A stretch of DNA of 64,000 nucleotides from Desulforamulus ruminis DSM 2154 (GTDB taxonomy: Bacteria > Bacillota > Desulfotomaculia > Desulfotomaculales > Desulfotomaculaceae), in contig NC_015589.1 of NCBI RefSeq assembly GCF_000215085.1, positions 372,001-436,000 on the forward strand, given 5' to 3'. The notes beneath the pieces were generated by a model. It was given only the letters and a program-made list of their open reading frames with translations, did not search any database and had not been told where the DNA came from. Within the stretch, counting starts at the first letter, position 1. Every line of letters starts with the position of its first letter. A program made the position numbers and the translations under genes. This document shows, one piece after another, positions 1 through 64,000 of the stretch.

Positions 1-587
1 GCTATTTTAAATAGTATTGAAAGTAAAGTTCCTTAATTCCTTAGTTATTTCCGGATATGAAGATCACTAGAGTGGGTTCGGGCGATGCATGCAATAAACA
101 GCCGAATAAGTCAGGCGGCTAATGAGATTTATCGGCTTTACTGAAGGAGGATACCTTATACAGAAGCAAATTTTGGAACTGGTCACGTTCAGAAAGAATG
201 TATCTCCTTTTTGGGTTTGACTAAAAATTGATCGAGAGAATTGGGAAGCGCTGTACGGGTATGATAGCAATCAGTAATAGCACTTAAATCAATCATTGAT
301 GCAATAAAAGTATAAATTTTCCTAAAAGATTCTACCTGATGCTGACGATTTTTATGGTTTCCTACAATATTTTTACTGAGAGAGATTGACAAAAGACACC
401 TTTATATTGCATTTTAATATAAACAATATTGTTTTCAACGAATGATTCTGATTTGTCAGATGTGATTTAGAGATAAATAAACTTTTTGAAAAAAGGCTAC
501 ATCGAAAGGTTTAGAAAAATATTATAGTTGACTAATGAAAATAATAGTTCGCCCTCTCTCTGATAATTAATCAAAGGATGATAAAAG
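1..587. other. Upstream AT-rich region with no supported gene
   Basis: No convincing gene is seen. Two overlapping open frames on the minus strand (about 67-392) are short, lack ribosome binding sites and resemble no family I recognise; they could be a decayed coding region. The last 150 bases are very AT-rich and probably carry the promoter of the restriction cassette that starts at 588. Confidence 0.4.
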
Positions 588-1487
588 ATGATAAATATTA
601 CTTCTCTCAAAGAACTACAGATAAATAATTTAAATTTACATGACCATATGCTTTTACATGGTGATGTTGAAAAATTTTTAGATAGGTTACCTTTAAAACC
701 AATTTTTGATTTAGTAGTGACTTCTCCCCCTTATAACATGGGTAAAGAATATGAAAAAAAAGTGCCATTAGAGGAGTACATAGCCTGGCAAAAAAGAATA
801 ATTTCTAAAATTTATCTACGGCTAAAAGACACGGGAAGTATATGCTGGCAAGTGGGAAATTACGTTGATAATGGAAAAGTTGCTCCGCTGGATATTGAGA
901 TTGCACCAATCTTTAAAGATCTCTCTATGAGTATGAGAAATAGGATCATTTGGCATTTTGGACACGGGCTACATAGTAAGAAGAGATTTAGTGGCCGCTA
1001 TGAAGTAGTCTTGTGGTACACTAAATCTGATGAGTATATTTTTAATCTAGATCCAGTTAGAATCCCTGCAAAATATCCTAGTAAGAAAAGTTTTAAAGGA
1101 CCTAATAAAGGCCAACTTTCTGGAAATCCATCTGGGAAAAATCCTGAGGATGTATGGGACATTCCAAATGTGAAAGGAAATCATATTGAGAAGACCATAC
1201 ATCCGTGTCAATTTCCGGTTGGACTTATTGAAAGATTAGTTTTGGCCCTTACTAATGAGAATCAGTTGGTTTTTGATCCCTTTTGTGGTGTTGCATCTTC
1301 AGGTGTAGCCTCAATATTGCACAACAGGATATATTGGGGTTGCGATATTTATAAGGAGTATTTGGACATTGGTATAAATAGGATAAAAGACACCTTTGAA
1401 GGTACCGTAAGATATCGTCCATACGACAAGCCTTTATATGATCCAAGCCAAAGCGCCCTATCAAAAATTCCAGACGAATGGAAATAG
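588..1487 (+). CDS. DNA methyltransferase, beta-class, SPPY type (N4-cytosine or N6-adenine)
   Basis: This is a 299-residue S-adenosylmethionine-dependent DNA methyltransferase of the N6_N4_Mtase family. Catalytic motif IV, TSPPYN, lies at residues 45-50. The SAM-binding motif I, FDPFCGVASSG, lies near residues 229-239. Catalytic motif before SAM motif is the beta-class order. SPPY rather than DPPY is most common in N4-cytosine enzymes, so m4C modification is the better guess, but the base is not proven. It is the first gene of a tight five-gene cassette, 21 bases upstream of a BglII/BstYI-like endonuclease candidate, so it most likely protects host DNA from that enzyme. An AAAGGATGATAAAAG stretch just before the ATG supplies the ribosome binding site. 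Confidence 0.92.
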   Translation: MINITSLKELQINNLNLHDHMLLHGDVEKFLDRLPLKPIFDLVVTSPPYNMGKEYEKKVPLEEYIAWQKRIISKIYLRLKDTGSICWQVGNYVDNGKVAPLDIEIAPIFKDLSMSMRNRIIWHFGHGLHSKKRFSGRYEVVLWYTKSDEYIFNLDPVRIPAKYPSKKSFKGPNKGQLSGNPSGKNPEDVWDIPNVKGNHIEKTIHPCQFPVGLIERLVLALTNENQLVFDPFCGVASSGVASILHNRIYWGCDIYKEYLDIGINRIKDTFEGTVRYRPYDKPLYDPSQSALSKIPDEWK

Positions 1488-1508
1488 CTATATTATAGGA
1501 GGAAGTGT

Positions 1509-1994
1509 ATGCGTATAAAAATTCATAGCCATAGAAGTGGAAAAAGTGTTGTTCCCAAGGAGATATTGGGACAAATTCAAAATATATTAATTGAAATTGA
1601 TATAAAAACAACACGTTATGCAGCTCCCGAAATTAAGAAGGCAGTCTTTAGGGGGTTAAAACATAATGGCTGGCCTAAAGATATTCTGTTGGATGATCAG
1701 TCCAAAATTACCATTACATCAAAATTGAATGAAGTTGGATTATGCGTTCAGTTAGGTAATGTTAGTCGTGTATATTATGACCTTTTAAAGCTACAAGCAT
1801 TGTTTACCAAGGGATTTATATCTTCAGGAATTATAGTAGTTCCCATTTTACAGGCAGCTAAAGCACTCGGTTCTAATCTCGCGAGCTATGAGCGGCTTGT
1901 AAAGGAGCTAAATATTTTTAATCAAGTTATAACAATGCCACTTGTAGTAATTGGTTTTAGTGAAAATAATAAGGAGTTTTGGGAGGGAATGTAA
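1509..1994 (+). CDS. Putative type II restriction endonuclease, BglII/BstYI-like
   Basis: This 161-residue protein has the layout of the BglII/BstYI group of restriction endonucleases. The core runs from the DD pair at residues 62-63 through E75 and the strand GLCVQLGN (77-84), then a helix YYDLLKLQ and a hydrophobic strand GIIVVP (107-112). In BglII the equivalent strand reads LVEVQF, with catalytic Glu and Gln. Here the Gln is kept (Q81) but the Glu position appears to be Cys (C79), so either E75 substitutes or the active site is altered. Its place directly behind an SPPY methyltransferase fits a restriction partner. AGGAGG precedes the ATG at a good distance. The stop codon overlaps the next start by one base (TAATG). 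The family call rests on pattern memory, not a search. Confidence 0.55.
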   Translation: MRIKIHSHRSGKSVVPKEILGQIQNILIEIDIKTTRYAAPEIKKAVFRGLKHNGWPKDILLDDQSKITITSKLNEVGLCVQLGNVSRVYYDLLKLQALFTKGFISSGIIVVPILQAAKALGSNLASYERLVKELNIFNQVITMPLVVIGFSENNKEFWEGM

Positions 1995-3298
1995 TGGTAA
2001 ATAGTTTTGATTTCCTTACTCAGTTTGGTTTCTCTATTTATGAACGAATAAAAGAAATTGGCAAAAGATGCGAATCTCCGATCGGTATTCAACCATTAGA
2101 ATTTATGGGGAAAAGAAGAGATCTGCCAGTAATTGAAATTCGCATTGAAATTCCAATATATAGATTATCTAATGGAAGAACTCTGACTATGCAAGAAGAG
2201 TATCTCGCTAATCACTCTGAGCATCCCGATGATTTTTTTACTCGTGATGTCGAATCAACCGAGGCGCAATTAGCACAACATGAAATATTACTGGAAATGG
2301 TTGATGATCAAGGTTTGTTGAAAGCGTTTAAAGACGGGGAACAACAAACGGATCCTCTAATTAGTACAAATACAGGAATTATTGTAAATGGCAATCGAAG
2401 GTTGTGTGCATGGCGTGAATTGTATTATAAAGATAAAATTACATATAAGCATTTTGAGACTATTAGATTAGCTATATTGCCTGAATGCGACGAAAAAGCA
2501 ATATTAGAACTTGAAGAGCGTTTGCAGGTTCATTCCGAAAAGAAGGCACAATATAAATGGCATACTATAGCTAAGATGATAGAAAGAGATATTAATGCTG
2601 GTAAAGAAGAAACTGATATCGCAAATTCATTATCAATTACAAAGGCTCGTTTACACGAGTTATTAGATATGCAGCAATATGCAATAACTTATTTAGAAAA
2701 AAGAGGCTGTTCAAAGCAATGGAGTCTAGTTGATGATAAAGAGCTGGCGTTTTCACAAATGGTTAAAAGTCGAAAAAAGATAGAATCAACGTCACAAAAA
2801 GAATTTTTTGAAAGTGTTGCTTTTGCTTTAACAGATGATTCACAAAGCGCGGGCGGTCGTTTGTATGGATTAATTCCTGAAGTTAAAGATAATTTGGATG
2901 AAATATGTGCTTCGCTAGAGCAAAAACTAGAGGAAAGATATAACTCTATTGAGCCAAATGGGTTTGATCTACTTGCACCGGAGTTGGATGATTCTGAAAT
3001 TAAAATGGCTAGGATTGCTGTGGCTGCTGGATTACCAGAGAACGCCAAAATTGTAAGGGCAGTCGCTAGAAATGTAATTGAAACTCAAAAGGCCCTTAAG
3101 GCTGAGCAAAAATCAGAAGATTTTCTGCTAGACCAAGTTACAAAATCTGCTACTATACTTTGCAATGCAGTTAATATTGGTTTATCAAAGGAAAATGTAA
3201 AAACCCGTGGTATTGAAGAGCAGTTGGCGAGTATTCAAAATAGTGTTAAGAAAATAACTGAATGGTTGTATGAAAATGAATATTCAACTCAACTATAA
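1994..3298 (+). CDS. ParB/sulfiredoxin-fold domain protein in the restriction cassette
   Basis: The protein is about 434 residues. GIIVNGNRRLCAWREL (around residues 128-143) matches the ParB/Srx box in which a conserved G-x-x-x-NGNRR loop binds nucleotide. Before it, residues 45-60 (VIEIRIEIPIYRL) fit the first strand of the same domain. A following helical region (about 190-240) has a helix-turn-helix look (IANSLSITKARLHELL). ParB-fold proteins act as CTPases, nucleases or DNA-binding partners; which applies here is unknown. I chose the ATG at 1994 over the upstream TTG at 1979 because GGGAGG at 1981-1986 is correctly spaced for it and it is coupled to the endonuclease stop. It overlaps the helicase gene by 29 bases. 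Confidence 0.75.
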   Translation: MVNSFDFLTQFGFSIYERIKEIGKRCESPIGIQPLEFMGKRRDLPVIEIRIEIPIYRLSNGRTLTMQEEYLANHSEHPDDFFTRDVESTEAQLAQHEILLEMVDDQGLLKAFKDGEQQTDPLISTNTGIIVNGNRRLCAWRELYYKDKITYKHFETIRLAILPECDEKAILELEERLQVHSEKKAQYKWHTIAKMIERDINAGKEETDIANSLSITKARLHELLDMQQYAITYLEKRGCSKQWSLVDDKELAFSQMVKSRKKIESTSQKEFFESVAFALTDDSQSAGGRLYGLIPEVKDNLDEICASLEQKLEERYNSIEPNGFDLLAPELDDSEIKMARIAVAAGLPENAKIVRAVARNVIETQKALKAEQKSEDFLLDQVTKSATILCNAVNIGLSKENVKTRGIEEQLASIQNSVKKITEWLYENEYSTQL

Positions 3299-5075
3299 TC
3301 AAAAGAAAAATGAAGTGATATTGATTTGTGATGATCCTGAGGATCAATACTGGAGGCTTTTAGGGAGAATTGTTGCAGATAATGTTGGAGAATTCTCCAC
3401 ACAATCAGATAGTATTATTTTTGCATGGAGATATTTTCTTGCCTTTAAAAAAGAATTAGCTATTTATGCAAAATCACATAACATAGGAATACGGTTCAGT
3501 CCGGATGTAAAATGCTTATTGGAGTCCGCAAATACTGCTTCTTATCAATATGCTCTAAAATGTAAGCCATTGGATGAAGCCATTTTGATAAGCAAATTAC
3601 GTGAAGCGGGCTTTAAAAGGACATTAACGTCAAATCAGTTAAGAAATTTGAGCAAATTAGCTAGTTTACCTTCTAGTGCTACATTTTCCGTACCCGGGGC
3701 CGGAAAAACAACTGAAGCCTTAGCCTTTTATTTTATAAATAGAAAAAAGGAAGATAAATTATTAGTTGTCGCTCCTAAAAATGCTTTTGGTGCATGGGAC
3801 GAACAATTAGAGATTTGTAACCCTAATGGGGAGAGCAGTTTTGTACGTTTGCGTGGTGGGGAAAATAATATTAGGGAATTGCTAAAAAGTAATCCACAAT
3901 ATATCATCATTACTTATCAACAGTTTCCGCGAGTGAGGTCACTAGTTTCAGAATTTATATCCCGCAATTCTGTATTTGTATTTTTAGATGAGAGTCATCG
4001 TATAAAAAGTGGGAAGCAGGGAGTATCCGCAGAGGCCATTCTAAATATATCCTATCTACCAGTTCGAAAATTAATAATGAGTGGTACCCCTATGCCTCAG
4101 AGTGTGAATGATTTAATTCCACAAATTAATTTTTTGTATCCGGATATTAGAGTTAAAGAAGAAGATGTGATTTCTATTGCTCAGCCTTTGTTTGTAAGAA
4201 CAACAAAGGCTCAATTGGGGTTACCCTCTATTGAGCATAAATTAATATCCATACCCATGGACCCCTTACAATACAATATTTATCTACTTTTAAAATCTGA
4301 ATTTAAAAGGCAGTTAAATCCTTATTTAAATGATGATGCAAAATCTGCTTTAAGAAAAATTGGGAAATGTACAATAAAGCTTATGCAGTTTGTGTCTAAT
4401 CCAGCCCTATTATCATCAGATATGGATTATGTATTTAATCAGAAACTGGGTAGGCTTCTTTTAATAAATAACGGTCCTAAGATTGAGTATGCATGTAACA
4501 GAGCTCGACAATTAGCAAAAGAAGGGAAAAAGGTAATTATTTGGACATCCTTTGTTGAAAATGTTGAATTGATAGCAGAAAGATTACGTGATTTAGGCGC
4601 TGACTTTATACATGGTGGTGTAGATGCTGGCGATGAAGATGATAATGATTCACGTGAAGGAAAAATAAAGCGTTTCCACGATGATCCTAACTGTATGGTT
4701 TTAGTTGCAAATCCGGCAGCAGCTTCAGAGGGTATCAGCTTGCATAAAGTTTGTCAATATGCAATATATGTTGATAGATCATTTAATGCTGCGCAATATC
4801 TGCAGTCAGAAGACAGAATTCACAGACTAGGATTATCAGATGATTTAAAACCTACCGTAGAAATAATAGAATGCAAGGACAGTATAGATGAGGTAATACG
4901 AAAGAGGTTATCGATTAAGGTCCAACGAATGGCAAAAGCGTTAAATGATCCATCGTTAAATATTGATCCTATTCCATATGACTTTAAAATGTTTGATGAG
5001 CAAGTGGGGGGTATGCAACTAGATGATTTAGATGATATTATCAATTATTTTTTTGGTGGTATTCAAAATGATTAG
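3270..5075 (+). CDS. SNF2-family (superfamily II) DNA helicase/translocase
   Basis: The protein is about 600 residues and has the two RecA-like lobes of SNF2 ATPases. Walker A is VPGAGKTT at 141-148, the DEAH-type box is LDESH near 236-240, motif III is SGTPMP near 271, and motif VI is QSEDRIHRLG at about 512-521. A unique N-terminal region of about 120 residues precedes the motor and could recognise DNA or a partner. SNF2 motors occur in several defence systems (for example DISARM and type ISP-like enzymes), where they translocate along DNA. Start at 3270 or 3276, both inside the end of the preceding gene. The 3' end overlaps the next gene by 8 bases. Together these overlaps suggest co-translated proteins working as a complex. 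Confidence 0.88.
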   Translation: MKMNIQLNYNQKKNEVILICDDPEDQYWRLLGRIVADNVGEFSTQSDSIIFAWRYFLAFKKELAIYAKSHNIGIRFSPDVKCLLESANTASYQYALKCKPLDEAILISKLREAGFKRTLTSNQLRNLSKLASLPSSATFSVPGAGKTTEALAFYFINRKKEDKLLVVAPKNAFGAWDEQLEICNPNGESSFVRLRGGENNIRELLKSNPQYIIITYQQFPRVRSLVSEFISRNSVFVFLDESHRIKSGKQGVSAEAILNISYLPVRKLIMSGTPMPQSVNDLIPQINFLYPDIRVKEEDVISIAQPLFVRTTKAQLGLPSIEHKLISIPMDPLQYNIYLLLKSEFKRQLNPYLNDDAKSALRKIGKCTIKLMQFVSNPALLSSDMDYVFNQKLGRLLLINNGPKIEYACNRARQLAKEGKKVIIWTSFVENVELIAERLRDLGADFIHGGVDAGDEDDNDSREGKIKRFHDDPNCMVLVANPAAASEGISLHKVCQYAIYVDRSFNAAQYLQSEDRIHRLGLSDDLKPTVEIIECKDSIDEVIRKRLSIKVQRMAKALNDPSLNIDPIPYDFKMFDEQVGGMQLDDLDDIINYFFGGIQND

Positions 5076-5937
5076 ACTTTCTCCTGGAATTTTAAATTCT
5101 GTATTGACTTTATTAAATTTGATAGACAAATTCTCAGAAATCAGCCTAAATAGAATTAAGGCTCATAGCATGTTTAACGGAATACATGTAGATGATGTGA
5201 TTGAGACGTCATTAAAGTGTGAATGGTTAATATGTAAGGAGAATCATTTTTTTTGTACAGAAGCTGGGCAAAATTTATTAGAACTATATTTAAAAGATAA
5301 AGTTACAGACCATTTACTAAGAAGAATGATTCGAGATTATATTTATAATTGTTCTCCTATATGGGCTAATAGAATACCTAATGGAAGAAAAGAAGCCTTT
5401 TATGTTATGTCAATAGACGAACAAAAATGCTTTGTAGATTCGAACTTGATGAAAGAGCCACCCGAAAAAACTATTATTGATTGGTGGGATGAAGTTTCAC
5501 AATCTATTAGATACAGATTTAATTCAAATTTATTAGGAATAGGACGACAAGGGGAGCTTCTCACTCTAGAATACGAATTAAAAAGAACAGGAGTTAGTCC
5601 TATTCTACAGTCTTTGAATACCAACTTAGTTGGATACGATATATTATCTCAAGTTGGGGAAAAAGACACACAGAAATTGCTTATAGAAGTTAAGTCTTCT
5701 CTTAAAAACGCAGGGACTGCAAATTTTGTATTTACAAAAAATGAATGGGAAACTGCGTGTCAAACGGAGAACTATTTAATATATTTGTGGGAGATAAGTA
5801 CGGTTCCTAGATTAGCAATTGTTGCTCCTTTAGATATGTTTGCTCATATTCCACTGAATCAAGGATATGGAAAATGGATTAAAACAGAGGTTCCATTCTA
5901 TGCTTTTGAGGATAAATTTGTTGATGTGAATCAATAG
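5068..5937 (+). CDS. DUF3883 (NOV_C) domain protein, PD-(D/E)xK nuclease-like
   Basis: About 289 residues. The C-terminal third matches the DUF3883/NOV_C pattern: GYDILSQ, then KLLIEVKSS near residues 203-211, then FTKNEWETA and a closing YLIYLWEI. The conserved Asp and E-V-K are the expected PD-(D/E)xK nuclease signature. The N-terminal 150 residues are not recognised; one short segment resembles a winged helix. NOV_C domains are often found beside SNF2 helicases and methyltransferases in restriction-type islands, so this is probably a second nuclease or a DNA-end sensor of the cassette. Start 5068 is preferred to 5032 because GGTGG lies just upstream and the longer form would run deep into the helicase gene. 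Confidence 0.72.
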   Translation: MIRLSPGILNSVLTLLNLIDKFSEISLNRIKAHSMFNGIHVDDVIETSLKCEWLICKENHFFCTEAGQNLLELYLKDKVTDHLLRRMIRDYIYNCSPIWANRIPNGRKEAFYVMSIDEQKCFVDSNLMKEPPEKTIIDWWDEVSQSIRYRFNSNLLGIGRQGELLTLEYELKRTGVSPILQSLNTNLVGYDILSQVGEKDTQKLLIEVKSSLKNAGTANFVFTKNEWETACQTENYLIYLWEISTVPRLAIVAPLDMFAHIPLNQGYGKWIKTEVPFYAFEDKFVDVNQ

Positions 5938-6021
5938 ATATACTATTAATGTCTTTAATATATATAAATTTTTAATTAATGTACTACTCCCGAAAATGGT
6001 CAATAAAGAAACTTGCTTTGA

Positions 6022-6376
6022 TCGGTCAGGGTTGACCTATTGACTTGTTGTGAACCTCGCTATACAATTAGTCCACATTGATAGAGAAAATGACCAAAGG
6101 GATTCAAACAATGAGCCAGTTAACTTAGGAAGAAATTGTTATCAAGATTACAAGTGAATTAAGCGTTGAAAAAGAGGAACTTCTAGGTCGATGCTGGGAA
6201 GAAAGAGAGTAGCAGCTAGAAATATGCTTATTTATGAAGCGATTAACCATGAAGTGTTATCACGAAATGAACTGGCGAAGAAACTGCAAGTGGACCCATC
6301 AAGAATAACTAGAGATTTTCAGAAGGTAGAAGAATTAATAAAAATAAATTGAAAAGTCAAGCTGATCCCGTGATGT
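6022..6376 (+). mobile_element. Internally deleted element with transposase-like termini (copy A)
   Basis: The left end (6022-6057, GGTCAGGGTTGACCTATTG then TTGTGAACCTCG) and right end (6345-6375, AAAAGTCAAGCTGATCCCG) are imperfect inverted repeats. Between them are disrupted frames ending in a helix-turn-helix-like segment (VLSRNELAKKLQVDPSRITR). Related right ends occur at 11401-11545 and 20220-20348 and a related left end at 7074-7132. This fits a decayed transposase element, perhaps Y1/IS200-like, reduced to a MITE-size remnant. The family is inferred. Confidence 0.6.
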
Positions 6377-6387
6377 GTTGATATAAA

Positions 6388-6880
6388 TTCATATAAGCAA
6401 ACGAAAAGGCCACCCGTAAAGGATGGCCCTAGAACAACTAAGCTACATTAAATCTTCAGGCCAGCGTCTGAAGCTCTTTTGCCAGATCAGCTAGACTTTG
6501 GCCAGTAGCACTGATTTCCTCTACAGATCCCGTTTGTTCTTCAACAGTCATCGTTACATTCTGTACTGTGAAGAAGTTTCTTTGGCGGCTGCAGCCACTG
6601 CCTGGATATCGTTGGCTAATTCCTGGACAGCATAAATTATTTTTTCAAATGTAGTCCCTACTCCTTGCACCAACAGCGATCCAGATTCTACTTGATCCTT
6701 TGCTTCATCCATGGTTTGTACTTTATTTGGGATTCGTGTTGGATGGTATTGCTCAGGGAAATATCTCTTTAGCCGCTACGGCAGACTGCTCGGCTAATTT
6801 GCGCACTTCTTCGGCTACCACAGCAAAACCTTGGCCATGAGTTCCTGCACGTGCGCTTCAATCGCTGCGTTTAATGCCAG
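6388..6880 (-). pseudogene. Duplicated 3' end of a methyl-accepting chemotaxis gene
   Basis: From the terminator (6402-6432) onward this sequence is almost identical to 9213-9700, the 3' end of the intact chemoreceptor gene. It contains several small insertions and deletions that break the frame, for example in the part matching 9388-9400 and in the highly conserved signalling hairpin region. It ends abruptly at about 6880 where IS3 sequence begins, sharing the short string GCCAGA with it. It cannot encode a functional receptor. Confidence 0.9.
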
Positions 6881-7070
6881 AGGGGTCATGTTGCCTAAAG
6901 AACTATGAGGTCGGTATTCATTATAATCTAACCTCCAGGCCTCAATCTTTTGCCGTGCATCTTCCAGGGATAAAAACCAGTTTACATTGAGGCACTCATC
7001 CGGAAACTTCCGTTGAAGGATTCGATGAATGCATTACCCGTTGATTTGCCTGGTCTGAAAGCGTAGAGGC
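6876..7070 (-). pseudogene. IS3-family transposase (OrfB) C-terminal fragment 1
   Basis: Read on the minus strand, frames give [12 protein letters not shown], then [19 protein letters not shown] and MTP, the typical C-terminal integrase (rve) end of IS3-family OrfB. The frame is broken and only the last 65 or so codons remain. It directly abuts the chemoreceptor fragment. Confidence 0.85.
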
Positions 7071-7073
7071 ATA

Positions 7074-7132
7074 TGGGGTCAGGCTTGACTTATGACTTAT
7101 TGTGAACCTCGTATATAATGAACTAAGAAGAC
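7074..7132 (+). mobile_element. Isolated left end of the copy-A-type element
   Basis: TGGGGTCAGGCTTGACTTAT followed by TGACTTATTGTGAACCTCG matches the left end at 6022-6075. No internal or right-end sequence follows; it is interrupted by a second IS3 fragment. Confidence 0.6.
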
Positions 7133-7410
7133 AGTGCCTAAAGAACTATTGGTATTCATTATAATCTAACCTCCAGGCCTCAATCTTTTGCCGTGCATCT
7201 TCAGGGATAAAAACTAGTTTACATTGAGGCACTCATCCCGGAAACTTCCGTTGAAGGATTCGATGAATGCATTGCCCGTTGGTTTGCCTGGTCTGGAAAA
7301 GTCCAGTTCTACACCATTTTCATAGGCCCATTGGTCAGTGCTTTGGATACAAATTCAGGGGCCATTGTCCACCTTAATCATCTTAGGGGCTCTATATTTG
7401 CACTCCCCTA
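7133..7410 (-). pseudogene. IS3-family transposase (OrfB) C-terminal fragment 2
   Basis: A second copy of the same IS3 orfB 3' region, longer than fragment 1. The minus strand gives MIKVDNGPEFVSKALTQWAY (the D-N-G-P-E-F catalytic region), [17 protein letters not shown] and the [11 protein letters not shown] segment. It is about 90 percent identical by eye to 6890-7070 in the shared part and also frame-disrupted. Confidence 0.88.
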
Positions 7411-7526
7411 TTAAGTGAAATATGCCTCGCTAATGTATTAATAGTTGGAGAGATGAATTCAATGATATACTCCTAATAAACTTTAAGTAACTCATATAAT
7501 TTCTATATTATCCCAACTAAACTTAT

Positions 7527-7625
7527 AAAATACCAACCCAACAAGGTTGGTATTTCTATGCAGATCATAATAAGGGAACCCGGCTTGCGCCAAGTCCTTG
7601 AGGCACCGGCGCAAGCCGGGTTTTC
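7527..7625 (-). terminator. Two tandem hairpins downstream of rubrerythrin
   Basis: A first hairpin (7527-7555, AAATACCAACC with GGTTGGTATTT) and a second, GC-rich hairpin (7577-7591 with 7608-7622, AACCCGGCTTGCGCC and its complement). Both lie just past the rubrerythrin stop and serve as likely intrinsic terminators; the second also has a T-run in the plus direction. Confidence 0.8.
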
Positions 7626-7637
7626 CAAACTAAATTA

Positions 7638-8186
7638 TTAGCCAAAATATCTTTTTAACAGGCCTTTGAAAGCTGAACCATGACGTGCTTCGTCTTTACA
7701 CATTTCATGAACAGTATCGTGAATAGCATCATAACCAAGCTGTTTAGCTTTGGTTGCCAGATCTTTTTTGCCTTTACAGGCGCCATGCTCAGCATCAACG
7801 CGGGCTTGTAAGTTGGCCTTAGTATCAGCATCTACCACCTCACCCAAGAGCTCAGCAAACTTGGCGGCGTGTTCTGCTTCTTCCCAGGCAATTCTTTTAT
7901 AGGCTTCGGCAACTTCGGGATAACCCTCGCGGTCAGCCTGTCTGCTCATAGCTAAGTACATGCCTACCTCAGTACATTCACCCATAAAGTTATCTTTAAG
8001 GCACTGAACTACTTCTGGGTCTAAGCCTTTAGCGACGCCAATTTTGTGTTCATCAGCCCAAACCAATGTTTCATTTTCGTTTTTCGCCACAAACTTATCA
8101 GCAGCAGCCTTACATTGTGGGCAATTTTCCGGTGCAGCTTCCCCGGTGTGGACATAACCACATACAGTGCAAACAAATTTTTTCAT
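7638..8186 (-). CDS. rbr: Reverse rubrerythrin (peroxide reductase)
   Basis: The protein is 182 residues with the reverse rubrerythrin order. An N-terminal rubredoxin-type FeS4 domain (CTVCGY at 5-10, CPQC at 22-25) is followed by a four-helix diiron domain. The expected iron ligands are visible as E-x-x-H pairs: WEEAEHAAK and DEARHG. The family reduces hydrogen peroxide with electrons from rubredoxin/NAD(P)H systems and protects strict anaerobes from oxygen exposure. It lies 17 bases downstream of the PerR-like regulator gene in the same direction, with a strong AAGGGGGAG ribosome binding site, so the two form an operon. The PerR box at 8677-8691 should control both. Length and motifs are complete. 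Confidence 0.95.
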
Positions 8187-8203
8187 GATAATTCTCCCCC
8201 TTG

Positions 8204-8635
8204 TTAATGATTAATTTTATTTTTATTAAGACATCTATTACAGACGCCTTTGAAATATATGTGCTGTTCATCAACCCTATGAGTTTCCAGCTCAGTTAAA
8301 TCTAGGCCGGATAAATCGATTCTTATATCATAGACCTGACCACATTCTTCACATTTAAAGTGGCCATGAGTTGAGATATCAGCATCATATCTTGTTTCAT
8401 TTTCCTCTATCACCAGCAACTGTACGATACCTTGTTCTAAGAAAAGCTTTAGGGTATTGTAAACCGTGGTTTTAGAGAGAGTCGGTATTTCCGGCACCAA
8501 GGCTTTGAAAATACTGTCAACTGTGGGATGATTCTTATGCTGAATAAGATAATCAAAAATCCTAATCCTTTGATAAGAAGGTTTTACACCATTTTCTTTG
8601 AGAAATTCTTCGGTGGACTTATTAGCAAATTCCAT
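8204..8635 (-). CDS. perR: Fur-family peroxide regulator, PerR-like
   Basis: About 143 residues. The N-terminal winged helix contains [12 protein letters not shown] and [12 protein letters not shown]. The metal-sensing part [14 protein letters not shown] carries the Asp/His set typical of PerR, and the structural zinc site is formed by CEEC and CNRC. PerR represses peroxide-defence genes until its bound iron is oxidised by peroxide. I chose the ATG at 8635 rather than 8659: AGAAGG lies nine bases before it, while the upstream start would overlap a possible second operator (8650-8664). The neighbouring rubrerythrin gene supports the PerR assignment over Fur or Zur. Confidence 0.88.
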
Positions 8636-8676
8636 ATTTCTCATCCTTCTAATAATCATTTACACTTAATTTAAAT

Positions 8677-8691
8677 TTGTAATGATTACAT
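8677..8691 (-). promoter_or_regulatory. PerR box upstream of perR-rbr
   Basis: TGTAATGATTACA (8678-8690) is a perfect 13-base palindrome. The 15-mer agrees with the PerR consensus TTATAATNATTATAA at 11 of 14 defined positions. It sits about 45 bases before the perR start, as expected for autoregulation. A weaker match overlaps 8650-8664. Confidence 0.75.
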
Positions 8692-8904
8692 TTTTATTAT
8701 AGTTTCATTTTAGCGCCCTGTCAACAGGCTATTTAAATTTTTTCATATTATTTTTTACTTATTCTATAATTAAACAAAATGGCTATTAAATAAATTAACT
8801 ACCTGTAAGGGGAGAAGGGGAGATAAGGTTAAAAATACGTATTTCTGCTGATTTCTAATTGAAATCTTATGTATTTAGTTTCCTAACCCGATGGGCCTCT
8901 TTTT

Positions 8905-9176
8905 TTTGCGCATTTTTGATTACTACGCCATAAATGAACTTTTAGAAAAATTAAAGGAAAAGCAAATGTAACGAAAGCTGCCCAAAGTCCATAGACCGGC
9001 AAATACTTAGTAACGGCATCTTGGATGGTTGAAGGTCCGGTTTTGTAGAAAACGCATATAGGAGAGCATAATCCAAATTAGATTGACCCAGATAAGTATA
9101 TTTACTTCTAAAACAGCAAGTTTGTTGGGTGTAATCCCAAAAGAGGAAAGCCTGACCGACCCCATGATGCCCACTG
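8905..9176 (-). pseudogene. Duplicated 3' fragment of the membrane-protein gene at 27171-28116
   Basis: This stretch is highly similar to 27171-27390 (for example the parts reading YLPVYG and LIWIMLSYMRFL on the minus strand). It lacks the rest of the gene and carries a short deletion in the segment after the GPS codons. Unlike the other copy it retains a longer natural C-terminus (LKVHLWR). It therefore preserves the 3' end lost from the other copy. Confidence 0.85.
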
Positions 9177-9229
9177 GTAATTATCTACTTTTATAGATAT
9201 ATAAACATCATTCATATAAGCAAACGAAA

Positions 9230-9254
9230 AGGCCACCCGTAAAGGATGGCCCTA
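9230..9254 (-). terminator. Terminator of the chemoreceptor gene
   Basis: On the minus strand GGCCATCC, loop TTTAC, GGGTGGCC, then CCTTTTCG. The same hairpin is duplicated at about 6405-6429. Confidence 0.8.
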
Positions 9255-9260
9255 GAACAA

Positions 9261-11126
9261 CTAAGCTACATTAAATCTTCCGGCCAGCGTCTGAAGCTCT
9301 TTTGCCAGATCAGCTAGACTTTGGCCAGTAGCACTGATTTCCTCTACAGATCCCGTTTGTTCTTCAACAGTCATAGTTACATTCTGTACTGCCGAAGAAG
9401 TTTCTTTGGCGGCTGCAGCTACTGCCTGGATATCGTTCGCTAATTCCTGGACAGCATAAATTATTTTTTCAAATGTAGTCCCTACTCCTTGCACCAACAG
9501 CGATCCGGATTCGACTTGATCCTTTGCTTCGTCCATGGTTTGTACTGCTATTTGGGATTCGTGTTGGATGGTATTGCTCAGGGAAAATATCTCTTTAGCC
9601 GCTACGGCAGACTGCTCGGCCAATTTGCGCACTTCTTCGGCTACCACAGCAAACCCTTGGCCATGAGTTCCTGCACGTGCGGCTTCAATGGCTGCGTTTA
9701 AGGCCAGAAGGTTGGTCTGATCAGCAATGTTGGTAATTAATACAACAATCTCAGATATTTTAGCTGCCGAGCTCTTTAATCCCTGAATTACTTTTCCATT
9801 CTGATTCGTTGCCTTCGCGATAGTGTCCATCTTCTCAATAATATTCTTTATTCCTTCGTTGCCTTCCAAGGCATAACTGGCGGCCTTGTTAGAGGCATCG
9901 GCCACGCACTGGACATTTGCTGCGACCAGTTCCACCGTCGTAGCCACCTCGGTAACGGTAGAAGAAGTTTCGTTCGTACCGACCGCAACATTTTCAGCAT
10001 TGGCAGATAGTTGAAAGGCTGATGATGCAATATCCTGTGATTTATCATGCAGTTGGCCCACAAGTTCCCTGAGATTGACCAGCATTGCGTTAAAAGAATC
10101 TGCCAGTCGACCAACCTCATCCCTGGACCTGACTTTAATTGGTTCACCGGCTAGATCGCCGGAAGCAATTCTGGCCGCTGCCTGGTCCACGAGGTTAATT
10201 GGTTTAACCACTTTACTTATAATCCAAACACCTAATAGACTAATCAATACGATCATAATTAATCCGGCTAGAATCATGTTCTTTAGTGTGGAATTAGTCA
10301 TTTTGATGTTTTCTGCAAGGGAAAGCCCGGCACCAACTACCCCGATAATTTTACCTTCGGGATCCTCAAGGGGCATATAGCTAATTATGTATGGTTGGTT
10401 TCCCAGGTCTACATTTTCTTTGATGCTGTCCCTTCTTTGCAGCACCTCGGCCTGCACTTTTTGGCTGATAGAACTACCTATTTTAACATCCTTGAAACTG
10501 CTGCTTACCACTTCGCTCTCTTGTGAAATTAGGATATTGACGCCCAATAGCTCACTGATTTCTTCAGCGACACTGTTCTGACTGAAAATATACCCGGCTG
10601 TGACCACTCCGATGACGGTTCCCTTTTCGTCCTTAATCGGTACGCCAGACCGGATTGATAATTTTACGATGTTACCGGTTTCTATTCCCACGTTCGCCTG
10701 GCCAACGGTGGCTTGCTTAATAGCACTTTGTTTAATTATGTTGTCGCCATAACTGTCTGGCTGGTGGGCTTTAGCAATGGTGGTTCCCTTTTCGTCGGTG
10801 ATCACCAGGTATTCTAAGCCGGATTCTTTCATGAGAGGGGTAGTAACGGACAGTAAGTGTTCTCTGCTTCCTGACTTAACTCCTGCAATCACATCTGGAT
10901 TGAGTGCCACAATTTTAGTTTTCTCTAGGGCCTCTTTTTTTCGCTGCTGAATAAAGGTGTCCACCGCTACCTGCTTGGCACTAATTTCCTTTTCGATTTG
11001 CTTATTCATATTACTGCTAGACTGATTGATGCCTATGTAAATACTAATGCTGGCTACCAGAAAAACCAATCCCATGATAAGAAACATTGCCTTATATCTT
11101 AGAGAATGAATTACCTTGTCTTTCAT
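9261..11126 (-). CDS. Methyl-accepting chemotaxis protein with extracellular Cache-type sensor
   Basis: The protein is 621 residues. A first membrane helix lies at about 12-32, followed by an extracellular sensor of about 240 residues of the single-Cache type (repeated ITDEKGT and IGVVTAG-like strands). A second helix is at about 282-303, then a HAMP domain ([18 protein letters not shown]), then a long cytoplasmic signalling domain. The hairpin tip [16 protein letters not shown] and the [18 protein letters not shown] segment are intact. It would relay ligand binding to CheA/CheW at the cell pole. The ligand is unknown. AGGTTTTTTCAT near the start gives a usable ribosome binding site. Its 3' 490 bases are duplicated in broken form at 6388-6880. 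Confidence 0.95.
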
Positions 11127-11654
11127 ATGAAAAAACCTCCCATTATCTCTAAAATTAGCATGACGTTTTCACTTTCATTTTTCACCACCTATCCAAAGGA
11201 GGGCACCAACAAGTTATAGATTTTTAAATATTGGTAGTTTTTGGCTATACCACCATAATTAACAGTGCCCTGGTATTATTTGGTTTGAAAGGTATTATAG
11301 CAACTTTTTGCCTTTACTTATGTTAAGAGTTTTACAGTAAATTGTCGTATTAACGACAAAAGGCGGTTTGTAATTTTTATTTTGTACTTGTTAGGCTTAA
11401 AGAAATAGCGAATGCTGCACAAGTGTTATCACGAAGAGAGTTAGTGAAGAGACTACAAGTGAACCCAGCAAGAATAACCAGAGGATTTCAGAAGGTGAAG
11501 AATTAATAAAAAGATAAATCGAAAAGTAAGCCTGATCCCATGCCCCTATTCTAAGGGAAGGAGCAGATCCATTATTTTTCATGTATAATGTTAAGTGTCT
11601 AATATAAGACATACCAGCTTAAAATCATACCATAAAAACAGAGGGGTGCCGCCA
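11127..11654. other. Intergenic region with a decayed element copy
   Basis: The stretch holds the promoter side of the chemoreceptor gene and, at 11401-11545, the right end of the dispersed element. The remaining bases are AT-rich without a recognisable gene. Confidence 0.5.
11401..11545 (+). mobile_element. Right-end remnant of the dispersed element (copy B)
   Basis: About 120 bases match 6255-6375. The plus strand encodes VLSRRELVKRLQVNPARITR, a helix-turn-helix-like stretch, and ends with AAAAGTAAGCCTGATCCCATG. No left end is visible. Confidence 0.6.
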
Positions 11655-12935
11655 ATGTTACGACCAGATGGAGAACAATTATTAAAAGACTTTTCATTTT
11701 CAGCATACCCACGTCGAGTGACAGAAATCATTCCCGGCGTCATATATCATGTTATGGGTTATGGCCACACCAATGCCAGCTTTATCATTGGAGAAACGTC
11801 GGTCGTGCTGATTGATACCCTTGATACCGACTATCGTGCAGCAGCCGTCAAGGCCATTATCGCCGAGCATACCAACAAGCCGGTTAAAACCATCATCTAC
11901 ACCCACAGCCATCCGGATCACCGTGGTGGGGCAGGAGTTTTTATGGACAGTGATCCAGAAATTATTGCCTTTGCTCCTTGCAAACCAGTCCTCGGGCGAA
12001 TGGATGCCCTGAAGGACGTGCTCGATAAGCGCGGTATCATGCAACATGGCTATGAGCTCAGCGATGAGGAAGCCATTTGTCAAGGCATCGGCATTCGTGA
12101 AGGCATGGTTCAGGGCGAAGGCAACAGGGCTTTTGTACCCCCAACTGCTGTTTATAGTGAGGAAAAAATTATACGGAATATTGATGGTATTACTCTAGAA
12201 CTGGCTGCTGCTCCAGGTGAAACTGATGATCAACTTTTGATCTGGTCGCCGGCACACAAGGTACTCTTCTGTGGTGATAATTATTACGGTTGCTGGCCCA
12301 ATCTATATGCTATCCGAGGCAGTCAGTACCGGGATATAAATACCTGGATAGAGACCTTGGATAAGCTAATCGCTTATAAGGCTGAATATCTCCTCCCAGG
12401 CCATACCCGCCCCATCATTGGAGAAACTGCTGTTATAGAAACCTTAACTAATTTCCGGGATGCTATTGATTACATACTTACAGAAACCCTTAAAGCTATG
12501 AATCAGGGCATGACCATGGATGAGGCGGCAGAGGCTGTTAAATTGCCTGAAAAATGGGCCAATCTTCCTTATCTGGGTGAATTTTACGGTACGGTTGCCT
12601 GGTCTGTTCGCGGCATATATGCCGGTTATGTTGGCTGGTTTGATGGCAACCCGACCAATCTCAATCCTTTACCAAAACGGACCCGTGCAGAAAAAACCAT
12701 TGCTCTTATGGGTGGCGCAGAGTCCGTCCTTTCTGCTATCGGCCAAGCCTTGGACAATAAAGAAGCTCAATGGGCTGTTGAGCTTGCAGATGTACTTATT
12801 GCAGCGGATTGTTTCAATAAAGAAGCGAAACATTACAAAGCCCAAGGACTTCTTAGCCTAGGGCGCCTTGAAACAAGCGCTAATGGCCGTCACTATTACA
12901 TCGCCTGCGCTAAGGAACTACTTTCAGATTTGTAA
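11655..12935 (+). CDS. Alkyl sulfatase-like metallo-beta-lactamase hydrolase
   Basis: About 426 residues. The zinc-binding motif THSHPDHRGG (near residues 77-86), the PGETDDQLLIW segment and LPGHTRP match the SdsA1/BDS1 branch of the metallo-beta-lactamase fold, which hydrolyses primary or secondary alkyl sulfates to alcohol and sulfate. The helical alkylsulfatase dimerisation region follows (MTMDEAAEAVKLP onward to about residue 420). The SCP2-like C-terminal domain of full-length SdsA1 is missing, and there is no signal peptide, so the enzyme is cytoplasmic. Start 11655 is chosen because GAGGGG lies 9 bases upstream and the family N-terminus begins there. In a sulfate reducer the released sulfate could be respired. 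The substrate is inferred. Confidence 0.8.
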   Translation: MLRPDGEQLLKDFSFSAYPRRVTEIIPGVIYHVMGYGHTNASFIIGETSVVLIDTLDTDYRAAAVKAIIAEHTNKPVKTIIYTHSHPDHRGGAGVFMDSDPEIIAFAPCKPVLGRMDALKDVLDKRGIMQHGYELSDEEAICQGIGIREGMVQGEGNRAFVPPTAVYSEEKIIRNIDGITLELAAAPGETDDQLLIWSPAHKVLFCGDNYYGCWPNLYAIRGSQYRDINTWIETLDKLIAYKAEYLLPGHTRPIIGETAVIETLTNFRDAIDYILTETLKAMNQGMTMDEAAEAVKLPEKWANLPYLGEFYGTVAWSVRGIYAGYVGWFDGNPTNLNPLPKRTRAEKTIALMGGAESVLSAIGQALDNKEAQWAVELADVLIAADCFNKEAKHYKAQGLLSLGRLETSANGRHYYIACAKELLSDL

Positions 12936-13020
12936 TACTGTCAAAATACAGCCGTTGAATTCACTGTAGCACCAAAGTTGCACTGCTCAAAAAGCTACCA
13001 TTCTACTGCTAAGCAGCTAC

Positions 13021-13053
13021 AAAGTCAGTCATGTTAATTGGCTGACTTTTTAA
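13021..13053 (+). terminator. Terminator after the alkylsulfatase-like gene
   Basis: AAAGTCAGTC, loop, GGCTGACTTTTT: an 8-9 base-pair stem followed by a T-run, 85 bases past the stop codon. Confidence 0.75.
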
Positions 13054-13089
13054 TTATCTCCTGAGAAATTAAAATAGATTATGGTCATA

Positions 13090-13806
13090 TCAACTTAACT
13101 TTATTCTTCCCTTTACATACTCCGGTACAATCTTTAACTTATTGGATTGAAGACAATAAGAAATATCATCTAATCTATTAAGGTTATATAACCGTTCACC
13201 GTTTCGGCTTTTAATTACAGTTTGCAAAAGTCGATCCTTCACTGCCGTATACATTAATAGAGCACCACGGGCTGAATCAGAGAGGTGTATGACTTCATCC
13301 GGCTGTTCAGATAATATGTCCACTAGAAATCCAGCACACAGCGTGTCTTCTAAAGAAAGAAGACCGTCTGTTCCAGCACATACAATTAAGATGTTTTTCC
13401 CATGTTTTAGGGCTTTTTGGCAAACAGCATTTGCGTTTAGAAATGAACCAATTAACGTACACTTTGCGCCTTCGGTAGCCTTAATGGCAGTAGTTCCATT
13501 GGTAGTTGTCATAATAATCGTTTGATCTTTTACTTTTTCCCGTGAAAATTCAAAGGGAGAATTTCCAAAATCAAAACCGTCAATTTTTATTGACTGTCGT
13601 TCGCCTGCAAACAGGGCAGGTCCTATTCGATCAGCAAGATCGCGGGCTTCCTCCGTCGATAAAACGGGGATTATAGTTCTACACCCATTTGAAATCGATG
13701 TAACGATAGTTGTTGTTGCCCGAAATATATCCAATACTATACAGACTGTATTAGAGAGATTCCCCTGTTTAATATCTCCGGGCAAGTATGCAATATCAAT
13801 CTTCAT
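13090..13806 (-). CDS. comB: 2-phosphosulfolactate phosphatase family protein (ComB-like)
   Basis: About 238 residues. Family blocks seen are VLDIFRATTTIV, LFAGERQ, GNSPFEF, TTTNGTTAI and CAGTDGLLSLED. ComB is a magnesium-dependent phosphatase making sulfolactate in coenzyme M biosynthesis, and homologues occur in many bacteria that do not make coenzyme M. Its role here is therefore open; a link to organosulfonate metabolism is only suggested by the nearby sulfite reductase genes. Start 13806 (MKIDIAYLPGD) is preferred to 13932, because the longer frame would cross a strong terminator hairpin at 13920-13946 and GGTTGGTGAAG precedes 13806. Confidence 0.85.
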   Translation of the reverse strand: MKIDIAYLPGDIKQGNLSNTVCIVLDIFRATTTIVTSISNGCRTIIPVLSTEEARDLADRIGPALFAGERQSIKIDGFDFGNSPFEFSREKVKDQTIIMTTTNGTTAIKATEGAKCTLIGSFLNANAVCQKALKHGKNILIVCAGTDGLLSLEDTLCAGFLVDILSEQPDEVIHLSDSARGALLMYTAVKDRLLQTVIKSRNGERLYNLNRLDDISYCLQSNKLKIVPEYVKGRIKLS

Positions 13807-13919
13807 AACTTCACCAACCTTATTGATTATTGAAGAAAGTTCTCTTTTGACTAAATCAACGGTAACGATTTCTGTATAAAGAAGATGTATTGAGGAAATC
13901 TGGCATGGCTGTACATTAT

Positions 13920-13946
13920 TAAGAGCGGACACAGTCCGCTCTTTTG
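13920..13946 (-). terminator. Terminator-like hairpin between dsrD and comB
   Basis: AAGAGCGGAC, a three-base loop, GTCCGCTCTT: a perfect 10-base-pair stem 22 bases past the dsrD stop. The T-run is stronger on the plus strand, so it may be bidirectional or act as a 3'-end stabiliser of the dsr message. Confidence 0.7.
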
Positions 13947-13968
13947 GGGTTTAACAATAATGTTAATA

Positions 13969-14187
13969 TCAGTCCTCTTTCAGAACTCCGGGTGTATGAT
14001 CTTTACCAGCCAGGGTTATATAGGAGGTACCAATGTAAAGGTACTCAATTTTACCCTCTTTAGCCAATTCTGCTACAGCCTTATCTACTTCTTTCTTTTT
14101 AACACCTATTTTTTCTGCAACTACACGAGGTTTTTCTTTACTTACTGCTGTGAGATAATCCAAAATTTTTTCTTTTATTTCTTCCAT
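13969..14187 (-). CDS. dsrD: DsrD, sulfite reductase-associated winged-helix protein
   Basis: A 72-residue protein with the compact DsrD winged helix: an N-terminal helix EEIKEKILDYLTAV, then RVVAEKIGVKKKEVDKAV and a wing KIEYLYIGTSYITLAG. DsrD is found next to dsrAB in sulfate reducers and has been reported as an allosteric activator of DsrAB rather than a DNA-binding regulator. It is the third gene of the operon, 110 bases after dsrB. A GGTGGTG ribosome binding site precedes the ATG. Length is close to the usual 75-80 residues. Confidence 0.95.
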   Translation of the reverse strand: MEEIKEKILDYLTAVSKEKPRVVAEKIGVKKKEVDKAVAELAKEGKIEYLYIGTSYITLAGKDHTPGVLKED

Positions 14188-14238
14188 TATTTACACCACC
14201 GTTTCCTACCATCCTTATGGGGTGGTAAATGTTGAAAT

Positions 14239-14260
14239 GCCGCCGCCTTACGACGACGGC
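14239..14260 (-). promoter_or_regulatory. RNA hairpin with GUAA tetraloop between dsrB and dsrD
   Basis: On the minus strand GCCGTCGTC, loop GTAA, GGCGGCGGC. All nine pairs form in RNA if G-U is allowed, and two of them are G-U on this strand only. That favours a structure of the dsr transcript rather than of the opposite strand. A GNRA tetraloop closes it. No T-run follows, so it is not a simple terminator. Confidence 0.7.
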
Positions 14261-14297
14261 TTATAAAATATTTTACTTAGTGTTAAGGGCGAATGAC

Positions 14298-15362
14298 TTA
14301 CCACTTGAACTGAGTGGTGCTTCTAAAAGTAGTTTGGGCCAGCGTAAAGTCATCAATATGCTTGTCGGTAAATTGCAGACCAGTAATTTCAAAGAACTTC
14401 TCCCAACTGATGCGGTCGATCCACTCAGCCATACGCTCACCAGGTTGAGCATTTGCTGCCCATACTTCAACCAGATGTTTAACTGCGTCAACCACTTCCG
14501 GCCAACGTGGGGGATTGTTGGGTAGGAAAGGAATAGCCAAACGGGAGAATCTGGGACCAATACGACTATTAGAAATTTTTCCACCCACCCAGATGGAAAC
14601 AGCGTCATTCTTAGCGTCGATAATCTGTACAGAAGGGCACATGGTGTAGCAGTTACCACAGTACATACAACGCTCAGACTTAATATCCACTGATTTCAAT
14701 TTGGGGTTGGGACGAATAGCTGCGGTGGGGCAGCTAGCAGTCAAAGTAGGAATTTCACACAGCTTACTGATGTTTTCATGGTCAATCTTGGGTACCGTTC
14801 TGTGGATACCCAGGATGGCTATGTCGGAGCAATGTACAGCACCACACATGTTCAAACAGCAAGCCAGAGCAATTCTCATCTTAGCAGGCAGCTTCATGGT
14901 GGTGAAGTGCTCAAACAGCTCATCCATAACTGCTTTAACAATACCGGAAGCATCTGTAGCAGGAGTATGGCAGTGTACCCAACCTTGGGTGTGTACGATG
15001 TTGGTAATGGAGTTACCGGTACCACCAACAGGGATTCCCCTTTCTTGCAGGTCCGTAATGAGGGGATCAATTTTGGTTTCATCACTTAGAAGGAATTCAA
15101 TATTATGACGGCTGGTGAATCTCAAGAAACCATCGCAATATTTGTCAGCTAATTCACAGATTTCACGGATGAAGTGGATACTAAGAAGACGCGGAGAACC
15201 AGCACGTACAGTGTACAGCTTGGCTCCGGTTTCAGATACGTGTACTAAAACGCCGGGCTTAACAATTTCATGATACTGCCATTTACCATAGTTTTCTTTG
15301 ATAATGGGTGGCAACATCTCTTTATACAGCGGTGGTCCGATGTCGGTTCTTGCTTGTGCCAA
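14298..15362 (-). CDS. dsrB: Dissimilatory sulfite reductase beta subunit
   Basis: The protein is 354 residues. The siroheme/[4Fe-4S] coupling region is seen in [13 protein letters not shown] and the CPTAA segment, and the inserted ferredoxin domain in [15 protein letters not shown]. Together with DsrA it forms the alpha2-beta2 enzyme that reduces sulfite in the cytoplasm, passing intermediates to DsrC. It starts 33 bases after dsrA, from a TTG codon (MAQARTD) with AGAGGTGA upstream, a less usual start. The sequence is full length and intact. DsrC and the DsrMK(JOP) membrane complex are not in this window. Confidence 0.98.
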
Positions 15363-15395
15363 AACAGTTCACCTCTCCCAATTTCATTATTTAAA

Positions 15396-16592
15396 TTAGT
15401 CCTGAACAGTTTCTTCAGGCCACCAGAAAAAGAAGGGATTAGCACGTGGAGCAGATACCATTTGTGGAATAGGCTCTCTACCAATACCCCGCAGAAAATT
15501 ACGCATACCCAGACGCAGGATTAGCTCACCAATGCGCTCGCGGGTCTTGCCGTTTTCATCCCACCATGCCCAGCAGGCTTCAAAAAATTCTTTAATTTCA
15601 TCATAGGGCGGCTCAACTTTCATAAAGGGTACGACTACCCAACCCATCATAGCCCCTTGAAGAATGGGAGCTTTACCACCTACTAAGATGGTTGCGCCAC
15701 GATCATCTCCAGGACGCAATGCCTTGCACATTTTGTTGATGCAGTGCATGCAACGGGTGCAGTTAGCGTTGTCAATGGTCAGTTCGTTGCCATCCCAAGA
15801 CATGCACTTGGTGGGGCACTTGGAAATTACCATTCCATTAATATCAAAGCCGGCAGCAACATATTCACGAACAGCCTCTTGTTTGATCTTGATATCGTCC
15901 CTCCAAGTACCTTGAACAGAGAAATCGGAACGGGCTATAGAAGCTACGCAGTCGTTGGGACAACCAGAAATCTTAATTTTTGATTTATAAGGCCACATGG
16001 GGCGATGCAGATAGTCCTGAAACTCATTGGTAAAGGAATGGCACATATCCGTAGCATCAATTAACGCAAATTCACACCGTGCAGGTCCGGCACAACAACT
16101 GGGAGTCCGCAGGTTGGAACCTGAACCACCTAAGTCCATGGGATGTTCTTCAAAGTTAGAAACTTCATCAAAGATGGTTTGAATGTGTTCTGTTTTGGTA
16201 CCCAGCAGAACCATGTCACCCGTGGCGCCGTGCAGATTTGTAAGGCCGGAACCATACTTTTCCCATACATCACATACTTGACGTAGCGCTTTGGTGTTGT
16301 AGTACCAACCGGAAGGATGGTTTATACGCAGGGTGTGGAACTGTTCAATGTTTGGGAATTGTTCCGGTACGTCGGAGTAACGGCCGATTACGCCGCCGCC
16401 GTAACCCATAACACCTACCAGACCACCGTGTTTCCAGTGAGCTTTTTTCTCTTCATAGGATAGCTCTAACTGGCCTAGCAGGTCTTGGGCGGAAGGGCTG
16501 TTGGCAGCCGCTCTCTTCATCTCTTTTACAAAACTGGGCCAAGGGCCTTTCTCAAGTTCGTCCAAGAGTGGAGTCTTCTTTGTCTCCGTCAT
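15396..16592 (-). CDS. dsrA: Dissimilatory sulfite reductase alpha subunit
   Basis: The protein is 398 residues. N-terminal [14 protein letters not shown] and the block [15 protein letters not shown] are characteristic of DsrA. Cysteines that bind the siroheme-coupled cluster lie in [10 protein letters not shown] and SGCPNDC, and the ferredoxin insert in [12 protein letters not shown]. With DsrB it catalyses the six-electron reduction of sulfite in sulfate respiration. GGAGGTGTAG supplies a strong ribosome binding site. It is first in dsrABD; the promoter should lie in the 340-base gap shared with a divergent MocR-type regulator. The family in Gram-positive reducers has the same length and order. 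Confidence 0.98.
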
Positions 16593-16619
16593 TAACTACA
16601 CCTCCATTTTTTTATAAAA

Positions 16620-16641
16620 AGGATAGTTAAAAATCTATCCT
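16620..16641 (-). promoter_or_regulatory. Inverted repeat in the dsrA leader
   Basis: AGGATAG, eight bases, CTATCCT: a 7-base-pair inverted repeat 28 bases before the dsrA start. It could be an operator or a leader hairpin near the ribosome binding site. Confidence 0.45.
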
Positions 16642-16843
16642 GAATTATTGGCAAAGCCGGTTAAAGCTTTTCTTTTATTAGCACATAAATCTAGCTGATT
16701 AGGAAAAAATTAAATCTGTTTAACAGAGGTAAGTTCGCTTTCACTAATTACGCGCGTTGCCAGCCTTTCCGACAACGGCAATTTCACGTAACTTTCTCCT
16801 TATTAAAAAGATTGTTCAAGGTTTTAGTAATATAGAGCACACT

Positions 16844-16870
16844 TTCAATTACAGTTAAAGTATAATTGAA
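16844..16870. promoter_or_regulatory. Inverted repeat between dsrA and the MocR regulator
   Basis: TTCAATTA, 11 bases, TAATTGAA: an 8-base-pair perfect inverted repeat 64 bases before the MocR start. It is a candidate operator for autoregulation or for control of dsrABD. The remaining gap bases show no other clear signal. Confidence 0.5.
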
Positions 16871-16933
16871 CCGTAGGATTCATCTCAACACGAAAAAAGT
16901 TCATGTGTGTTAATACAGAACCGGGTGATAACA

Positions 16934-18268
16934 TTGAATAAATACACGATTATTGAACAATACATCAAAGATCTTGTTGGGCGTGAAAAATTAAAAACCG
17001 GCCAAAAGCTCCCTTCTGTAAGGGAATTGGCCGGAAAGCTTCAATGCAGCACACTGACTGTTGTAAGGGCGTTAAAAGAACTGGAACAAGAGCATATTAT
17101 CTATTCTGTTCCCAAGAGCGGATATTATCTAGTGTCCAAAGAAGGCAATCAACAAAAGGATCCAGGGAATATCATTGATTTTTCTACAGTATTACCTGAT
17201 ATAGACTTAATCCCCTATAAAGAGTTTCAACATTGCCAGGACCAGGCAATGAAAGTGTATAAGAAAGACCTGTCATCTTATGGAAATGCCCAGGGATTAC
17301 CTTCCCTAATACAAACGCTTACCAAGCAATTACAGGATTATCAAGTATTTTGTAAGCCCTCCGCCGTAGTCATTACTGCCGGCTCACAACAAGCATTAGA
17401 TATTTTGGCAAAATTAGATTTTCCAAATGGTAAAAATACTGTTTTAATTGAAAATCCGACCTATGAACCAATAATCAAAAATCTTGAAATGAATAAAATA
17501 AGAACGATCGGTATAGAGAAAACTTTTAACGGAATTGATCTAAACAGATTAGAACAGCTTTTTAAAGAAGAGCCGATTAAATTTTTTTATACAATACCCA
17601 GATTCCACAATCCGCTTGGAAACAGTTACTCCAACAGCGAGAAAAAGTCCATTCTTAAATTAGCTCAAAAATATGAAGTTTATATTGTTGAAGACGACTA
17701 TCTTGTTGATTTAGATACAAACAAAAAAAACGTTCCGATATTCTCACTTGACGACACCGACAGAGTCATTTTTTTAAAAACATTTTCAAAGATTCTTCTG
17801 CCCGGTTTAAGAATTGCCGCAGTTGTTTTACCCGCGGAATTAGTATCCTCATTTTTACAATTTAAGCAATGGTCCGATATTTACACGTCAATCCTTCCCC
17901 AGGGAGCATTAGACATATATATTAAAAATGGCATATTTGAAAGGTCGAAATTATTATTGCAAAGAACCTATAAGGAACGTATGAAATACCTTAAACATAT
18001 CTGCAGTGAATTTGACCCCGAGATATTAAGAGTGAATGTTCCCCCCACAGGATTCTTTTTATCGATGGAGTCACAAAAAAGCATTGATTTTAGCCACATT
18101 ATCCCTACGCTGGCCAAAAGCGGGGTTATTATCAAGGATACCCGTGAGAATTTCATAGAAAAAGACAGGGAAATTAACCTATTAAAAATAAGCGTTTCCA
18201 GAACGGATAAGAAGAAAATCCGTGATGGCCTGCTTCAAATTTATGACTATTTCACCAATAAAAGGTGA
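16934..18268 (+). CDS. MocR-type GntR regulator with aminotransferase-like domain
   Basis: About 444 residues. The N-terminal GntR winged helix is KLPSVRELAGKLQCSTLTVVRAL, followed by a fold type I aminotransferase-like domain. The expected pyridoxal phosphate lysine lies in KTFSKILLPGLR, and the VIENPTYEP and PRFHNPLG blocks are family landmarks. Such proteins sense an amine, amino acid or PLP and control a neighbouring gene. It is divergent from dsrABD, but a regulatory link is inference only. The start is a TTG at 16934 with GGGTGATA upstream, or a GTG at 16907. An exact target cannot be read from sequence. Confidence 0.85.
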   Translation: MNKYTIIEQYIKDLVGREKLKTGQKLPSVRELAGKLQCSTLTVVRALKELEQEHIIYSVPKSGYYLVSKEGNQQKDPGNIIDFSTVLPDIDLIPYKEFQHCQDQAMKVYKKDLSSYGNAQGLPSLIQTLTKQLQDYQVFCKPSAVVITAGSQQALDILAKLDFPNGKNTVLIENPTYEPIIKNLEMNKIRTIGIEKTFNGIDLNRLEQLFKEEPIKFFYTIPRFHNPLGNSYSNSEKKSILKLAQKYEVYIVEDDYLVDLDTNKKNVPIFSLDDTDRVIFLKTFSKILLPGLRIAAVVLPAELVSSFLQFKQWSDIYTSILPQGALDIYIKNGIFERSKLLLQRTYKERMKYLKHICSEFDPEILRVNVPPTGFFLSMESQKSIDFSHIIPTLAKSGVIIKDTRENFIEKDREINLLKISVSRTDKKKIRDGLLQIYDYFTNKR

Positions 18269-18355
18269 ACTATGCGTTGTTAAAACATAAGCTTTGTATT
18301 ATTAGAATAGCCATGCGGTGAAATGGCTTTAGGGAACCCGTGGTACGAAACAATG

Positions 18356-18391
18356 GAAAATCCACCTGTTTCTAGAAACAGGTGGATTTTC
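18356..18391. terminator. Bidirectional terminator between the MocR and ABC-F genes
   Basis: GAAAATCCACCTGTTTC and its exact complement form an 18-base-pair stem with almost no loop, with A- and T-rich arms. It lies between two converging genes. Confidence 0.85.
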
Positions 18392-18466
18392 ATTTTCAAG
18401 GTTGCCGCTGCTTAAAATAGCTAATTTAGATAGGTATAGTGGTTAATTATCAATCACCAAACAACC

Positions 18467-19945
18467 TTAGAGTTCAATAATCTTTGTTGCAATATTTTTG
18501 CAAAATTCACTGTCATGCTCCACAAAAAGAATGGTTGGTGAGTATTCAAGCAGTAGCTCTTCAATTTGCATGCGAGAAATGACATCAATAAAATTCAGCG
18601 GTTCATCCCAAATATGCAGATGGGCTTTCTCACAAAGACTTTTAGCAATCAGCACCTTCTTCTTTTGACCGCCGCTAAAAGCTGCCATATCCTTTTCAAA
18701 TTGAACTCTGGAAAAATCAAGCTTTCTTAAAATGGACTTAAATAAGCTTTCATCAATCCCGTTATGGGCGGCGTAGTCGGTTAAATTGCCCTGAAGATGC
18801 GATGTATCCTGTGAGACGTAAGATATTTTAAGCTGACTTCCTTTTCTGAAGGCGCCCGTGTAGTCTATATCCTCACCACAGATGAGTTTGATGATACTTG
18901 ATTTTCCGGAACCGTTTTTGCCTAAAAGGGCAATCCGGTCACCTTGATCAATGGTAAAGCTTATATCCTTGCAAACCATCTTTTCACCGTAAAAAATTGC
19001 AACATTTTCAAGTTCGGCAAGACGGGTACGGTGATAATCAAGCTGAGAGATCTTCAAGCTATCAGAGCGTTCAAGGTTTTTCAGGAGTTTGGACTTTTCA
19101 TCAACAGCGGATTGCTGTCTTTTTTCAATTGATTTAGAGCGTTTCATCATCTTGGCAGCCTTGTGGCCAACATAGCCCTTATCCGGCTTGGAACCGGAAT
19201 TCCTTGTTCCATATTTTGTTTTTTCCACTTCGTGCGACCATCCGCTGGTTCGTTTGGCAGAATTGGATAAGCGTTTAATGTCTTTGATGAGCTTTTCGTT
19301 TTCTGCCAGTTCAAAGGCATCCTGCCTTTTTTTATTTTCCCACCAATCAGAAAAATTTCCTTTTTGGATTTCTATATTGGTTTTATTGATTGAAAGAAGA
19401 TGGTCAACGCAGTTATCAAGAAATGACCTGTCATGAGATACCAGAATAAAACCACGCTTGGTATTGAGATAGTTACTGACAAGTTTTCTTGCCTTCATAT
19501 CAAGGTGATTGGTGGGCTCATCAATTAATAAAAAACTATTTTCCTTAAGAAACAAGGTAGCAAGCAGTACTTTCGTTTGCTCCCCGTAAGATAATGAATC
19601 AAAGGGCCGGTATAAGACATCTTCAGAAACCTCTAGAAATGAAAGTTCGCGCATTAATTCCCAGTGAAGATAATGCGGGAAAATGTCACTGATTATATCC
19701 AGAGTATTATATTCCTTGTTTTGGACATTGAAAGGGAAATATTCAAAGTTGACATTTGCAGCAATAGTACCGCTGTATTCATATTTACCAAGCAATAAAT
19801 TAAGAAAAGTCGTCTTGCCTCTACCATTTCTCCCCGTAAATCCCAATTTCCAATCGGTATCTATTTGGAAACTTACGTTCTCAAATACGTTATCGTAGCT
19901 ACCGTCATAGCTAAAGGTCAGGTTTTTAACGCTGATTAAAGACAT
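18467..19945 (-). CDS. ABC-F ribosomal protection protein, Lsa/Vga/CplR-like
   Basis: About 492 residues with two ABC domains and no membrane segments. Walker A motifs are GRNGRGKTT (near 34-42) and GKNGSGKSS (near 333-341); signature motifs are LSYGEQ and FSGGQKKK; Walker B motifs are FLLIDEPTNHLD and HLHIWDEPLNFID. The inter-domain linker, which reaches the ribosomal tRNA site in these proteins, is about 100 residues and very basic. The sequence order resembles Lsa-type antibiotic-resistance ABC-F proteins, which displace lincosamides, streptogramins A or pleuromutilins. The spectrum is not predictable. Start 19945 has AGGAGG upstream. A leader attenuator (19973-20126) precedes it. Confidence 0.9.
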   Translation of the reverse strand: MSLISVKNLTFSYDGSYDNVFENVSFQIDTDWKLGFTGRNGRGKTTFLNLLLGKYEYSGTIAANVNFEYFPFNVQNKEYNTLDIISDIFPHYLHWELMRELSFLEVSEDVLYRPFDSLSYGEQTKVLLATLFLKENSFLLIDEPTNHLDMKARKLVSNYLNTKRGFILVSHDRSFLDNCVDHLLSINKTNIEIQKGNFSDWWENKKRQDAFELAENEKLIKDIKRLSNSAKRTSGWSHEVEKTKYGTRNSGSKPDKGYVGHKAAKMMKRSKSIEKRQQSAVDEKSKLLKNLERSDSLKISQLDYHRTRLAELENVAIFYGEKMVCKDISFTIDQGDRIALLGKNGSGKSSIIKLICGEDIDYTGAFRKGSQLKISYVSQDTSHLQGNLTDYAAHNGIDESLFKSILRKLDFSRVQFEKDMAAFSGGQKKKVLIAKSLCEKAHLHIWDEPLNFIDVISRMQIEELLLEYSPTILFVEHDSEFCKNIATKIIEL

Positions 19946-19972
19946 AGATTTATCCTCCTGTATATAAAACAA

Positions 19973-20084
19973 ATGAGCTGCAAGAAAGTTAATTCTTGCA
20001 GCTCATAAATACAGCAAAGCCAGACCCATATCGGGTATGACGAGGTTACATTATTTGAGCGAAAAGAATTAATAACTTTCTTGC
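19973..20084 (-). promoter_or_regulatory. Attenuator leader of the ABC-F gene (terminator/antiterminator)
   Basis: In transcript order an upstream arm GCAAGAAAGTTATTAATTCT (20065-20084) can pair with AAGAATTAACTTTCTTGC, which is also half of a strong terminator stem (19973-20006; outer arm ATGAGCTGCAAG and complement) followed by TTTGTTTT. The two structures exclude each other. This is the arrangement known for ABC-F and other ribosome-protection genes, where a drug-stalled ribosome in a leader frame releases termination. Confidence 0.8.
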
Positions 20085-20126
20085 ATAAGCATAATTAAAA
20101 CAAGCGGTAGTTTCTCCCGCTTCCAT
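20046..20126 (-). CDS. Possible 26-residue leader peptide of the ABC-F gene
   Basis: An open frame ATG to TAA of 26 codons covers the antiterminator arm and ends in LILFAQIM. A second shorter frame of seven codons (20069-20092, MLMQESY) also overlaps the arm. Neither has a strong ribosome binding site. A translated leader is required by the attenuation model, but which frame is used cannot be told from sequence. Confidence 0.4.
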   Translation of the reverse strand: MEAGETTACFNYAYARKLLILFAQIM

Positions 20127-20219
20127 AATTTAAATATGCTTTGGAAATTAGCAAGAAAGATTAATCATCTTTTCAACTCCAATCATTGTAATTGTAAAAT
20201 ACTATATCATAATGCTTTT

Positions 20220-20348
20220 CAAAACTCAACAACCAGGGAGTGTTCGCTAGCGCAGAGACTGCCAGTCGACCCGGCAAGAATAATGAAAGGTTGTCGGAAG
20301 ATGGGAGGAATTAGCAAAAAGCAAAGTCAAGTCTGGCCCTGTGCCCCT
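20220..20348 (+). mobile_element. Right-end remnant of the dispersed element (copy C)
   Basis: This matches copies A and B over GCCAGTCGACCCGGCAAGAAT and the end AAAGTCAAGTCTGGCCCTGTG, but is more diverged. The end falls inside the 3' end of the nitroreductase gene. Confidence 0.55.
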
Positions 20349-20872
20349 TTTATCAAGTGATCGTTCAAAACTTGCCACGCATTGTAATGTACTTTAGATG
20401 CATCATAACGATTTGCCGGTTCCTTTGTTTCTGCAGGATAGCCTATGGGAATTAATGCCAATGGTATGACGTGATCCGGCAGGCCTAGTAAATTACGTAC
20501 TGCATTTACTCTTTCCTCTCGGGGATATAAGCCTACCCAAACTGCACCTAATCCTAAGTAATTGGCTGCTATCAGGATATTCTCTGTAGCAGCAGAACAA
20601 TCCTGAACCCAGAACCCCTTAGATTTTTCTAATTGTGTATCACCACATACAACAATAACTAGCGGTGCATTTGCAGTCATTTGTGCATAGGGAGAGCAAT
20701 TCGGTAGTTCCCTGAGTAGCTCAGGTTTATTAATGACTATAAATTGCCAAGGTTGTTGATTCTGTGCAGAAGGAGCACTCATTGCAGCAACCAACAGATC
20801 CTTGACGATGGACTCAGAGATCTGTTCCCCAGTATATTTTCTAATACTTCTACGGGTAAGAAGGGCATCCAT
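20327..20872 (-). CDS. Nitroreductase-family FMN protein
   Basis: About 181 residues. The N-terminal block LLTRRSIRKYTGEQ, SAPSAQNQQPWQF (FMN binding) and the GLGAVWVGLYPRE segment are typical of the nitroreductase family; the closing basic FMN-contact motif is less clear. The enzyme uses NAD(P)H to reduce nitro compounds, quinones or flavins. Start 20872 is preceded by GGGAGG. The last codons (GAQGQT) and the stop are supplied by the end of element copy C, so the natural C-terminus has probably been replaced. Function is likely intact, as the altered tail is short. Confidence 0.9.
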   Translation of the reverse strand: MDALLTRRSIRKYTGEQISESIVKDLLVAAMSAPSAQNQQPWQFIVINKPELLRELPNCSPYAQMTANAPLVIVVCGDTQLEKSKGFWVQDCSAATENILIAANYLGLGAVWVGLYPREERVNAVRNLLGLPDHVIPLALIPIGYPAETKEPANRYDASKVHYNAWQVLNDHLIKGAQGQT

Positions 20873-21000
20873 TTTTCTACCTCCCGAAAATATTCTGCTT
20901 AGAGCCGCCAAATATCTTACTTATCATCAGTAACTTTAACATATTCAGCTCCGTTCCATTCATAAATCTCCGATATATTTATTTCCCGGGTTAAGTAATA

Positions 21001-21276
21001 CTATATGGGAACTTCATTATCGGAAATGAGTTGAAAAATCTGTGCTGCAATCTGTTGCCCTTTATCAAAATGCAGGTCGGGATCGTTATCGGAAACATCA
21101 ACTGTATAACGATACTTCATTATTTGGTCTGATGGGATTTTAGGCAAGTTGCTTAACCATATAACAGGATCATTTATAATACTTAGTTCCTTGGGAAGAT
21201 AGCTGTATTCTTCCATCTTAGGAATGAGTTTATTTATTTTTGCATTGGTAAAATGAAATAACTTCACAACGTACAC
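21001..21276 (-). CDS. Small protein of unknown function
   Basis: 88-91 residues, not recognised. It has no signal peptide or membrane segment and is mildly acidic (KYRYTVDVSDNDPDLHFD). A hydrophobic helix near the C-terminus reads QQIAAQIFQLI. Start GTG at 21267 has AAGAGG at a better distance than the GTG at 21276. It stands alone between the nitroreductase gene and a decayed LysR gene. Confidence 0.6.
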   Translation of the reverse strand: MYVVKLFHFTNAKINKLIPKMEEYSYLPKELSIINDPVIWLSNLPKIPSDQIMKYRYTVDVSDNDPDLHFDKGQQIAAQIFQLISDNEVPI

Positions 21277-21429
21277 CTCTTATATTTTTATTCTAGATTA
21301 TAGCAAAGAAAGTTAACATTAGTAAAATCACTAATTTCTAGTTGTTTGACACATGTAGAAAGTTCTTGCCCAACAAATTGGGAATAAGACGCTTAAATTT
21401 AAGGGAATTTTACATCTCTACCAGTTTTG

Positions 21430-21788
21430 CTTTATAGTAATATCCCCTCTATGGTGCAGGTAGTTCAAAAATCGTTTAACGGCAGGCGAAGCGTGGCGGG
21501 TGTCTTTTAGTACGATACCTAGTTTCCGGTAGGCAGGCTTATCCAATTCCTTTTTGACGATTTTGTAAGGTGTGCGTGCAGTACCAGTTCTGGCAATATG
21601 CTGATGCCCAATCCACTTTCGACCATTGAGATAATGGCATAATCATCCCTGGCCGTAAAGTGCACATTGGGTCGTATACCATTTTCCTCAAAGATTTCTA
21701 TTATCTCGTTTGTCGTTCCTACTTCCAACAGGATAAAGGGCTCTTCGGATAACTTGTTGATGGGGATATTCGGAGACACACTTGTCAT
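21430..21788 (-). pseudogene. LysR-type regulator, C-terminal remnant
   Basis: The frame from 21788 carries a LysR substrate-binding domain (ARDDYAIISMVESGLGISILPELV). After a frameshift near 21530 the last part continues in another frame (KPAYRKLGIVLKD, then AVKRFLNYL). The helix-turn-helix half is absent. Confidence 0.85.
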
Positions 21789-21817
21789 ATTTTAGTTATC
21801 TAAGTGGAGAACATCAT

Positions 21818-22080
21818 GACATAAAGATAAGCGGATGTACTCATTGCTGCTATTTCTGTAGCATGGGGAACATCCTATCTGCTGATGAAACTTGGACTCA
21901 ATACAATTGAGCCGTTTACTTTAATGGCTCTTCGATTTGGAATTGCCTTTGTTATTACATACATTATCTTTTTCAAGCGTTTAAACAAAGTCCTTTCCAG
22001 TCTTTCAAAAACTTAAAACAGTTAATGAATGGATTAAGGGCACTTTCACTTGATAGCAGCCAGTGTGGGCTGCCTCTTTG
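21818..22080 (+). pseudogene. EamA/DMT transporter, N-terminal remnant
   Basis: The plus strand gives AISVAWGTSYLLMKLGLNTI and then ALRFGIAF, the first two membrane helices of an EamA transporter, then breaks off near 22010 in disrupted frames. Divergent to the LysR remnant, so a former regulator-transporter pair. Confidence 0.8.
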
Positions 22081-22106
22081 TTTCGTTGCCGACTCTACTC
22101 TTTAGC

Positions 22107-22229
22107 TTAGTTTAAGCAACTGGCAGTACCCTGTAAATATGTTTTGGGTTGAAAGAGCTTCTTAAGTCTATCCCAGGCGAAAGCTGCCAGTAGGCTGCTG
22201 ATAAACCCCAAAACGATTTGTTTGAGCAT
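22107..22229 (-). CDS. Possible 40-residue small membrane peptide
   Basis: ATG to TAA, 40 codons, with AAGGTGAT seven bases upstream. The N-terminal part is a single hydrophobic helix (IVLGFISSLLAAFAW) followed by basic residues RLKKLF. No family recognised. It may be a fragment or chance, since the region is decayed on both sides. Confidence 0.35.
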   Translation of the reverse strand: MLKQIVLGFISSLLAAFAWDRLKKLFQPKTYLQGTASCLN

Positions 22230-22481
22230 ATGATCACCTTATATAATGGAGTCCGGAAAGGGCTCCATTACCTTTCTCCCGATTATGGGTTAAAATGTTG
22301 TCTGCGCTGTGGATTGGTTTGATCACCTACAGCGGTACGCCCGACTGGTTATACCTTAGAGGCTACAACCACAGCTTCATGCTCATTTGTTTATCGGTTG
22401 GATAGCGCATTGGACGCTTCATATCGGACAAGGATACATTCAGCATGAGGTGCGTGGACACACAGCGCCAAAATCAATCAA

Positions 22482-23671
22482 TGGGAGATGATTCTTTGAT
22501 CTACGTGGGTATCGATGTAGCGTCTCAGAAGCACGACTGCTGCATCCTGAATCGCGATGGCTCCGCCCTCTTTGAAAACTTCACCTTTACCAATGACCGC
22601 AACGGTTTTGAGACGCTGATAAGCAACATCGTTTCCTTAAAATCGGCTTCCGGATCTCTAAACGTAAAAATAGGGCTGGAATCCACCGGCCATTTCAGCA
22701 CGAATCTCACAAACTTTCTCATTGGACAGGGGTTTGAAGTCACTACCTTCAATCCCCTCCATGTCAATCTATACCGTAAGGCACAGACTCTGAGAAAAAC
22801 CAAGACCGACAAGTCGGATGCAAGATTCCTGGCTGCCATGCTCTTCTCCGATGACACCAAGCCCTATTCTCCCGCATCATATCATATCTCCGAGCTGAAA
22901 GTACTAACCCGGCACCGGTTTCGTCTGCTTTCTATACGCTCTAAACTGAAAACGTCCTATAACCGGCAGCTTACGATCCTCTTTCCGGCTTCATACGGCC
23001 GTCTGGTCCATCCATCAGAATTCTTGTCTTGCCCTCCTCAGCCAGTTCCCCTCCGCTCAGGCCATCGCCCAATGTCATTTGACTCGCCTTACGAGCCTCC
23101 TTGCAGAAGCCTCACAAGGAAGGTATGGCAGAGAGAAGGCGATCCAGATTCGTGAGCTTGCCAAGGTTTCTATCGGTTCCTGCTCTCCTGCGCTCAGCTT
23201 CGAGCTGGTCCAGACGATTCAAACCGTCCGTTTTCTCCAGACTCAGATCTCTGCCATCGATGCCCGTATCAGGGAGGTTATGGTGGCGCTTGATTCCCCA
23301 TTCTCACGGTACCGGGCATATCTTATACCCTTGGAGCCATCATCCTGGCCGAGGTCGGCGACATTACTCGCTTTGCCACTCCGGCTAAGCTCCTTGCTTT
23401 TGCCGGTCTGGACCCTTCTACTTATCAGTCCGGTAAGTTCTCCGCCAATTCCACTCCGATGGTCAAGCGCGGTTCCTCTTATCTCCGCTGGGCTTTAATA
23501 AACGCCGCTAGACTTATTGCCATGCGCGACCCCACCTTCAAGTCTTATATGGCGAAGAAAAAATCCGAGGGTAAGCATCAATTTGTCGCTTTGAGCCATG
23601 TCGGCAAAAAACTTGTTCGTGTGATCTTCAGTCTGCTTAAAAACAACTCCATTTTTATCCCTCAGGCCTAA
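22482..23671 (+). pseudogene. IS110-family transposase, frameshifted
   Basis: The N-terminal RuvC-like DEDD domain is visible (YVGIDVASQKHD, IGLESTGHF, KTDKSDARFLA). The frame shifts near 23030 and again near 23310. The C-terminal transposase_20 part follows (TLGAIILAEVGDITRFATPA, then AFAGLDPSTYQSG and RGSSYLRWAL). All catalytic blocks survive, but two frameshifts inactivate it. The 240 bases upstream (22240-22481) are where the bridge RNA of an IS110-group element would lie; no clear structure was assigned. Confidence 0.92.
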
Positions 23672-23960
23672 CCGTTCCTTTCTCTTTTTGCTGCCGGATA
23701 TCCCGACAGTTTGCTTAAGCATGCCTTTTTTCGCTACTACTTTTTTACTTCCTTCTCTTATTTTTCTCTTGACTTCATATAGTTGGTCTCCCCTAATAAT
23801 ATGGAATCAGATTTTCAAAGCAATACCTGGCAATGTTTGCTTATGAATCTAAAATATCGGTTATCTTGCGGATTTAAGCAGGCAATTTTTAAGATCGTGT
23901 AGAAATATCTGAACTCACTGTTTATCTATTAGGGTTATATTGAAGGTGGGCGGTAAAAAT

Positions 23961-25100
23961 GTGGGGGATTATATCTACAGTCTTTTTGGGTTTAATGGTG
24001 TAATGTGCTTTTACATAGGCTACAGAGGATGGACCGTTTTAGGTAAACAAGCCTCCCCAATCTACCGGAAATTATTTTGGGGCTTTTTTGCCTTGCTGGT
24101 CTTTACTTTTCCCGCGGCAGAATTTGCTGAAGATCTTTTACCTCCGGACAGTCTCTGGTTGACTATCTGGGGCAGTTACTCCATGATTGCTGTTTCGTAT
24201 ATTTTTTTACTACTGCTGTTTATAGATTTAGGCTTACTTTTGAACAATAGAGGAATAAGCTTTGTACCGAGGGCGATAAAGGAACATAAAAGAACTCCTT
24301 TTATTTTAAGTGGATTAATTGTTGGAACGGTGATTGTTGTTCTGATCTACGGTAGTTGGAATGCCCGGAATCCGGTAGTAACAAATTATGCGTTGGATAT
24401 TGAAAAGAAGGCCGGTTCACTGAAGCAACTCAAGGTTGTCATGATATCCGATATTCATTATGGAAAAATAATCAATGAGCCACGGCTTAATCCCATGGTC
24501 GAAATGACTAATAAACTCCAGCCGGATATTATTTTATTGGCAGGAGATATAATGGATGGGAATATCGACCCCGCGGATGTCCGCCGGTTGACGGCTGTTT
24601 TAAGCCTTATGCAGGCTAAATATGGAACGTTTGCGGTTCCAGGAAACCATGACCGTGGGCTGCGGGATAATCAATTATTAAATGATTTTGAAGAAGCCGG
24701 GGTAAAGGTATTAAAGGACAACTATATCAAGGTTGACGACAGTTTTTATATTATAGGGAGGGACGACCCCGGACGCCGCACCGGTAAAGGAAGAAAGGAA
24801 TTAGGGGAATTAATGAAGGGGATAGATGCTTCCCTGCCCCTTATTTTACTGGATCACCAGCCCATAGATTTAATCAATGCCCAGGCCGTGGGGGTGGACC
24901 TGCAGCTATCGGGCCATACCAACAGGGGGCAAATATTTCCGAGCAACTTCATAACCGGTCAAATATATGAATTGGATTGGGGCCCATTAAAAAAAGAGTC
25001 GTACCATCTAGTAGTTTCGTCTGGTTATGGCACCTGGGGCCCCCCTTTAAGAATAGGGTCTAACTCTGAAATTGTTAATATTAAAATGAATTTTCAATAA
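23961..25100 (+). CDS. Membrane-anchored metallophosphoesterase (YkuE-like)
   Basis: About 380 residues with four N-terminal membrane helices in the first 130 residues, then a calcineurin-like phosphoesterase domain. Metal-binding motifs are in order: SDIHYG, LAGDIMDG, PGNHDR, LDHQP and SGHTNRGQ. The active site probably faces outside. Homologues act on phosphate esters of lipids or nucleotides, but the substrate is not known here. GTG at 23961 is preferred, with GAAGGTGGGCGG upstream; a TTG at 23940 would add seven residues. Confidence 0.88.
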   Translation: MGDYIYSLFGFNGVMCFYIGYRGWTVLGKQASPIYRKLFWGFFALLVFTFPAAEFAEDLLPPDSLWLTIWGSYSMIAVSYIFLLLLFIDLGLLLNNRGISFVPRAIKEHKRTPFILSGLIVGTVIVVLIYGSWNARNPVVTNYALDIEKKAGSLKQLKVVMISDIHYGKIINEPRLNPMVEMTNKLQPDIILLAGDIMDGNIDPADVRRLTAVLSLMQAKYGTFAVPGNHDRGLRDNQLLNDFEEAGVKVLKDNYIKVDDSFYIIGRDDPGRRTGKGRKELGELMKGIDASLPLILLDHQPIDLINAQAVGVDLQLSGHTNRGQIFPSNFITGQIYELDWGPLKKESYHLVVSSGYGTWGPPLRIGSNSEIVNIKMNFQ

Positions 25101-25118
25101 TACCGACAATGAGACAGA

Positions 25119-25170
25119 AGGGGTCGTTTCCTCTTGTCAGCTTCCAGGGACACAGGGAAAAAAGAGGAAG
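25119..25170 (+). terminator. Imperfect hairpin after the phosphoesterase gene
   Basis: AGGGGTCGTTTCCTCTT pairs imperfectly with AAGAGGAAGCCCCT. A short T-poor tail makes it a weak terminator or a repeat remnant. Confidence 0.45.
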
Positions 25171-25336
25171 CCCCTACAACTGAGTGAATTCAACCGCTCT
25201 TTCCAACAATAAATTGAAACGGTAGCAAAAGGATGTTACTGGAAAATCCATTGGATAAAGAATTACCTAACCTTATAAAATTAACATTTTTTCAAAAAGA
25301 GTGAACCTAAGAGGAACAATTACTCCCTTATATAGT

Positions 25337-25352
25337 ATAAGGTGCACCTTAT
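25337..25352 (+). promoter_or_regulatory. Perfect palindrome before the ECF sigma gene
   Basis: ATAAGGTGCACCTTAT is a perfect 16-base palindrome immediately before the ribosome binding site (AAAGGAG, 25354-25360) and just after a TATAGTATAA stretch that could be a -10 element. It is a candidate operator, or a transcript hairpin. Confidence 0.5.
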
Positions 25353-25368
25353 GAAAGGAGTTGAGCAA

Positions 25369-25968
25369 TTGGTCGATACTGATATAATTACGCATTGTCA
25401 ACAGGGAGAGGAAGCTGCTTTCGATGCATTATATAAAACCTATGCAACAAAAGCTCTACGGACAGCTTATTTATTTGTTGGCAATAAAAATATTGCTGAA
25501 GATATTATTCAAGAAGCCTTTTTAGAATGCTACCGAGATATTAAAAAATTACGTAATCCGGAATCTTTTCAGGTTTGGTTTAACCGGTTGCTGGTGAGGA
25601 TTTGTTGGCGTATGGCTTCAATGGAAAGGAAAGTAATTACAGAAAGTCTTGACGATAATGGGATGGAACGCTTGACTGATCAACAGGATGTCCTTGAGAT
25701 TATAGAAGCAAGCCAGGAAAGTCGCATAATTCGTCAGGCGATTAATCAACTAAGCCTTCCCTTAAAGACTACCATGATTCTCTATTACTACAATGATATG
25801 TCTATAAAGGAGATATCACAAATAATGAATTGCTTCCAAGGTACGGTTAAATCCAGATTACTAAACGGTAGAAAAAAACTTGCCAAAGTATTAAAAAGCA
25901 GGCCTGACGAATTTCCCATTAATAATGCCTCCGGGGTATTTGAAAGGGAGTGTGTTGTCCATGAATAG
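25369..25968 (+). CDS. ECF-type RNA polymerase sigma factor
   Basis: About 199 residues. Region 2 is seen in EAAFDALYKTYATKAL and NIAEDIIQEAFLECYRDI; region 4 in LKTTMILYYYNDMSIKEI and FQGTVKSRLLNGRKKL. It has the size of a group 4 (ECF) sigma factor. The gene overlaps the following membrane-anchored anti-sigma-like gene by eight bases, so the two are co-translated. Start TTG 25369 sits 8 bases after AAAGGAG; upstream ATG and GTG codons (25351 and 25342) are possible but have no ribosome binding site. Confidence 0.88.
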   Translation: MVDTDIITHCQQGEEAAFDALYKTYATKALRTAYLFVGNKNIAEDIIQEAFLECYRDIKKLRNPESFQVWFNRLLVRICWRMASMERKVITESLDDNGMERLTDQQDVLEIIEASQESRIIRQAINQLSLPLKTTMILYYYNDMSIKEISQIMNCFQGTVKSRLLNGRKKLAKVLKSRPDEFPINNASGVFERECVVHE

Positions 25969-26818
25969 AGATAGGCAGCTTGAAAAATTAATAAAAAGAT
26001 CTTTATTGCAAGAAGTTGATAACATTGAGGCAGGCATGATTGGTTTGGAAAAAATTAAACACAAAATATACTCTAGAGAGGAAAGAAAACAACAAATGAT
26101 GAAAAGAATCAATCATTACTTATGTGACTTCAAGTATAAAATTACCAGACCGGCTGCTCTGGTTTACATTTTTGCTGTGGCTGCTATTATGCTGTGTACT
26201 TTTAGCCAGCCTGTTAAAGTGATGGCACAGGAAGGAATCAAAAAAGTAACCTCTTTTGTGTATATAGTGGTAAAAGGAGATACCGGTAAATATGAATCTG
26301 TTCAGGTCTCAAGCGACAAAGTGAAGATTGCAACCTCTACAAGCAGTACAACTAGTTTAGAAGATAAGGATCTGGCAAAAGAAGCGGGGTTTGAGTTTAA
26401 TGCTCCACGGACCCTGGAAGGCGGATATGAGTTGTTTAATACCGCTATTAGCCGGGTAGATAGTTCAGGTGAAATCAGTATTGCTAAGTATTACCAAAAA
26501 GAAGAAACGGACCTTGTTTTAAATATTACCGATCAAGAGCACTTGCTGCAGTATGCCCAAAAAGTAGGGGACAACAAGAAAGAGATACGGCTAAAAAATC
26601 ACACATTATACTATTGTGAAAACCCCCTTCCTATATACCCTCTTGTTGAGAAGAACGGCGTTACAACAAACGATATTACGCAAAAGCCAAAGGAGATCAA
26701 AGTCGTTCATTCACTGACCTGGGAATACAAAGGAGTATATTACCATTTATCCGATATGGGAAATAACATTTCCTTAGATAAGCTTAAGAATGCAGCTAAT
26801 TCCGTGCTTAACAATTAA
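25961..26818 (+). CDS. Anti-sigma factor-like membrane protein with DUF4367-type domain
   Basis: About 285 residues. The cytoplasmic N-terminal 60 residues are charged, then a single membrane helix (PAALVYIFAVAAIMLCTF, around 63-80). The external part ends in YHLSDMGNNISLDKL, the layout of DUF4367 domains found on anti-sigma proteins and sporulation regulators. It should hold the ECF sigma factor at the membrane until an outside signal releases it. Signal unknown. GGGAG lies 10 bases before the ATG. Confidence 0.8.
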   Translation: MNRDRQLEKLIKRSLLQEVDNIEAGMIGLEKIKHKIYSREERKQQMMKRINHYLCDFKYKITRPAALVYIFAVAAIMLCTFSQPVKVMAQEGIKKVTSFVYIVVKGDTGKYESVQVSSDKVKIATSTSSTTSLEDKDLAKEAGFEFNAPRTLEGGYELFNTAISRVDSSGEISIAKYYQKEETDLVLNITDQEHLLQYAQKVGDNKKEIRLKNHTLYYCENPLPIYPLVEKNGVTTNDITQKPKEIKVVHSLTWEYKGVYYHLSDMGNNISLDKLKNAANSVLNN

Positions 26819-27052
26819 AGTTATCCATTAATTAAAAAATAATTGTAACAAAATAGGAACGTCCCTTTCTATCCCTTGCGGCTAATGCTTTTCTTACCGA
26901 ACCAAGGGTTGATATAATAGATACTGCGATTATTGGGGGAATGAATAACATTAATTAACTAGACGATTGGTGCAGAAGCCAAGGGGCATTACGGAAGAGA
27001 CGACCTTTTTGTCAACAAATATCAATTCATTTATCATCTATATTTATTATTT
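26819..27052. other. Intergenic AT-rich stretch
   Basis: Nothing assignable except a short AGGAACGTCCCT repeat-like string near 26857. The MITE-like element begins at 27053. Confidence 0.4.
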
Positions 27053-27167
27053 AGGCTCTGTTAAAGTTTAAAGTGAATTTTTTGTCAGTAAAATGGACTT
27101 CCAATTATATGGAAGTCCATTGATTGTTTTATTAGCTTCTGGGTTTGATATTACATTAACAGAGTCT
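27053..27167 (+). mobile_element. MITE-like element with terminal inverted repeats
   Basis: AGGCTCTGTTAAAGTTTAA at the left end and the complement of AGACTCTGTTAATGTAATA at the right end match at about 15 of 19 positions. A central hairpin (27093-27120, ATGGACTTCCA and complement) is perfect. About 115 bases, no coding capacity. The termini resemble those of some IS1595-like elements, from memory only. It abuts the 3' end of the following decayed gene. Confidence 0.65.
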
Positions 27168-27170
27168 CTC

Positions 27171-28116
27171 TTAAAAAATAAAAGGAAAAGTAAATGTAAC
27201 AAAAGCTGCCCAAAATCCGTAGACCGGCAAATACTTAGTAACGGCATCTTGGATGGTTGAAGGCCCGGTTTTGTTTTGTAGAAAACGCATGTAGGAGAGC
27301 ATAATCCAAATTAGATTGGCCCAGATAAGTATATTTACTCCTAAAACAGCAAGTATGTTGGGCGTAATCCCAAAAGAAGAAAGCCTGAACACCATGGCTG
27401 ATAAAGCCACACTGTCAATGATAAGAGCAAGAATAATTAGGGCAAAATTTATATAATCAGAAATGTTCTTTTTCTGGTCTGTACCGCTTTCGGTAATGGA
27501 GAATATGGTGACGGCCAATACACTAAGGAGGATTCCGTTGAAGAATATGAGGAAATTGCGGTCCAAGAATGGATTTTTTCCCACCCAAATAACCGTTATA
27601 AGATAGGCCAACAATGGCCAGTACAAGGGGACTAAAAATTTTAGCGATATAGGGTGCAATATTTTTAGCAAGTTTAAGGTTCCTTGATACAAGGTATGTA
27701 GCCACAATCGCCAGGGCGGCAGCACTAAATAAAACGACATTTTCAAAATAGAATTCAGATATATCCATACCGACAAATCGAAATAAGTGCATGGTTAATG
27801 CTGTTAGCATCATTCCGCTGATTGCCATGCTGGCGTAAAGTATGCAAAATTCCCCTGGTGTTTATCCCGGCCAGCATTGCTAAAATGCCCATGGATAAGA
27901 AATCTTTCTGAAACAAAGAAGTTTTTTCTGTATTTGCCGTCTCCTTGAAATGCAATCGTTCATACCAAACGGCAAGAACCTGCGAGTCAGGGTTTTTTCC
28001 CCAGGCGTATGAGATTGACTTTTTAAACCCCTTCGGGTTTCTTTTCTATACATTCTCTCCAGTTCATGGGGGTTAGCAAGATTTTCAATAATTAGATTGC
28101 TAATGTCCATTGTCAT
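27171..28116 (-). pseudogene. Multi-pass membrane protein gene, frameshifted
   Basis: At least four overlapping frames on the minus strand together make one membrane protein: ENLANPHELERMYRKE, then FLSMGILAMLAGI, then FENVVLFSAAALAIVATYLV, then many hydrophobic helices ending FTFPFIF. The DUF4153-like pattern is a guess. Several indels break it, and its 3' end is cut by the MITE-like element. A 3' copy at 8905-9176 keeps the natural end. Confidence 0.8.
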
Positions 28117-28159
28117 ATTAAGTCCTACTTTCCTTCACAATGTTATTAATCAAAATTTA

Positions 28160-28381
28160 TTATCCTTGACTGTCTTCATCACTTTTATATTCTAAAATAT
28201 CTCCAGGCTGACATTCTAAAGCCTTACAAATTGCCTCTAGAGTTGATAATCGAATGGCTTTTGCCTTTCCATTTTTCAATATAGAAAGGTTAGCCATGGT
28301 TATTCCAACCCTCTCCGAAAGTTCTGTTACGCTCATTTTTCTTTTAGCCAGCATCACGTCAATATTGATTATAATCGCCAT
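28160..28381 (-). CDS. Small XRE-family HTH regulator
   Basis: 73 residues forming a single Cro/CI-type helix-turn-helix (LSERVGITMANLSILKNGKAKAI, then LEAICKALECQPGDIL), similar to YozG-type regulators. Start 28381 has GAGGTGAA directly upstream. It follows the DUF2975 gene by 10 bases. XRE/DUF2975 pairs are common in Firmicutes and probably regulate their own membrane protein. Confidence 0.88.
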   Translation of the reverse strand: MAIIINIDVMLAKRKMSVTELSERVGITMANLSILKNGKAKAIRLSTLEAICKALECQPGDILEYKSDEDSQG

Positions 28382-28391
28382 GTTATTCACC

Positions 28392-28865
28392 TCAAACCGT
28401 TAAATCATTTTCTGATTTTATGTCTATGGCATTTTTTAAAAGCTTTTGAAGAACAGCAGCAAAGACTGCAACCACCATGGAAGCAAAGATAGGGACCATT
28501 CCGATTATGATGAGACCTGGGGCATCGTCTTTCTCTGCTACAAGATAAACAAATGGCATCATTACCACATACAAGCTGCTGATTATGATTGCACAGTATT
28601 TTATATTCTTTAAAGCCTTTACAGATAATTCCGAGAAAGCTTTGTTCTTGTCGATATAGCTTAAAAGTTTAAAAGCTTGATACAGAGCAAAGTAAAAAGG
28701 TATTGCCGTTGCATAGATACCGATTAAAGTGGGATATAGCATATGGGTATGATCCGGATTTACCGGATGATTAGCTAACCAAGGCAATCCAAATAGGCAC
28801 AAGGCAAGAACCGGAATTCCGATAAGAAAAACAACTGCCTTTAAAAAAAGTGTTTCTCGTTTCAT
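28392..28865 (-). CDS. DUF2975 membrane protein
   Basis: About 157 residues with four predicted membrane helices (near 8-28, 45-65, 90-110, 120-142). The family blocks match DUF2975, of unknown function. Start 28865 has GAGGTG upstream. The XRE gene lies downstream in the same operon, and the decayed membrane-protein gene may once have been the third gene. Confidence 0.8.
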   Translation of the reverse strand: MKRETLFLKAVVFLIGIPVLALCLFGLPWLANHPVNPDHTHMLYPTLIGIYATAIPFYFALYQAFKLLSYIDKNKAFSELSVKALKNIKYCAIIISSLYVVMMPFVYLVAEKDDAPGLIIIGMVPIFASMVVAVFAAVLQKLLKNAIDIKSENDLTV

Positions 28866-28982
28866 AAAAAGCACCTCACTTATTTATTGTAATTTGATAT
28901 TAGCACATATTTTTATCGTTTTGCAATAAAATATTATTGATTTTAATTATTTTATTATTGTTAATTCCTTCTGGATTTAGAC

Positions 28983-29027
28983 AAAGATAAAAAGCATTCT
29001 TCATTGCAAAGAATGCTTTTTATCTTT
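28983..29027. terminator. Bidirectional hairpin
   Basis: AAAGATAAAAAGCATTCT and its exact complement form an 18-base-pair stem with a 9-base loop, downstream of the XRE-cupin gene and upstream of the DUF2975 operon. Confidence 0.75.
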
Positions 29028-29145
29028 AACCTATTCAATTGAGATTTTGGGTTATTAGGCCAGACAAAAAAGCCAGCTCGCACATTGAGTCGGTTTCTAT
29101 ATCAATGCTTCGCATTATTTTGCTAATGTGCCATCAGTTCCCATT

Positions 29146-29718
29146 TTAAAGATGATTATAAGAAATGACAAAGTGCAGAATGGTTAAAGCAGAGGAGGGA
29201 TTGGCATACTTATGAGGCCGATCCCCTTTAAAACGAATGGAATCGCACTCTTCTAAGTGATAGGTATTGACGTCCACTTCCACAGTCAGTTGACCGGACA
29301 TAACCGTAACGAACTCCACCACTCCCGGCCGGTGTGCCTCCGAAAGATATTCTCCACGGGGTTGCAGGTATCCCCGGTAAAGCTCCATCAAGCCGTGGGA
29401 GTAAAACAAAGGCTCCGCCACAAGCACGTCGTTTGAACTGGTCAGTTTCAGTCCATCCTTTTTCCGGGCAATGGAGACATCCGACTGGATGGATAACAGC
29501 GCGGTGATCGGGATGTTTAGCCCATTGGCAATTTTCCATATGACGGACAATGTGGGATTGGCTTCTCCCCGTTCGATCTTAATTAGAGTTAATTTGCTGA
29601 CCCCGATTTGTTTGGCCAGAGCCTCCACGCTGATTTCTCTGCTTACACGAAATTGCCGCAGGTTTGCGCCGATTCGTTTCCCCACATCTCCTTCTGCCCA
29701 AGGCTTTTCAGTGTTCAT
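29146..29718 (-). CDS. XRE-family regulator with C-terminal cupin domain
   Basis: 190 residues. HTH at about 14-66 (LAKQIGVSKLTLIKIERGEANP) and a cupin fold at about 110-185 (LQPRGEYLSEAHRPGVVEFVTV, QLTVEVD, DSIRFKGDRPHKYAN). This architecture typically senses a small ligand with the cupin. It is divergent from azlCD and may control it; an inverted repeat lies between them. AAGGAGG precedes the ATG. Confidence 0.93.
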   Translation of the reverse strand: MNTEKPWAEGDVGKRIGANLRQFRVSREISVEALAKQIGVSKLTLIKIERGEANPTLSVIWKIANGLNIPITALLSIQSDVSIARKKDGLKLTSSNDVLVAEPLFYSHGLMELYRGYLQPRGEYLSEAHRPGVVEFVTVMSGQLTVEVDVNTYHLEECDSIRFKGDRPHKYANPSSALTILHFVISYNHL

Positions 29719-29757
29719 TTTTCCTCCTTAAATTTAAAGGCCTCTTTTTTGTATGGC

Positions 29758-29798
29758 TGGTATATTATAATAAACAATAAGTTAATTTTATTATACCA
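29758..29798. promoter_or_regulatory. Inverted repeat between the XRE-cupin gene and azlC
   Basis: TGGTATA, AT-rich spacer, TTTATTATACCA: complementary ends of about 7-12 bases around an AT-rich centre. A likely operator of the divergent pair. Confidence 0.45.
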
Positions 29799-29902
29799 CT
29801 CCGGCAGTGGTTTTACAGCAGCGGATTGGTTTTTGCTTTTTAGCAGGAGAGGTATGGTTTATTTAGGTGATTCCTGTTTGCAGCATAAAATAAGGAGTTG
29901 TG

Positions 29903-30598
29903 ATGATGGTGGCTGGGAAAAGAGAGGCGATAAAAACCGGTTTTATGGAAGCGCTGCCGCTGGCAGTGGCCATTGCGGCATATGGATTATCCTATGGCGT
30001 ACTGGCAATGCAAGCTCATTTTAGCATGATGAGTTGTGTGGCAATGTCCCTGCTGGTGTTTTCCGGGTCGGTACAAATGGTCGCTGTGGCAATGTTGACG
30101 GCGGGCGCAAGTCTGGCCAGCGTGCTGGTGACCTCGGTTTTGTTAAATCTCCGGAATTTGTTATACGGAGCGGCTCTGGCCGAGGGGATTGCCCCTGCAA
30201 AGAAGTGGAGATGGTTGCTGTCCTTCGGTGTGTCGGATGAACCTTTTGTTTTAGGGAGTTCAAGATTTAAAAAATATGGACCGGACCCTCTTTATTTCGG
30301 AGCCGTTACGGGTACGTTCTACATTGCCTGGGCCTTATCTTCGCTGGTTGGATCGTTAATTGGCAATCAGGTTGATCCGCAAAAATGGGGGTTAGATTTA
30401 GCCTTTCCGGTTACTTTTGCCGCCCTTCTGGTCCCTGGCCTTAAGGAAAAACCGGTCATTGCAACGGCGCTGGCGGCCGTGATGATAGCGATGGGAGTGG
30501 AATATTTCATGCCGGGGAATGAATTTACCATCATTATTACCGGTGTCTTCGCACCGCTGGTAGGTCTTTATTTAAGGAGGAAGCCCCAAAATGCTTAA
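29903..30598 (+). CDS. azlC: AzlC, branched-chain amino acid exporter large subunit
   Basis: About 231 residues with several membrane helices. Family blocks: GFMEALPLAVAIAAYGLSYG, then FSGSVQMVAVAML and NLRNLLYGAAL, all typical of AzlC/YgaZ. With AzlD it exports branched-chain amino acids or their analogues. TAAGGAGT gives the ribosome binding site. The next gene overlaps by eight bases. Confidence 0.93.
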   Translation: MMVAGKREAIKTGFMEALPLAVAIAAYGLSYGVLAMQAHFSMMSCVAMSLLVFSGSVQMVAVAMLTAGASLASVLVTSVLLNLRNLLYGAALAEGIAPAKKWRWLLSFGVSDEPFVLGSSRFKKYGPDPLYFGAVTGTFYIAWALSSLVGSLIGNQVDPQKWGLDLAFPVTFAALLVPGLKEKPVIATALAAVMIAMGVEYFMPGNEFTIIITGVFAPLVGLYLRRKPQNA

Positions 30599-30908
30599 CC
30601 ATTGGCTGCTCATCGGCTTACTTTCCATTTCTACTTACCTGTCCCGCATTCTTGGTGTGGAAATTATGGCGGGACGGGAGATAAGTCCGTCCTTACGTTT
30701 ATATTTTAATTATGTGCCGGTTGCCATTATAGCGGCACTGATCATCAAACAAATCTTAGTTCCCGTGAATGGGCAACTGGTGATTTCACTTCCGGTTTTG
30801 ATCGGCTGTCTGTCCACAGCCATGGCCATAAAGATAGTGAAAATGTTTCTTCCCTCGATTATCATTGGAGGAATGGCTGGTTTGTTCGTCCGGTATCTTT
30901 TAGGTTGA
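30591..30908 (+). CDS. azlD: AzlD, branched-chain amino acid exporter small subunit
   Basis: 105 residues, about four membrane helices. The pattern STYLSRILGVEIM and FNYVPVAIIAALI is typical of AzlD/YgaH. Starts inside the end of azlC, the usual gene pair. No terminator was recognised within 60 bases downstream. Confidence 0.9.
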   Translation: MLNHWLLIGLLSISTYLSRILGVEIMAGREISPSLRLYFNYVPVAIIAALIIKQILVPVNGQLVISLPVLIGCLSTAMAIKIVKMFLPSIIIGGMAGLFVRYLLG

Positions 30909-31100
30909 GTGGAAAAATAAAGGGTCCGATTAGTGATGTAGGAGAGTGATCTGTTCAACTGCCCCTTTTTAAGATGGAGCAAAAGAAGTTTAGACAGCTT
31001 GCTTTCTCTCCAAAGAACTATCCACAATAATCAATTTATGGCAAAATAGGTTAAAGAGGATAACGCTGATCCTTTGGATCTTCTGAGGGGGTGAAAGTAA

Positions 31101-31763
31101 ATGAAAAAGAGAATGATTGGCGGGTTATTCTTTTCGCTAATGATTTTCGGTATATTATTCTCTTTTGAGTTATCAAACGGTTTTTGCCTGGGGGATTATC
31201 TGCTGAATAAATTGGGGTTAAAGGCTTGGTCTAATGATGAAGAGAGATTGGGCTTGCGTTATACCTTTTTCTATGGTCTGGCTTTTGTCATCATAGGGTG
31301 GAGAGGAGCCGAAAAGTATTTAAGGGATAGTCGCCTGATCGAATTCATTAAAAAAAGACCCTTCATTTTTTTCCTTGCACTTATTTTATTCGTTGTTCCT
31401 GCCGTCCTGGAAGTTTCTAAAGATACATATTATTGGTTTCAAGATGATCTAAAAGCAATCGAGTATCATTCAAAAGAGAGCATTTGCCATATCGATACAG
31501 AAGGGGAGAGAAAAAAGATATCGGGAACGATCAGCCTAACCAATCATAGCAAGGAAGTGCAGGAAGTCGCTCTGAAACTGGTAGATAAGGAATACTTTCC
31601 GGAGGATATCATTTTAAAAGATGATCAAGGCCATAGTACCTATAGACTGCTGCCAGGCCAAAAGGATAATTTAAGTTTTAACTTCTATATTGATAAAGGG
31701 AAAACAGCCTTTGACGGTGCAAGTATAACAGGGCCGGAAATCCGGTTTATTAAAAAGAGCTAA
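31101..31763 (+). CDS. Membrane protein of unknown function
   Basis: 220 residues. A signal-like first helix (near 6-25), further helices near 52-67 and 88-108, then an external domain of about 110 residues with strands (KKISGTISLTNHSKEVQEVALKLVD) resembling a beta-sandwich. No family recognised. GAGGGGGTGAAAG precedes the ATG. It stands alone. Confidence 0.7.
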   Translation: MKKRMIGGLFFSLMIFGILFSFELSNGFCLGDYLLNKLGLKAWSNDEERLGLRYTFFYGLAFVIIGWRGAEKYLRDSRLIEFIKKRPFIFFLALILFVVPAVLEVSKDTYYWFQDDLKAIEYHSKESICHIDTEGERKKISGTISLTNHSKEVQEVALKLVDKEYFPEDIILKDDQGHSTYRLLPGQKDNLSFNFYIDKGKTAFDGASITGPEIRFIKKS

Positions 31764-31856
31764 TTTTCCTCCCTAGTTAACCGGTTTTATAAACGAGGAT
31801 CAATATGAAATCACGTGGTGGATAAATATAACTGGAAGAATATTTGAGAAATACAT

Positions 31857-31911
31857 CAAAGTAAAGCCTAACCCCTCGGAAGCAAGGGAACCGTCCTCTT
31901 GCTTTTACTTT
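31857..31911 (+). repeat. Hairpin repeat, orphan
   Basis: AAGCAAGGGAACCGTCC and CTCTTGCTT form a stem, with AAGTAAA and TTTACTT outside. Similar G-rich strings occur near 25119 and 26857. The rest of 31764-32103 holds no gene. Confidence 0.4.
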
Positions 31912-32103
31912 GTCTGTAAAAAGAATTCAAGCATGTTGGCTATAGGCCTTTGGACCTTTGGAGCGAATAATGCTTCGTAAAAATAGTCTGTTGGCTAATT
32001 ACTTCACCTTTGGCGCATTTTAGTATATCATTTACTAAAAAGTTTAAAACAACCGTTTGGGCCTAACGGCCTTCATCATCGAATTCGTCTCAGGGGAATG
32101 ATA

Positions 32104-32907
32104 ATGGGAACTTGTAAAATATATTGGGAGTTCTCCCGCAAATCTTTTCAGCGGGCGGCGGCCTACCGTTTTGACGCCTGGACAAGAATCATCGGCAATA
32201 TTATGTTTCTCTTCATGTGGGGATTTATTTGGTACGGGCTGTACCATGGCAAAGAATCGGTGGAAGGCGTTTCTTTTCAGGCCATGCTCAGCTATATCCT
32301 GGTCAGTCAAGCCCTCCAGGGGCTCCATGGCGCAGGCACCTCATTATGGGAAATTCAGGAGCGGGTGCGCTCCGGCGATATTGCCATGGAAATGCTGCGC
32401 CCCTATGATTACCCTACCCGCATGTTGTTTGCGGATTTCGGCAGCATTGCCTTTTATGCCCTCACCGCCATTGTACCCCTGTACACCGTGCTTTTTCTGG
32501 TTTTAAAACCGGAGGTACCTACGTCCTTCAGTCAATGGGGCTTGTTTGCGGTCTCGGTGGTTCTGGGTTTTTTCATTCGCTACTGCATTGAACTTACCTT
32601 TGGTTTGTTTACCTTTTGGTTGGTGGAAACCGGGGGAGTGGAGGATATTTTTTATTTTTCCATTTCACTTTTTTCCGGCTCGGTGGTGCCCCTTTGGTTT
32701 TTCCCCGGCTGGTTGGAGCAAGTGGCCCGTTACCTGCCCTTTCAAGGGATCTTTTTTGTGCCTAATTCCATTTTTGTGGGACAATTAACCGGACAGGCCA
32801 TATTAAACGCCTTGCTTAGCCAGGTAATTTGGCTGCTGATATGCTATGCAATTTTACGCTTTGTCTGGGCCAAGGCCTCTATGAAGATTGTCATTCAAGG
32901 AGGGTAG
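32104..32907 (+). CDS. ABC-2-type transporter permease 1
   Basis: About 267 residues with six predicted membrane helices. The N-terminal FDAWTRIIGNIMFLFMW and the SGDIAMEMLRPYDYP segment match the ABC2_membrane_6/DUF990 permease family. It is the first gene of a three-gene exporter operon, four bases before the second permease. ATG 32104 fits the AGGGGA ribosome binding site better than 32098. Substrate unknown. Confidence 0.88.
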   Translation: MGTCKIYWEFSRKSFQRAAAYRFDAWTRIIGNIMFLFMWGFIWYGLYHGKESVEGVSFQAMLSYILVSQALQGLHGAGTSLWEIQERVRSGDIAMEMLRPYDYPTRMLFADFGSIAFYALTAIVPLYTVLFLVLKPEVPTSFSQWGLFAVSVVLGFFIRYCIELTFGLFTFWLVETGGVEDIFYFSISLFSGSVVPLWFFPGWLEQVARYLPFQGIFFVPNSIFVGQLTGQAILNALLSQVIWLLICYAILRFVWAKASMKIVIQGG

Positions 32908-32910
32908 TTC

Positions 32911-33723
32911 ATGGTACATTCCTGGCTGCGGGGAATACATATGTATTTTTATATGGTGAGCGCCAGCATCCGGGCTCAACTGCAATACCGCTATGCCTTT
33001 GTCATGAACATCCTGGGCTGGGCCATGACTTACGCGGGGACTGCCGTTACCATGTGGGTTTTGCTCTATTCCTTTGGCGCACTGGAAGGGTGGACCTTCT
33101 GGCAGTTAATCTTTTTATTTGCCCTGGCGGTGTTATCCTGGGGAGTGTGCATGATTTTTTTCTTTCACTTTCGAAGTTTGGACCAATATATTGTAAACGG
33201 CACCTTTGACCGGTTTTTGGTACGGCCCATCCATCCCTTTTTTCATTTTATGGCCATGAAATTTGATGTGGGTGCCTTTGGTCAGTTTTTGTTCAGCATC
33301 ATTGCGGTAGCCATGGCCTACATGAACCTTCAACTGCACTGGCAAGCCTGGCAGTGGCTTGTTTTCCTTGGGGCGGTGGCTGGGGGAACCCTTATCCAGG
33401 GCGGCCTACTGGTAGCCATATCCGCCGTGGCCTTTTGGACTACACGCTCGGAGCGCCTTTACTGGGTGCTTATGTGGCCTGCTAAAAGCCTGATGAACTA
33501 CCCTCTATCCATTTACCCCCGGGTGGTGCAGATATTGGTTACCTTTGTGCTGCCCTTTGCCTTTGTCAATTATCTTCCGGCCTTGCTTTTATTGGGCAAG
33601 TCCAGTGAAAACTATCAACCCTTTTGGGGCTTCCTAAGCCCCTTGGTGGGGATCATTTTCTTTTGGTTATGTTTTCGTCTTTGGATGCTGGGGTTAAACC
33701 GGTATAAGAGCGCGGGTTCATAA
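32911..33723 (+). CDS. ABC-2-type transporter permease 2
   Basis: 270 residues, six predicted membrane helices. SASIRAQLQYRYAFVMNIL at the N-terminus and FDRFLVRPIHPFFHFMA match the same permease family as its neighbour. GGAGGGTAG precedes the ATG. The two permeases probably form a heterodimer with the ATPase encoded 14 bases downstream. Confidence 0.88.
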   Translation: MVHSWLRGIHMYFYMVSASIRAQLQYRYAFVMNILGWAMTYAGTAVTMWVLLYSFGALEGWTFWQLIFLFALAVLSWGVCMIFFFHFRSLDQYIVNGTFDRFLVRPIHPFFHFMAMKFDVGAFGQFLFSIIAVAMAYMNLQLHWQAWQWLVFLGAVAGGTLIQGGLLVAISAVAFWTTRSERLYWVLMWPAKSLMNYPLSIYPRVVQILVTFVLPFAFVNYLPALLLLGKSSENYQPFWGFLSPLVGIIFFWLCFRLWMLGLNRYKSAGS

Positions 33724-33737
33724 AGCGGGAGGCAGCT

Positions 33738-34736
33738 ATGAGCATAATTGAAGTTAACCATCTTTATAAACAGTATCAAATTGCTAAACGGCAAGAGGGT
33801 TTGGGAGGGGCCCTGCGGAGTCTTTTCCATCGGGAATATACCACTAAAATGGCGGTGCAGGACATTTCCTTTGCAGTGAAGCAAGGAGAAGTGGTAGGCT
33901 ACGTTGGTCCCAACGGGGCGGGCAAATCCACCACCATTAAGATGCTTACGGGCATTCTGGTGCCTACCTCCGGCGATATCCGGGTGAATGGCGTGATTCC
34001 CTTTAAGGAACGGCAGAAAAACGCCCGGCAAATCGGGGTGGTCTTTGGCCAGCGGACACAGCTTTGGTGGGACCTGCCCACCATCGAATCCTTTGAACTG
34101 TTAAAGCAGGTGTTCCAAATTTCCGATCAACGTTACCGGCAAAACATGACTACCTTTTCCGACATCCTGGGTCTGGGAGAGTTCCTGCACACCCCTGTGC
34201 GCCAACTGTCCCTGGGCCAACGGATGAGGGCGGACATTGCCGCCTCCCTGCTGCACGACCCGGTAATTCTTTTTCTGGATGAGCCCACCATCGGCTTGGA
34301 TGTGGTGGCGAAGGAGCGAATGCGGACCATTATCAAGGAAATTAACCGGGAGCGGGGCGTTACCGTGATCCTGACCACCCATGACATGTCCGATATTGAA
34401 AAACTATGTAAGCGGATGATTTTAATTGATAACGGGCGGGTGATCTATGACGGGGAGCTGTCCAAGATTAAAGAGAGGTTCGGCAAAGACCGGGTTTTAA
34501 TCGTTGATCTGGAAGGAGAGAACTCCGGTTTTGTCATAGCTGGAACGGAAGTAATAAAACAAGAAGGGAACCGCAAGTGGTTGCGGTTTAATCGGGATGA
34601 GGTGACCGCCTCCCAATTAATCCATCAGATTTCCCAGAAGTATGAGATTAAGGATTTAACCATCAAAGACCCGGAGATTGATGTGATTATTCGGCACATC
34701 TATGAAAAGGGTATTGGCAGTCAGGCGGGTGCCTAA
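33738..34736 (+). CDS. ABC-2-type transporter ATP-binding protein
   Basis: 332 residues. Walker A GPNGAGKST (near 56-64), signature LSLGQRMR, Walker B ILFLDEPTIGLD and the switch His in LTTHD. A C-terminal extension of about 100 residues, typical of drug- or polysaccharide-type ABC-2 ATPases, follows. Completes an exporter with the two preceding permeases. No peptidase or resistance gene nearby identifies the substrate. Confidence 0.92.
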   Translation: MSIIEVNHLYKQYQIAKRQEGLGGALRSLFHREYTTKMAVQDISFAVKQGEVVGYVGPNGAGKSTTIKMLTGILVPTSGDIRVNGVIPFKERQKNARQIGVVFGQRTQLWWDLPTIESFELLKQVFQISDQRYRQNMTTFSDILGLGEFLHTPVRQLSLGQRMRADIAASLLHDPVILFLDEPTIGLDVVAKERMRTIIKEINRERGVTVILTTHDMSDIEKLCKRMILIDNGRVIYDGELSKIKERFGKDRVLIVDLEGENSGFVIAGTEVIKQEGNRKWLRFNRDEVTASQLIHQISQKYEIKDLTIKDPEIDVIIRHIYEKGIGSQAGA

Positions 34737-34773
34737 TATCCAACAAAATTTATTGATCCAAACAGGACTGACA

Positions 34774-35682
34774 TTACATAAGTTTCTCAAAAAAATAACC
34801 GGCAGAGAAGAAAATACTATAAATCAATGATAAGCGGGCGGTTCCGGCGAGGGTGGCATTTAGGGGCCGCCCCTTTTTTGTCCGGATATCATGAATGAGC
34901 GGCAGTACAAAGGGTAAGGACAACCAGGCACAGAGGATGCGGGCGGAGGCAATACCTTGCTGCCACATGACTAGAGGCACGGCAAAGGAGGCCGCCAGTA
35001 AGAGGTAGAATTCCAGCCGGGCGCCGGTTGGACCCAGGCGAACGGCCAGGGTTTTTTTACCGGTTTTTTTATCCTGGGGTAAATCACGGTAATTGTTAAC
35101 TACCAAAATGGCTGTGATTAAAAATCCCACCGGGAGGGATGCCCACCAGGCAGCGGGGCTGACATTTCCGGCTTGAACGTAATACGTGCCGCAGACTGCC
35201 ACCGGGCCAAAGAAGATAAAGACAAACAATTCTCCTAACCCATGGTAGCCCAGAGGAAAAGGCCCGCCGGTGTAGGCGACGGCCGAGACAATGGCGGCGA
35301 TCCCCAGAGCCAGGATGACCCAGCCGCCGACCCAGGTAAGATATATTCCCAGGATAAAGGCAAGAACAAACACCACGCCCATGCCGGACATGACCTGGCG
35401 GGGGGTTAAGAGTCCCGCCTGAGTCACCCGCAGGGGGCCGGTTCTTTCCTCTGTATCCTTCCCCTTTTTAAAATCAAAGACATCGTTGGCCAGGTTGGAT
35501 CCGATCTGCAGGAGCAGTGATACCAGCAGGGCGGCTAAGGCCGGCAGGAAAGCGAAAACAGAGTCGCCAACAGCCAGGGAGGTGCCGACCACCACCGGTC
35601 CCATGGCCGCAGGCAGGGTTTTGGGGCGGATGGCCAGCATCCAGATCTTAAAAGGGTGTGGCTTTTCTATGGGTTGTGACAT
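34774..35682 (-). CDS. menA: 1,4-dihydroxy-2-naphthoate polyprenyltransferase
   Basis: 302 residues, about eight membrane helices. The prenyl-diphosphate-binding motif NLANDVFDF (near 65-73) and the block AYTGGPFPLGYHGLGE match MenA, which attaches the isoprenoid tail in menaquinone synthesis. Menaquinone is the expected acceptor of the formate dehydrogenase encoded at 51-56 kb. AAGGAGATAATT precedes the ATG. Other men genes are not in this window. Confidence 0.93.
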   Translation of the reverse strand: MSQPIEKPHPFKIWMLAIRPKTLPAAMGPVVVGTSLAVGDSVFAFLPALAALLVSLLLQIGSNLANDVFDFKKGKDTEERTGPLRVTQAGLLTPRQVMSGMGVVFVLAFILGIYLTWVGGWVILALGIAAIVSAVAYTGGPFPLGYHGLGELFVFIFFGPVAVCGTYYVQAGNVSPAAWWASLPVGFLITAILVVNNYRDLPQDKKTGKKTLAVRLGPTGARLEFYLLLAASFAVPLVMWQQGIASARILCAWLSLPFVLPLIHDIRTKKGRPLNATLAGTARLSLIYSIFFSAGYFFEKLM

Positions 35683-35814
35683 TTAAAATTATCTCCTTAA
35701 AAATAGTCTTGTCCTATTAAATTTGTTTTTGGATAGGCTTTTTCCTTCACCATAGAAGTAAATAAATCTCAAGCCGGGATTATCAAAATACAGAATTACT
35801 TATGTCGAAACATT

Positions 35815-35845
35815 TTACCAACTAGAAACATCGGCTAGTGGTAAC
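35815..35845. promoter_or_regulatory. Inverted repeat between menA and the response regulator
   Basis: TTACCAACTAG, 9 bases, CTAGTGGTAA: a near-perfect inverted repeat of 10-11 bases in the gap between divergent genes. It may be an operator or a hairpin. Elsewhere in 35683-36010 only a TATAAT at 35885-35890 stands out as a possible -10 of the response regulator operon. Confidence 0.5.
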
Positions 35846-36010
35846 CATTATCTGGATGATGGGTTTACCTGCCTGCCGGGTGTTATAATGAAGGGACAGC
35901 GATTAACCGAACAAAATGCCTGGTCCGGCAACACTAGGCTGAATGAATGACCAGAACCCTGAAGGACGGATGATTATAGGGTTAATGGATATAAAGGAGT
36001 CCGGTAAAGT

Positions 36011-36730
36011 ATGGGAAAGAACCAATTAATTCAACCGGAAGGGACGAGACCTCTGGTGCTTCTGGTAGACGACGAGACCGATTTGGTAACCGGCCTTAGC
36101 AACACCTTGACCGAGGCCGGTTTTAGGGTGGTCTCTGCCGGGGATGGCGGGGAGGCTCTGGCTGTATTTAGAAAAGCCCTGCCGGATCTGGTGATTTTGG
36201 ATTTGATGCTTCCCGTTAAAGACGGGCTGGAGGTCTGCGGCGAGCTGCGCAAAATTTCCGATGTGCCGATCATCATGCTGACGGCCCGGGATGACAGCAT
36301 TGACAAAATTTTAGGGCTGGAGTTTGGGGCTGATGACTATGTAACAAAGCCCTTTAACAGCCGGGAACTGGTAGCCCGTATCCGGTCCATACTGCGCCGA
36401 ACCCGGCGGCAGTACCAGGGTTCCACTTTAACCGTAGGAAAGGGCCGGGTTTGCATTCATTTAAACGAACAAGTTGTTATGGTAGAGGGACGGCAGGCCA
36501 CCCTAACCCCCACCGAACTTGCTCTGCTGATTCATTTTGCCCGCCATCCGGGACAGGTATTTTCACGGATGGCCCTGCTGGAAACCGTCTGGGGTTACGA
36601 TTTTCCGGGAGACCTGCGCACCGTGGATGTGCATGTGCGCAGACTGCGCCGCAAAATAGAGGCGGACCCTGCCAATCCCACAATTATTTTAACAAGGTTT
36701 GGTGTAGGCTATGTTTTGGCTCAGGGATAG
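36011..36730 (+). CDS. OmpR-family response regulator
   Basis: 239 residues. The receiver domain carries the acidic pair DDE, phospho-acceptor D in LVILDLMLP and the conserved K in VTKPF; the C-terminal winged helix is OmpR/PhoB type (LLETVWGYDFPGDLRTVDVH, then IETDP-like end). It acts on target promoters as a dimer once phosphorylated by the downstream histidine kinase. AAAGGAGT precedes the start. Confidence 0.95.
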   Translation: MGKNQLIQPEGTRPLVLLVDDETDLVTGLSNTLTEAGFRVVSAGDGGEALAVFRKALPDLVILDLMLPVKDGLEVCGELRKISDVPIIMLTARDDSIDKILGLEFGADDYVTKPFNSRELVARIRSILRRTRRQYQGSTLTVGKGRVCIHLNEQVVMVEGRQATLTPTELALLIHFARHPGQVFSRMALLETVWGYDFPGDLRTVDVHVRRLRRKIEADPANPTIILTRFGVGYVLAQG

Positions 36731-38132
36731 AGTGATAAATTTTACCAGCCTTCGCTGGCGTTTGGGGATAAGCTATGCGGTGATGGCCATCCTTGTTACC
36801 GCGTTACTGACCGGCATGGCGGTGAAGACGTCCATGACCATTGCTTTAACCTCCCAGCAGGAAAAGGCTCTTTCCGCCATAAACGGAATCACCGACGCCT
36901 TTGCTCATTCTCTTACCTTATCCTCGGATCCGGCCCAGTCTGCTAAGCAGTTGGGGATGGCCGCCGGAGGGCGGGTTTTATGGTTGGGCCCGGACGATCG
37001 GGTTCGGGTGGATGGCTATGGCGAGGCCGGTTTAAGCGGTCAGGCTTTTCCCCTGCCCTCTCAACTCAAGGATCCGGAGGTCAAGAAAGCGGAGATTTAT
37101 GATACCGGGAAAAGCTGGGCTGCTTACACATCGGCGCCTTTAAAAATTGCCGGCAAATCTTCGGGGCGCCTTATCCTGGTACAGGACCTTTCGGCCCTGC
37201 GGCAGCAATACGTTCAGTTACAGCAGCGGCTTTGGCTGCTCGGGGGGGTATGCTCCATCCTGGTCACCGCCATGGGATTGTTTCTGGCCAATTCATTGTC
37301 CAGTCCCCTGGAAAGGCTGACCCGGGCCATCGGGCGTATCCGGGCCGGAGAACTGCACCAGTCGGTTCCTGCTGCCGGCAGCCGGGAGATGATCTGCCTA
37401 GCAGAAACTTTTAATGACATGGCCGCCCGGATTGCCCAATTGGATGAGCAAAGGCGCGCTTTTATAGCGGACGCGGCCCATGAACTTCGGACTCCCCTGG
37501 CTTCCCTGCAGGCCCTGGCCGAGGGCATGCAGCAGAACTCATCCCCCCAAACCGGAGAATTGGAGGCCTTTGTTCGCCAGACGGAAAGACTGGGCCGTTT
37601 AGTGGGCAGTCTGCTGCTGCTGGCCAAGCTGGATAACCCGGAGCTTCAAATAATACCGGTGCCCATAAAGGCCGGCAGCCTCTTGGAAGAGGCCCTCTGG
37701 GTCATGAAGCCTCTGGCTGCAGAACGTCAAGTTAAATTAGAAATGAAAGAAGCGGGAGAAGCCTGGATTGAGGGGGACCCGGACTGGCTGCACCAGGCTT
37801 TGGTGAATGTTCTCGGCAATGCGGTCTACTACACGCCTACAGGCGGCCGCATCGGTATACAAACCGAGATAAAACAAGGCCAGGTGCATGTGGTTATTGA
37901 GGATTCAGGAAAAGGGGTGCCCATGGAGGTTTTAACCCGGTTGGGAACCCGCTTCTTTCGTCCATCCACTGCCAGGGAACGGAGTTCCGGGGGCTCCGGC
38001 CTTGGACTGTCCATTGTTAAGGATATCCTCCGCCTGCACAACGGCAGGCTGGAGTTTGCGTCTCCTCCGGGAAAGGGTCTGACCGTTCGCCTAATTATCC
38101 CGGAAATTTCCCCGCCGGATCAAAATTTGTAA
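36711..38132 (+). CDS. Sensor histidine kinase
   Basis: 473 residues. Two membrane helices (about 17-40 and 170-192) flank an extracellular sensor of roughly 130 residues. HAMP follows, then HisKA with the phospho-acceptor His in DAAHELRTPLAS and an HATPase domain with NVLGNAVYYTP, DSGKGVP and GGSGLGLSIV. Partner of the overlapping response regulator. ATG 36711 overlaps the regulator by 20 bases; a GTG at 36732 with CAGGG upstream is an alternative start. Confidence 0.95.
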   Translation: MFWLRDRVINFTSLRWRLGISYAVMAILVTALLTGMAVKTSMTIALTSQQEKALSAINGITDAFAHSLTLSSDPAQSAKQLGMAAGGRVLWLGPDDRVRVDGYGEAGLSGQAFPLPSQLKDPEVKKAEIYDTGKSWAAYTSAPLKIAGKSSGRLILVQDLSALRQQYVQLQQRLWLLGGVCSILVTAMGLFLANSLSSPLERLTRAIGRIRAGELHQSVPAAGSREMICLAETFNDMAARIAQLDEQRRAFIADAAHELRTPLASLQALAEGMQQNSSPQTGELEAFVRQTERLGRLVGSLLLLAKLDNPELQIIPVPIKAGSLLEEALWVMKPLAAERQVKLEMKEAGEAWIEGDPDWLHQALVNVLGNAVYYTPTGGRIGIQTEIKQGQVHVVIEDSGKGVPMEVLTRLGTRFFRPSTARERSSGGSGLGLSIVKDILRLHNGRLEFASPPGKGLTVRLIIPEISPPDQNL

Positions 38133-38201
38133 CAACTTCTTAACATTTTGTAACAGGATTGCAAAATGAATGTGTTATAACTGGAGTAAGGAGGTTGAGT
38201 A

Positions 38202-39584
38202 ATGATGAAAAAGAGCCCATTGACCCGCCCCATCATTCTAGGAGTGGCAGCCGCGTGCCTGATTGCTGCGGTGATCTGGTTAAACCGACCTTTGCAACTC
38301 CCTTTTTTCAATCAATTTAACTCAATAGCCCAGGCACAATCCAAAGATAAGCCAAAAGCCCCTTCCAATATGGAGGCTCCGGATGTAAATCCTGCGGCTT
38401 TTAAAGATCAAGGGCTGCTTGCCTTTATTTGGAAGGATCTGCTGTACGCGCTGGATGGCAGTACCGGAGAGGTAAAACAACTGACGGAAGCCGGCAAAGC
38501 CTATCAACCCGCTTGGTCCCATGATGGTGAGTGGCTGGCTTTTATCCGGATAAGCGATGCAAGTTCCATGACCGGTCCTCTCTGGTTGGTACGCAGGGAC
38601 GGCACCCAGGCCCATCAGGTCCAGGGATTGCCCGAATCGGTGATGCCGGAGAGGTTTTCCTGGTCTCCTGGGGACAATGTTCTGGCGGTAAGTGCTGAAG
38701 ATGGTCTTTGGCTGGTGCCCACAGAGGGGGAACCCCGCCGGCTGGTTCCGGTATCCAGCGGATATCCCAGTTTCAGTTGGTCCCCGGACGGGAAGTCCAT
38801 CGCCTATAATATCACCCTTTCTTTAGAGGATCCCGATCTAGACAACAGGAAGGATGTCCTTTATATTGTGACTGTGGCGGATGGCAAAACAAACAAATAT
38901 CTGGAAACAAATGCCGGCATTCAATTAGTGGGCTGGCAGCCGGACGGCAAGGGACTGCTGTATTGGTTTAACCCTTCCCGTGGGGCTTCTGTGGCGGCAG
39001 ACGGTCTGGAACTATGGAGCCTCCAATTGGATGAAAAGGAGCCCAGAGCGTTGACCAGCGGGTTAACCTACCGGCAATGGCAGTCCTTTTCGCCCCAGGG
39101 ACAATTGCTGACCGTGGCCGGGGGGGACCGCATTGTCTGGTCCAACAAGAACCTGGCCCTTGTGGATCCTAAGACAGGAAAGGTTCAAAATATACCCAAC
39201 CCCAAGGGCTGCGTTGCATTGGATCCTCAATTCTCACCGGACGGTAAAAAGATCGCTTTTGTTGCCGCCAAAGACCTTGGCAGCGGTGTGTGGGGATTTG
39301 AAAAGACCGAGGATATTGCCAAATGGGTGGATTCACGCACCCTTTATATTGCCAATGCCGATGGGTCTGACGCCCGGGCTTTGGAGACGGCGGGAAAAGG
39401 GGTTTTTCAACCCTTCTGGTCCAAGGATGGAAAACATCTTTTGTATATGAAGGATAATGTTCTTTGGAGTATCGAGGTGGAAAATGGAAAACCGGAGAAA
39501 ATATTGGGCCCAATTGATGATCAGGATTTATTCGGTTTCTATGGTTTTGTCTCCTATTACAGTCTGGTAAAAGCTTTTAAGTAA
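38202..39584 (+). CDS. Membrane-anchored TolB/PD40-type beta-propeller protein
   Basis: 460 residues. One N-terminal membrane helix (IILGVAAACLIAAVIW, about 11-26), then repeated blade motifs: PAWSHDGEWLAF, FSWSPGDNVLAV, FSWSPDGKSIAY, PQFSPDGKKIAF and PFWSKDGKHLLY. The propeller should sit outside the membrane. It follows the kinase gene by 69 bases, so it may be its target or signal partner. Ligand unknown. Confidence 0.85.
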   Translation: MMKKSPLTRPIILGVAAACLIAAVIWLNRPLQLPFFNQFNSIAQAQSKDKPKAPSNMEAPDVNPAAFKDQGLLAFIWKDLLYALDGSTGEVKQLTEAGKAYQPAWSHDGEWLAFIRISDASSMTGPLWLVRRDGTQAHQVQGLPESVMPERFSWSPGDNVLAVSAEDGLWLVPTEGEPRRLVPVSSGYPSFSWSPDGKSIAYNITLSLEDPDLDNRKDVLYIVTVADGKTNKYLETNAGIQLVGWQPDGKGLLYWFNPSRGASVAADGLELWSLQLDEKEPRALTSGLTYRQWQSFSPQGQLLTVAGGDRIVWSNKNLALVDPKTGKVQNIPNPKGCVALDPQFSPDGKKIAFVAAKDLGSGVWGFEKTEDIAKWVDSRTLYIANADGSDARALETAGKGVFQPFWSKDGKHLLYMKDNVLWSIEVENGKPEKILGPIDDQDLFGFYGFVSYYSLVKAFK

Positions 39585-39597
39585 AGCTGCAACTTTT

Positions 39598-39645
39598 AAC
39601 GGCGGAAGAGAGGGGGAGCTCGCTCTTCTGCCGTTTTTTTATTTT
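39598..39645 (+). terminator. Terminator after the beta-propeller gene
   Basis: AACGGCGGAAGAG and CTCTTCTGCCGTT form a stem followed by a long T-run. Confidence 0.85.
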
Positions 39646-39851
39646 CCCGGGCCTCGAAAAATGAATACTGGAGACCCTTTAAATAAAGGATTTTTTGTAA
39701 TTTGGCCATTTGGACATAGCTATTCTTTATAACCCTATAAACATGAACTATTTTACAAAGGACCCGGATGTTTTTATAATGTGTATAAATTTTTGTTTGT
39801 GCAAGAACGAACGATTACAAGGCCTAAATTATAAAAAATGAGGTGAACAGG

Positions 39852-40073
39852 ATGTCCGATAGAAAACTTTTGGAATTGCGTATAGAGCTGGGAAGAGAGC
39901 GTCTGAGGGATATTGCCAAAGATTGCGGCGAAGGCAATCAACGGGTGGAGAGCTACCAAAAAAGGCTGGATAAACTGATTCGCCAGCTTAATCAAAAAAG
40001 TACTTCAAAGGTTATGGCTGATTCTAAGAGAATGACAGGTAGAGAAAAAGACCGGCAGTTGTATGGTTTATAG
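39852..40073 (+). CDS. Small Spo0E-like protein
   Basis: 73 residues. LRIELGRERLRDIAKD and SYQKRLDKLIRQ resemble the two-helix Spo0E phosphatase family, whose hallmark SQxLD is close to YQKRLD here. Such proteins remove phosphate from Spo0A and delay sporulation. The hallmark Ser is shifted and the C-terminus is extended and basic, so the assignment is tentative. AGGTGAAC precedes the ATG. Confidence 0.55.
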   Translation: MSDRKLLELRIELGRERLRDIAKDCGEGNQRVESYQKRLDKLIRQLNQKSTSKVMADSKRMTGREKDRQLYGL

Positions 40074-40263
40074 TTAAATTTCGCTCAATTGCTTATGGTG
40101 GAGAAGCTATAAAATCTTTTTGACAATTATCTCTTATACCGGGTATAAGCATGATGTATTTTACATTATCCTATGTAATTTCTATAATTTACATAGTGAA
40201 GATAATAACATACGCAATGCGGCGGCTAATCTGATCAAGGCCCGTGAAGCAGGGGGTGAATCA

Positions 40264-40602
40264 ATGGGTTATGAAACATTCCAACGATTAACCATTGAAA
40301 ATTTTGATGCCTGTACCTTTGATAGCGATACTCCCTCGCTGGTGTTTTTTGCTGCGGAAAGATGCAACATTTGTAAAGAGCTGCTGCCCATTATGGAAGA
40401 TTTTGTTGAGTATTATGCGGGCAGGCTAAATATTTATTATGTAGACGTAGATAAATATGCCGAGCTGCACAGACGCTTTCAATTAAGAGGGATTCCCCAG
40501 TTATTGATTTTTAAAGAAAATGAATTCAAGGATCGTATTGGCGGCTTGCATGAAAAGGAAGAGATTATGGAAACCATCGACAGCATCATTAATAAAAATT
40601 GA
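40264..40602 (+). CDS. Thioredoxin-family protein
   Basis: 112 residues with a thioredoxin fold and active site CNIC (in AAERCNICKELLP). The cis-proline loop reads RGIPQLLIF. Cytoplasmic; redox partner unknown. AGGGGGTGAATC precedes the ATG at 40264, so the longer upstream frame is not used. Confidence 0.88.
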   Translation: MGYETFQRLTIENFDACTFDSDTPSLVFFAAERCNICKELLPIMEDFVEYYAGRLNIYYVDVDKYAELHRRFQLRGIPQLLIFKENEFKDRIGGLHEKEEIMETIDSIINKN

Positions 40603-40642
40603 ATTGGTTTTAAACTTGGGTAAAATCCGTTGCGGATAGGAT

Positions 40643-40678
40643 AAAGCCTCCTGGACACTTCCGGGAGGTTTTGTAATA
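40643..40678 (+). terminator. Terminator after the thioredoxin gene
   Basis: GCCTCCTGG, a six-base loop, CCGGGAGG, then TTTTGT. Confidence 0.8.
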
Positions 40679-41003
40679 TTCCAGTTAAGGAACTAGGATC
40701 AATGGGTTAAATGCGCAACAAATGATCCTGTAAAAGGGAATATCCTAATCTGATCATGGGTGTGGTGATTATATTATTTGGGACGGTTATTATTATTGGC
40801 AACCCTAAGGTACTAGTTGATTTACGGAATAAATAGGGAGGAGGGGAATCATGAGTCAATGCCCATGAAGTTTAGAACGCTGCAATTGGTTGAACAAAAT
40901 GAATGGGGAGAGTTAAAACAGTCCTATAAAATAACGTAGTATGGTTCCGGCAGGATGAAATATTTAAGTAAATAAAGAATACCCGCATTTAGGCCTGTGA
41001 CAA
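40679..41003. other. Gene-poor stretch
   Basis: Contains a 26-codon hydrophobic frame (40756-40836, ILFGTVIIIG) with no clear ribosome binding site, probably a remnant, and a GGAGGAGGGG string followed by a very short frame. No gene supported. Confidence 0.4.
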
Positions 41004-41049
41004 AACCTAAGGACAAAAGCCCGGGGCAGGGGGCTTTTGTCCTTAGGTT
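41004..41049 (+). promoter_or_regulatory. 19-base-pair perfect hairpin ahead of a chemoreceptor gene
   Basis: AACCTAAGGACAAAAGCCC, an 8-base G-rich loop, and its exact complement. No T-run follows (GGTTATTAGGG), so it may be a leader structure rather than a terminator. It ends 50 bases before the start codon. Confidence 0.6.
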
Positions 41050-41098
41050 ATTAGGGAAAGCCAAGAGGATTAAAAGGTAGCTGGAAGGGGTTATACAT

Positions 41099-43039
41099 AT
41101 GAGAAATTTTTTTACGATTAAGAATAAACTGATAATCATTTTATTAGCCGTGGCCTTGGTTCCCGCCATTGCATCCACCATTTATCTGGCACAATATTCA
41201 TCCAAAATCGTTCAACAGGAGTTTATTAATAACACCAATAAACAAATTTTACAGGTAAACAATGCCATTAGTATTTTTTTTCAAAGTGTTAGTGAGAACT
41301 GTAAATTTTTCTCCATCAACGATACCGTGAAAAGGGCCGATACCACCATAACCTCTTACTTGGATAACCCGGGAGGAGCGGACGGACTCATCCAAATGAC
41401 GCCTTCTTTAAGCAGCGGCTTGGAGAAAGAGATCTACAATATTTACTCAACCTTTGCGGAATCCCATCCCAAGACCGCTTATGTATATCTGGCCACCGTT
41501 GATGGCGCGTATACTCAATGGCCCGATGGAAAAATAATGAGCCAATATGATCCCAGAGTAAAACTCTTTTACAATACCGCCATGGAAAATAAAGGGCAGG
41601 TCACCCGGACAAAACCTTATTTTTTCCCCGCAGATCAGGTTTTTCTGGTTAGCACGGTAACCACCATTACCGATTCCACCGGCCAGGTTGTGGGCGTTCA
41701 GGGATTGGATGTAAGCCTGGAAAGTATAACCGATATGATTAAAAATATAAAAATTGAAAAGACCGGCTACATTATGGTGACAGACGATGAAGGAACCATT
41801 ATCGCACATCCTAAAAAGCCTGAAATGAACGGCAAAAATTTAAAGGATCTAAAAAATGAAAAATTAAGTGCTGCTCTGAAAATGAACACAGGAGATTTTG
41901 AAGCAACCATTGACAACAAAGATTGTTTTGTCAATATTTATACCTCCGGGGAGACGGGCTGGAAATTCATGGCCATTGTGGAAAAGGCGGAATTAATGGA
42001 TAAATTCGGCACTATGGCAAAAAATCTATTTTTATTGTTAATGATACTTTTAGTGGGAATTGTTTTCATGGCTGTGGTGATTTCCAATAAGATATCCAAA
42101 CCAATCATCGCTTCCGCAGAGTTTGCCCGTGAAATTTCCAAAGGAAACCTGAAGGTAAAACCCATAGAGATGAAACGAAGTGACGAAAATGGTGTCTTGA
42201 TCGATTCCTTAAACAGTATGAGGGAAAACCTTAAGGAGGTAATTCAAGGCTTACAGGTTTCTTCCGTGGATTTAAGTGAGTCCGCTAAACAATTGGCCAA
42301 CCAATCCCAACAGACTTCCGCAGGCTCATCGGAGACTGCAGCCACCGTCAGCGAAATCGCCGCTACCATCGAGCAGGTGGCCAGTAACATACAGGAGGCG
42401 GCAGATTTGTCCGAAAAGGTTTCCAAGGAGGCGGAACAAGGTTCCGGCGGTGTTGAGAGAATCACCGGTCAAATGGAAACAATCTCCTGTTCCAATAAAG
42501 ATGCTGCCCGAGTGGTAGAAGAACTGGCGGAAACATTAAATCATGTTAATAAAATTGTATATTTAATCACCAATATAGCGGAACAAACCAATTTACTGGC
42601 CTTGAATGCAGCCATAGAGGCAGCCCGCGCAGGAGAGCACGGCCGGGGCTTTGCGGTGGTTGCCGATGAGGTAAGGAAACTGGCCGAACAATCCGCCAAC
42701 GCCGCCAAGGACATTACTGAAATCATTCATCAGGTTCAATTGGAGTCCCAGAAAGCGGTGGAGGCCATGACCGAGGGAAGTAAGCAGGTAAAAGAAGGGG
42801 TCCTGGTTGTAGAGGAAGTGGGCAACAATTTTAAGGGAATTACTGATTCCATTGAATTACTGGTAAAACAAATTCAAGGTGTTGCATCTGCAGCGGAACA
42901 GGTGGCTGCAGGGATTCAAAATGTTTCTGCCACGACAGAGGAACAAACGGCTGCCATGGAGGAAATATCCGCTGCCAATGAACAACTCAATCAAATGGCC
43001 AATCATCTAAATCAAATGGTTGAAAAATTTACTTTATAA
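41099..43039 (+). CDS. Methyl-accepting chemotaxis protein with double-Cache sensor
   Basis: 646 residues. A first membrane helix is at about 12-30; an external sensor of about 260 residues follows, with the Cache motifs [22 protein letters not shown] and a distal [18 protein letters not shown] second helix lies at about 300-320, then HAMP and the signalling domain with [20 protein letters not shown] and [16 protein letters not shown]. The dCache_1 fold often binds amino acids or other small ligands, but the ligand is unknown. It is distinct from the receptor at 9.3 kb, which has a smaller sensor. GAAGGGG precedes the ATG. Confidence 0.95.
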
Positions 43040-43064
43040 AGTCTTAACAGTGGGGTCCCTGCCC

Positions 43065-43096
43065 ATGTCCGGTGACCAGCCAAGGTCACCGGACAT
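43065..43096 (+). terminator. Hairpin after the chemoreceptor
   Basis: ATGTCCGGTGACC, a short loop, GGTCACCGGACAT, then a T-rich tail. Confidence 0.8.
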
Positions 43097-43431
43097 TTCA
43101 TATTTTATGCCATAAAGAAATGTCGTAAAAAGGAAAATCTTATGTTTTATTTGTAAAAATTGAATAAACAGGATTAACGTATATTTGTTTTGCTTATACG
43201 GGGTATAATCACCAAGTATTGTACAGCAATTAACATAATTTTTATAATTAAAGTAATTAGTGAAGGTAAGAACTTACACAATAGTAGAAAGTGTCGAAAA
43301 GAGTCAGATGCACGACCGATACGTTGTCGGCTGGGTCTGATTTGGACAAAGGAGGAGTGACTGAACGTAATAAGATATACAGAGGTGAAATGGATTGTTC
43401 CGTGGCATGATAATAATGAGGAGGTCGTTAT
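43097..43431. other. Intergenic region with no further gene
   Basis: AT-rich. TTGCTTATACGGGGTATAAT near 43192-43212 could be part of a promoter for the following transporter gene. Nothing else was assigned. Confidence 0.35.
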
Positions 43432-44832
43432 ATGGCAGGAGGAATTAGCAATTCCACCAGTGGCAACAGTTATATGGACAATGCCAAAATGGGTAAAGAA
43501 CATGTTAAATTTTTAATCTTACTGGCACTAGCCTATGCCTTTGATCAAATGGATTTATTCACCTTTTCCTTTGTAGCTCCGGCGCTTACAAAGCACTGGG
43601 GAGTGTCCATGGAGTGGATCGGAGTTGTTAACTCAGTAACCTTTGTCGGTATGCTTTTTGGCTGCTGGTTCGGCGGCTGGGCTTCGGATAAGTATGGACG
43701 TAAAAAGACATTCTTATTTTCTGTTATCATTTTTTCTACTTTCTCCATTTTAAATGGTCTGTCTCCCAATAAAGAAATATTTATGGTAGCTAGAACAATG
43801 ACCGGTTTCGGTGTCTTATCAATGGTTGTCGTTGCCATGGTTTACATTGTAGAAATACTGCCGGCCGCCTCCAGAGGGAAATGGCAGGCCATTTCCCTGG
43901 CTACCGGTTTGTTAAGCATTCCGCTGCTGGGTCAGATTGCTCAGATCCTCATTCCGGCCAGCCCGGATGGTTGGCGCCATGTGTTTTACATTGGCGGATC
44001 CGGGTTCATTATTCTATACTTGGGTACCAAATGGTTAAAAGAATCACCCCGGTGGCTGATCACCCAGGGAAGATATGAAGAGGCGGAAAAAGTAATTCAA
44101 CATTTTGTACCGGATGTTAAAGTGGATATGAGTGTCGAGATCGCGGCTCATAAGGATACTAATGCAGAAAAAGCCCAAGAAACCAGCGGCCTCGCCATGA
44201 TTAAAGAGGTGTTTGGCAAAAAGTATCTTAAGAAAACCACTGTGCTTACCAATATGGTTATCTTTATCACCGTAGGATATTTTATCTTCTTCGGCTGGAT
44301 GCCTACTTTACTAAACGAGTATGGATTTACCATGGAAGACGCCCTGTGGATGAGCGCCCTAGTATCCTTTGGAAGCCCCATTGGTAACTATATCGCCGCT
44401 TTCTTTACCGATAAAGGCGGCAGAAAGGTTCCCATTGTTGTCTATAGCGTGGCGGTAGGGTTATTAACCATTGTTTTCGGTACGATCAAAGCTCCCCTGA
44501 TAATTGTCTTTGTGGGATTTGCTGTAAGGGTATTGATGGACGGCGTGTTTGTACTGATGTGGTCTTACCTGGCCGAAGCCTATCCCACCCATATTCGGAA
44601 CAGCGCCACCGGCTTCATTTACAGCTTAGGGCGGATTATGACTTCCGCTGCCATGCTGTTGGTGCCCATTATCTTCAAACAATTTGGCTACGGTGTATTG
44701 TTCGGTGTCATTGGCGCCATGTTCCTGATTGTAGCTGTGGTTACCGGTATTTGGGGCGAGCGTACTGCCGGTAAATCTCTGGAGGAAATTGCCGTTGAAG
44801 CAGCGGAAGAAGCGGCCCCGGCTAAAGCATAA
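43432..44832 (+). CDS. MFS transporter, sugar/organic acid type
   Basis: 466 residues, about 12 membrane helices. The MFS signature between helices 2 and 3 is GWASDKYGRKKTF, and ESPRWLITQGRYEEAEKV before the central loop is characteristic of the sugar/aromatic acid:proton symporter branch. The C-terminal RNSATGFIYSLGR matches. Substrate unknown. GGAGGTCGTTAT precedes the ATG. Confidence 0.9.
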   Translation: MAGGISNSTSGNSYMDNAKMGKEHVKFLILLALAYAFDQMDLFTFSFVAPALTKHWGVSMEWIGVVNSVTFVGMLFGCWFGGWASDKYGRKKTFLFSVIIFSTFSILNGLSPNKEIFMVARTMTGFGVLSMVVVAMVYIVEILPAASRGKWQAISLATGLLSIPLLGQIAQILIPASPDGWRHVFYIGGSGFIILYLGTKWLKESPRWLITQGRYEEAEKVIQHFVPDVKVDMSVEIAAHKDTNAEKAQETSGLAMIKEVFGKKYLKKTTVLTNMVIFITVGYFIFFGWMPTLLNEYGFTMEDALWMSALVSFGSPIGNYIAAFFTDKGGRKVPIVVYSVAVGLLTIVFGTIKAPLIIVFVGFAVRVLMDGVFVLMWSYLAEAYPTHIRNSATGFIYSLGRIMTSAAMLLVPIIFKQFGYGVLFGVIGAMFLIVAVVTGIWGERTAGKSLEEIAVEAAEEAAPAKA

Positions 44833-44962
44833 AAAAAAATGTTTATCCATGTTACTGCTCCCCATTATAAAGACCGGAGAAAGACATGCCGGGAAATTAA
44901 TTGGCGGGCTTAAAGTAAAGCAAGAAATTGAAGCGTTGGTTTGAACGAAGAATAAATGGCTG

Positions 44963-44996
44963 AGATAAAACCTCCTGGGTTCCAGGGGGTTTTATC
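44963..44996 (+). terminator. Hairpin after the MFS gene
   Basis: GATAAAACCTCCTGG, loop GTTC, CAGGGGGTTTTATC. Confidence 0.8.
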
Positions 44997-45026
44997 CATA
45001 CTTTTCATGTAAGGGTGGGTTCTGGA

Positions 45027-45926
45027 GTGCCATTAAAAGGCTATCTTTATGTAATTTTGTCTGCCATAGCTTCAGCCCTTCTTCCGGTTTTTTATAAACT
45101 GGGGTATCACATGCAGGTTACGACGGACACACTTTTGGCTATGCGTTTTTTTATATCGGCAGCGATTCTGATGACCCTTGCCGTTGCCACCAAAAAGATT
45201 CAATGGGCATCCCTAAAGCCCTGTTTGGGCACTCTGGCCGTACAGGCAGTTATTTATTTTGCAAGTGCGGTATTTTACATATTGGCTACCAAATATATGT
45301 TGGCTGCTGTAGCCAGTATGTTATTTTACGCTTATCCGGCCATCGTCCTATTGATTATGACCCTTTATTACCATGAAAAATTATCCGTGAAACGCCTTAT
45401 ATCATTGGGTTTGGTGATCCTGGGCTGCTTAATGGTGATTAATCTATTTAGCCAAGACTTTGATTTAAACTGGCAAGGGATTGCTTGCGGGCTGATGGGA
45501 GCCTTGATGTTTGCTATATATATCATCAGAGGTCAAAAAATCAGCAGGGAAATAGACCCCGTTACGGTGATTGCATGCATTACGACGATTTGCTCCTTAT
45601 TTGTGGTGCTGATTTTCCCTCCGGTAACCATGTTTACCAGTCCATTGACTCTCCCCCAATTTTTAGTGGGTTTAGGGTCGGCGGTCTTTTGTACGGTTCT
45701 GGCCTTAACTCTTTATTTAATGGGCTTGGCAAAGTTAGGAGCGAGCCGGACATCCATCATCAGCACCATTGAACTGGCCTTTACCATCGGGTTTGCTTGG
45801 CTAATTTTAAGTGAAAAACTTTCAGCCGTACAATTGCTGGGCAGTGCCAGTATTATTGCGGGGATTATCATATTACAAACAGAAACAGAAGAGGTACCGG
45901 AATACAGCAAAAAACCTTCCATATAA
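45027..45926 (+). CDS. EamA/DMT-family transporter
   Basis: About 299 residues with ten predicted membrane helices in two repeats of five, the EamA layout. MRFFISAAILMTL and the repeat GASRTSIISTIELAFTIGFAWLIL are diagnostic. Export of metabolites or amino acids is the usual role. GTG 45027 with AAGGGTGG upstream is preferred over 45015. A LysR gene follows in the same direction. Confidence 0.88.
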   Translation: MPLKGYLYVILSAIASALLPVFYKLGYHMQVTTDTLLAMRFFISAAILMTLAVATKKIQWASLKPCLGTLAVQAVIYFASAVFYILATKYMLAAVASMLFYAYPAIVLLIMTLYYHEKLSVKRLISLGLVILGCLMVINLFSQDFDLNWQGIACGLMGALMFAIYIIRGQKISREIDPVTVIACITTICSLFVVLIFPPVTMFTSPLTLPQFLVGLGSAVFCTVLALTLYLMGLAKLGASRTSIISTIELAFTIGFAWLILSEKLSAVQLLGSASIIAGIIILQTETEEVPEYSKKPSI

Positions 45927-46087
45927 AAAGACATCCTCCCGGGGTATAATAATATTAGAATTCAAAAAATCCCATGGACGGCTGCCAAATAATATTCCGA
46001 CATTTTGAAAGAACAAAAGGAACTTTCATTCATAGGGCAGATATAGTATGCTTTTTAAAATATGTTTTTTAGAATTGGGGTGATGAG

Positions 46088-46987
46088 ATGCGTTTAGAAC
46101 AACTCTATTATCTTGTTGAGATATACCAATCAAAGACAATTTCCCTGGCTGCCGAACGGGCGCATATTTCGCAGCCGGCGTTAAGTGCGGCCATAAGTAA
46201 GCTGGAAGATGAATTAGGGGTTCATCTATTAAAAAGAACCAATCATGGCGTTTCTCCCACTGAAATAGGAGAAACCATTATTCAGAAGGCCAAAGAAATC
46301 ATTGAAAGTGTTGAGGAAATTAAGCAAATTGCTAAAAGCAACGACCTGGAACTGAATGGCAATATTTCAATAGCGGTGGAGCCAGGCGTCAATATTACCA
46401 TTATGCCGGAGGTTCTTACGAATTTTAAATACAATCACCCCAAAGTAAACATATTTATAAAAGTGGGCGAGTCCAATAATATACTTCGGGATATCCAATC
46501 GGGTAAAGCAGATTTTGGTGTGATTTTAAAAACCGATGAGCTTATACAGGCAAAAGACGTCAAGCTAAGAGAACTATTTGTAGATGAACTGGTATTAATT
46601 GTCGGAAAACAAAGCCCCATTTCAGGCAAAGAATCCATTACCCTGAAGGAAGCCATGTCCCAGCCAATTGTTTTATACAATACAGAGTATGTAACCAATT
46701 GCGGGATATCCAGTATCTTAAGGAAGCACGGCGATCTTGACGTTTTATTTCGGGTAGATAATTTGGAAATGTTGGAAAAGGTACTGCTACACCGGGATTG
46801 TGCCGCTTTTATTCCTAGATTTATGGCTGAGGAATACGGCAGATCCAATGAGATCGTAACCGTTCCCATTAGTGATGTCCCTCTGGATATTACCATTGCC
46901 ATTATATGGTCCAATCGCCACCATTTATCAATGGTAGAGAAAGAATTGATTAAGGGGATAAAGTCCACCTGCTGTGATGTAAATTAG
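46088..46987 (+). CDS. LysR-type transcriptional regulator
   Basis: 299 residues. The N-terminal winged helix is QLYYLVEIYQSKTISLAAERA, then HISQPALSAAISKLEDELG; the C-terminal periplasmic-binding-like domain senses an unknown ligand. It follows the EamA gene, which it may regulate, though LysR targets are often divergent. GGGGTGATGAG precedes the start. Confidence 0.92.
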   Translation: MRLEQLYYLVEIYQSKTISLAAERAHISQPALSAAISKLEDELGVHLLKRTNHGVSPTEIGETIIQKAKEIIESVEEIKQIAKSNDLELNGNISIAVEPGVNITIMPEVLTNFKYNHPKVNIFIKVGESNNILRDIQSGKADFGVILKTDELIQAKDVKLRELFVDELVLIVGKQSPISGKESITLKEAMSQPIVLYNTEYVTNCGISSILRKHGDLDVLFRVDNLEMLEKVLLHRDCAAFIPRFMAEEYGRSNEIVTVPISDVPLDITIAIIWSNRHHLSMVEKELIKGIKSTCCDVN

Positions 46988-47037
46988 AGCAAAACAAAAC
47001 CGAGTCAGCGAAGACTCGGTTTTGTTTTGCTCTTTTA
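46987..47037 (+). terminator. Terminator after the LysR gene
   Basis: A 20-base-pair perfect stem (AGCAAAACAAAACCGAGTC and complement) followed by CTTTTAT, beginning at the LysR stop codon. Confidence 0.9.
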
Positions 47038-47221
47038 TCCGCCGGATTATAAGGTGCTTAAATAAATTGTCGATCCTAATCAAAAATTGTTATTTTTTTC
47101 AGGCAATATAAAAAATATAACTGTTGCCAGATGTGTCTTTTTTTGCCATAATGGAAATAAGTATAACTTATATTATGCGTATATAAAGTAATTCATTGTA
47201 AGACATGAAAAAATTCCTTAA

Positions 47222-47333
47222 TATTACCTCCGAGCCTTTGAACCTGTGATATGAGATTATGGTTCCCCGGCCGTTAGGGTTCATCTGGAAACGGATGTGC
47301 CTCCCGTGTGGAAAGGATGGTAGGTTTATTTAG
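47222..47333 (+). ncRNA. Moco-type riboswitch aptamer, copy 1
   Basis: CTCCGAGCC (47228-47236), arm GAACC/GGTTC, GGCCG, then a GAAA-capped stem CATCTG/CGGATG and GCCTCCC...GGAAAGGA match the conserved layout of the molybdenum (or tungsten) cofactor riboswitch. It aligns with copy 2 along its whole length, and the arms covary (GAACC/GGTTC against AGTGCC/GGTGTT). A terminator follows at 47342-47374. The molybdenum or tungsten form cannot be told apart here. Formate dehydrogenase and moeA lie downstream. Confidence 0.85.
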
Positions 47334-47341
47334 CCATGCCG

Positions 47342-47374
47342 TAACCGCACATTTGTGTGCGGTTCTTCTATTTA
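47342..47374 (+). terminator. Expression-platform terminator of aptamer 1
   Basis: AACCGCACA, loop TTTG, TGTGCGGTT, then CTTCTATTT: a strong intrinsic terminator between the two aptamers. Confidence 0.85.
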
Positions 47375-47376
47375 TA

Positions 47377-47478
47377 GCGTTCTCCGAGCCATAGTGCCTA
47401 ATGCGTAATGTGATGGTGTTATGGCCGTATAAGGGTTAATCGGGAAACGGGTTAGCCTCCCTTTGGAAAGGAGAACAT
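47377..47478 (+). ncRNA. Moco-type riboswitch aptamer, copy 2
   Basis: CTCCGAGCC (47382-47390) to GCCTCCCTTTGGAAAGGAG, closed by the outer pair GTTCTCC/GGAGAAC. Conserved blocks agree with copy 1, including the GAAA loop. It is followed by its own terminator hairpin (47492-47547) and the 72-residue gene. Confidence 0.87.
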
Positions 47479-47491
47479 TCCACCTGTTACT

Positions 47492-47547
47492 AGGGTTGGT
47501 TTGTGCTGCTTTCTTTAAGGCACCCGCCAACCTTAATTTTTGTGTGG
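47492..47547 (+). terminator. Expression-platform terminator of aptamer 2
   Basis: GGTTGGTTTGTGC pairs with GCACCCGCCAACC (two mismatches), then TTAATTTTTGTG. It precedes the small gene, so both aptamers can stop transcription. Confidence 0.75.
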
Positions 47548-47573
47548 GATATAACTTTACGGCCGGAGGCGAC

Positions 47574-47792
47574 ATGATGACAACAGAGATTCAGGATACA
47601 GAAGCCATTTTAACCTTATCTTTAGTCATTGCAGATATGGCCACGCTAATCAATGATGATATTTTGAACAAAAATATTATTAACGTGACCAACCAGTTGG
47701 TTTGCAATGCCTCAGAGAAACCATTGACGAAAGATTTTTATACTACCATGGATAGTTTAGTAAATTTATTAAAACAGTACAAGACTAGTTAA
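47574..47792 (+). CDS. 72-residue orphan protein under Moco riboswitch control
   Basis: No family is recognised. Predicted all-helical: residues 8-28 form a hydrophobic helix (AILTLSLVIADMATLIND), and the rest is amphipathic, without cysteines other than one (VCNASE). No signal peptide. GGAGG is correctly spaced before the ATG, and another ATG follows directly. A terminator at 47891-47928 ends the unit, so tandem riboswitches control only this gene. It may have a role in molybdenum or tungsten cofactor handling; this is inference from context. Confidence 0.7.
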   Translation: MMTTEIQDTEAILTLSLVIADMATLINDDILNKNIINVTNQLVCNASEKPLTKDFYTTMDSLVNLLKQYKTS

Positions 47793-47890
47793 TTAAGTTT
47801 TGCCGGTCGACGACATAATGGACCTGAGAACGAAAGGCTTATTCGGGTTTGTAATTTATTATCGAACCTTTTATTTTAATAACAGTGACC

Positions 47891-47935
47891 AAAAGAAGGC
47901 TCCGTTTTAATTACCGGAGCCTTCTTTTGGTTAAA
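47891..47935. terminator. Bidirectional terminator
   Basis: AAAAGAAGGCTCCG, loop, CGGAGCCTTCTTTT between converging genes. Confidence 0.9.
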
Positions 47936-47955
47936 GTGTACTGCGGGATCAGGTA

Positions 47956-48603
47956 TTATTTTTTGTCGTTTTTTAGTTTTTGCTGCTGTAATTGAGTCCG
48001 GGCTTGGGCGAGAATTGTTTCCGGAAAGGCGTATTTAAATTGTATTTTAGCCCACTCTCTATAAGAGGGGCTAGCGTTAAAGAGAATTTCCAGGATGTTT
48101 TTCATTTCTTCAAGTTCTTTTTCGTCCGCTTCACCCGGTAGGATCTGCTGGACAAAAGATGATATATTTTCTGCCGAGATATCGGTAGCCTGCTTTTGCT
48201 TTTCCAACCGCACCTCAAGCTCTTCTCGAATAGCTTCCTTTCTTTGCTCCAACAAGTCAGCCTGAATTTGCAGGTGATGCGGCAGACTTTCCTGCAACGG
48301 TAGCCGGTGGTCAACCAAGAAGCTGTAATAGGAATGAACGGAGGGCTGGCTGTTTAGCTGTTCTAACAATTTCTTCATTCTATCCTCAGGAGATGTAAAC
48401 ATTTCTCCTTCGCCAGTCTTCAACCATGATTCTGAGACACCATACCGGGCACAAATATGTTTAAGTAAAGAGTCGGATGCTTTTTTAGAAGCGTTTTCGA
48501 TGTTTCCAACATGGCTTCTATCGATGCCTAAGTCCTGAGCCATCAATGTCTGTGTTAAACCAAGAGTTTCTCTTATTAACTTAAACCTCTGCGAAATATT
48601 CAT
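47956..48603 (-). CDS. XRE-family regulator with coiled C-terminal part
   Basis: About 215 residues. The N-terminal Cro/CI-type HTH reads LMAQDLGIDRSHVGNIENA. Residues about 100-150 form a charged coiled coil (LLEQRKEAIREELEVRLEKQ), probably for oligomerisation. Upstream are three identical 9-base palindromes phased by 30 bases, likely its own operators. Start 48603 has GAAGGA at a good distance. Target genes otherwise unknown; moeA lies about 500 bases away, divergent. Confidence 0.88.
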   Translation of the reverse strand: MNISQRFKLIRETLGLTQTLMAQDLGIDRSHVGNIENASKKASDSLLKHICARYGVSESWLKTGEGEMFTSPEDRMKKLLEQLNSQPSVHSYYSFLVDHRLPLQESLPHHLQIQADLLEQRKEAIREELEVRLEKQKQATDISAENISSFVQQILPGEADEKELEEMKNILEILFNASPSYREWAKIQFKYAFPETILAQARTQLQQQKLKNDKK

Positions 48604-48612
48604 GTACATTCC

Positions 48613-48681
48613 TTCTCAGAAACATTTTTTCAATAATCATAATTCTCAGAAACATATTATGATTGACTTGCTTTCTCAGAA
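48613..48681. promoter_or_regulatory. Three TTCTCAGAA operators spaced exactly 30 bp
   Basis: TTCTCAGAA occurs at 48613-48621, 48643-48651 and 48673-48681. Each is a palindrome with a central C (TTCT-C-AGAA), and the first two share the extension ACAT. The exact 30-base spacing (about three helical turns) puts them on one DNA face. They span the XRE leader and may cover its promoter and one firing towards moeA. Confidence 0.85.
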
Positions 48682-49109
48682 GCATTAAACTAGCTATAAA
48701 TAGGTTAAAAATACCAACTGCTCCCATAACTTTATTGCCTAGAATCGACGGCGGCAGTCCTTCGATACCGGGAGAAAGGAGGGCGAGAGCGGATTGGGGG
48801 TTTTGGTAAGGAAGCTTAAGAAAATTTATTGCAAAACCCCTAAAAATAGAAGCATAAAAATTAGGGCAGATGAAAGCCTGCCGTGCGAATGATCTATATC
48901 ATTAAATGTTGACATGTTTTCTTACTGATATTAACAAATTTTAAGTTTTGTGACAAGAGATTATGAAAGAACATTCTTTAATGTTATGCTAAATCCTTTT
49001 AGAAGTTTGGCAAGTAAAAGATTGATTTGTTTATGGATTATGGATTACCCACCAATAGCTTTAAACTGGATTTAAAAGGAGAGAAGCTAAAATAAATGGG
49101 GGAGCCACA
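48682..49109. other. Intergenic region upstream of moeA
   Basis: No gene and no third riboswitch aptamer was seen. A purine-rich block (48771-48800) and an AT-rich stretch precede the moeA ribosome binding site GGGGGAG. Confidence 0.4.
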
Positions 49110-50342
49110 ATGTATAAGGAAATACCTCTTGAAGAAGCATTAGCAATTTTACTAAACTACACAAAGCCCATTGGCTTCGATGAGGTTGATATTATCGACG
49201 CTTTGGGACGAGTTTTATATGAGAATGTTGTTGCCGGTTTTCCACTCCCTCCTTTTGACCGGTCTCCTTTGGACGGGTATGCTGTTATGGCTGAAGACAC
49301 ATTCACCGCCAGTAAAGAAACCCCGGTATTACTGAAAGTAAGCCAGAACATCTTTGCCGGGAACATGCCGTCAAAGCCCCTGATATATGGAGAAGCTGCT
49401 GCTGTGGCAACCGGCGCTCCGCTTCCCGCCGGAACAAACGCAGTTATAAAAATAGAGGACACGCAGCTTGTGGGAGATCAAGTTTTGATCTTTTCCCCAC
49501 TTAGACCGGGAGATAATTATATTAATAAGGGCGATGATGTTCTTGAAGGGGAAAAAATACTAGCCAAAGGAATGACCATTACTCCTGCTGTAATCGGTTT
49601 GTTGGCATCGATGGGCAAAAAAAGGGTGAAGGTTTTTAAAAAGCCGAAAGTAGCGGTTTTGACAATCGGAGATGAACTGGTTGGCATTGATGAGCCCAGG
49701 CTGCCAGGCAAAATATACAACAGCAATGTTTATGCGATTTCCGCTCAGATAGCTGAAGCGGGGGGAAGGGCGGTTCCTTATAGAAATACCGTTGATGACA
49801 GGAATCATATTGCCTTTTTGATCAACGACTGCTTAAAGGAAAACGATATGGTAATAACCACTGGCGGGGTATCGGTAGGCAAAAGAGATTATGTTAAAGA
49901 GTCGATCCAAATCAGTGGTGCCAATACTTTATTTTGGAAAGTGAATATAAAACCGGGTACACCCATTGTCTGTGGTGAGAACAATGGGCGATTGATCATT
50001 GGCTTGTCTGGAAATCCCGCTGCAGCCATGATTACCTTCTATATGCTGATCAGGCCTGTTCTGCAAAGCATCAGCGGCACCCGGCAGGTGGCTCTGCCCG
50101 ACGTAACGGCGACCATGGAGGAGTCCTTTAATAAGAAAAGCAAGCAGCGGCGTATGTTAAGAGCAAAAGTTTGCTGGAAGAACGGTGGTTATTATGCCGT
50201 TCCCTGCGGGACGCAAAGTCCGGGAGCTTTAAAGTCAATGCTGCACTGCAATGCACTGATTGATATACCTGGAGGGAGCGGACCGTTAAATATTGGGGAA
50301 AAAGTAAAAGCCATATTATTATCCCCAAACTATGTTTCGTAA
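49110..50342 (+). CDS. moeA: Molybdopterin molybdenumtransferase
   Basis: 410 residues. Blocks FPLPPFDRSPLDGYAV, the ATGAPLPAGTNAVIKIED, VAVLTIGDELV and TTGGVSVGKRDYVKE match MoeA, which inserts molybdate (or tungstate) into adenylylated molybdopterin. The C-terminal domain IV is present. It is followed 60 bases later by mobB and then by the formate dehydrogenase genes that need the cofactor. Firmicutes often carry several moeA paralogues, some specific for tungsten; this cannot be decided here. Confidence 0.95.
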   Translation: MYKEIPLEEALAILLNYTKPIGFDEVDIIDALGRVLYENVVAGFPLPPFDRSPLDGYAVMAEDTFTASKETPVLLKVSQNIFAGNMPSKPLIYGEAAAVATGAPLPAGTNAVIKIEDTQLVGDQVLIFSPLRPGDNYINKGDDVLEGEKILAKGMTITPAVIGLLASMGKKRVKVFKKPKVAVLTIGDELVGIDEPRLPGKIYNSNVYAISAQIAEAGGRAVPYRNTVDDRNHIAFLINDCLKENDMVITTGGVSVGKRDYVKESIQISGANTLFWKVNIKPGTPIVCGENNGRLIIGLSGNPAAAMITFYMLIRPVLQSISGTRQVALPDVTATMEESFNKKSKQRRMLRAKVCWKNGGYYAVPCGTQSPGALKSMLHCNALIDIPGGSGPLNIGEKVKAILLSPNYVS

Positions 50343-50401
50343 AGGGGCAATCTCTATTTTTTAAATTTTGAATATTTAAAAAATGATTCTGGAGGTGAAT
50401 T

Positions 50402-50941
50402 GTGGTGAACATCCCTATCATTACCGTGGTGGGAAAATCGGATGCCGGAAAAACAACCTTTATTGAAAAGCTGATTAAAGAGTTGAAATTTAGGGATATC
50501 AAGGTTTGTACCATTAAACATGATGTGCATGGATTTGATATTGACAAGCCTGGAAAAGATACCTGGCGCCATGCCAAAGCAGGGGCGGATACCGTAGTGA
50601 TATCCTCCTATGAAAAGATGGCCATGATTAGAAATGTTCAGGAGGAATTAACCCTGGACCAAATTGCCCAGATGGTTAGTAGTGATATCGATATTATTAT
50701 TACGGAAGGTTATAAAAGATCGAATAAGCCCAAAATAGAAATCAGTCGTTTGGAGAGAGGAACAGAACTTTTGTGTACTCCCGATGAGTTAATCGCAGTG
50801 GTGAGTGATATGCACTGGAACATCGGTATACCGGTTTTTGAACTTAATGACGCAGCGGGGGTTGCCAATTTGCTTCAGAGCCGGTTTAATTTAAAACCGT
50901 TTAAATATTTGGACAATTTAATTAACATCAGCAATTTTTAA
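50402..50941 (+). CDS. mobB: Molybdopterin-guanine dinucleotide biosynthesis adapter protein MobB
   Basis: 179 residues. P-loop GKSDAGKTT near 11-19, TIKHDVHGFDIDKPGKDTWRH and a terminal IIITEGYKRSNKPKIE are family features. MobB is a GTP-binding partner of MobA in forming the bis-guanine dinucleotide cofactor used by formate dehydrogenase. A GTG start at 50402 (or 50405) follows GGAGGTGA. MobA is not in the window. Confidence 0.93.
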   Translation: MVNIPIITVVGKSDAGKTTFIEKLIKELKFRDIKVCTIKHDVHGFDIDKPGKDTWRHAKAGADTVVISSYEKMAMIRNVQEELTLDQIAQMVSSDIDIIITEGYKRSNKPKIEISRLERGTELLCTPDELIAVVSDMHWNIGIPVFELNDAAGVANLLQSRFNLKPFKYLDNLINISNF

Positions 50942-51122
50942 TTTTTGTATCCGAGATATTTTCTAGTGCTAGTTAAATAATTTGCATTTTTATTGCATTG
51001 AAAGAATGGACAGAACCTTATCTGTCCCGGGATATACAAAAGCATAGAAAGGAGTGGGGGATGAGGAACGGCAAGGACAATAACTCAGTTACAATCCCAA
51101 TAATCAAGGGGGGAACCCATTC

Positions 51123-54100
51123 ATGAGGAGACTAAGCAGGCGTGACTTTTTGAAAAATATTAGTCTTGGAACGGCCGGGCTAACGCTGGCAGCCGGTCCG
51201 GCCGCTGCCGAAGAATTTCACAGCAGGACTGCCGGGGAGAAACTACCTGCAAAAATAAGGAAATTAAAAGAAACCTATTCTGTATGTTGTTTTTGCGGCT
51301 GCGGCTGTGGGTTATTATTATATTCCAACGAAGAGGGTCGTCTGGTCTTTTGTGAAGGATATGCGGACAGTCCGATTAATGCCGGCACCATTTGTCCTAA
51401 AGGAAATGGCATCATTGAAGGAAATACGGTTATAAACAAAAAAAGGAACCGTGAAGCCAATAGACAGCGGGTTACGAAACCCCTTTACCGCGCTCCCAAC
51501 AGTGACAAGTGGGAGGAGAAAAGCTGGGAGTGGACCTTATCCGAGATTGCCAAGCGAATTAAAAAAACCCGGGATGAATCCTTTGTTGAAAAAGATGAGC
51601 AGGGCGTAACGGTAAACAGAACCACCGCCATAGCCCACACAGGTGCTGCGGCTCTTGATAATGAAGAGATTTACTTATTGCACAAAATGTACCGGGCCTT
51701 GGGCGTCATTAATATTGAACACTGCGCCCGTCTCTGACACTCGTCCACGGTAGCCGGTCTGGCTCCCAGTTTTGGACGCGGAATTATGACTAATCACTTT
51801 ACTGATTATAGAAATGCCGATGTAATCTTAATCATTGGTTCCAATACGGCGGAAAACCATCCCATGGGCATGAAATGGGCCATGAAGGCCAAGGAAAAAG
51901 GGGCCAAACTCATTGCCGTTGACCCCAGGGCCAGTAAATCGGCCAGCATGTGCCATGTCCATGCGCGTCTGCGCCCGGGTACGGATATCGCCTTTGTTAA
52001 CGGAATGATTCACTATATTATTGAAAATGATCTCTGGTTTAAAGAGTATGTATTAAATTATACCAATGCAAGTTTTCTGCTAAATCCGGGATATAAGTGT
52101 GACGAGGGTATCTTCTCCGGATTGACCGAAACAGACGGAAAACTTAGTTATGATACCTCCACCTGGCAATACCAAATGGAGGGAGAGGAAATTAAAAAGG
52201 ATCCCACCTTACAGGATCCCAATTGCGTTTTCCAGGTTCTTAAAAGGCATGTCAGCCGTTATGATATTAAGACAGTCTGTCAAATTACCGGAACTCCAGA
52301 GGACACCTACAGAAAGGTCTGCGAGATGTATGCCGCCAGCGGCAAGAGGGACAAAGCCGGATGTGTCATCTATGGCATGGGGATAACCATGCATTCCGTG
52401 GGTACGCAAAATGCCAGATCCATTTGTATACTGCAGCTTCTTCTCGGGAATATGGGCATCCCCGGCGGTGGGGTGAATGCTCAGCGTGGAGAACAAAACG
52501 TTCAGGGTTCCACGGATATGGCCATGTTAAATCACTATTTGCCCGGTTATCTGGGGATGATTTATGCCGCCAAGCACAAAAACCTGGCACAGTATCTCGA
52601 GGTAGAAACACCTAAAACCGGTTATTGGTCCAATAAGCCCAAATTTTTAATTAGTCAGTTAAAAGCTTGGTTTGGCGAAAAGGCCACCAAAGAAAATGAT
52701 TTTTGTTATGACTGGCTGCCCAAACATGACGGTAAAAACCGCTCGTATATGAGTTTGTTTAATTATATGGACGAGAAAAAAATCAAAGGTTTTATTGTAG
52801 CGGGACAGAACCCTTCTGTAGGAGGCCCGTCTACGGTGCAGGCCAACCAAGCCATGGAAAACCTGGATTGGCTGGTGGTTCTCGACATTTTTGAAATTGA
52901 GACGGCGGCCTTCTGGCAAAGGCCGGGAGCAGATCCAAGTAAAATTAAGACTGAAGTATTTTTACTGCCTGCGGCCATGTCCTTTGAAAAAGAAGGTTCG
53001 CTAACCAATGCCGGGCGATGGGTACAATGGCGTTATAAAGCGGTCAATCCGCTGGGAGAAGCAAAGTCCGACCTCTGGATTGTTCATAATCTCTTTAAAA
53101 CCATTCGTAAGGAATATGAGAAGGGCGGTAAATTCCCCGAGCCAATTTTAAATATGGTATGGGATTATGATAAGCCTGGTGAAGAAGAGCCGGATATTCA
53201 CAAGGTGGCTGCTGAAATTAATGGTTACGAAGTAGCCACTCAAAAAGTGCTGCCCGGTTTTGCCAAGCTGGCGGATGACGGTTCTACTGCCTGCGGCAAC
53301 TGGGTTCTCAGTGGCTATTGGGCGGAGGACCCGGAGGCCAAAGTGCCGGCCTGCCAGCGCCGGATTAACAGAGATCCGTCGGGTTTGGGCGTGTTCCCGC
53401 AATATGCCTTTTCTTGGCCGGCCAACCGCCGAATTGCCTATAACCGCTGCTCCGCCGATCCTGCAGGCAACCCCTGGAATCCTAATAAGCCTTATATGCG
53501 CTGGGATGCCGCAGCCGGCAAATGGATAACCCCCGATGTGCCTGACTTCAAGGCTACAGAACCGGCCCCGGAACCCGGCGCCGATCCAATACCGGTACCG
53601 CCGGAGAAGTCGGCTGTGGATGCTTTTATTATGTCGGAGGATGGTCACGGACGTTTATTTGCGGTCAAGGGGTTAAGCGACGGTCCCTTGCCGGAGCATT
53701 ATGAACCTTTTGAGAGTCCTTTTAGGAACCTGATATCAAAACAGCAAAATAATCCCATGGCACTTACCTTTAAGAGTGGCATATTCAGTAACTTAGCAGA
53801 GATCGGTAGTGAAAAATATCCTTGCGTAGCCATTACGGTTCACGTTGTGGAACACTACCAAAGTGGTGCAACTACCCGGAATTGCCCCTCCTTAGCTGAG
53901 ATCTCAGCGCATATGTTTGTTAACATTTCGCCTGACTTAGCCCAAAGCATTGGGGTTAAGAACGGAGAGGATGTGATTGTGGAATCGGCTCGAGGCCAAA
54001 TAACCTGCAAGGCAGCGGTGAACGGCGTATGTATACCGCTAACCGTTAACGGCAAGAAAACCGAAATGATTTCTATGCCTTATTCCTGGGGATTTAAAGG

Positions 54101-54215
54101 CTTGACCACAGGAGCCTCGGCCAATGATTTGACTCCTTCCGTAGGAGACCCGAACAGTAACATTCCGGAATACAAAGCATTTCTTTGTAACGTAAGAAAG
54201 GCGAAAAAGAGTTAA
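51123..54215 (+). CDS. fdhA: Selenocysteine formate dehydrogenase, catalytic subunit (TAT-exported)
   Basis: One gene of 1030 codons read through an in-frame TGA (51735-51737) as selenocysteine 205, in the family motif R-L-U-H-S-S-T-V. Before it is the [4Fe-4S] motif CCFCGCGCG with CPKGN; after it the molybdopterin oxidoreductase core and a C-terminal molydopterin-binding domain (NGEDVIVESARGQI). The N-terminus is a TAT signal (SRRDFLK), so the enzyme faces outside. It resembles FdnG/FdoG-type enzymes (about 1015 residues). It forms an operon with fdhB, an NrfD-type subunit and fdhE. The two apparent halves (51123-51737 and 51786-54215) are one gene, not a frameshift. Confidence 0.96.
51735..51780 (+). 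promoter_or_regulatory. SECIS element directing selenocysteine at UGA
   Basis: Right after the UGA, the hairpin AGCC-GGTCT-GGCT (51752-51764) has the GGTCT apical loop found in the E. coli fdhF SECIS. It lies 14 bases downstream, as expected for SelB-dependent bacterial SECIS. Lower stem pairing was not verified. Confidence 0.85.
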
Positions 54216-54230
54216 TGGGAGGTGTAATCC

Positions 54231-55043
54231 GTGGCCAAAGGTGTGCTTGTAGATATAAGCAAATGTATTGGATGTAAAGCCTGTCAGGTGGCGTGCAAAC
54301 AATGGAACGACCTGCCTGCCAAAATACCTGAATTTGAAGACGGATTAACCGGTCCGCCGGATATGGATGGAGACACCTATACCGTTGTCAAATTTAAAGT
54401 ATTGGAGATGGATGGCGACTATAAAATTCGCTCGGCCAAGACACAATGCATGCACTGCCAACACCCGGCTTGTGTTTCGGCTTGTTTTGCCAAAGCCCTG
54501 CAAAAGGATCCCAAAACTGGCGCCGTCATCTATTACCCGCATCTTTGTGTCGGCTGCCGTTACTGCATGCTGGCCTGCCCCTTTGATATTCCTAAATACC
54601 AGTGGGAGAAAACCTTTCCCCTGGTGGCCAAATGCCAGTTCTGCTTTGATCTTGAAGGGAAATACGATCGCTTAAGTTACGGTTTGCAACCCGCTTGTGT
54701 GGATACTTGTATTACCGGGGCTCTCACCTTTGGCGAGCGGGACGAATTGTTGAGAGAAGCCTGGAACAGAATCGGCAGTGATCCAACTTATATTAAAAAG
54801 GTACTGGGTGAAAAAGAAGCCGGTGGAACGTCCTGGCTGTATATTTCCGACGTGCCCTTTGAAAACTTTGGTTTTCGTCCAAATCTAGGTACCAGGCCCT
54901 TACCCGAGTACTCTCATGACTTCCTGAAATATACACCCGTTATTGCGCTGGGGTGGGGTACTCTGCTGACCGTGCTGTATCACTATACAAAGCGGCGTGA
55001 ACAAATTGCTTCTGACAGCAGCAATAAAGATGTTCACATGTAG
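54231..55043 (+). CDS. fdhB: Formate dehydrogenase iron-sulfur subunit
   Basis: 270 residues with four [4Fe-4S] sites: CIGCKACQVACKQW, CMHCQHPACVSACF, CVGCRYCMLACPF and the CQFCFD...CVDTC pattern. A C-terminal membrane anchor (VIALGWGTLLTVLYHY, near 240-258) ties it to the membrane. It links FdhA to the quinone-reducing subunit. Starts with GTG, preceded by GGGAGGTG. Confidence 0.95.
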   Translation: MAKGVLVDISKCIGCKACQVACKQWNDLPAKIPEFEDGLTGPPDMDGDTYTVVKFKVLEMDGDYKIRSAKTQCMHCQHPACVSACFAKALQKDPKTGAVIYYPHLCVGCRYCMLACPFDIPKYQWEKTFPLVAKCQFCFDLEGKYDRLSYGLQPACVDTCITGALTFGERDELLREAWNRIGSDPTYIKKVLGEKEAGGTSWLYISDVPFENFGFRPNLGTRPLPEYSHDFLKYTPVIALGWGTLLTVLYHYTKRREQIASDSSNKDVHM

Positions 55044-55088
55044 GTGACGGGTAAAAAGACGAACCAAATGGTGATTGGAGGGAAAAGA

Positions 55089-56252
55089 ATGTCGGGGGAT
55101 AAAAATTTGCTTCAGGAAATTGCGGCCTACAAGTGGAAATTTACCATGACCACCACCCGCAAGGTATTATTCCTGTTGGCCGGTCTGGGTATAGCCTGTA
55201 TGCTTTTCCGGCTGGCTACCGGCTTAGGAATCGCCACCAACCTGAATGATAAGTGGCCTTGGGGTCTGTGGATCGGCTTTGACGTTTTAACCGGTGTGGC
55301 CTTGGCCGGGGGCGGTTACTTTACGGCCATTGTTGTTCATGTGCTGCACAGAAACAAGTACCATGCTATCGCCCGCAGCGCCATGTTAACATCACTTCTA
55401 GGTTATCTTCTGGTAATGGCCGGGCTGTTTATGGATATCGGTCAATGGTTCAACTTCTGGCGCCCCTTTGTATCCTGGGGTCATGCTTCGGTGCTCTTTG
55501 AGGTCTTCTGGTGTGTGTCCTGCTATACTACCGTGCAGGTGCTGGAATTTGGCGAAATTTTAACCGAGAAAGTCGGGACCAAGTACCACAATGCCTTTAA
55601 AAGGGCCCTGCCGGTGCTGATGATTGTAGGGATCGTTTTCCCCACCCTGCACCAGTCCTCGCTGGGCGCACTGTATCTAATCATGGTGGATAAACTTTAC
55701 CCGTTGTGGTGGTCCCCTTATATTGGCTTAATGTTCCTAATATCTTCCTTTTTTGTAGGACCCGCCATGATTTGTGTTGAAACGGCCCTGGCCGGTAAAG
55801 CCTTTAAGCACGAAGTGCCGGTTTCTGTTTTGCATGGGCTGGTACGGATCTCCGGTGTATTCATGATTTTATATCTAGCTTTGAAGTTGTATGATCTGGC
55901 AAACCGGGGGGTCTTCCATTTAGTCTTCGCAGGGAATTTGGAAGGGAATATGTTCCTGGCGGAAATAATCCTGGGCGTGATTATTCCCCTCTTCATTGCT
56001 TTCAGCAGTGCCGGGAATACCCGTAAGGGGCTGGTAACCTTTGGCGCACTGGTGAGCGGCGGTTTAATCTTTAATCGTATGAATGTGGTATTTACCGGTA
56101 TGTCCGCTGCTCTTGGCGGCTGGTACTTCCCTTCCGTTATGGAATGGGCGGTATCCATCGGTTTGGTTGCCATCGGCTGCTTAGCCTACTGTTTCATTGT
56201 TGAGAATTTCAATATTATGGAACACAAAGATCACCATCAGGCACCTGCTTAA
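55089..56252 (+). CDS. NrfD/HmcC-type membrane subunit of formate dehydrogenase
   Basis: About 387 residues and ten predicted membrane helices, of the NrfD/PsrC polysulfide reductase family. No cytochrome b heme ligands are expected in this family, so it replaces the FdnI-type cytochrome of E. coli. It probably passes electrons to menaquinone. ATG 55089 with GGAGGGAAAAG fits better than the ATG-less start at 55044. Four charged residues in WPWGLWIGFDVLTGVALAGG mark a conserved loop. Confidence 0.92.
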   Translation: MSGDKNLLQEIAAYKWKFTMTTTRKVLFLLAGLGIACMLFRLATGLGIATNLNDKWPWGLWIGFDVLTGVALAGGGYFTAIVVHVLHRNKYHAIARSAMLTSLLGYLLVMAGLFMDIGQWFNFWRPFVSWGHASVLFEVFWCVSCYTTVQVLEFGEILTEKVGTKYHNAFKRALPVLMIVGIVFPTLHQSSLGALYLIMVDKLYPLWWSPYIGLMFLISSFFVGPAMICVETALAGKAFKHEVPVSVLHGLVRISGVFMILYLALKLYDLANRGVFHLVFAGNLEGNMFLAEIILGVIIPLFIAFSSAGNTRKGLVTFGALVSGGLIFNRMNVVFTGMSAALGGWYFPSVMEWAVSIGLVAIGCLAYCFIVENFNIMEHKDHHQAPA

Positions 56253-56276
56253 ACAGACCTTAAAGGAGCTGCCCCA

Positions 56277-57086
56277 ATGGAAACAAAGAAAAACACCATG
56301 AGAAAGGCGAACTTTCATCTAGAACTGATGGACCTGGGAAATGATAATCCCCCATTTGAATGGAAGGAAAGTTTAAATCCCAAGCAAATGAAACGGTGGG
56401 AACGGGGCGAAGCGGCCCTTGCAGTAGCACCCCCGAAGATTGAAAGTGAAAAGATGTTTGTACGTTTTGTGGCTGTGGCCAAGGCCTGCCAAAAGTGGCG
56501 GGCCGGCCCAGAGCCCGCATCCGATGAATTTATAAAAAGTCTGCAGGAACTAGATAAATGCCAAAAGGAAGGATTGATGCTAGCGCTGTTTCCGGTAGAA
56601 AGGAACCGGGATCAATGGGCGAAACTTTTAAATGTAACCGGGGCTCAGCTTGCATACATTGCTTACCATACCTTTAAACCCCTTTTAAAATTTTACGGGG
56701 AAAAGGTGTCTGCCCAGGTTTCCATAAGCCATTGGTTAAAAAATTATTGCCCGGTCTGTGGTGATCAACCAACCATGGCCAAGCTTTCCGGGCAGGATGG
56801 ACACCGTAAGCTATATTGCGGTCGCTGTGAAACCCATTGGCGCTACAAGAGATCGGGATGTCCTTATTGTAATGAAGATGATTCCGAAGCTTCTTTTTTC
56901 ACTCTGGATGACAACAGGCAATATCGTGTATATCTTTGTGATCACTGCAAAAGCTATCTAAAAACAGTTGATGAGCGGGAATGCGGGGAAGTAGATTTAT
57001 TTTGTGAAGATATACTGACCGTTGAACTGGATGAACTGGCTCATAATGAGGGTTATCAAAGAGGTGGAACCGAGCATTATGGCTAG
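56277..57086 (+). CDS. fdhE: Formate dehydrogenase accessory protein FdhE
   Basis: 269 residues. Four zinc-type cysteine pairs are visible in YCPVCGDQP, CGRCETHW, CPYCNED and CDHCKSYL, the rubredoxin-like FdhE metal sites. FdhE is needed for maturation of formate dehydrogenase. It is last in the operon. The N-terminal 100 residues are helical. AAGGAGCTG precedes the ATG. Confidence 0.93.
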   Translation: METKKNTMRKANFHLELMDLGNDNPPFEWKESLNPKQMKRWERGEAALAVAPPKIESEKMFVRFVAVAKACQKWRAGPEPASDEFIKSLQELDKCQKEGLMLALFPVERNRDQWAKLLNVTGAQLAYIAYHTFKPLLKFYGEKVSAQVSISHWLKNYCPVCGDQPTMAKLSGQDGHRKLYCGRCETHWRYKRSGCPYCNEDDSEASFFTLDDNRQYRVYLCDHCKSYLKTVDERECGEVDLFCEDILTVELDELAHNEGYQRGGTEHYG

Positions 57087-57143
57087 GGAAAAATTAGTTT
57101 TAAAAGTAAATAAGTTTTTGTGCATTGTAAAAAGCGCCTGTTC

Positions 57144-57171
57144 TCCCGGTTTTTAAACCGGGAATTTTTTT
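57144..57171 (+). terminator. Terminator of the formate dehydrogenase operon
   Basis: TCCCGGTTT, short loop, AAACCGGGA, then a run of Ts, 57 bases after fdhE. Confidence 0.85.
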
Positions 57172-57229
57172 GTATAAATGATAAACCATTTTAATGCCCA
57201 CCAATATTGCCGTGGTCGGAAAGAAATAA

Positions 57230-57555
57230 CTATTGCTTTTTATCAAAAACGCTTAAAAATAGATAACCAAAAGTAATCCCGCTTACAATTTGAGGCAACA
57301 TGGAATACATCAACATGAGCCCACCCAGATATTTAGGGAAATAAATACTGAAGGGTGGAAATAAAGCGATTGGACAAACCGCTAGGTAGAGGGCGGGTAG
57401 ACCAACCGCTAAAAATTTTATCCAATAAACTGCCAGGAACCTGGCTTGTTAAAAATTTTGATAAATCGAGGCAAGGAAAGAAATGTTCCTATGAAAATTG
57501 GAAACAGAACTGAAAAAATTAATACAGGATGAATATTGGTGGAACGTACTCCCTA
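57230..57555 (-). pseudogene. Small membrane protein gene, frameshifted
   Basis: Minus-strand frames read HPVLIFSVLFPIFIGTFLSL, then after a one-base shift LAVGLPALYLAVCPIAL and GGLMLMYSMLPQIVSG, ending FLSVFDKKQ. Three or four hydrophobic helices are seen. No family recognised. A stop and a frameshift make it inactive. The rest of 57087-57710 holds no gene. Confidence 0.7.
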
Positions 57556-57710
57556 ATATGAATTCATTAATTTTCATATTTTTATTTGCCAGCCCCTTTG
57601 TATTTTTACAGTCTGCCGCACAGTATTTATCTGCAGGACGACAAAGCCACTGAGAAGGTATTTATGTTAAAATAGAAATTATTTTCATAAAAGAGGTGGC
57701 AGGTAAATTC

Positions 57711-58907
57711 ATGGCAGTGGTTCAGAGACAAATCGGCGCGGCGGCTTTGCAGTCTAAATTATGGACTTTTGATTTTGTAATTCTTTGTTTGTCCTGTCTT
57801 ATGTATTATTTTTCTTTCCACAGTCTGATACCGACTTTGCCCGTATATATCCAGACCCGGGGAGGCTCCGAAGGGATGGCCGGACTATCCCTGGCCGCCC
57901 TTACAGTTTCGGCAGTAATGATTCGTCCTGTGACCGGCTGGGCTTTGGACAAGTATGGCCGCAAGCGGATCCTGTTGAGCGGATTATTGATTTTTTTAAT
58001 TCCATCGGTTTTTTATACTTTTATGCTACCCATTGTGCCGTTGCTTCTCTTTCGCTTTATGCAAGGTTTTGGCTGGGGCATTGGCAGTACTTCACAAGGG
58101 GCCTTAGCTTCGGATATCATTCCCCGGGGCAGGCTGGGAGAGGGATTGGGTTTCTTTAGCCTGATCACCAGCATTTCCTTAGCTGCCGCCCCGGCCATGG
58201 GTTTATGGCTGGTAGAGCAATTCTCCTTCCGCACTTTGTTTATTATCAGTGTGTTATTGACCCTGGCTTCGCTGTTGTTATCTTTGAAAATTCGCTATCC
58301 CGAAGGGAAGAGTAACGATCAGACCCCAAAGTTTGTACTCATAGAAAAGCAGGCCCTTGGCCCGTCGCTGATCATGCTCCTAATCACCATTGCCTATAGC
58401 TCCCTGCTGTCTTTTTTGGCTTTGTTCATTCAACAGAGAGGAATGTCCGCCGCAGGGGTGTTTTTTGCCGCCTTTGCTGTCACCACATTTATATCCAGGC
58501 CGCTGTCGGGAAAAATTGCCGATAGAAAAGGTTCCAAAGGGTATGATCTGATTCTTTACTTCGGTCTGCTGGCAATCATTGCTTCCATGATTGTCATTGC
58601 CAGGACTTCTTCCCTGGGGCACTTAATCGGCGGGGGAATTTTATTCGGCCTTGGATTTGGCTCTGTCCAGCCGATTTTATTGCTGCTGGCCATTAAAAGT
58701 GTTCCTGCTGCCCGAAGCGGGGCGGCCAATGCCACCTATTGGACAGCCTTTGATATCGGAGTTGCCGTTGGCTCCGTTTTTTGGGGAATAATTGCCAATT
58801 ATTTTGGTTACGTGACCATGTATTATTTAAATATTATTCCTCCTTTGTTGGCCCTAATGTTGTATTATCTAAATAAAAAAAGGATACAGGGAGTGTTTCC
58901 ATGTTAA
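57711..58907 (+). CDS. MFS transporter, drug/metabolite type
   Basis: About 398 residues, 12 membrane helices. The helix 2-3 motif is GWALDKYGRKRILLSG. Efflux is the usual role of this group. ATG 57711 is preferred over GTG 57696; GAGGTGGCAGG lies upstream. A short gene overlaps its 3' end by seven bases. Confidence 0.88.
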   Translation: MAVVQRQIGAAALQSKLWTFDFVILCLSCLMYYFSFHSLIPTLPVYIQTRGGSEGMAGLSLAALTVSAVMIRPVTGWALDKYGRKRILLSGLLIFLIPSVFYTFMLPIVPLLLFRFMQGFGWGIGSTSQGALASDIIPRGRLGEGLGFFSLITSISLAAAPAMGLWLVEQFSFRTLFIISVLLTLASLLLSLKIRYPEGKSNDQTPKFVLIEKQALGPSLIMLLITIAYSSLLSFLALFIQQRGMSAAGVFFAAFAVTTFISRPLSGKIADRKGSKGYDLILYFGLLAIIASMIVIARTSSLGHLIGGGILFGLGFGSVQPILLLLAIKSVPAARSGAANATYWTAFDIGVAVGSVFWGIIANYFGYVTMYYLNIIPPLLALMLYYLNKKRIQGVFPC

Positions 58908-59101
58908 TATCTGGAACAGAACGAAAAAATATTAAACCCGGAGTCCGGGTAAACATTATACAAAAGCCACACCAGCGCACCGGGCAGTTAACGGAAGGGA
59001 TTGTAAAAGACATTCTCACGAAGAGCCCGGTTCATCACCGGGGGATAAAAGTCCGTTTAGAGAATGGGATCATTGGCAGAGTCCAGGAGGTGCTGGAATG
59101 A
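58901..59101 (+). CDS. ywbE: YwbE-family small protein
   Basis: 66 residues. GVRVNIIQKPHQRTGQLTEG, then DILTKSPVHHRGIKVRLENG is the conserved YwbE (DUF2196) pattern, a small beta-rich protein of unknown function. Starts inside the preceding MFS gene, so it is translationally coupled. Confidence 0.85.
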   Translation: MLISGTERKNIKPGVRVNIIQKPHQRTGQLTEGIVKDILTKSPVHHRGIKVRLENGIIGRVQEVLE

Positions 59102-59121
59102 ATAGGAGTTACCCAGCCGTT

Positions 59122-59724
59122 TTAAGTATGCAGTAAGGATTTCAACACCAGGTCGATATACCTGTAGCGGCAGTCCTGATCGTGGTAATCAAAATGAGAG
59201 AGGGTTCTCATTTTGGTACCGACCAATACTGGAAATTCCAAACTACTGAACATTTGGAAAATTTTCATAATTAATTCGGTTTCCGTTGCCTGGGTCCCGG
59301 TGATTTCCTGCACCGATATCATTAACTTATTTAACCCTTTTTCCTTCATAAACTCAAAGTATTCATTGGTGGAAACCGAGTCATGCAGTACCTGGTCAAT
59401 AAAATTTCGGAAGATATCCGGATATTTCAGGGTATAATCGGCATAACTGCGGAGAAAATTGCGAAGCCTTGCCTCCGGGGGCACCTCCAAATCATCAAGA
59501 TGATCAAAGGAGGTCATCAGCCGGTTGGTAAAAGTTTTTAATGCTTCGTTCACAACATTGTCTTTAGAACCGAAATAATAGTTTATGATCGCCACATTCA
59601 CATCCGCCATGGCGGCAATTTTCCGGCTGGTAGCATGCTGGACCCCTTCGCTGCCGATAATCCTCAAAGTAGCATCCAGAATTTTATCCTTAGGAGTTAA
59701 TTTATGATCCAAACCTTTCTTCAA
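59122..59724 (-). CDS. TetR-family transcriptional regulator
   Basis: 200 residues. The N-terminal HTH reads ILDATLRIIGSEGVQHATS, then VNVAIINYYFGSKDNVVNEA. C-terminal ligand domain of unknown specificity. It converges on the MFS/ywbE pair, which it may regulate. Confidence 0.9.
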   Translation of the reverse strand: MKKGLDHKLTPKDKILDATLRIIGSEGVQHATSRKIAAMADVNVAIINYYFGSKDNVVNEALKTFTNRLMTSFDHLDDLEVPPEARLRNFLRSYADYTLKYPDIFRNFIDQVLHDSVSTNEYFEFMKEKGLNKLMISVQEITGTQATETELIMKIFQMFSSLEFPVLVGTKMRTLSHFDYHDQDCRYRYIDLVLKSLLHT

Positions 59725-59820
59725 GTTTTCGCCCCTCTTTAAGTCATTTTAGGGCATCATCAGCGATGCCCTGATGCTTATTATTTGACAAGTGCCCTAA
59801 GATTATCTTGACGGTCGTAC

Positions 59821-62800
59821 CTAACCGACCTTTTCTTTCGCTACAGCCAGCATTAATTTTATCCGGTTTAGCTGATTTACTTCACTGGCTCCGGGATCAT
59901 AGTCAATGGGCACAATATTAACATCCGGGTAGCAGCGACGCAGTTCCCCAAGCATCCCTTTACCCACAATGTGATTGGGTAAGCAAGCAAAGGGTTGTAA
60001 GCACACAATATTATTGACGCCGCTGTGGATCAATTCCAGCATCTCGCCGGGTAACAGCCAGCCTTCACCAGTCATATTACCCAAGGAAAGATGGGTTGAC
60101 GCCAATTTGGCGATCCCTTGGATGGTAAAGGGCGGTTGAAAGCGCTTGCTGCTTTCCAGGGCTTTACGCAGGTGGCGGCGGTAAAACTCAACAACCTGAA
60201 TAAATAGATTCCCTTTTAGACTGCTGGTTAAGGTACCGGCCAGCAAGTGATAATTTGTTTTGCTGCCATAGGCGCAATACAAGAAGAAATCCACCAGGTC
60301 GGGCACAACCGCCTCGGCGCCTTCGTTTTCCAACAGTTCAACCAAGTCATTGTTCGCTGTGGGGTGATATTTTACTAAGATTTCGCCAACCAGGCCCACT
60401 CGGGGTTTAAGTTTCTGCTCGTTAATGTCCAAATGGTCAAAATCCCGGACCATACCAAAAATATTGCTTTTAAAATTTTCTTTGCGGCCTGCCAACAGAT
60501 CCTGACGGCACTTGGCAGACCAATCATCGCACAGCTTTTGAGCCGAGCCGGGACGTTTTTCATAGGGGCGTACCCGGTAAAGCACCCGCATCAACAGGTC
60601 ACCGTAAATTAAACCCATAATTAAGTCCTCAAAGAGGGGAAAGGTCAAAGGAAACTGTGATTCCTTGCCGCTTTTTAAGGCAAAAACCGGTACCTGGGGC
60701 AGGCCGGCATCCCGGAAGGCTTTGCGGGTAATGGCCACGTAATTGGTGGCCCGGCAGCCGCCCCCGGTTTGGGTTAAGATAACGGAGGTGTTATTTAGGT
60801 CATACCGCCCTGATTTTAAAGCCTGCAGTAATTGCCCAACAACAATAATGGTCGGGTAGCAGGCATCATTATGAACAAATTTTAAACCTTCGTCAATGGC
60901 CCTTTTATCGGGCATGGGAGCCACCACCAGTTGATAGCCGGCCTTTTGAAATCCGGCTTCCAAAAACTGAAAGTGAATGGGTGATAACTGCGGCGCCAAC
61001 AGGGTATGGCGTCTTTTCATTTCGGCGCTAAAAACTGGAGGATGTTCGGCAGCAGGCGCTGTCGTTGGTTTACCCGTTAAATTGCGCCCCCGGTCATTCA
61101 GCGCTGCCAGCAGGGAGCGAACCCTGATTCTGGCTGCGCCCAGGTTATTGATCTCATCCAGCTTAACCACCGTGTAAATACGGTGGTGAGACTCAAGAAT
61201 TTCTTTTACCTGATCAATGGTAACGGCATCCAGCCCGCAGCCAAAAGAATTGATCTGAATCAACTCAATATCCGGCTGTCCGGCCACAAAACCTGCCGCG
61301 GCATACAATCTGGAATGGTAGACCCACTGGTCAACCACCCGCAGGGGTCTGTCTGCCGCTCCTAGATGGGCTACAGCATCTTCGGACAATACCACCAGCC
61401 CGTAAGATTGAATCAGCTCGGGCAAACCGTGATGAATTTCCGGATCAATATGATAAGGACGGCCCGCCAAAACTACGCCCTTGACCTTCCGGTCGGCCAT
61501 ATAAGCAAGGGCCTCCCGGCCTTTACGGCGAACATCGGATTTATACCGCTCCAGTTCGGCATAAGCCTCATCCACCGCGGCAACAATCTCTTTCTTAGGT
61601 ATTTTTTCTCCCGCCAGTTCCTCCGTCAGCCTGCTGATCAAGTGCCGGCGGCTGTTCAGCGGCAGGAAGGGACGCAGGAAGGCAATTCCCTCATCACGCA
61701 GGACATCCATATTGGCCTTGATATTTTCCGGATAAGAGGTAACGATGGGACAATTATAGCAGTTGGCAGCTTCCGGATTCTCCTGGAAGTTGTAGGGAAT
61801 GCAGGGATAAAATATTTTTTTAACGCCTTTTCTAATCAAGTCGCTGATATGTCCGTGTACCAGTTTAGCCGGATAACAAATGGATTCCGACGGAATGGTT
61901 TCCATCCCCAGCTCATAGAGCCGGCGGGAAGAACGACCGGATAAAACCACCCGGTAGTTGAGCTTGGTGAAAAAAGTAAACCAGAAAGGGTAATCTTCAT
62001 ACATATTGAGTACCCGGGGAATGCCAATAACCCCACGGCGGGCCAGTGGTTCCGCCAAGGGTTTATACTGAAACAGCCGTTGGTATTTATAGGTATAAAG
62101 ATTGGGTAGCTTAGCATCGGTTTTCGCCTGGCCAATACCCCGTTCGCAGCGGTTTCCGGCATGATATTCCTGACCGTTGGAAAAGCGCTGGGTGGTAATC
62201 AGGCACTGGTTACCGCATAACTGGCAGCGGCGATGGGTGGTATTGGCGGTAAAGGCGTCCAGCTCAGCGGCAGATAACAGAGTGGTTTCCATTCCGGCTT
62301 GATACCGCTCCCGGGCGATGAGCGCCGCACCAAATGCGCCCATGAGACCGGCGATATCCGGGCGGACAACCTCTCGCTGGAGGATCTGTTCCAGAGCCCG
62401 CAACACGGCGTCATTGTAAAAAGTACCGCCCTGAACGACAATTTTATCGCCCAGTTCGTCGGCACTTTTTAGACGAATCACCTTAAACAAAGCATTTTTT
62501 ACAACGGAGATAGAAATCCCGGCGGAAATATCGCTGACATCCACCCCTTCCTTCTGGGCCTGCTTGACTTTGGAGTTCATAAATACCGTGCAGCGGCTGC
62601 CTAAATCAACCGGATTTTTGGCTTTTAGACCCAAGCGGGCAAAATCTTTAGCCGTCATATCCAGTGCCTGAGCAAAGTTTTCAATGAAGGAGCCGCAGCC
62701 TGCCGAGCATGCTTCATTGAGCATAATGGAATCGATAACGCCGTCCCGCACAAAGAAGCTTTTCATATCCTGTCCGCCAATATCCAGCACAAAGGTAACA

Positions 62801-64000
62801 CCGGGCAGAAAATGCTTGGCTGCCTTGAGATGGGCCACCGTCTCCACCTCACCAAAATCTACCTGCAGAGCGGCTTTGATGAATTGTTCACCGTAGCCGG
62901 TAACGGTGGAACAGACAATCTCTGTTTGCTTATTCAGACGCCGGTGCATTTCTTTCAGGGCCGTAATCACCGTCTCCAGTGGTTTGCCCCGGTTGCTGTC
63001 ATAATAGGAATATAATAAACTGTTATCTTCGGCAATTAACACCAGCTTGGTTGTGGTGGATCCGGCGTCGATGCCTAAATAGGCTTTACCTGTATAGGTT
63101 TTTAGATCCAATCGTTGCACGGTGTTTTGCCCGTGTCGGTCGGCAAACTGTTCATATTCCAGTTGATCAGCAAATAAAGGATCCAACGACTTTTGATTTT
63201 CCTGGCGCAGTTGAACTAAATGGAATGGGGATTTTTCATGCAGAAGTTCATAGGGAACCGGCTCTTCCTGTAAAGTAAGGGCAGCCCCAATGGCCACAAA
63301 ATAGGGTGAGCATTCCGGGCTTAGCACCTGATCCTGCCGGAGACCCAAGGTTTCAATAAAGCGCTTCCGCAGTTCTGAAAGAAAATATAAGGGACCGCCA
63401 AGAAAGGCGACGTTACCGCGAATGGCCCGGCCTTGAGCTAAACTGCTGATGGTTTGGTTGACAACGGCCTGAAAAATAGAGGCGGCAATATCCTCTTTGG
63501 CCACCCCTTCGTTCATCAGGGCCTGAACGTCGGTTTTAGCAAATACGCCGCAGCGGGAAGCGATGGGATAAAGGGTGCGGTAGCTTTTAGCCAGTTCATT
63601 TAAACCTGCGGGATCGGTATCCAATAACGCCGCCATATGATCAATAAAGGCGCCGGTGCCCCCGGCACATACGCCGTTCATCCGCTGTTCCACGGTGTTG
63701 CCCAAATAGGTAATTTTAGCATCTTCCCCACCCAGTTCAATTACAGTGCCTGTATGAGGGATCATATGCTTGACGGCATGAGTGGAAGCGATAACCTCCT
63801 GGACAAAAGGCAAGCCCAGGGACTGGGAGAGGCCAATGCCTGCGGAGCCTGTAAACATAACCGACAACAACTTCTGCCGCAGAACGTGCTGGGCCTTGGC
63901 CGCCACCCTTTGAAAAGCGCCTGCGATATCCGAAAAATGCCGGACATACTGTTGAAATACAATGCTGTCTTGCTCATTAAGGATTACCATTTTTAACGTT
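59821..64000 (-). CDS. 2-hydroxyacyl-CoA dehydratase activase-type protein, 5' end cut by the window
   Basis: At least 1392 residues. Two BcrAD/BadFG-type ASKHA ATPase domains (the second begins [18 protein letters not shown] near residue 310), each with a cysteine site for the bridging [4Fe-4S] cluster ([12 protein letters not shown] and [15 protein letters not shown]). A DUF2229 region follows with CQLCGNQC, then a C-terminal HGD-D-like segment ([12 protein letters not shown]). Such fused proteins are common in Clostridia; their role is inferred from activases of radical dehydratases, and no partner dehydratase is seen here. The frame continues upstream of its first Met (codons T-L-K), consistent with a missing GSTT motif, so the start lies beyond 64000. 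Confidence 0.88.

Follow-up and report, generated by a model that had tools for sequence, protein, structure and literature searches.

Two RNA elements of the same kind stand one behind the other in front of a 72-amino-acid (72-aa) orphan gene of Desulforamulus ruminis DSM 2154. What does this doublet sense, and what does it control? A preliminary description of the window, by which we mean the whole stretch of 64,000 nucleotides (64 kb) analyzed here, had read the region as tandem Moco-type aptamers at positions 47222-47547, each with its own terminator.

Two complete Moco-family aptamers share one leader

The window was searched with Rfam, in which the Moco family is represented by RF01055, a covariance model that scores sequence and structure jointly. 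Two matches were obtained on the plus strand, aptamer A1 at 47216-47334 (67.6 bits, E 4e-14) and aptamer A2 at 47370-47489 (76.3 bits, E 1.1e-16), with E values computed for the 64-kb window. Both are full-length to the model (positions 1-135) and exceed its gathering score of 36 bits, so that the claim of a Moco-type tandem was borne out. Nothing besides A1 and A2 was above the cut-off in the Rfam search of the window, and admitting RF01055 matches up to E 1 between 47000 and 47800 returned only these two. The conserved core is kept in both copies. Several pairs in P2 of A1 are non-standard. The gap between the aptamers measures 35 nt, contains no open reading frame (ORF) and is filled by a terminator-like hairpin.

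Upstream on the plus strand lies a promoter-like match to the consensus at 47124-47152 (TTGCCA-17-CATAAT, with a TG preceding the -10 element). A promoter-consensus scan of a 2251-bp region gave 11 such sites, with 5.5 expected. A hexamer pair of this kind (TTGCCA or TTGCTA, 17-18 nt, then CATAAT, TATAAT or AATAAT) is similarly placed 5' of the RNA in all five genomes compared.

Terminators and a candidate antiterminator

A terminator-like hairpin was found 3' of each aptamer by scanning and folding, as the preliminary description had proposed, and its coordinates agree with the aptamers and hairpins found here. Terminator 1 (47343-47373, plus strand) is made of AACCGCACAUUUGUGUGCGGUU and a U-rich tail; its hairpin (47343-47364, -12.6 kcal/mol) is followed by CUUCUAUUU. 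Terminator 2 (47491-47544, plus strand) has a hairpin at 47491-47535 with a folding energy of -19.8 kcal/mol and the tail AUUUUUGUG. This hairpin has an internal loop and was absent from the simple hairpin scan; it was recovered by folding. Its tail is U-rich (6 of 9 positions), and 29 nt separate the end of the hairpin from the ribosome binding site GGAGG. The hairpins behind A2-type copies are the stronger ones; in 12 such copies, the single one of genome G027 among them, their energies lie between -16.9 and -33.1 kcal/mol, and 10 of the 12 are followed by U-rich tails (4 to 8 of 9). The two without a U-run are those of the window locus in G008 (1/9) and of a second tandem locus in the source genome (2/9).

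These two hairpins bear on the idea that A1 stops transcription and A2 chiefly masks the ribosome binding site. In the folds, AGGC(G) within a purine-rich stretch 5' of the start codon pairs with GCCU or CGCCU, which would suit such masking. The U-rich tail of the window A2 hairpin and its distance from GGAGG argue against this division of labor, and we consider it unlikely.

For A1, an antiterminator is possible at 47306-47350 (plus strand). Here GUGUGG (47306-47311), in the 3' part of the aptamer, would pair with CCGCAC (47345-47350) in the 5' arm of terminator 1, extended by flanking pairs. Each copy was compared with 1000 dinucleotide shuffles. The window antiterminator reached -15.0 kcal/mol (p 0.035). 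The pairing GUGYGG-CCGCAC was present in 11 of 11 A1 copies, from the window locus in four genomes and the second locus in seven. Energies over these copies ran from -15.0 to -19.5 kcal/mol, each with p 0.006-0.035, the rows being related and so not independent. The antiterminator duplex had a lower energy than the terminator hairpin in 11/11, in a comparison of related rows and of energies from different routines. Folding of the 11 A1 segments without the P1 5' strand gave the terminator as minimum-energy structure in eight, the window included, and the antiterminator in three; with whole leaders the numbers were seven, again with the window, and four. As the minimum-energy folds favor the terminator, the ON state requires folding in transcription order. 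If both strands of an antiterminator are transcribed ahead of the terminator's 3' arm, it could still prevail co-transcriptionally. An alternative A1 antiterminator, a hairpin in which the linker pairs with the 3' strand of P1, was rejected, since it coexists with the terminator in most folds.

No comparable signal was obtained for A2. In the window the A2 antiterminator was not above shuffles (p 0.306), and p fell below 0.05 in none of 13 second or A2-type copies (p 0.152-0.874; the G027 single and the second G004 copy included). A pairing of the aptamer sequence GGAAAGGAG with the terminator loop GCUGCUUUCUUU looked plausible by eye and failed against shuffles. Pairing above shuffles was likewise missing in two single copies of the source genome (p 0.216 and 0.950) and, in G004, in the leading copy of a tandem that has an aldehyde-oxidoreductase-type gene downstream (p 0.835). 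The characterized E. coli member of the family is an OFF switch (PMC2408646). Judged from these pairings, there is some support for the OFF direction in A1; for A2 the same direction is weakly assumed.

Both copies lack stem P3

The family has been split by stem P3, members with P3 being assigned to the molybdenum cofactor (Moco) and those without it to the tungsten cofactor (Tuco); P3 is missing in 58 of 176 examples, and direct binding tests with the cofactor were called impractical (Regulski et al. 2008, PMC2408646). In both window copies the P3 of the model is deleted, leaving GGCC-GU-UAGGG in A1 and GGCC-GUAU-AAGGG in A2. A1 and A2 are thus of the P3-less type, the proposed tungsten-cofactor (Tuco/Wco) sensor. 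Molybdenum for one copy and tungsten for the other finds no support under this rule, as neither has P3, and this part of the earlier suggestion that the two copies read different signals was dropped.

The source genome holds eight RF01055 copies, two with P3 (at 549135 and 551304) and six without. Downstream of the copy at 549135 lie a phosphatase-like and then a modA-like ORF, both named by eye, and the copy at 551304 is followed by modA and modB, each over its curated cut-off. One P3-less copy precedes two tupA-like genes, one precedes molybdopterin genes, and four make up two tandems. The tupA-like proteins have TupA as their best model (2.8e-72 and 3.4e-54), yet score 243 and 184 bits against a curated cut-off of 400. 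With P3-bearing copies near mod genes for molybdate uptake and a P3-less copy before tupA-like genes, the distribution fits the published Tuco type, which is linked to genomes with tungstate uptake genes. The P3-less copy in front of molybdopterin genes, at locus L076:5515-9521 (G000:C1:535514-539520), precedes a gene with a molybdopterin-binding domain and a molybdopterin-dependent aldehyde oxidoreductase, which weakens the rule that no P3 means tungsten; P3 might not be the entire rule for molybdenum and tungsten. As a side observation, the P3-bearing copy 5' of modAB (L077:2305-2435) scores just 42.6 bits with several non-standard pairs and may be decaying.

The tandem joins two aptamer lineages

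Tandem arrangements of this family are on record. Copies in tandem were described in G. metallireducens and S. wolfei, the latter also having a triplet (PMC2408646), and a later survey lists 13 Moco doublets, two triplets and Wco tandems (Sherlock et al. 2022, PMC9481103). Within the genus, the view that tandems are rare does not hold. Nine genomes contained 56 RF01055 matches (54 above the cut-off), and 12 tandem pairs, defined as copies on the same strand with a gap under 70 nt, account for 24 of the 56 and occur in seven of the nine genomes.

A tree was built from 45 aptamers of the genus and G027. In it, a branch put the 11 A1 copies on one side and the 11 A2 copies on the other (99/99; none of 500 shuffles as low). 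Ten of the 11 A1 copies grouped with 10 of 11 aptamers labeled tup (98/94). The 11 A2 copies grouped with six aldehyde-oxidoreductase-linked aptamers, one tup-labeled aptamer of G004 and the G027 copy (99/99). The labels tup, xdh and ald were assigned by inspecting translations, those of the source genome alone being checked by family search. The A1 copy of G007, which is part of the count of 11, sits on a long branch beside P3-bearing copies with almost no support. After 28 rows from other genomes were added, A2 stayed whole (98/79) and A1 needed two changes; in this enlarged tree, row L020 duplicates the G027 copy, and L009 and L023, which have ModA and ModB matches, carry the label tup via weak TupB matches. 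Local duplication as the origin of the tandem was rejected, since the 45-row tree puts A1 and A2 in separate lineages.

The lineages leave some room for another two-signal reading. A1 and A2 might sense different ligands, for example different forms of the tungsten or molybdenum cofactor, with expression only if both are low, and their separation over two loci (99/99), with A1 beside tup-labeled and A2 beside aldehyde-oxidoreductase-linked aptamers, agrees with this. Against it, both copies lack P3 and share the conserved core; moreover, A1 no longer forms one side of a branch with the 28 additional rows, and lineage may mirror position in the leader instead of ligand. We regard such a gate as improbable.

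Judging from sequence comparison, the A1-A2 pair is a cassette of two lineages that recurs at two loci, the window locus with the 72-aa gene in four genomes and the second locus in seven. In the source genome the second tandem comprises two RF01055 copies in A1-A2 order at G000:C1:553892-554165 (locus L077:4893-7233; G000:C1:553892-556232). It shares the 35-nt spacing and the terminator 1 design with the window tandem, and in the 45-row tree the aptamers of the two loci are intermingled. It differs from the window tandem in its target genes and in an A2 hairpin that lacks a U-run. Behind it lie a 131-aa orphan, without a match in Pfam or NCBIfam, and then an L-glutamate gamma-semialdehyde dehydrogenase gene. 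The dehydrogenase gene follows the second-locus tandem in five of seven genomes. It is whole in G000, G005 and G008, truncated at a contig end in G002 and fragmented in G003; it was not seen behind the tandem in G004 and G007. In G003 (L090:1195-2106) it consists of several short ORFs downstream of retained aptamers.

A conserved small gene lies behind the doublet

The ORF downstream of terminator 2 (47574-47792, plus strand) encodes 72 amino acids and is preceded by the ribosome binding site GGAGG at 47565-47569 (plus strand). Around this site, GGAGGCGA shows no variation across four aligned leaders. A single-sequence search found the ORF in five of 150 genomes, namely the source genome (G000), G002, G005, G008 and G027; the two named matches came from Desulforamulus aeronauticus and from an uncultured Desulfotomaculum. 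When a profile was run against 398 genomes of the phylum, partly overlapping the 150, only two weak matches inside long ORFs were added, in G150 (E 4.1e-4, 823-aa ORF) and G285 (E 1.4e-4, 443-aa ORF), which we judged to be chance. Comparison of the window ORF with its four homologues over 66 codons gave dN of 0.15-0.23 and dS from 0.97 to saturated. As dN is well under dS, the 72-aa ORF is a real gene under purifying selection.

The protein had no match in Pfam and PHROGs, and two NCBIfam matches (E 0.065 and 0.072) were discarded as far below the cut-off. A structure model from three sequences predicts a three-helix bundle with medium confidence (pLDDT 74.6). Searching the PDB with this model gave no fold match under E 0.001 (best 1.1).

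An RF01055 RNA lies directly 5' of the 72-aa gene in five of five genomes, in tandem in four and as a single A2-type copy in G027. That one copy suffices in G027 would suit a second copy that is redundant and adds no function. We give this very little credence, given that A1 and A2 are not mutual closest relatives and that both copies are retained in four of the five genomes with the 72-aa gene and in seven at the second locus.

The riboswitch transcript heads towards the 3' end of a convergent gene for an XRE-family regulator, and an enrichment of Moco riboswitches among those that act in antisense has been reported (24 antisense, 834 sense; PMC9943018). The tandem might on these grounds act on the XRE gene as an antisense RNA, with the 72-aa ORF being incidental. 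The purifying selection on that ORF and its conserved ribosome site speak against this, as does a long hairpin, by eye a possible terminator, at 47888-47931 between the 72-aa ORF and the XRE gene in the window. We consider antisense action highly unlikely.

An XRE regulator and a formate dehydrogenase operon accompany the gene

The convergent gene (47956-48609, minus strand) encodes an XRE-family DNA-binding regulator (HTH_19 3e-10, HTH_3 6.1e-10). Among 60 genomes searched, close homologues (63-73% identity) were found in exactly the five genomes that carry the 72-aa gene; weaker matches (32-44% identity) in two further genomes were taken as different proteins. Gene order is the same in all five, with the RNA, the 72-aa gene, the convergent XRE gene, moeA, mobB, two adjacent fdhA ORFs and fdhB. 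Genes of the relatives were named by likeness to the window genes, and in G027 mobB is missing from the ORF list.

On the plus strand of the window, moeA lies at 49110-50342 and mobB at 50402-50941. MoeA has a TIGR00177 domain above the cut-off, and its best whole-protein model is a molybdopterin biosynthesis protein (E 1e-104), under that model's own cut-off; MobB is above the cut-off of TIGR00176. The gene for the formate dehydrogenase alpha subunit, fdhA (51123-54215, plus strand; TIGR01553 above the cut-off), has one in-frame TGA. This codon (51735-51737, residue 205, HCARL-U-HSSTVAG) likely encodes selenocysteine, and relatives show a similar gap between two ORFs.

Three operator-like TTCTCAGAA repeats with a 30-bp period fill positions 48613-48681 (plus strand) in the gap between XRE and moeA. 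Their paired spacing is unique in the 3.97-Mb genome, where it gave two overlapping matches, and a reversed control pattern gave none. Taken by itself, the 9-mer does not exceed chance in the window, with six matches against 3.10 expected; six were reached by 10 of 100 shuffles. The array accounts for three of these matches and the other three are scattered, with none at the tandem promoter. The repeat block aligns well across the five genomes; the exact core CTCAGAARCAT has three copies in the source genome, two in G008, one each in G002 and G005 and none in G027. A promoter-like sequence directed towards moeA (TTGACT-17-TAAACT, 48663-48691, plus strand; 9 of 12 consensus matches) overlaps the third repeat. 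A further conserved block (CTTACTGATATTAACAAATTTTAAGTTTT) lies 5' of moeA at 48915-48960 and is similar in G000, G002, G005 and G008.

No aptamer was found directly before the moeA-mobB-fdh operon of the window. The closest fdh operon outside the five genomes, that of G043 (79%), also has moeA in front; no XRE-like match, nearby RF01055 or 72-aa gene was found with it. In the vicinity of a second fdh operon of the source genome there was again no XRE, RF01055 or 72-aa gene. The arrangement suggests that the operon has a regulator close by and that the 72-aa and XRE genes are kept together as a pair. That the 72-aa protein acts on XRE is our guess from position, co-occurrence and size.

A proposed OFF doublet and its possible relay

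We favor, with reasonable rather than high confidence, a doublet of complete P3-less Moco-family riboswitches, presumed sensors of the tungsten cofactor, that serve as OFF gates for the 72-aa gene. RNA polymerase starting at the 47124-47152 promoter would encounter two gates in series. With ample cofactor, A1 would close P1 and P5 and withdraw GUGUGG from the antiterminator, and terminator 1 would form. Transcripts that pass it would then face A2 and the stronger terminator 2, so that only at low cofactor would transcription get to the 72-aa gene. This would make the tandem an OFF switch, pseudo-cooperative in the published sense. We infer the identity of the ligand, the OFF direction and the forming of the antiterminator first in transcription, as well as, by the reasoning in PMC9481103, a steeper, pseudo-cooperative response from the two switches.

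The 72-aa protein would most likely help to adjust the moeA-mobB-formate dehydrogenase operon under tungsten-cofactor shortage, as far as neighborhood and co-occurrence tell. A more specific relay, in which the A1-A2 doublet gates a 72-aa helical protein that binds an XRE repressor and thereby switches the moeA-mobB-selenocysteine fdh operon, is possible but doubtful.

The window element resembles the RF01055 Moco/Tuco riboswitch (PMC2408646) in its full-length model match, its P3-less type and its tandem arrangement. It differs in its target, which is a 72-aa orphan and not a recognized cofactor, transport or enzyme gene. With the pseudo-cooperative tandems of PMC9481103 it has in common that one class occurs twice, each copy here with a hairpin behind it, the published ones having their own expression platforms. 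Unlike those tandems, as far as the accessible part of that paper describes them, the window copies belong to different lineages and have dissimilar platforms, and the 72-aa gene is not among the targets given there (hydrogenases, arsenic response proteins). Within the open-access literature, nothing was found on the 72-aa target or on a riboswitch-to-XRE relay. The switch itself is a known device; the 72-aa family and the XRE link appear unreported in that literature.

The doublet is therefore one more case of a known class, and its target may be what matters, an orphan family that among the genomes searched occurs only behind an RF01055 RNA and next to one regulator. If the relay is true, a shortage of cofactor would be signaled by an RNA, through a small anti-regulator, to one operon, which could be a route by which a cofactor-sensing RNA controls an operon at a distance. 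Such a route may help to explain why tungsten-type tandems stand before seemingly cofactor-unrelated genes, Wco tandems having been described upstream of genes without a link to tungsten cofactor synthesis (PMC9481103). Two lineages in one leader also provide a natural pair for asking what beyond P3 sets the specificity for molybdenum or tungsten.
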